Below are positions 1 to 11,367 of a DNA stretch of 11,367 nt, piece by piece. The translations under genes and the position numbers were made by a program. The stretch lies in the NCBI GenBank assembly GCA_026987995.1, contig JALSMC010000222.1, positions 1 to 11,367 of the forward strand, written 5' to 3'. Positions within the stretch are counted from its first letter, which is position 1; every line of letters begins with the position of its first letter. The DNA is from Sulfurimonas sp. Lineage in GTDB: Bacteria > Campylobacterota > Campylobacteria > Campylobacterales > Sulfurimonadaceae. Below the pieces are notes generated by a model. It was given only the letters and a program-made list of their open reading frames with translations. It was not told where the DNA came from and did not search any database.

Positions 1-1056
1 AAATGACCCTTGAAGTTTTAAGAGAAGTTCTTTTTGTTCATCATTTAATTTTTCAGGATACTGAATGTTGATTATAGCGATGAGATTTCCTTTACCATGA
101 CCGTGAACATCAGCTATACCTTCACCTCTAAATGTAAAACGCTGCTTATCACGTGTTCCTAGTTCAAGTTGTAAGTCAAGCTCACCTGTGAGTGATGGAA
201 TAGTAATACTTTCACCTGTTATAGCCTGTGTAAAGAAGACAGGTATCTCGATATAGACATCATTGTCATCACGGATAAAGTGCTTATCTTGCTCTACTTC
301 AAAAGTAACATATAAGTCACCACGGTTACCTTTTTTCCCTATATTTCCTTGTCCTGAAACTCTGAGTCTGTTGCCTGTGTCTATTCCTGCAGGAATGTTT
401 ACCTTTACACTCTCAGTTGTTTCGTCAAAGCCTTTACCTTTACAGCTTTTACATGAGTCTGTAGCGGCACTTCCTGTTCCTTGACATGCTGGACAAGTTT
501 GAGAAAAAGTCATAAAACCTTGTTTCATATAAACTTGACCTTGACCATCACACTGTCTACATGTAGATAACTTAGCATTTTTTGCACCAGTACCTTTACA
601 CTTACTACAAGCTTCTTTATATGTGTACTTTACCTCTTTCTCACAGCCAAAGACTGCTTCTTCAAAACTAATGCGCATATCAACATTCATATCAAGAGGG
701 TATTTGTCCATGTCAGCAGGATTTTGACGACGACGGCCACCGCCTCCACCCATACCATTAAACATATCTTCAAACATAGAACCTAAGTCATCAAAACCAC
801 CAGATGAACGGCGACCGCCTCCACCCATACCTTGAAGTCCCTCTTTACCGTAACGGTCATAGATACTTTTTTGTTTTTCATCACTTAAGCACTGGTATGC
901 TTCGTTGCAGAGTTTGAACTTATGCTCAGCAGCCTCGTCACCTGGATTTTTATCTGGGTGGTATTTTTTAGCCATTGTTCTATATGCTTTTTTTATCGTA
1001 GTCTTATCTGCAGTCTGTGTTACTTCTAATATTTCGTAATAACTTAAATCTTCCAT
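1..1056 (-). CDS. dnaJ: Chaperone protein DnaJ (Hsp40), C-terminus cut by window edge
   Basis: Co-chaperone that stimulates the DnaK ATPase and delivers unfolded clients in the cytoplasm. I translated the minus strand from the ATG at 1056-1054; the frame stays open for 352 codons to base 1. The order is a J domain at residues 1-70 with the HPD motif at about 33-35 (YHPDKNPGD), then a Gly-rich linker at about 76-110 with two similar GMGGGG-Arg blocks. Next comes the zinc region at about 150-210 with four CxxCxGxG-type repeats ([32 protein letters not shown]), and then the C-terminal substrate-binding beta domains. Family length is about 370-380, so roughly 20-25 residues are missing outside the window. 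An AGGA Shine-Dalgarno lies about 5 nt before the ATG and supports this start. It is divergent from mltA. Zinc-finger completeness argues for DnaJ proper rather than CbpA. Confidence 0.97.
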
Positions 1057-1090
1057 TTTTGTCCTATCATTAATAATAATATTTTTCGCA

Positions 1091-1096
1091 ATTATA
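1091..1096 (-). promoter_or_regulatory. -10 box of dnaJ promoter
   Basis: The minus strand reads TATAAT here, 35 nt before the dnaJ ATG, which leaves room for a leader of about 28 nt with an AGGA ribosome site. A hexamer at the usual 17-bp spacing would fall at 1114-1119, inside the left terminal repeat of the neighbouring element, and reads GAAGTC, a poor -35. Campylobacterota sigma-70 promoters often lack a -35, so this does not count against it. Confidence 0.55.
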
Positions 1097-1111
1097 CCCA
1101 TAAATATTTAA

Positions 1112-1143
1112 TAGACTTCTTACACAAGCTAAGCATACTTCAG
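1112..1143 (+). repeat. Left terminal inverted repeat of the element
   Basis: These 32 bp pair with 1349-1380 with three mismatches (at positions 11, 17 and 26 of the repeat), all of the A/G transition type. The outer end lies only 15 bp from the dnaJ -10 box. Confidence 0.85.
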
Positions 1144-1247
1144 AGGGAAGAAAAAAAGATGAAATTGTGTAAAACCTTTTTTTCAGTGTAGCCATAGCTA
1201 CGGTGACTAAAAGTTTTATGCAAGTTCGCTTTTTTTATCCCTCCCTT
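1144..1247. repeat. Arm A: imperfect hairpin with a GTAGC-CATA-GCTAC tip
   Basis: The segment 1144-1181 (AGGG, a run of seven A, then TAAAAC-TTTT) is complementary to 1207-1247 with a few bulges and several G-U-compatible changes. The tip at 1182-1206 is itself a hairpin: TTCA-G-TGTAGC, loop CATA, GCTACG-G-TGA. Mismatches that become G-U wobbles on the plus strand suggest that pairing could also matter as RNA. Confidence 0.6.
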
Positions 1248-1250
1248 TGG

Positions 1251-1349
1251 GCACTTTATAGAGAGCTTTACTCTTCGTTAGATAACCTTCACTGTAGCTA
1301 TGGCTACACTGAAGAACATCTGCCTCGATTAAAACTCTCTATAAAGTGC
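1251..1349. repeat. Arm B: hairpin with a second copy of the GTAGC tip
   Basis: The base of the stem is 1251-1270 paired with 1330-1349, matching at 19 of 20 positions (GCACTTTATAGAGAG at its core). The tip, 1287-1314, is a hairpin CTTCA-C-TGTAGC, loop TATG, GCTACA-C-TGAAG. This tip is an inverted copy of the arm A tip, so the two can pair with each other or fold separately. The inner stem 1271-1286 / 1315-1329 is less well matched but keeps TCG and AGAT. Confidence 0.7.
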
Positions 1350-1380
1350 TGAAGCATGCTTAGTTTGTGCAAGAAGTCTA
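1349..1380 (-). repeat. Right terminal inverted repeat of the element
   Basis: Inverted partner of 1112-1143. Its inner base overlaps the foot of arm B by one base, and its outer end lies 13 bp before the mltA -10 box. Confidence 0.85.
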
Positions 1381-1390
1381 ATATTATAAA

Positions 1391-1399
1391 TGCTATAAT
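1391..1399 (+). promoter_or_regulatory. Extended -10 box of mltA promoter (TGC-TATAAT)
   Basis: A perfect extended -10 (TGN directly followed by TATAAT at 1394-1399) ends only 6 nt before the mltA ATG. The expected start of transcription, 6-8 nt after the box, therefore coincides with the start codon. The 17-bp-spaced -35 position (1371-1376, AAGAAG) falls inside the element's right repeat. A second TATTAT at 1382-1387 could start a slightly longer transcript, but no ribosome site lies between it and the ATG. Confidence 0.6.
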
Positions 1400-1405
1400 A
1401 CCGAC

Positions 1406-2509
1406 ATGAAAGCAAGCACCTATTTTTTAATAATTATACTCCTATTATTTGGCTGTTCACCTAAGCCAAAAGTTCTTTTTGAGGCACTTCCACATACTTA
1501 TCTTCTTGAGAGTGATTTTAACTCTTTGCCTAATTTTACTCAAGAAAGTTATGTTGAAGTACTTAAGAATTTTCAAAATAATTGTCGTAGTTCTAAAGCG
1601 AAAAAATTATATGGAGAACTTTGTACAGAAGTAGATACTATAAGTGAGGCAGAACTGTTTTTAAAAAACTCTTTTACTCCTTATATCATTACAACAAAAG
1701 AGGACGAGTCAAAAGGACTTTTGACAGGCTACTACGAACCTGAATTAAAAGCTTCTTTAACACAAGGTCTTCAATACAAGTACCCTTTGTATGAAACACC
1801 AAAAGATTTGATAGTTGTTGACTTAAGCTCAATATATCCATCTTTAAAAAACTATAGACTCAGAGGTAAAGTAGTAGATAATAGACTAGTACCTTATGAT
1901 ACGAGAGAAGAGAGTAAAAAGAAAACTGTAAATGCAGAGGTGATTTGCTATTGTGATTCTCAAGTAGACAAGTTCTTTTTAGAGATACAGGGTTCAGGAA
2001 GAGTGATCTTAGATGACAACAGTACTATCTTTGTAGGATATGATAACCAAAATGGACACAAATACAGAGCAATAGGAAAATACTTAGTGAAAATAGGGGC
2101 ACTCGCTTTAGAAGATGTATCTCTACAAAGTATCAGGCATTGGCTAGATAGTAATCCTTCAAGAGTGGAAGAGGTTTTAAATTATAATAAGTCACTTATC
2201 TATTTTAAAGAGAGGACACAAGGTGCTACTGGTGCTTTGGGCTTAGAACTTACACCTTTTCGTTCAGTAGCGGTAGATAGAAAATATATACCACTAGGGA
2301 GTATGCTATACTTGCACTCAAATATAGCCAATAAAGAACTAAATAAAATAGTTTTTGCCCAAGATACTGGTGGAGCCATAAAAGGTAGTGTTCGTGCTGA
2401 CCTTTTTCTTGGAACTGGAAAAAAAGCTCTTGAAGTGGCAGGAAAACTAAAGTCAGATTTAAAACTATGGATATTACTTCCAAAAGATACAAAAGAGATA
2501 ACTAAATGA
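1406..2509 (+). CDS. mltA: Membrane-bound lytic murein transglycosylase A (MltA lipoprotein)
   Basis: Peptidoglycan lytic transglycosylase that cleaves between MurNAc and GlcNAc with 1,6-anhydro ring formation, anchored in the outer membrane. Residues 1-17 are a lipoprotein signal ending in the lipobox L14-F15-G16-C17; Ser at +2 does not signal inner-membrane retention. Family blocks are TGYYEPELKAS (about 107-117), EIQGSGR (193-199), VGYDNQNGHKYRAIG (210-224) and the 3D domain VFAQDTGGAIKGSVRADLF (316-334). Asp320 and Asp332 are the acidic residues expected near the active site. The length of 367 fits E. coli MltA (about 365). The ATG at 1406 is required for an intact signal peptide although no Shine-Dalgarno precedes it; the extended -10 ends 6 nt upstream, so the mRNA may be leaderless. 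The stop overlaps the recR start by 4 bp (ATGA), so the two are probably co-transcribed. Confidence 0.94.
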   Translation: MKASTYFLIIILLLFGCSPKPKVLFEALPHTYLLESDFNSLPNFTQESYVEVLKNFQNNCRSSKAKKLYGELCTEVDTISEAELFLKNSFTPYIITTKEDESKGLLTGYYEPELKASLTQGLQYKYPLYETPKDLIVVDLSSIYPSLKNYRLRGKVVDNRLVPYDTREESKKKTVNAEVICYCDSQVDKFFLEIQGSGRVILDDNSTIFVGYDNQNGHKYRAIGKYLVKIGALALEDVSLQSIRHWLDSNPSRVEEVLNYNKSLIYFKERTQGATGALGLELTPFRSVAVDRKYIPLGSMLYLHSNIANKELNKIVFAQDTGGAIKGSVRADLFLGTGKKALEVAGKLKSDLKLWILLPKDTKEITK

Positions 2510-3075
2510 ATAATGCACTAGAAAAATTTAACCGTTTAGTTGATTCCCTCCAAGAACTCCCAACAATTGGTAAAAAATCTGCAACAAGACTCGCTTATCA
2601 TATGATAATGAATGATACTTTTGTAGGTATGCGAATTTCTCATGCCATTGAAGATGCTTTGGGAAGTTTAAAGAAATGTACTGATTGTGGTGGCATGAGT
2701 GAAGATGAACTCTGTTACATATGTACAGATGATGGACGAGATACGACACTATTGTGTATAGTAGAAAATGCTAAAGATATTTTACTTTTAGAAGAAAATG
2801 GACTCTTTGATGGCAAGTACTTTGTTTTAGACTCTTTAGATGAGTTTAGTGTCTCAAAACTTGAAGCATTAGTAGATGAGGGTGTCAATGAGATACTGTT
2901 TGCTCTAACACCTTCCATAGCTAATGATGCAGTGATTCTTTACATAGAAGATAAATTGAGTGCTTATAATGTAAACTTCTCTAAAATTGCTCAAGGTGTA
3001 CCTACTGGAGTGAGTTTAGAAAACATCGACCTTCTTTCTCTTACACGAGCATTAGAAGATAGAGTAAAGGTGTAG
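2506..3075 (+). CDS. recR: Recombination mediator protein RecR
   Basis: Acts with RecO (and RecF where present) to load RecA on SSB-coated single-stranded DNA in gap repair. The N-terminal helix-hairpin-helix region is at about 14-34 (LQELPTIGKKSATRLAYHM). The Cys4 zinc motif is C58-x2-C61-x8-C70-x2-C73, followed by a TOPRIM domain starting at LLCIVENAKDI with Glu87. The C-terminal GVPTGVSLENIDLLSLTRAL block (about 163-182) matches the usual GVP-x-G signature. The 189 residues are slightly short of the roughly 200 usual, with no domain missing. The start ATG overlaps the mltA stop, and the pldA ATG follows one base after the stop codon. Being second in an envelope-gene operon is likely conserved packing rather than a functional link. 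Confidence 0.97.
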   Translation: MNNALEKFNRLVDSLQELPTIGKKSATRLAYHMIMNDTFVGMRISHAIEDALGSLKKCTDCGGMSEDELCYICTDDGRDTTLLCIVENAKDILLLEENGLFDGKYFVLDSLDEFSVSKLEALVDEGVNEILFALTPSIANDAVILYIEDKLSAYNVNFSKIAQGVPTGVSLENIDLLSLTRALEDRVKV

Positions 3076-3076
3076 A

Positions 3077-3937
3077 ATGAAGTATATATATTTTCTTTTA
3101 TTTATTCCACTGTTATTACTGAGTGAACAAAGTGTAGATATTGATGATGTGAAAAATCTTAAAACTAAATCAAGTATGCAAAAATGGTTAGACCACGACT
3201 TTGGTTTAAAGCCATATAAGACAAATTATCTTCTTCCTTATGGTTATGCTGACACACCCTATACTTCAAATATACCAACTTTAGACTATGAGAACATAGA
3301 AGCTGAGCTACAAGTGAGTCTTATGATTCAAGTGGGACATAACTTTTTTGGACTCAAAGAGAAGTATTATGTTTCATATACACATCAAGCATTCTGGCAA
3401 ATTTATATCGAATCTGCACCATTTAGGGAAACTACATATAACCCAGAAGGATTTGTTGTTTTCCCTATAGATGATACAGAGTCTATATTTGGGCTACGTT
3501 CATTGAAGCTTACACTCGCACATAAATCAAATGGACAGCCAAATACAGAAGATGTTGTTTTCTCAAACGGACAAGCATTGGGTAATATCTCAAGAAGTAT
3601 AAACTACTTAAAGTCAACTCTCAGGCTGCAGCATGATACATTAATGACAGACCTCTCGGTTTGGGTACCTATATCGGATTTGAGTGATAACCCTGATATT
3701 ATGGACTATATGGGGTATACAAGTTTGAAGTTTACATACTTTATAAATGATAATATGTTTAGTGTAAAAACTCGAGGGAATATTGCTACACAAAAAGGTG
3801 CAGTAGAACTTACATATTCGCATCCACTTGTACATAATAATCTATATATTAAGTTCTTTAGTGGATACATGGAGTCTTTAATAGATTATAATCGTAAACT
3901 TACAAAGTTATCTATAGGATTTAGTTTCTCAAGATAG
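3077..3937 (+). CDS. pldA: Outer-membrane phospholipase A (OMPLA)
   Basis: Calcium-dependent outer-membrane phospholipase that removes phospholipids from the outer leaflet. Residues 1-16 look like a signal peptide (MKYIYFLLFIPLLLLS). The rest alternates like a small beta-barrel. The active-site block is LAHKSNGQPN with His149 and Ser151, and the downstream block is SRSIN with Asn176 as the likely third catalytic residue and Ser172 as the likely calcium-site residue, by analogy with E. coli His142/Ser144/Asn156. The spacing between Ser151 and Asn176 is 25 residues against 12 in E. coli, so this loop carries about 13 extra residues. The C-terminus (LSIGFSFSR) is an amphipathic barrel strand. 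The 286 residues fit the family. It starts 1 bp after recR with an AAGG ribosome site inside recR, and is the last gene of the operon. Confidence 0.9.
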   Translation: MKYIYFLLFIPLLLLSEQSVDIDDVKNLKTKSSMQKWLDHDFGLKPYKTNYLLPYGYADTPYTSNIPTLDYENIEAELQVSLMIQVGHNFFGLKEKYYVSYTHQAFWQIYIESAPFRETTYNPEGFVVFPIDDTESIFGLRSLKLTLAHKSNGQPNTEDVVFSNGQALGNISRSINYLKSTLRLQHDTLMTDLSVWVPISDLSDNPDIMDYMGYTSLKFTYFINDNMFSVKTRGNIATQKGAVELTYSHPLVHNNLYIKFFSGYMESLIDYNRKLTKLSIGFSFSR

Positions 3938-3940
3938 TTG

Positions 3941-4732
3941 TTAAAGAAGGAAACTTTTTTTCATGTGATATTTTATATCTTTTTTATCAAGTTGTGCTTT
4001 TACAAAAAGTTCATTTGCAAGTACACCTTGCCCTAAAAGCATATCTGCACCATCTTTATAAGTGATGTTTTTCTCTTTTGCTTGTTGTAAAAAAGGTGTG
4101 AGCTTGCCATATATAGCATCAGCAACATATTTGCTACTCGCTAAGATATCTAAAATCATATTTTTTGGAGTAGGAAGTTCTTCATCTTTAAGTCCAGCAC
4201 TTGTAGTGTTGACTACTAAGTCGTAGTCTGTAAGTTCAAATGTGTCCCAAGTATATGTTTGGCAACCCAAGTCATTAAAAAATGAAAGGCGACCTTCACT
4301 TCTGTTGATGACACTCACTTCTATGCTTTCTTGCATAAATCTCGCAGCAAGTGCTTTAGCCGTGCCACCAGCACCAAGAATAAGAATTTTTTTGATGTTG
4401 TCAAACTCTTCGATGGCATACATAAAACCATCTGCATCAGTGTTGTAACCTATAAGTCTTCCATTTTCATTTATAAGTGTGTTAACAACTCCAACAGTTT
4501 TTGCAAAACCACGAACTTCATCACAAGCATTAAACGCAGCCTCTTTATGGGGAACTGTAACATTCGCTCCAGATAAACCAAGAGCAAAAAATGTCTCTTT
4601 GAGTTTAGTCCCATCTTCAAGATGTGTTCTTGTATAACAAGCAGGGTAATTTAGATTTTTAAAAACACTATTGTGCATAAGAGGAGAGCGAGAGTGTGAA
4701 ACAGGGTTACCAAAGATAGAAAAAAGTTTCAT
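3941..4732 (-). CDS. aroE: Shikimate dehydrogenase (NADP+)
   Basis: Reduces 3-dehydroshikimate to shikimate with NADPH, the fourth step from DAHP to chorismate, in the cytoplasm. The substrate-binding N-terminal motif is GNPVSHSRSPLMHN (Ser14 and Ser16). Catalytic Lys63 is in NVTVPHK, with Asn84 in VVNT and Asp99 in NTDADG. The dinucleotide loop is GAGGTAKA at 120-127, followed by NRS at 143-145, a position where NRT/NRS marks NADP preference. The C-terminal block GADMLLGQG is also typical. The length of 263 is normal. The ATG overlaps the last base of the trpE stop (TAATG), pointing to translational coupling. It converges on pldA with 3 bp between stop codons. The SRS motif and NRS loop fit AroE better than the paralogues YdiB or RifI. 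Confidence 0.97.
   Translation of the reverse strand: MKLFSIFGNPVSHSRSPLMHNSVFKNLNYPACYTRTHLEDGTKLKETFFALGLSGANVTVPHKEAAFNACDEVRGFAKTVGVVNTLINENGRLIGYNTDADGFMYAIEEFDNIKKILILGAGGTAKALAARFMQESIEVSVINRSEGRLSFFNDLGCQTYTWDTFELTDYDLVVNTTSAGLKDEELPTPKNMILDILASSKYVADAIYGKLTPFLQQAKEKNITYKDGADMLLGQGVLANELFVKAQLDKKDIKYHMKKSFLL
3943..3961 (+). terminator. Possible weak intrinsic terminator after pldA
   Basis: AAAGAAG (3943-3949), a GAAA tetraloop, then CTTTTTT (3954-3960) can pair over 7 bp with one G-U, giving a short A-U-rich hairpin whose 3' side is a T run. It starts 6 bp after the pldA stop and overlaps the 3' end of aroE coding sequence on the other strand. The stem is weak, so efficiency is doubtful. 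Confidence 0.3.
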
Positions 4733-6141
4733 TAATCTCTATCTAAATCATGAAGGGAGTGAATGAGAGCACCTAGTTTATTCTCAACTTCTTCATACTC
4801 TGTCTCTTTTACACTATCTGCGACTATTCCAGCACCAGCTTGAAGAACAACTTTGTCCTCTTTAACCATAGCCGTTCTTATAGTAATAGCAGAGTCCATA
4901 TTCCCATCAAAACCGAAGTAACCTATACTTCCACTATAAAAGCCGCGTTTAAGACCTTCATACTCCGCTATAAGTTCCATAGCACGGATTTTTGGAGCAC
5001 CTGTCATAGTTCCTGCTGTAAATGTTGCCATAAAAAGGTCAAACATATCTTTGTCATCTGCAAGCTCTGCTGTTACATCTGAGACTATATGCATTACATG
5101 AGAAAAACGCTCTATATGCATCATGTCTTCTACTTTTACTGTACCTGTTTTTGCTACACGACTTACATCATTTCGACCGAGGTCTATAAGCATTAGGTGT
5201 TCAGATAACTCTTTAGGGTCTGCAAGTAGTTCTTTTTCAAGTTCTAAATCTTCTTGTTTTGTGACACCGCGTTTACGAGTTCCAGCAATTGGGCGAAGCA
5301 GTAGTTCATTCTCTTCTAAACGCACCATTACTTCAGGTGAAGAACCTACGATACTAAACTCTTCATACTCCATTAAAAACATATAGGGAGAAGGGTTTTT
5401 TGCTCGTAAAATTCTATAAAAACTAAAAGGGTCTACTTTTATGTTTCTTGTAAAACGATTTGTCATAAGTATTTGAAAAACATCGCCACTTTTTATCATC
5501 TCTTTAGACTTGTCTATCATATCAAAAAACTTGCTCTTTGAATGAGCGAAAGATCCTTTGTCACCTCCAATATTATATACGCGATGTTTATAAGTGTATG
5601 TTCCTTTGAGGTTATCATGTATATCTATGAACTTCTCTTCATACTCTTTAAGTGTTGAGACTAAAGTGATTTGATGATTTTTATGAGAGTAAACTAAAAT
5701 CATTTTAGGTAGTATTAGGTCTAAATCAGGTGTATGCAACTCATCTTTTAAGTTGTCCATGCTTGAGCCGAGTTTAGGCTCAAAAACTTTTACCATATCG
5801 TAGCTTATGTAACCGATAAAACCATCGACATAACCGACCTTAAGTCTTTTTGTAGCCTCTTTATAGATACTAGTGTCTATAGTTTTATAGTACTCTTTTA
5901 AAAAAGTAAAAGGGTTTTCTTCTTTTGTATGTTGTGTGCCATGTGTATCAGTGTGGATTGTTTTATCGTTGATGTATTGAAGACGCTCACGAGCACCTAT
6001 ACAGATAAAAGAGTAGTTGCCTTCACTGCCACCAGCAGACTCAAAAAGGTAAGTAATCTCACCTTTAAACATATCTTTGAGTTTAGAGTAAACAGCAATA
6101 GGAGCTAATTGGTCAAGTGTAAATTGTTTAGAATATATCAA
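4732..6141 (-). CDS. trpE: Anthranilate synthase component I, TTG start
   Basis: Converts chorismate to anthranilate with ammonia from the TrpG glutaminase, the first committed step of tryptophan synthesis. The N-terminal domain has the feedback-site motif YLFES (31-35). The chorismate-binding domain has PIAGTRKRG (284-292), LIDLGRND (318-325), TFTAGTMTGAPK (373-384) and AGAGIVADS (435-443). The Ala in PIAGT is the TrpE signature; PabB carries Lys there, so aminodeoxychorismate synthase is unlikely. The 469 residues are normal. The start is TTG at 6141-6139: no ATG or GTG occurs upstream before an in-frame stop, the next Met is residue 24, and the residues before it match the family N-terminus. 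An AAGAG ribosome site lies 5 nt away. It lies 20 bp after the SPOR gene and is coupled to aroE. No trpG is adjacent, so the amidotransferase must be encoded elsewhere. Confidence 0.94.
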   Translation of the reverse strand: MIYSKQFTLDQLAPIAVYSKLKDMFKGEITYLFESAGGSEGNYSFICIGARERLQYINDKTIHTDTHGTQHTKEENPFTFLKEYYKTIDTSIYKEATKRLKVGYVDGFIGYISYDMVKVFEPKLGSSMDNLKDELHTPDLDLILPKMILVYSHKNHQITLVSTLKEYEEKFIDIHDNLKGTYTYKHRVYNIGGDKGSFAHSKSKFFDMIDKSKEMIKSGDVFQILMTNRFTRNIKVDPFSFYRILRAKNPSPYMFLMEYEEFSIVGSSPEVMVRLEENELLLRPIAGTRKRGVTKQEDLELEKELLADPKELSEHLMLIDLGRNDVSRVAKTGTVKVEDMMHIERFSHVMHIVSDVTAELADDKDMFDLFMATFTAGTMTGAPKIRAMELIAEYEGLKRGFYSGSIGYFGFDGNMDSAITIRTAMVKEDKVVLQAGAGIVADSVKETEYEEVENKLGALIHSLHDLDRD

Positions 6142-6161
6142 TGTATCTCTTACTTTATGTA

Positions 6162-6800
6162 TTAAAGTTTAACTAAAAATGAACCAGGTTCTACTTTTGA
6201 ACGAAGAGTACGTCTAGCATTTTTAGCCTCATGTGCATTTTTAAATGGACCGACAAGTACTTTGTTAAGGTTTGCAACTTTATGAAACTTATAACTATAA
6301 CCAAGTTTTGTAATTGAGTCTAAAAATTTTTTATTTGGTTTGTACTTTGAGAATGATCCAACTTGAATATAGTAAGAAACAGTAGATGCTTTACTTATAG
6401 GTGTTACAGTTTTTGCTACTACTGGTTTCTTAGCAACAGGTTTTTTCTCTATAACAGGTGTTTGTACTTCAATAACTTCTACCGATGTTTCAGCTAAACT
6501 CTCTTCTTTGAGTTTTTGAGCAATGAGTGCAAGATCTTCATCTGAACTTGTCTCCTCTTCTACAACTACTTCTTCAAAAAGAGGTTCTTCTTGAGTTTGC
6601 AGTACTTGACCTTGTGGTTCTTCTGGAAGAACTGCTTGAGGAAGGTTATCTGTTCCATTAGAACTGAGAGAATTCATTAGCATTACAACAATGATAAGTA
6701 TAACACCTAGTGTTGCAACTGCTAATACTACTTTTTTATTAGAATTATTATTTGTATCTTTATTTAAAATTATATCGTTGAGTTCATTTTTATCATTCAT
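6162..6800 (-). CDS. SPOR-domain inner-membrane protein
   Basis: Probably a bitopic protein that binds denuded glycan strands at the division septum. Residues 1-23 are polar and cytoplasmic, and residues 24-43 form one membrane helix (VVLAVATLGVILIIVVMLMN). A long acidic periplasmic linker (about 60-118, rich in Glu) is followed by a Lys/Pro/Val spacer (118-135, KKPVAKKPVVAK). The SPOR domain at about 141-212 begins YYIQVGSFSK, has the second half-repeat KVLVGPFKNAHEAKNA, and ends SFLVKL. The ATG at 6800 follows a GAGGAAAG ribosome site and a good -10, so the start is well supported. The gene heads an operon with trpE (20 bp downstream) and aroE; the metabolic genes seem unrelated in function. 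It resembles FtsN or DedD in layout, but the short SPOR-only homology does not allow a specific name. Confidence 0.88.
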   Translation of the reverse strand: MNDKNELNDIILNKDTNNNSNKKVVLAVATLGVILIIVVMLMNSLSSNGTDNLPQAVLPEEPQGQVLQTQEEPLFEEVVVEEETSSDEDLALIAQKLKEESLAETSVEVIEVQTPVIEKKPVAKKPVVAKTVTPISKASTVSYYIQVGSFSKYKPNKKFLDSITKLGYSYKFHKVANLNKVLVGPFKNAHEAKNARRTLRSKVEPGSFLVKL

Positions 6801-6820
6801 ATTTCTTTCCTCTTTTTATT

Positions 6821-6826
6821 ATTATA
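6821..6826 (-). promoter_or_regulatory. -10 box of SPOR-trpE-aroE operon promoter
   Basis: The minus strand reads TATAAT 20 nt upstream of the SPOR gene ATG, followed by an AGAGGAAAG ribosome site. A T-rich stretch (ACTTTTGTAG) precedes it, as is common in Campylobacterota sigma-70 promoters, and no good -35 is visible. Expected transcription start is near 6814, giving a leader of about 14 nt. Confidence 0.6.
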
Positions 6827-6863
6827 CCATAACTACAAAAGTATATGGCTGATGGTCCTTCGC

Positions 6864-6887
6864 AAGATGATGTTCACATATCATCTT
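6864..6887. other. Hairpin, 8-bp perfect stem
   Basis: AAGATGAT (6864-6871), loop GTTCACAT, ATCATCTT (6880-6887). It is the second of two hairpins between the DUF1882-like gene and the SPOR operon promoter. Neither strand has a convincing T run after it, so termination is possible but not shown. Confidence 0.5.
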
Positions 6888-6894
6888 TTGATTC

Positions 6895-6938
6895 GAAAGC
6901 GAGAAACGACAAGAAATTGTTGTTTCTTTTTCGCTTTC
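6895..6938 (-). terminator. Strong hairpin directly after the DUF1882-like stop codon
   Basis: GAAAGCGA (6895-6902) pairs with TCGCTTTC (6931-6938), and GAAACGACAA (6903-6912) pairs with TTGTTGTTTC (6917-6926). There is one G-T pair, a GAAA loop and a 4-nt T bulge, giving an 18-bp stem that touches the stop codon of the gene at 6939. No T run follows on the minus strand. It may be a Rho-independent-like terminator without a U tract or an mRNA 3'-end stabiliser for the glyA operon. The G-T pair is a mismatch (A-C) on the minus-strand RNA, so pairing is somewhat better on the plus strand. Confidence 0.5.
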
Positions 6939-7481
6939 TCACATATGTTTGGACCAAGAAGCTCCACGTTCTTTAGCATATACTTCATAAGGAAGTGTAA
7001 GTATATTGTACTCATCAGGCATATCTGCATTTGGAAACATTCGCCACTGTTTTGGTTGCTTAGCTGCTAGTTTCATACTTATCATTTTACCTAGTTGAAT
7101 GGCTTCAGCTAAAGTGGTATGCCCTTTATGTATATAGACATGAAGATGACCTTCTGTTTTTGTTTTATAAGCAGTAAAGTTTATATAACCCTCTTCACGT
7201 AGAAGAAGTTGTGCTTTATGGTAAAAACGCTCAGGGTCACGACCATTGTAGTCGATGACAATATTTTCTACTTTAGTATGTTTGTTTACAAGAGAGTGGG
7301 CAACAGTAATGTCACCTTTGATATGTTGGTTGATAATTGACTGACTAAGTGTAGCATTTACTTTTTCAAACTTATTGTAAAAAGTTCTACCTTTAAAGGA
7401 GAGTTTGTCAACTACAGAGTCTCTTTTAATCCAGTAGTGATCACTCACCATTTTTATAAGTTTAAGATCCATAGAAGTCAA
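6939..7481 (-). CDS. DUF1882-like conserved protein of unknown function, TTG start
   Basis: I recognise this as the type of protein annotated DUF1882 in Campylobacterota; its function is not known to me. It is 180 residues, soluble, basic, with no signal or membrane segment. Noteworthy blocks are [15 protein letters not shown] (73-87), [16 protein letters not shown] (105-120) and [20 protein letters not shown] (149-168). Together they recall the order of motifs in archaeo-eukaryotic primase/LigD-type polymerase folds (acidic strand end, Gly-His-x-His-hydrophobic, then FP...N.L.LP), but the second acid of a DxD is missing. That link is inference only. The TTG start at 7481 has a strong AGAGAGGA ribosome site 8 nt upstream; the ATG at 7472 (Met4) would be 17 nt away, so TTG is preferred. 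It lies 25 bp after glyA, probably in the same operon. Confidence 0.8.
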
Positions 7482-7506
7482 AATTTTTATCCTCTCTTAA
7501 GTACGA

Positions 7507-8754
7507 CTAGTAAGTCGGTTGATTATAAATTACAAAGTTCTGTGCAAGTTCTTTGAGTTCTGCTTTAATAGTTGCTTGAAGCTCAGTGTTGTTGATGTCA
7601 TCTAAAACATCAGCCATTTTATTACCAATAAGTTCAAACTCTTTTTCTTTCATACCACGGCTTGTAAGTGCAGGAGAACCAACACGAATACCTGAAGTTA
7701 CAAAAGGAGAACGAGTCTCACCTGGAACAGTGTTCTTATTGATAGTGATTCCTGCATTTCCTAAAGCTGCATCAGCATCTTTACCGGAGATCTCTTTACC
7801 TACAAAAGATACAAGGATTAAGTGGTTATCAGTTCCACCGGAGACTACATCGTATCCGCGTTTAACCATAACTTCACCAAGAACTTTTGCATTTGCTTTT
7901 ACTTGTTTTGCATATGTTTTCCACTCTGGAGATAAGTTGTATTTAAATCCAACTGCTTTTGCAGCGATAACATGAACAAGTGGTCCACCTTGTAAAGCTG
8001 GAAATATTGCAGAGTTAATTTTCTTTGCGATATCTTCATCATTTGTCATTATCATTCCACCACGAGGACCTGCAAGAGTCTTGTGTGTAGTTGTAGTTAC
8101 AACATGAGCATGAGGGAATGGACTAGGGTGCTCACCCGCTGCAACTAAACCAGCGATGTGTGCGATGTCAGCAAAAAGAATTGCACCAACGGCATCAGCT
8201 ATTTCACGAAACTTAGCAAAGTCAATTTCACGAGCATAAGCAGAAGCACCACATACGATGATTTTAGGCTTAACAATTTGAGCAATATCTAAAACCCTTT
8301 CATAGTTAATGCGACCATCAAGTTCAACACCATAAGTAAATGAAGAGTAGTTCTTACCAGAAAAAGAGGGCTTAGAACCATGTGTTAAGTGTCCACCATG
8401 GCTTAAATCCATTCCTAGTAGTTTATCACCTGCTTTAAGAAGTGCAGCATAAACGGCACCATTTGCTTGGCTTCCTGAGTGAGGCTGAACATTTGCATAG
8501 TTACATCCAAAAAGCTCACAAGCTCTGTCTATTGCTAATTGCTCAACACCATCTGCATATTCACAACCACCATAGTAGCGTTTTTGAGGGTAACCCTCAG
8601 CATACTTATTTGTAAAGACTGAACCCATTGCTTCCATAACTGCTGGAAGTGTGAAGTTCTCAGATGCAATCATCTCTAAGTGGTCTGTTTGACGTTCTAA
8701 CTCTTTTTCGCATAAATCGAATATTTCGCTATCGTATTCTTTTAAAAAACTCAT
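7507..8754 (-). CDS. glyA: Serine hydroxymethyltransferase
   Basis: PLP enzyme that interconverts serine plus tetrahydrofolate with glycine plus 5,10-methylene-tetrahydrofolate, supplying one-carbon units in the cytoplasm. The substrate region is [12 protein letters not shown] (28-39). [15 protein letters not shown] (49-63) is the family signature around the folate and substrate site. Asp196 and His199 in [10 protein letters not shown] contact the cofactor. [15 protein letters not shown] (219-233) holds the PLP-linked Lys225, and [14 protein letters not shown] contains the carboxylate-binding arginine. The 415 residues match the family. The ATG at 8754 has an AAGGAA ribosome site 9 nt upstream. 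The DUF1882-like gene follows at 25 bp, and a sensor-kinase-like gene lies 59 bp upstream on the same strand. Confidence 0.98.
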
Positions 8755-8784
8755 GGTATAAAATTCCTTGTTATAATTAAAGTG

Positions 8785-8790
8785 ATTGTA
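8785..8790 (-). promoter_or_regulatory. Candidate -10 box for glyA
   Basis: The minus strand reads TACAAT 30 nt before the glyA ATG, which would give a leader of about 24 nt containing the AAGGAA site at 8764-8769. A closer TATAAC at 8770-8775 would start transcription too near the ribosome site to be useful. No hairpin terminator separates the upstream gene, so read-through from it is also possible. Confidence 0.35.
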
Positions 8791-8813
8791 CTAAAAAAGA
8801 ACTAATAAAAGGC

Positions 8814-10937
8814 TTATTTATTAAGATATTTATCAATTGAATTATTAATTAGTGCTAGCTCTTTAGTGTATTGTGTTACGAGTTCTGATAGGTAATCATA
8901 CTTCTTAAGAGAGAGCTTTTTTAACATATCAGTTACTATAAGATGTAGCTTTTCTGCTCCAATTGAGCCAGTTAGACCTTTAATGTCAATACATAAAATT
9001 CTAAGTTGTTCATATCTAAAGTCTTGAAGTAGCTTATTAAATACTTTATTTGTATCGCCATAAGCATCCCTAAATTCAGAAAGTATCTCTTTATAAAACA
9101 CTTCACTTGAACTTGATTTGGATATTCCAAGTGTAATGTTTAGTCCATCAAGTTCAATTATTTCTGTCTGCTGCACTGGAGCTTTTTTTGTCTCTTTATG
9201 TAGTGTATTTTGGATAAATATAGAAAATACTGTATATAACTTCTCTTTTTCTAAAGGTTTAGCCATGTATCCATTCATTCCTGATGCGAACATTTTTGCT
9301 ATTTCATCACTTGATGTTAAAGCACTTAGGGCAATGATAGGTATACCATCATACTCTTTGTGCTCTCTTATTTTTATTGATGCTGTATAACCATCCATAA
9401 CAGGCATATTGATATCCATAAATATCATATCAAAACTTGCATCCTCTAAAAGTATTTTTAGAGCTTCTTTACCATGTTTAGCTACTGTGATATTCATATG
9501 TGATTTGTTAAGTATACCAACAAATACTTTTTGATTAATGATATTATCTTCAACTAAAAGAATTTTTTTATCTTGAAACTTAGAAAAATCTCCAAGAGAA
9601 ATATTTCTTGTATTTTGAAATGAGTTTCTATGGACAAGAGCAGTTCCTGTATTTATAACACCATTACTCGTTATTTTAGAAGTATCATGTACATTGTAAA
9701 AAAGTTGATTCAGTACATCAGAGGTTTGCCATATAGTTAGAGGTTTAGAAATCTTGATATCTGCAATTGCTGTATTTGGAAACTCTTTTTCAATTTCAAA
9801 GAGATTAGATGTTGCAATGATTTTACTATTTATATTCTCTAGTTCAGCTACTACTTTGTGTGTAAAAAGCTTTTCATCAAGAAATATAATGTCATATATG
9901 TCAAAGTATTTAAAGTATGAAGTGTATTCACGCTTATTTATGATTTTTACATTGTGGTTTAAATCTTTTAAAATACTTGCAATATTTTCTGCACTTGTCG
10001 AAGAAGAGTCAATAAGTAAAATATTTTTTTGTTTTATCTGTTTAGGGACAGTGTACTTATTTTGAATTGGTTCAGGTTTTTCTATAGTGTATGGAATAGT
10101 GAAAACAAATTCAAGATACTGATCAGTATCATTTCTAGCGATTAAATCTCCCTTCATAAGCTTGGAGAGTTCTTTGGCTATAAACAAACCTAAACTATCG
10201 TACTCCTCTGTATTATCATTATAGTTAGCTTGAAAGATATTAAGTCCATCTTCTACATTTATTTTTAAATCACTACTAATAGTAAATGAGAGTTGATCAT
10301 CTTTTGAAAAAAGGCTAGTTTGTTTTATGTTCAAAGTAAGCTTTGTAGATGAGTTTTCTACACAATACAGAAGAATATTTACCAGTACCTTGCTAAGATT
10401 TAATGTGTCAGAGTTTATCTCTTGAACGATACTTTTTTGGACATCGTAGATGAGTTCAAATTCCTTTCCTCTAATGTTTGCTTTGAGTGTTCCGGAAACA
10501 TCATTGAGAAGATTTGAAAGTTTTAGTTTTTGATGGTCTATAACTACTTTGTTCGATTTAATTCGTAAGAAGTCTATGAGGTTTGTTGTTATAGCGAGAA
10601 GTTGGTTTTCTGATTTTGCAACATTTGAAGTACTTATGTTTTCTTTTGTAATGTCATAGATGTCTTCGCCCATTTTTGAGATGATATCATCTTGCTTTTT
10701 ATTTTTTTTGTGAGTAAGTTCTTCTTCTTCTTTTTGTTTCTTTTTAAATTTTTCAATTTTATCAGAGGATAAGAAAAGTGCAAAAAGGCTAATGATTCCA
10801 AGACCAAAAAGTGCCATCCAGAGGGTAAAATCCTCTCCATCTGTATCAATAGTATCAAGGGAACCTAAAGAGATTATAGACTCTGCAAAAAGATTAACTT
10901 GTGAAATTATAAAAACATAAAGTAAAATTTTCTTCAT
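8814..10937 (-). CDS. Hybrid sensor-kinase-like protein with degenerate kinase and HPt domains
   Basis: The 707-residue protein has a signal peptide (1-18, ending LFA), a short periplasmic stretch, one membrane helix (about 39-57) and a Lys/Glu coiled coil (58-83). A HisKA-like region (about 84-131) and a GHKL ATPase-like region (about 140-284) follow, then receiver 1 (304-415), receiver 2 (457-575) and an HPt-like helical domain (about 592-707). Key residues are altered. KMGEDI (88-93) stands where MSHEI is expected, so Glu91 replaces the phospho-histidine. The essential N-box Asn is Tyr191, the DxGxG box reads SDLKI, and the GTGLGL box reads DSLGL. The HPt HxxKG reads IDIKG, with Ile650 for His. 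Receiver 2 is complete: Glu463, Asp464, Asp508, Ser538, Lys560. Receiver 1 keeps Asp354, Thr376 and Lys398 but has only one acidic partner, Asp310. It is probably a signalling pseudokinase or scaffold that receives phosphate from another kinase. Confidence 0.88.
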   Translation of the reverse strand: MKKILLYVFIISQVNLFAESIISLGSLDTIDTDGEDFTLWMALFGLGIISLFALFLSSDKIEKFKKKQKEEEELTHKKNKKQDDIISKMGEDIYDITKENISTSNVAKSENQLLAITTNLIDFLRIKSNKVVIDHQKLKLSNLLNDVSGTLKANIRGKEFELIYDVQKSIVQEINSDTLNLSKVLVNILLYCVENSSTKLTLNIKQTSLFSKDDQLSFTISSDLKINVEDGLNIFQANYNDNTEEYDSLGLFIAKELSKLMKGDLIARNDTDQYLEFVFTIPYTIEKPEPIQNKYTVPKQIKQKNILLIDSSSTSAENIASILKDLNHNVKIINKREYTSYFKYFDIYDIIFLDEKLFTHKVVAELENINSKIIATSNLFEIEKEFPNTAIADIKISKPLTIWQTSDVLNQLFYNVHDTSKITSNGVINTGTALVHRNSFQNTRNISLGDFSKFQDKKILLVEDNIINQKVFVGILNKSHMNITVAKHGKEALKILLEDASFDMIFMDINMPVMDGYTASIKIREHKEYDGIPIIALSALTSSDEIAKMFASGMNGYMAKPLEKEKLYTVFSIFIQNTLHKETKKAPVQQTEIIELDGLNITLGISKSSSSEVFYKEILSEFRDAYGDTNKVFNKLLQDFRYEQLRILCIDIKGLTGSIGAEKLHLIVTDMLKKLSLKKYDYLSELVTQYTKELALINNSIDKYLNK

Positions 10938-10979
10938 TATGCAAAGCCTTTTTGTTAAAAGTAATTAGAGATAAATAGC

Positions 10980-10985
10980 ATTATA
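10980..10985 (-). promoter_or_regulatory. -10 box for the sensor-kinase-like gene
   Basis: The minus strand reads TATAAT in the 61-bp gap between the lysS stop and the kinase-like gene, 42 nt before its ATG. The transcript would have a leader of about 35 nt with an AAGG ribosome site 9 nt before the ATG. No terminator hairpin follows lysS, so read-through from lysS is also possible. Confidence 0.5.
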
Positions 10986-10998
10986 AGTAATAAAACCT

Positions 10999-11367
<369 letters not shown>

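Follow-up and report, generated by a model that had tools for sequence, protein, structure and literature searches.

A hybrid-kinase-like pseudokinase of Sulfurimonas with an intact receiver and a pseudo-HPt domain

The window is an 11,367-nucleotide contig of a draft Sulfurimonas genome. It carries an open reading frame at 8814..10937 (-) for a hybrid-kinase-like pseudokinase, here called X, which is flanked by lysS and glyA, both on its strand, with approximately 60 bases on each side. The frame (assigned from the ORF and Pfam) begins with an ATG and stays open on the DNA to its end, which bears out the intact 707-codon ORF described in the earlier note. The gene names lysS, glyA, ispDF, PgpA, ftsL, proA and HP1021 were assigned by reading the sequences.

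X is a membrane-anchored hybrid-kinase-like protein, and all of its features lie on the minus strand. Hydropathy identifies an N-terminal hydrophobic segment, either a signal peptide or a first transmembrane helix (residues 1-22, 10872..10937), and a transmembrane helix at approximately residues 37-57 (10767..10829); a stub of about 15 residues separates the two. The charged stretch after the helix is probably coiled-coil-like. Beyond it come, in this order, the DHp-like hairpin, the CA-like domain, receivers 1 and 2 and the HPt-like domain. The structure prediction proposed in the earlier note proved usable in part. An AlphaFold2 model of residues 450-707 (mean pLDDT 79.6, pTM 0.54) has a confident receiver and five-helix bundle joined by a low-confidence linker, and the full-length model (mean pLDDT 48.3) is too poor to confirm a DHp and CA fold.

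The DHp-like hairpin (residues 85-127, 10557..10685, from alignments) has no phospho-acceptor His. Its place is taken by Glu91 (codon 10665..10667, read on the DNA), which aligns with the His of the HELRTP motif in canonical kinases. The CA-like, or HATPase_c, domain (approximately residues 150-285, 10083..10490, from Pfam and alignments) has lost its ATP-site residues and has a shortened lid. Tyr191 (10365..10367, from the DNA and alignments) aligns with the second Asn of the canonical N box and so replaces the Mg-binding residue, and aligned to canonical kinases the two glycine boxes are degraded: DxG reads SDLK and GxGLG reads YDSLGL. These substitutions are as the earlier note had read them. 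Pfam HATPase_c scores 25.2 bits on X, just under its cut-off of 26.4, and neither HisKA nor Hpt has a Pfam match at E<=1. A profile built from 31 X proteins (A1) and searched against solved structures matches the kinase region of RetS (6dk7, 6dk8) over positions 80-301 with an E of 1.7e-18, and HK853 over positions 65-304; by sequence profile, X is predicted to have the DHp and CA fold. The HMMER alignment to the solved hybrid kinase 7p8e, which is independent of the first alignment, likewise sets the family Glu on the His. Misalignment of the kinase or HPt His is ruled out by the independent alignments to 7p8e, to live HPts and to solved HPts.

Of the features of HisKA-type kinases, X is without the phospho-acceptor His, the N-box Asn and the DxG and GxGLG motifs. 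The name pseudo-histidine kinase is in use for proteins that have a kinase fold without kinase functions and act within a signalling network (available text of PMC12632262); X shows the loss of kinase residues. The same text gives the phospho-His as missing in 0.9% of HisKA domains (722/76,471) and 0.9% of Hpt domains (90/10,312), so a protein without both would be far from typical, these base rates covering domains detected by models, neither of which is detected in the X of the window. Because Pfam detects neither dead His domain there, missing-His surveys of detected domains would overlook X. In the open-licence literature, as far as its available text goes, no paper was found that describes this family or any hybrid kinase in which both His sites are dead.

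Residues were counted over the 46 X rows that are 520 aa or longer, the window included; 45 of them are readable at position 91. L045 (in two fragments) and L054 were excluded before the counts and the rooted tree, L055 has no position 91 and is absent from that tree, and L001-L004 repeat L035, L036, L037 and L045. At position 91 there are 33 Glu, 5 Lys, 3 Asp, 2 Asn, 1 Arg, 1 Ala and 1 gap, with a His in 0/45. Of the 46 rows, 23 have Tyr191 (32 have either Tyr or Phe there) and 8 have Ile650 in place of the HPt His. The three residues that the earlier note put forward as possible conserved substitutions are therefore not fixed (33/45, 23/46 and 8/46); what is conserved in the alignment is the absence of catalytic residues, not Glu91, Tyr191 or Ile650 themselves. 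A search for relatives with canonical residues, which the earlier note named as a possible refutation, leaves its central claim standing: no readable row has the kinase His. Distant members keep the N-box Asn in 7/46 rows (L077-L082 and L085) and the HPt His in three (L077-L079), the latter being absent from 43/46. L077-L079 lack the kinase His yet keep the N box, DxG and most of G2. They also have both the receiver 2 Asp and the HPt His, and L080-L082 have neither.

A tree was built from the alignment columns of the DHp, CA and receiver 2 domains, positions 91 and 191 being excluded, and rooted on 13 hybrid kinases picked for an ordinary H box; this and the other tree are quick searches without bootstrap. 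X (45 rows) forms one clade with 99% SH-aLRT. Its sister group consists of seven canonical kinases from the genus, and the 52 rows are held together at 99% SH-aLRT. Because X is a single clade on the rooted tree, the loss of the kinase His is old. Its simplest reading is a single loss at the base of the X clade, and on the distribution of motifs the ATP-site residues were lost after it, stepwise.

Nei-Gojobori dN/dS was estimated for nine pairs. The whole gene gives 0.08-0.19, the CA-like part 0.05-0.12 (nine pairs) and the DHp-like part 0.05-0.09 (the seven of nine pairs in which dS is finite). Receiver 1 gives 0.03-0.29, receiver 2 0.03-0.10, the HPt-like part 0.03-0.20 (dS finite in eight pairs) and residues 1-84 0.17-0.56. 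All of these ratios are rough, since dS is often close to 1 or higher. The dead domains of X are under purifying selection and do not drift freely. The gene is present in 22/135 genomes of the genus by our own reading (a raw tally of 66 includes paralogues), and in a sample of the order 24/298 genomes match at E<=1e-50, two of which belong to the genus set. This patchy presence could be that of a functionless gene in decay, and the copy in G025 is interrupted by an in-frame stop that lies after the N-terminal hydrophobic segment and before the transmembrane helix. The copy in G128 is also in pieces, but glyA and SPOR matches on the same contig are split too, so that an assembly error is likely there. 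Against decay, 20/22 genus genomes with X have no stop within the match, dN/dS is low and the losses are common across the order. Together with 0/45 for the kinase His and a single old clade this rules out a decaying gene for practical purposes, and we hold that reading to be barely credible. The suggestion of the earlier note that X is a maintained pseudokinase is upheld: the kinase His is uniformly absent, the loss maps to the base of the clade and the dead domains are under purifying selection.

Further losses are structural. The earlier note had the DHp region about 15 residues shorter than usual. It is indeed shorter, but the shortfall is 17 residues: from position 91 to Leu120 there are 30 residues in X versus 47 in 7/7 canonical sister kinases. 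The hairpin is 21 residues shorter in L039-L041, and the shortening (17-21 residues) is common to the nine loci of the clade to which the window belongs; every X row outside it with a residue at the position has a hairpin of at least 39. The ATP lid, from Phe235 to Gly250, has 16 residues versus 21 in the seven canonical sister kinases, and a 16-residue lid is found in 42/47 X rows measured.

In kinase-regulator complexes, receivers dock on the DHp hairpin. RetS of Pseudomonas, which is like X in its hybrid-kinase type and in sequence across the kinase-like region, regulates another kinase; we know of no HPt-like domain in it. Like RetS or DivL, X could act as an allosteric partner, forming a complex with a live kinase and switching its activity while receiver 2 only tunes the outcome. 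We regard such a RetS-like complex as a serious rival to the reading that we prefer below, possible if on the unlikely side. The purifying selection on the DHp-like and CA-like parts and the strong profile match to the solved RetS kinase region both speak for it, as does L110, where an ordinary kinase gene comes directly after X; that arrangement is found in this locus alone. Documented cases in which a dead kinase works with a live partner are ChrS/HrrS (available text of PMC9491836) and DivL/CckA (available text of PMC4211667). DivL of Caulobacter is like X in its family-wide His loss and in the use of a kinase fold without kinase activity. However, the accessible part of PMC4211667 describes DivL as keeping its remaining motifs, the N, G1, F and G2 boxes, and binding its phospho-regulator canonically, whereas X has lost the motifs, in the window's clade has lost much of the hairpin, and carries two receivers and a pseudo-HPt. 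With 17-21 residues of the hairpin gone in the region of receiver docking, the DivL model fits this clade poorly. The allosteric reading also leaves unexplained an invariant Asp in the HPt-like domain and a kinase-less paralogue, both described below.

Receiver 1 (residues 303-420, 9678..10031, from alignment) has an incomplete active site, with Ile309 for the first acid; Asp310, Asp354 and Lys398 are present in the window copy. Receiver 2 (residues 455-578, 9204..9575) is intact by Pfam, alignment, AlphaFold2 and Foldseek. As the earlier note had stated, it keeps all functional residues: Glu463/Asp464, the phospho-acceptor Asp508 (9414..9416, from the DNA and alignment), Ser538 and Lys560. 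It scores 88 bits on Pfam PF00072, and its pLDDT block means are 67-97 in the AlphaFold2 model of residues 450-707. It is the most conserved domain of X, with 26% of columns at 90% or more and 0-11% in other segments. Asp464, Asp508 and Lys560 are intact in 43/46 X rows; all three are gone in L080-L082, so a live receiver is not required in every member. That 43/46 rows keep the receiver 2 Asp and 43/46 are without the HPt His would suit a phosphate sink, in which receiver 2 drains phosphate from a shared kinase and hydrolyses it and the dead HPt prevents it from being passed on. A receiver alone would suffice for this, and the kept DHp-like, CA-like and pseudo-HPt domains are left unexplained; we think a sink improbable.

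The pseudo-HPt domain (residues 599-707, 8817..9143, from alignments and the model) is predicted to form five helices, with pLDDT block means of 65-93 in AlphaFold2. The earlier note read Ile650 (8988..8990, from the DNA and alignments) in place of the HPt His. This is correct: in two sets of live HPts, one of six proteins and one of nine (five common to both), it lines up with the His, as it does in two solved HPts. The HPt-like profile matches the solved HPts 7c1i (E 6.6e-4) and 4pac (0.0024), its top match being a designed helical protein (4e-4), and Pfam Hpt matches 16/28 family members at E<=1, the X of the window not among them. The 50 Foldseek matches listed for the receiver 2-pseudo-HPt model are receivers, receiver-bearing or receiver-like proteins, with no HPt among them. 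The C-terminus of X is an HPt-type helical bundle that has the H+4 glycine and is without the phospho-acceptor His.

Next to the vanished His is Asp651 (8985..8987, from alignment), which is invariant in 106/106 rows (47 X, 52 receiver-pseudo-HPt and 7 sister rows), and in 116/116 over the three protein types once all 17 readable sister kinases are included. In nine live HPt rows of other hybrid kinases its place is taken by Thr, Asn, Arg or Lys, with Asp in 0/9. The invariance of this residue beside a lost HPt His is a new observation. Gly654 (8976..8978, from alignment), the H+4 glycine, is kept in 46/47 X and 51/52 receiver-pseudo-HPt proteins; in the sister kinases that position is Asp in 16 and Glu in 1 (17/17 readable). 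The H+4 Gly sits at the HPt-receiver active site and, in the available text on Ypd1 (PMC6341664), its substitutions harm phosphotransfer and not binding affinity, so that the conservation of Gly654 is weaker evidence of docking than it appears. A motif census of live HPts across the collected loci, which included the Hpt family search, gave four matches, two of them L077 and L079. L077-L079 read His-Asp at the HPt site, so the family may descend from a His-Asp HPt, with three or more losses of the HPt His and none of the Asp; alternatively, the His may have returned in L077-L079.

The position of Asp651, invariant beside the residue that faces the receiver active site in live HPts, and the different residues at its place in the nine live HPt rows would also suit a membrane-bound receiver phosphatase, with a catalytic pseudo-HPt and Asp651 taking part in hydrolysis of the phospho-receiver. 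However, the known receiver phosphatases CheZ, CheX and Rap use an amide residue, while in X Asp651 is followed by Gly at +3 and by Leu, Ile or Val at +4, and Asn658 (+7 from Asp651) is common only in the paralogues. Because the Asp stands beside a live His in L077-L079, Asp651 may be inherited and structural. A phosphatase is, in our estimate, very unlikely.

AHP6 of Arabidopsis has an HPt fold without the His and interferes with a phosphorelay; it is a free plant protein, whereas the pseudo-HPt of X is fused to a receiver and has the invariant Asp. To our knowledge, enterobacterial RcsD has no live receiver. It is like X as a membrane protein with an inactive region and hybrid-kinase architecture, and it mirrors X in that, by the accessible part of PMC13317618, its catalytic His relays phosphate, whereas in X the receiver is live and the HPt dead.

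Two kinds of paralogue share the receiver and pseudo-HPt. The sister hybrid kinases have matches in 18/135 genus genomes at E<=1e-150 (L056-L062 were used in the trees), and have the domain order of X, one clade with X and a periplasmic domain homologous to that of long X proteins. Like X they have lost the HPt His and kept Asp651: in the 17 readable rows the His site is Met in 14, Arg in 2 and Leu in 1, and the adjacent Asp is present in 17/17. Unlike X they keep a live kinase His (18/18) and a canonical ATP site (N box, DxG and GxGLG in 17/18, degraded in L141), in addition to the full lid and hairpin of the seven measured. The second paralogue is a kinase-less membrane protein with the receiver and pseudo-HPt only, found in 96/135 genus genomes and 63/79 good genomes. 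Its receiver is intact in 53/53 rows, with Leu in 52 or Ile in 1 for the HPt His (L125 is the same locus as L147, so the 53 rows are 52 distinct proteins, read out of the 96 genomes that have it). A gene taken as rsmH from Pfam MraW on the query used adjoins it in 48/52 scanned loci, which are 51 since L028 is the L144 locus. On a receiver-HPt tree each of the three groups falls on one side of a branch (98%, 94% and 100%). A periplasmic domain of approximately 90 residues is common to long X, sister kinases and long receiver-pseudo-HPt proteins, with hhalign probabilities between groups of 98.4 and 98.6% (98.4% for long X versus sister kinases); the X of the window is too short to hold it. By eye this domain is SPOR-like. 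A SPOR identity is not established: Pfam SPOR reaches E 0.02-0.03 in 2/16 N-termini, under the cut-off, and hhalign found no match with the SPOR protein of the window. Within the genus, co-occurrence of X is not significant with the sister kinase (6/22, p=0.08) or with the receiver-pseudo-HPt protein (18/22, p=0.31).

The neighbourhoods of X were searched for a partner with Pfam on eight chosen neighbours and a kinase-motif scan of all ORFs at these loci. In the clade of the window glyA adjoins X in 9/9 loci and lysS in 8/9; L038 has a methionine synthase upstream instead of lysS. In 7/31 X neighbourhoods (L090-L120), X lies behind ispDF, an orphan regulator that we take to be HP1021-like, ATP sulfurylase and PgpA, a set in which Pfam confirms the ATP sulfurylase and a receiver and the remaining names come from sequence reading. 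A partner kinase encoded next door was rejected as a general arrangement, since a recognisable ordinary kinase lies beside X in 1/31 neighbourhoods. That one, L110, has a kinase with SBP_bac_3, HisKA and HATPase_c on the same strand, its start overlapping the final codons of X in the longest-ORF reading. In L108 and L112 a CA-only protein is encoded upstream of X. On the contig of the window no kinase adjoins X. The genome of the window has 26 HisKA matches, 17 above the cut-off, so candidate kinases for X exist.

We tentatively favour, short of a firm conclusion, a reading of X as a probably dimeric membrane scaffold whose receiver 2 is phosphorylated in trans and whose pseudo-HPt reads the state of a receiver. 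The alignments, trees and codon comparisons show what was lost and that the loss is old, that selection maintains the domains, that receiver 2 is intact and that the module is shared; trans-phosphorylation, docking, dimerisation and reading are what we infer from them. X would be anchored in the membrane, probably as a dimer, with receiver 2 as its sole live chemistry. Asp508 would be phosphorylated by a different kinase, and the pseudo-HPt would be blocked from taking the phosphate further, X having no His to relay it. The pseudo-HPt would retain the HPt face that meets a receiver (Gly654 and Asp651) and most likely bind receiver 2 or the receiver of a paralogue, so that the phosphorylation state would be read and not relayed. 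The dead DHp and CA would be retained as folded parts for dimerisation or heterodimerisation. Against the scaffold reading stand the lack of a recurrent partner kinase among the neighbourhoods, the lack of significant co-occurrence with the paralogues and three members with a dead receiver 2, as well as, with regard to docking, the Ypd1 result on the H+4 Gly and the Asp or Glu of the sister kinases at that position.

A broader proposal, which we consider unlikely, is that receiver and pseudo-HPt together form an independent signalling unit, in which an HPt was turned, probably repeatedly, into a fixed reader or hydrolase with an invariant Asp. X would then be the dimeric membrane form, the sister kinases the kinase-bearing form and the rsmH-linked protein the most widespread form of an envelope or division route of Sulfurimonas-type bacteria that bypasses any HPt His.

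Pseudo-histidine kinases are known mostly case by case, whereas the X family can be lined up in stages: a live kinase; His lost with ATP motifs kept; ATP site lost; sensor lost; and much of the hairpin lost. One receiver remains live throughout these staged losses. Asp651 provides a single residue for asking whether an HPt can become a reader of receiver phosphorylation.

The hybrid kinases of the genus closest to the pseudokinase (the sister kinases, L126-L143) are otherwise canonical, with the HPt His replaced by Met, Arg or Leu in all 17 of the 17 readable cases. The relay within the live kinase is therefore cut. One sister kinase, L141 (genome G046), has a degraded ATP site and keeps its kinase His. 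It would show that a dead kinase has also been reached in a different way within the same family.

A receiver-pseudo-HPt membrane protein without any kinase domain is encoded in the window's own genome (G000:C225:539-1651, locus L028) and has 51 other distinct relatives. This kinase-less protein is present in 96 of the 135 genomes of the genus and its gene is adjoined by rsmH in 48 of 52 loci scanned. Some forms carry the periplasmic domain. Three genes downstream of the pseudokinase, the window itself encodes a SPOR-domain protein (6162-6800, minus strand), which scores 47 bits with Pfam. Alignment profile A3, built on the sensor domain of the long receiver-pseudo-HPt proteins, did not match it.

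In the pseudokinase gene of genome G025 (L036 / L002), an in-frame TAA follows the N-terminal hydrophobic segment and precedes the TM helix; the frame is otherwise open. Members L080-L082 have an intact N box and DxG, while receiver 2 has Asn for Asp508, Pro for Asp464 and Thr for Lys560. This is a near reversal of the pattern in the window's pseudokinase.

The neighbourhoods of the family include seven loci (L090-L092, L094-L096 and L098) with an upstream set that we read as ispDF, an HP1021-like orphan regulator, ATP sulfurylase and PgpA. At L110 and L111 two pseudokinase genes lie near each other, separated by a gene of ~170 codons.

The gene directly upstream of the pseudokinase gene at L108 (L108:4443-5966) encodes a protein of 508 aa that has an ATPase domain but lacks a recognisable DHp; a 510-aa ORF is its counterpart at L112. 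The L108 pseudokinase has lost the His and kept the ATP-site motifs, so that two ATP-site proteins adjoin each other, neither of them with a phospho-His in a DHp. At L110 the pseudokinase (6942-9428, minus strand) adjoins a sensor kinase with SBP_bac_3, HisKA and HATPase_c domains (3470-6946, minus strand), whose start falls inside the last codons of the pseudokinase gene when the longest ORF is read. This sensor kinase is a possible partner of the pseudokinase in the L110 genome.
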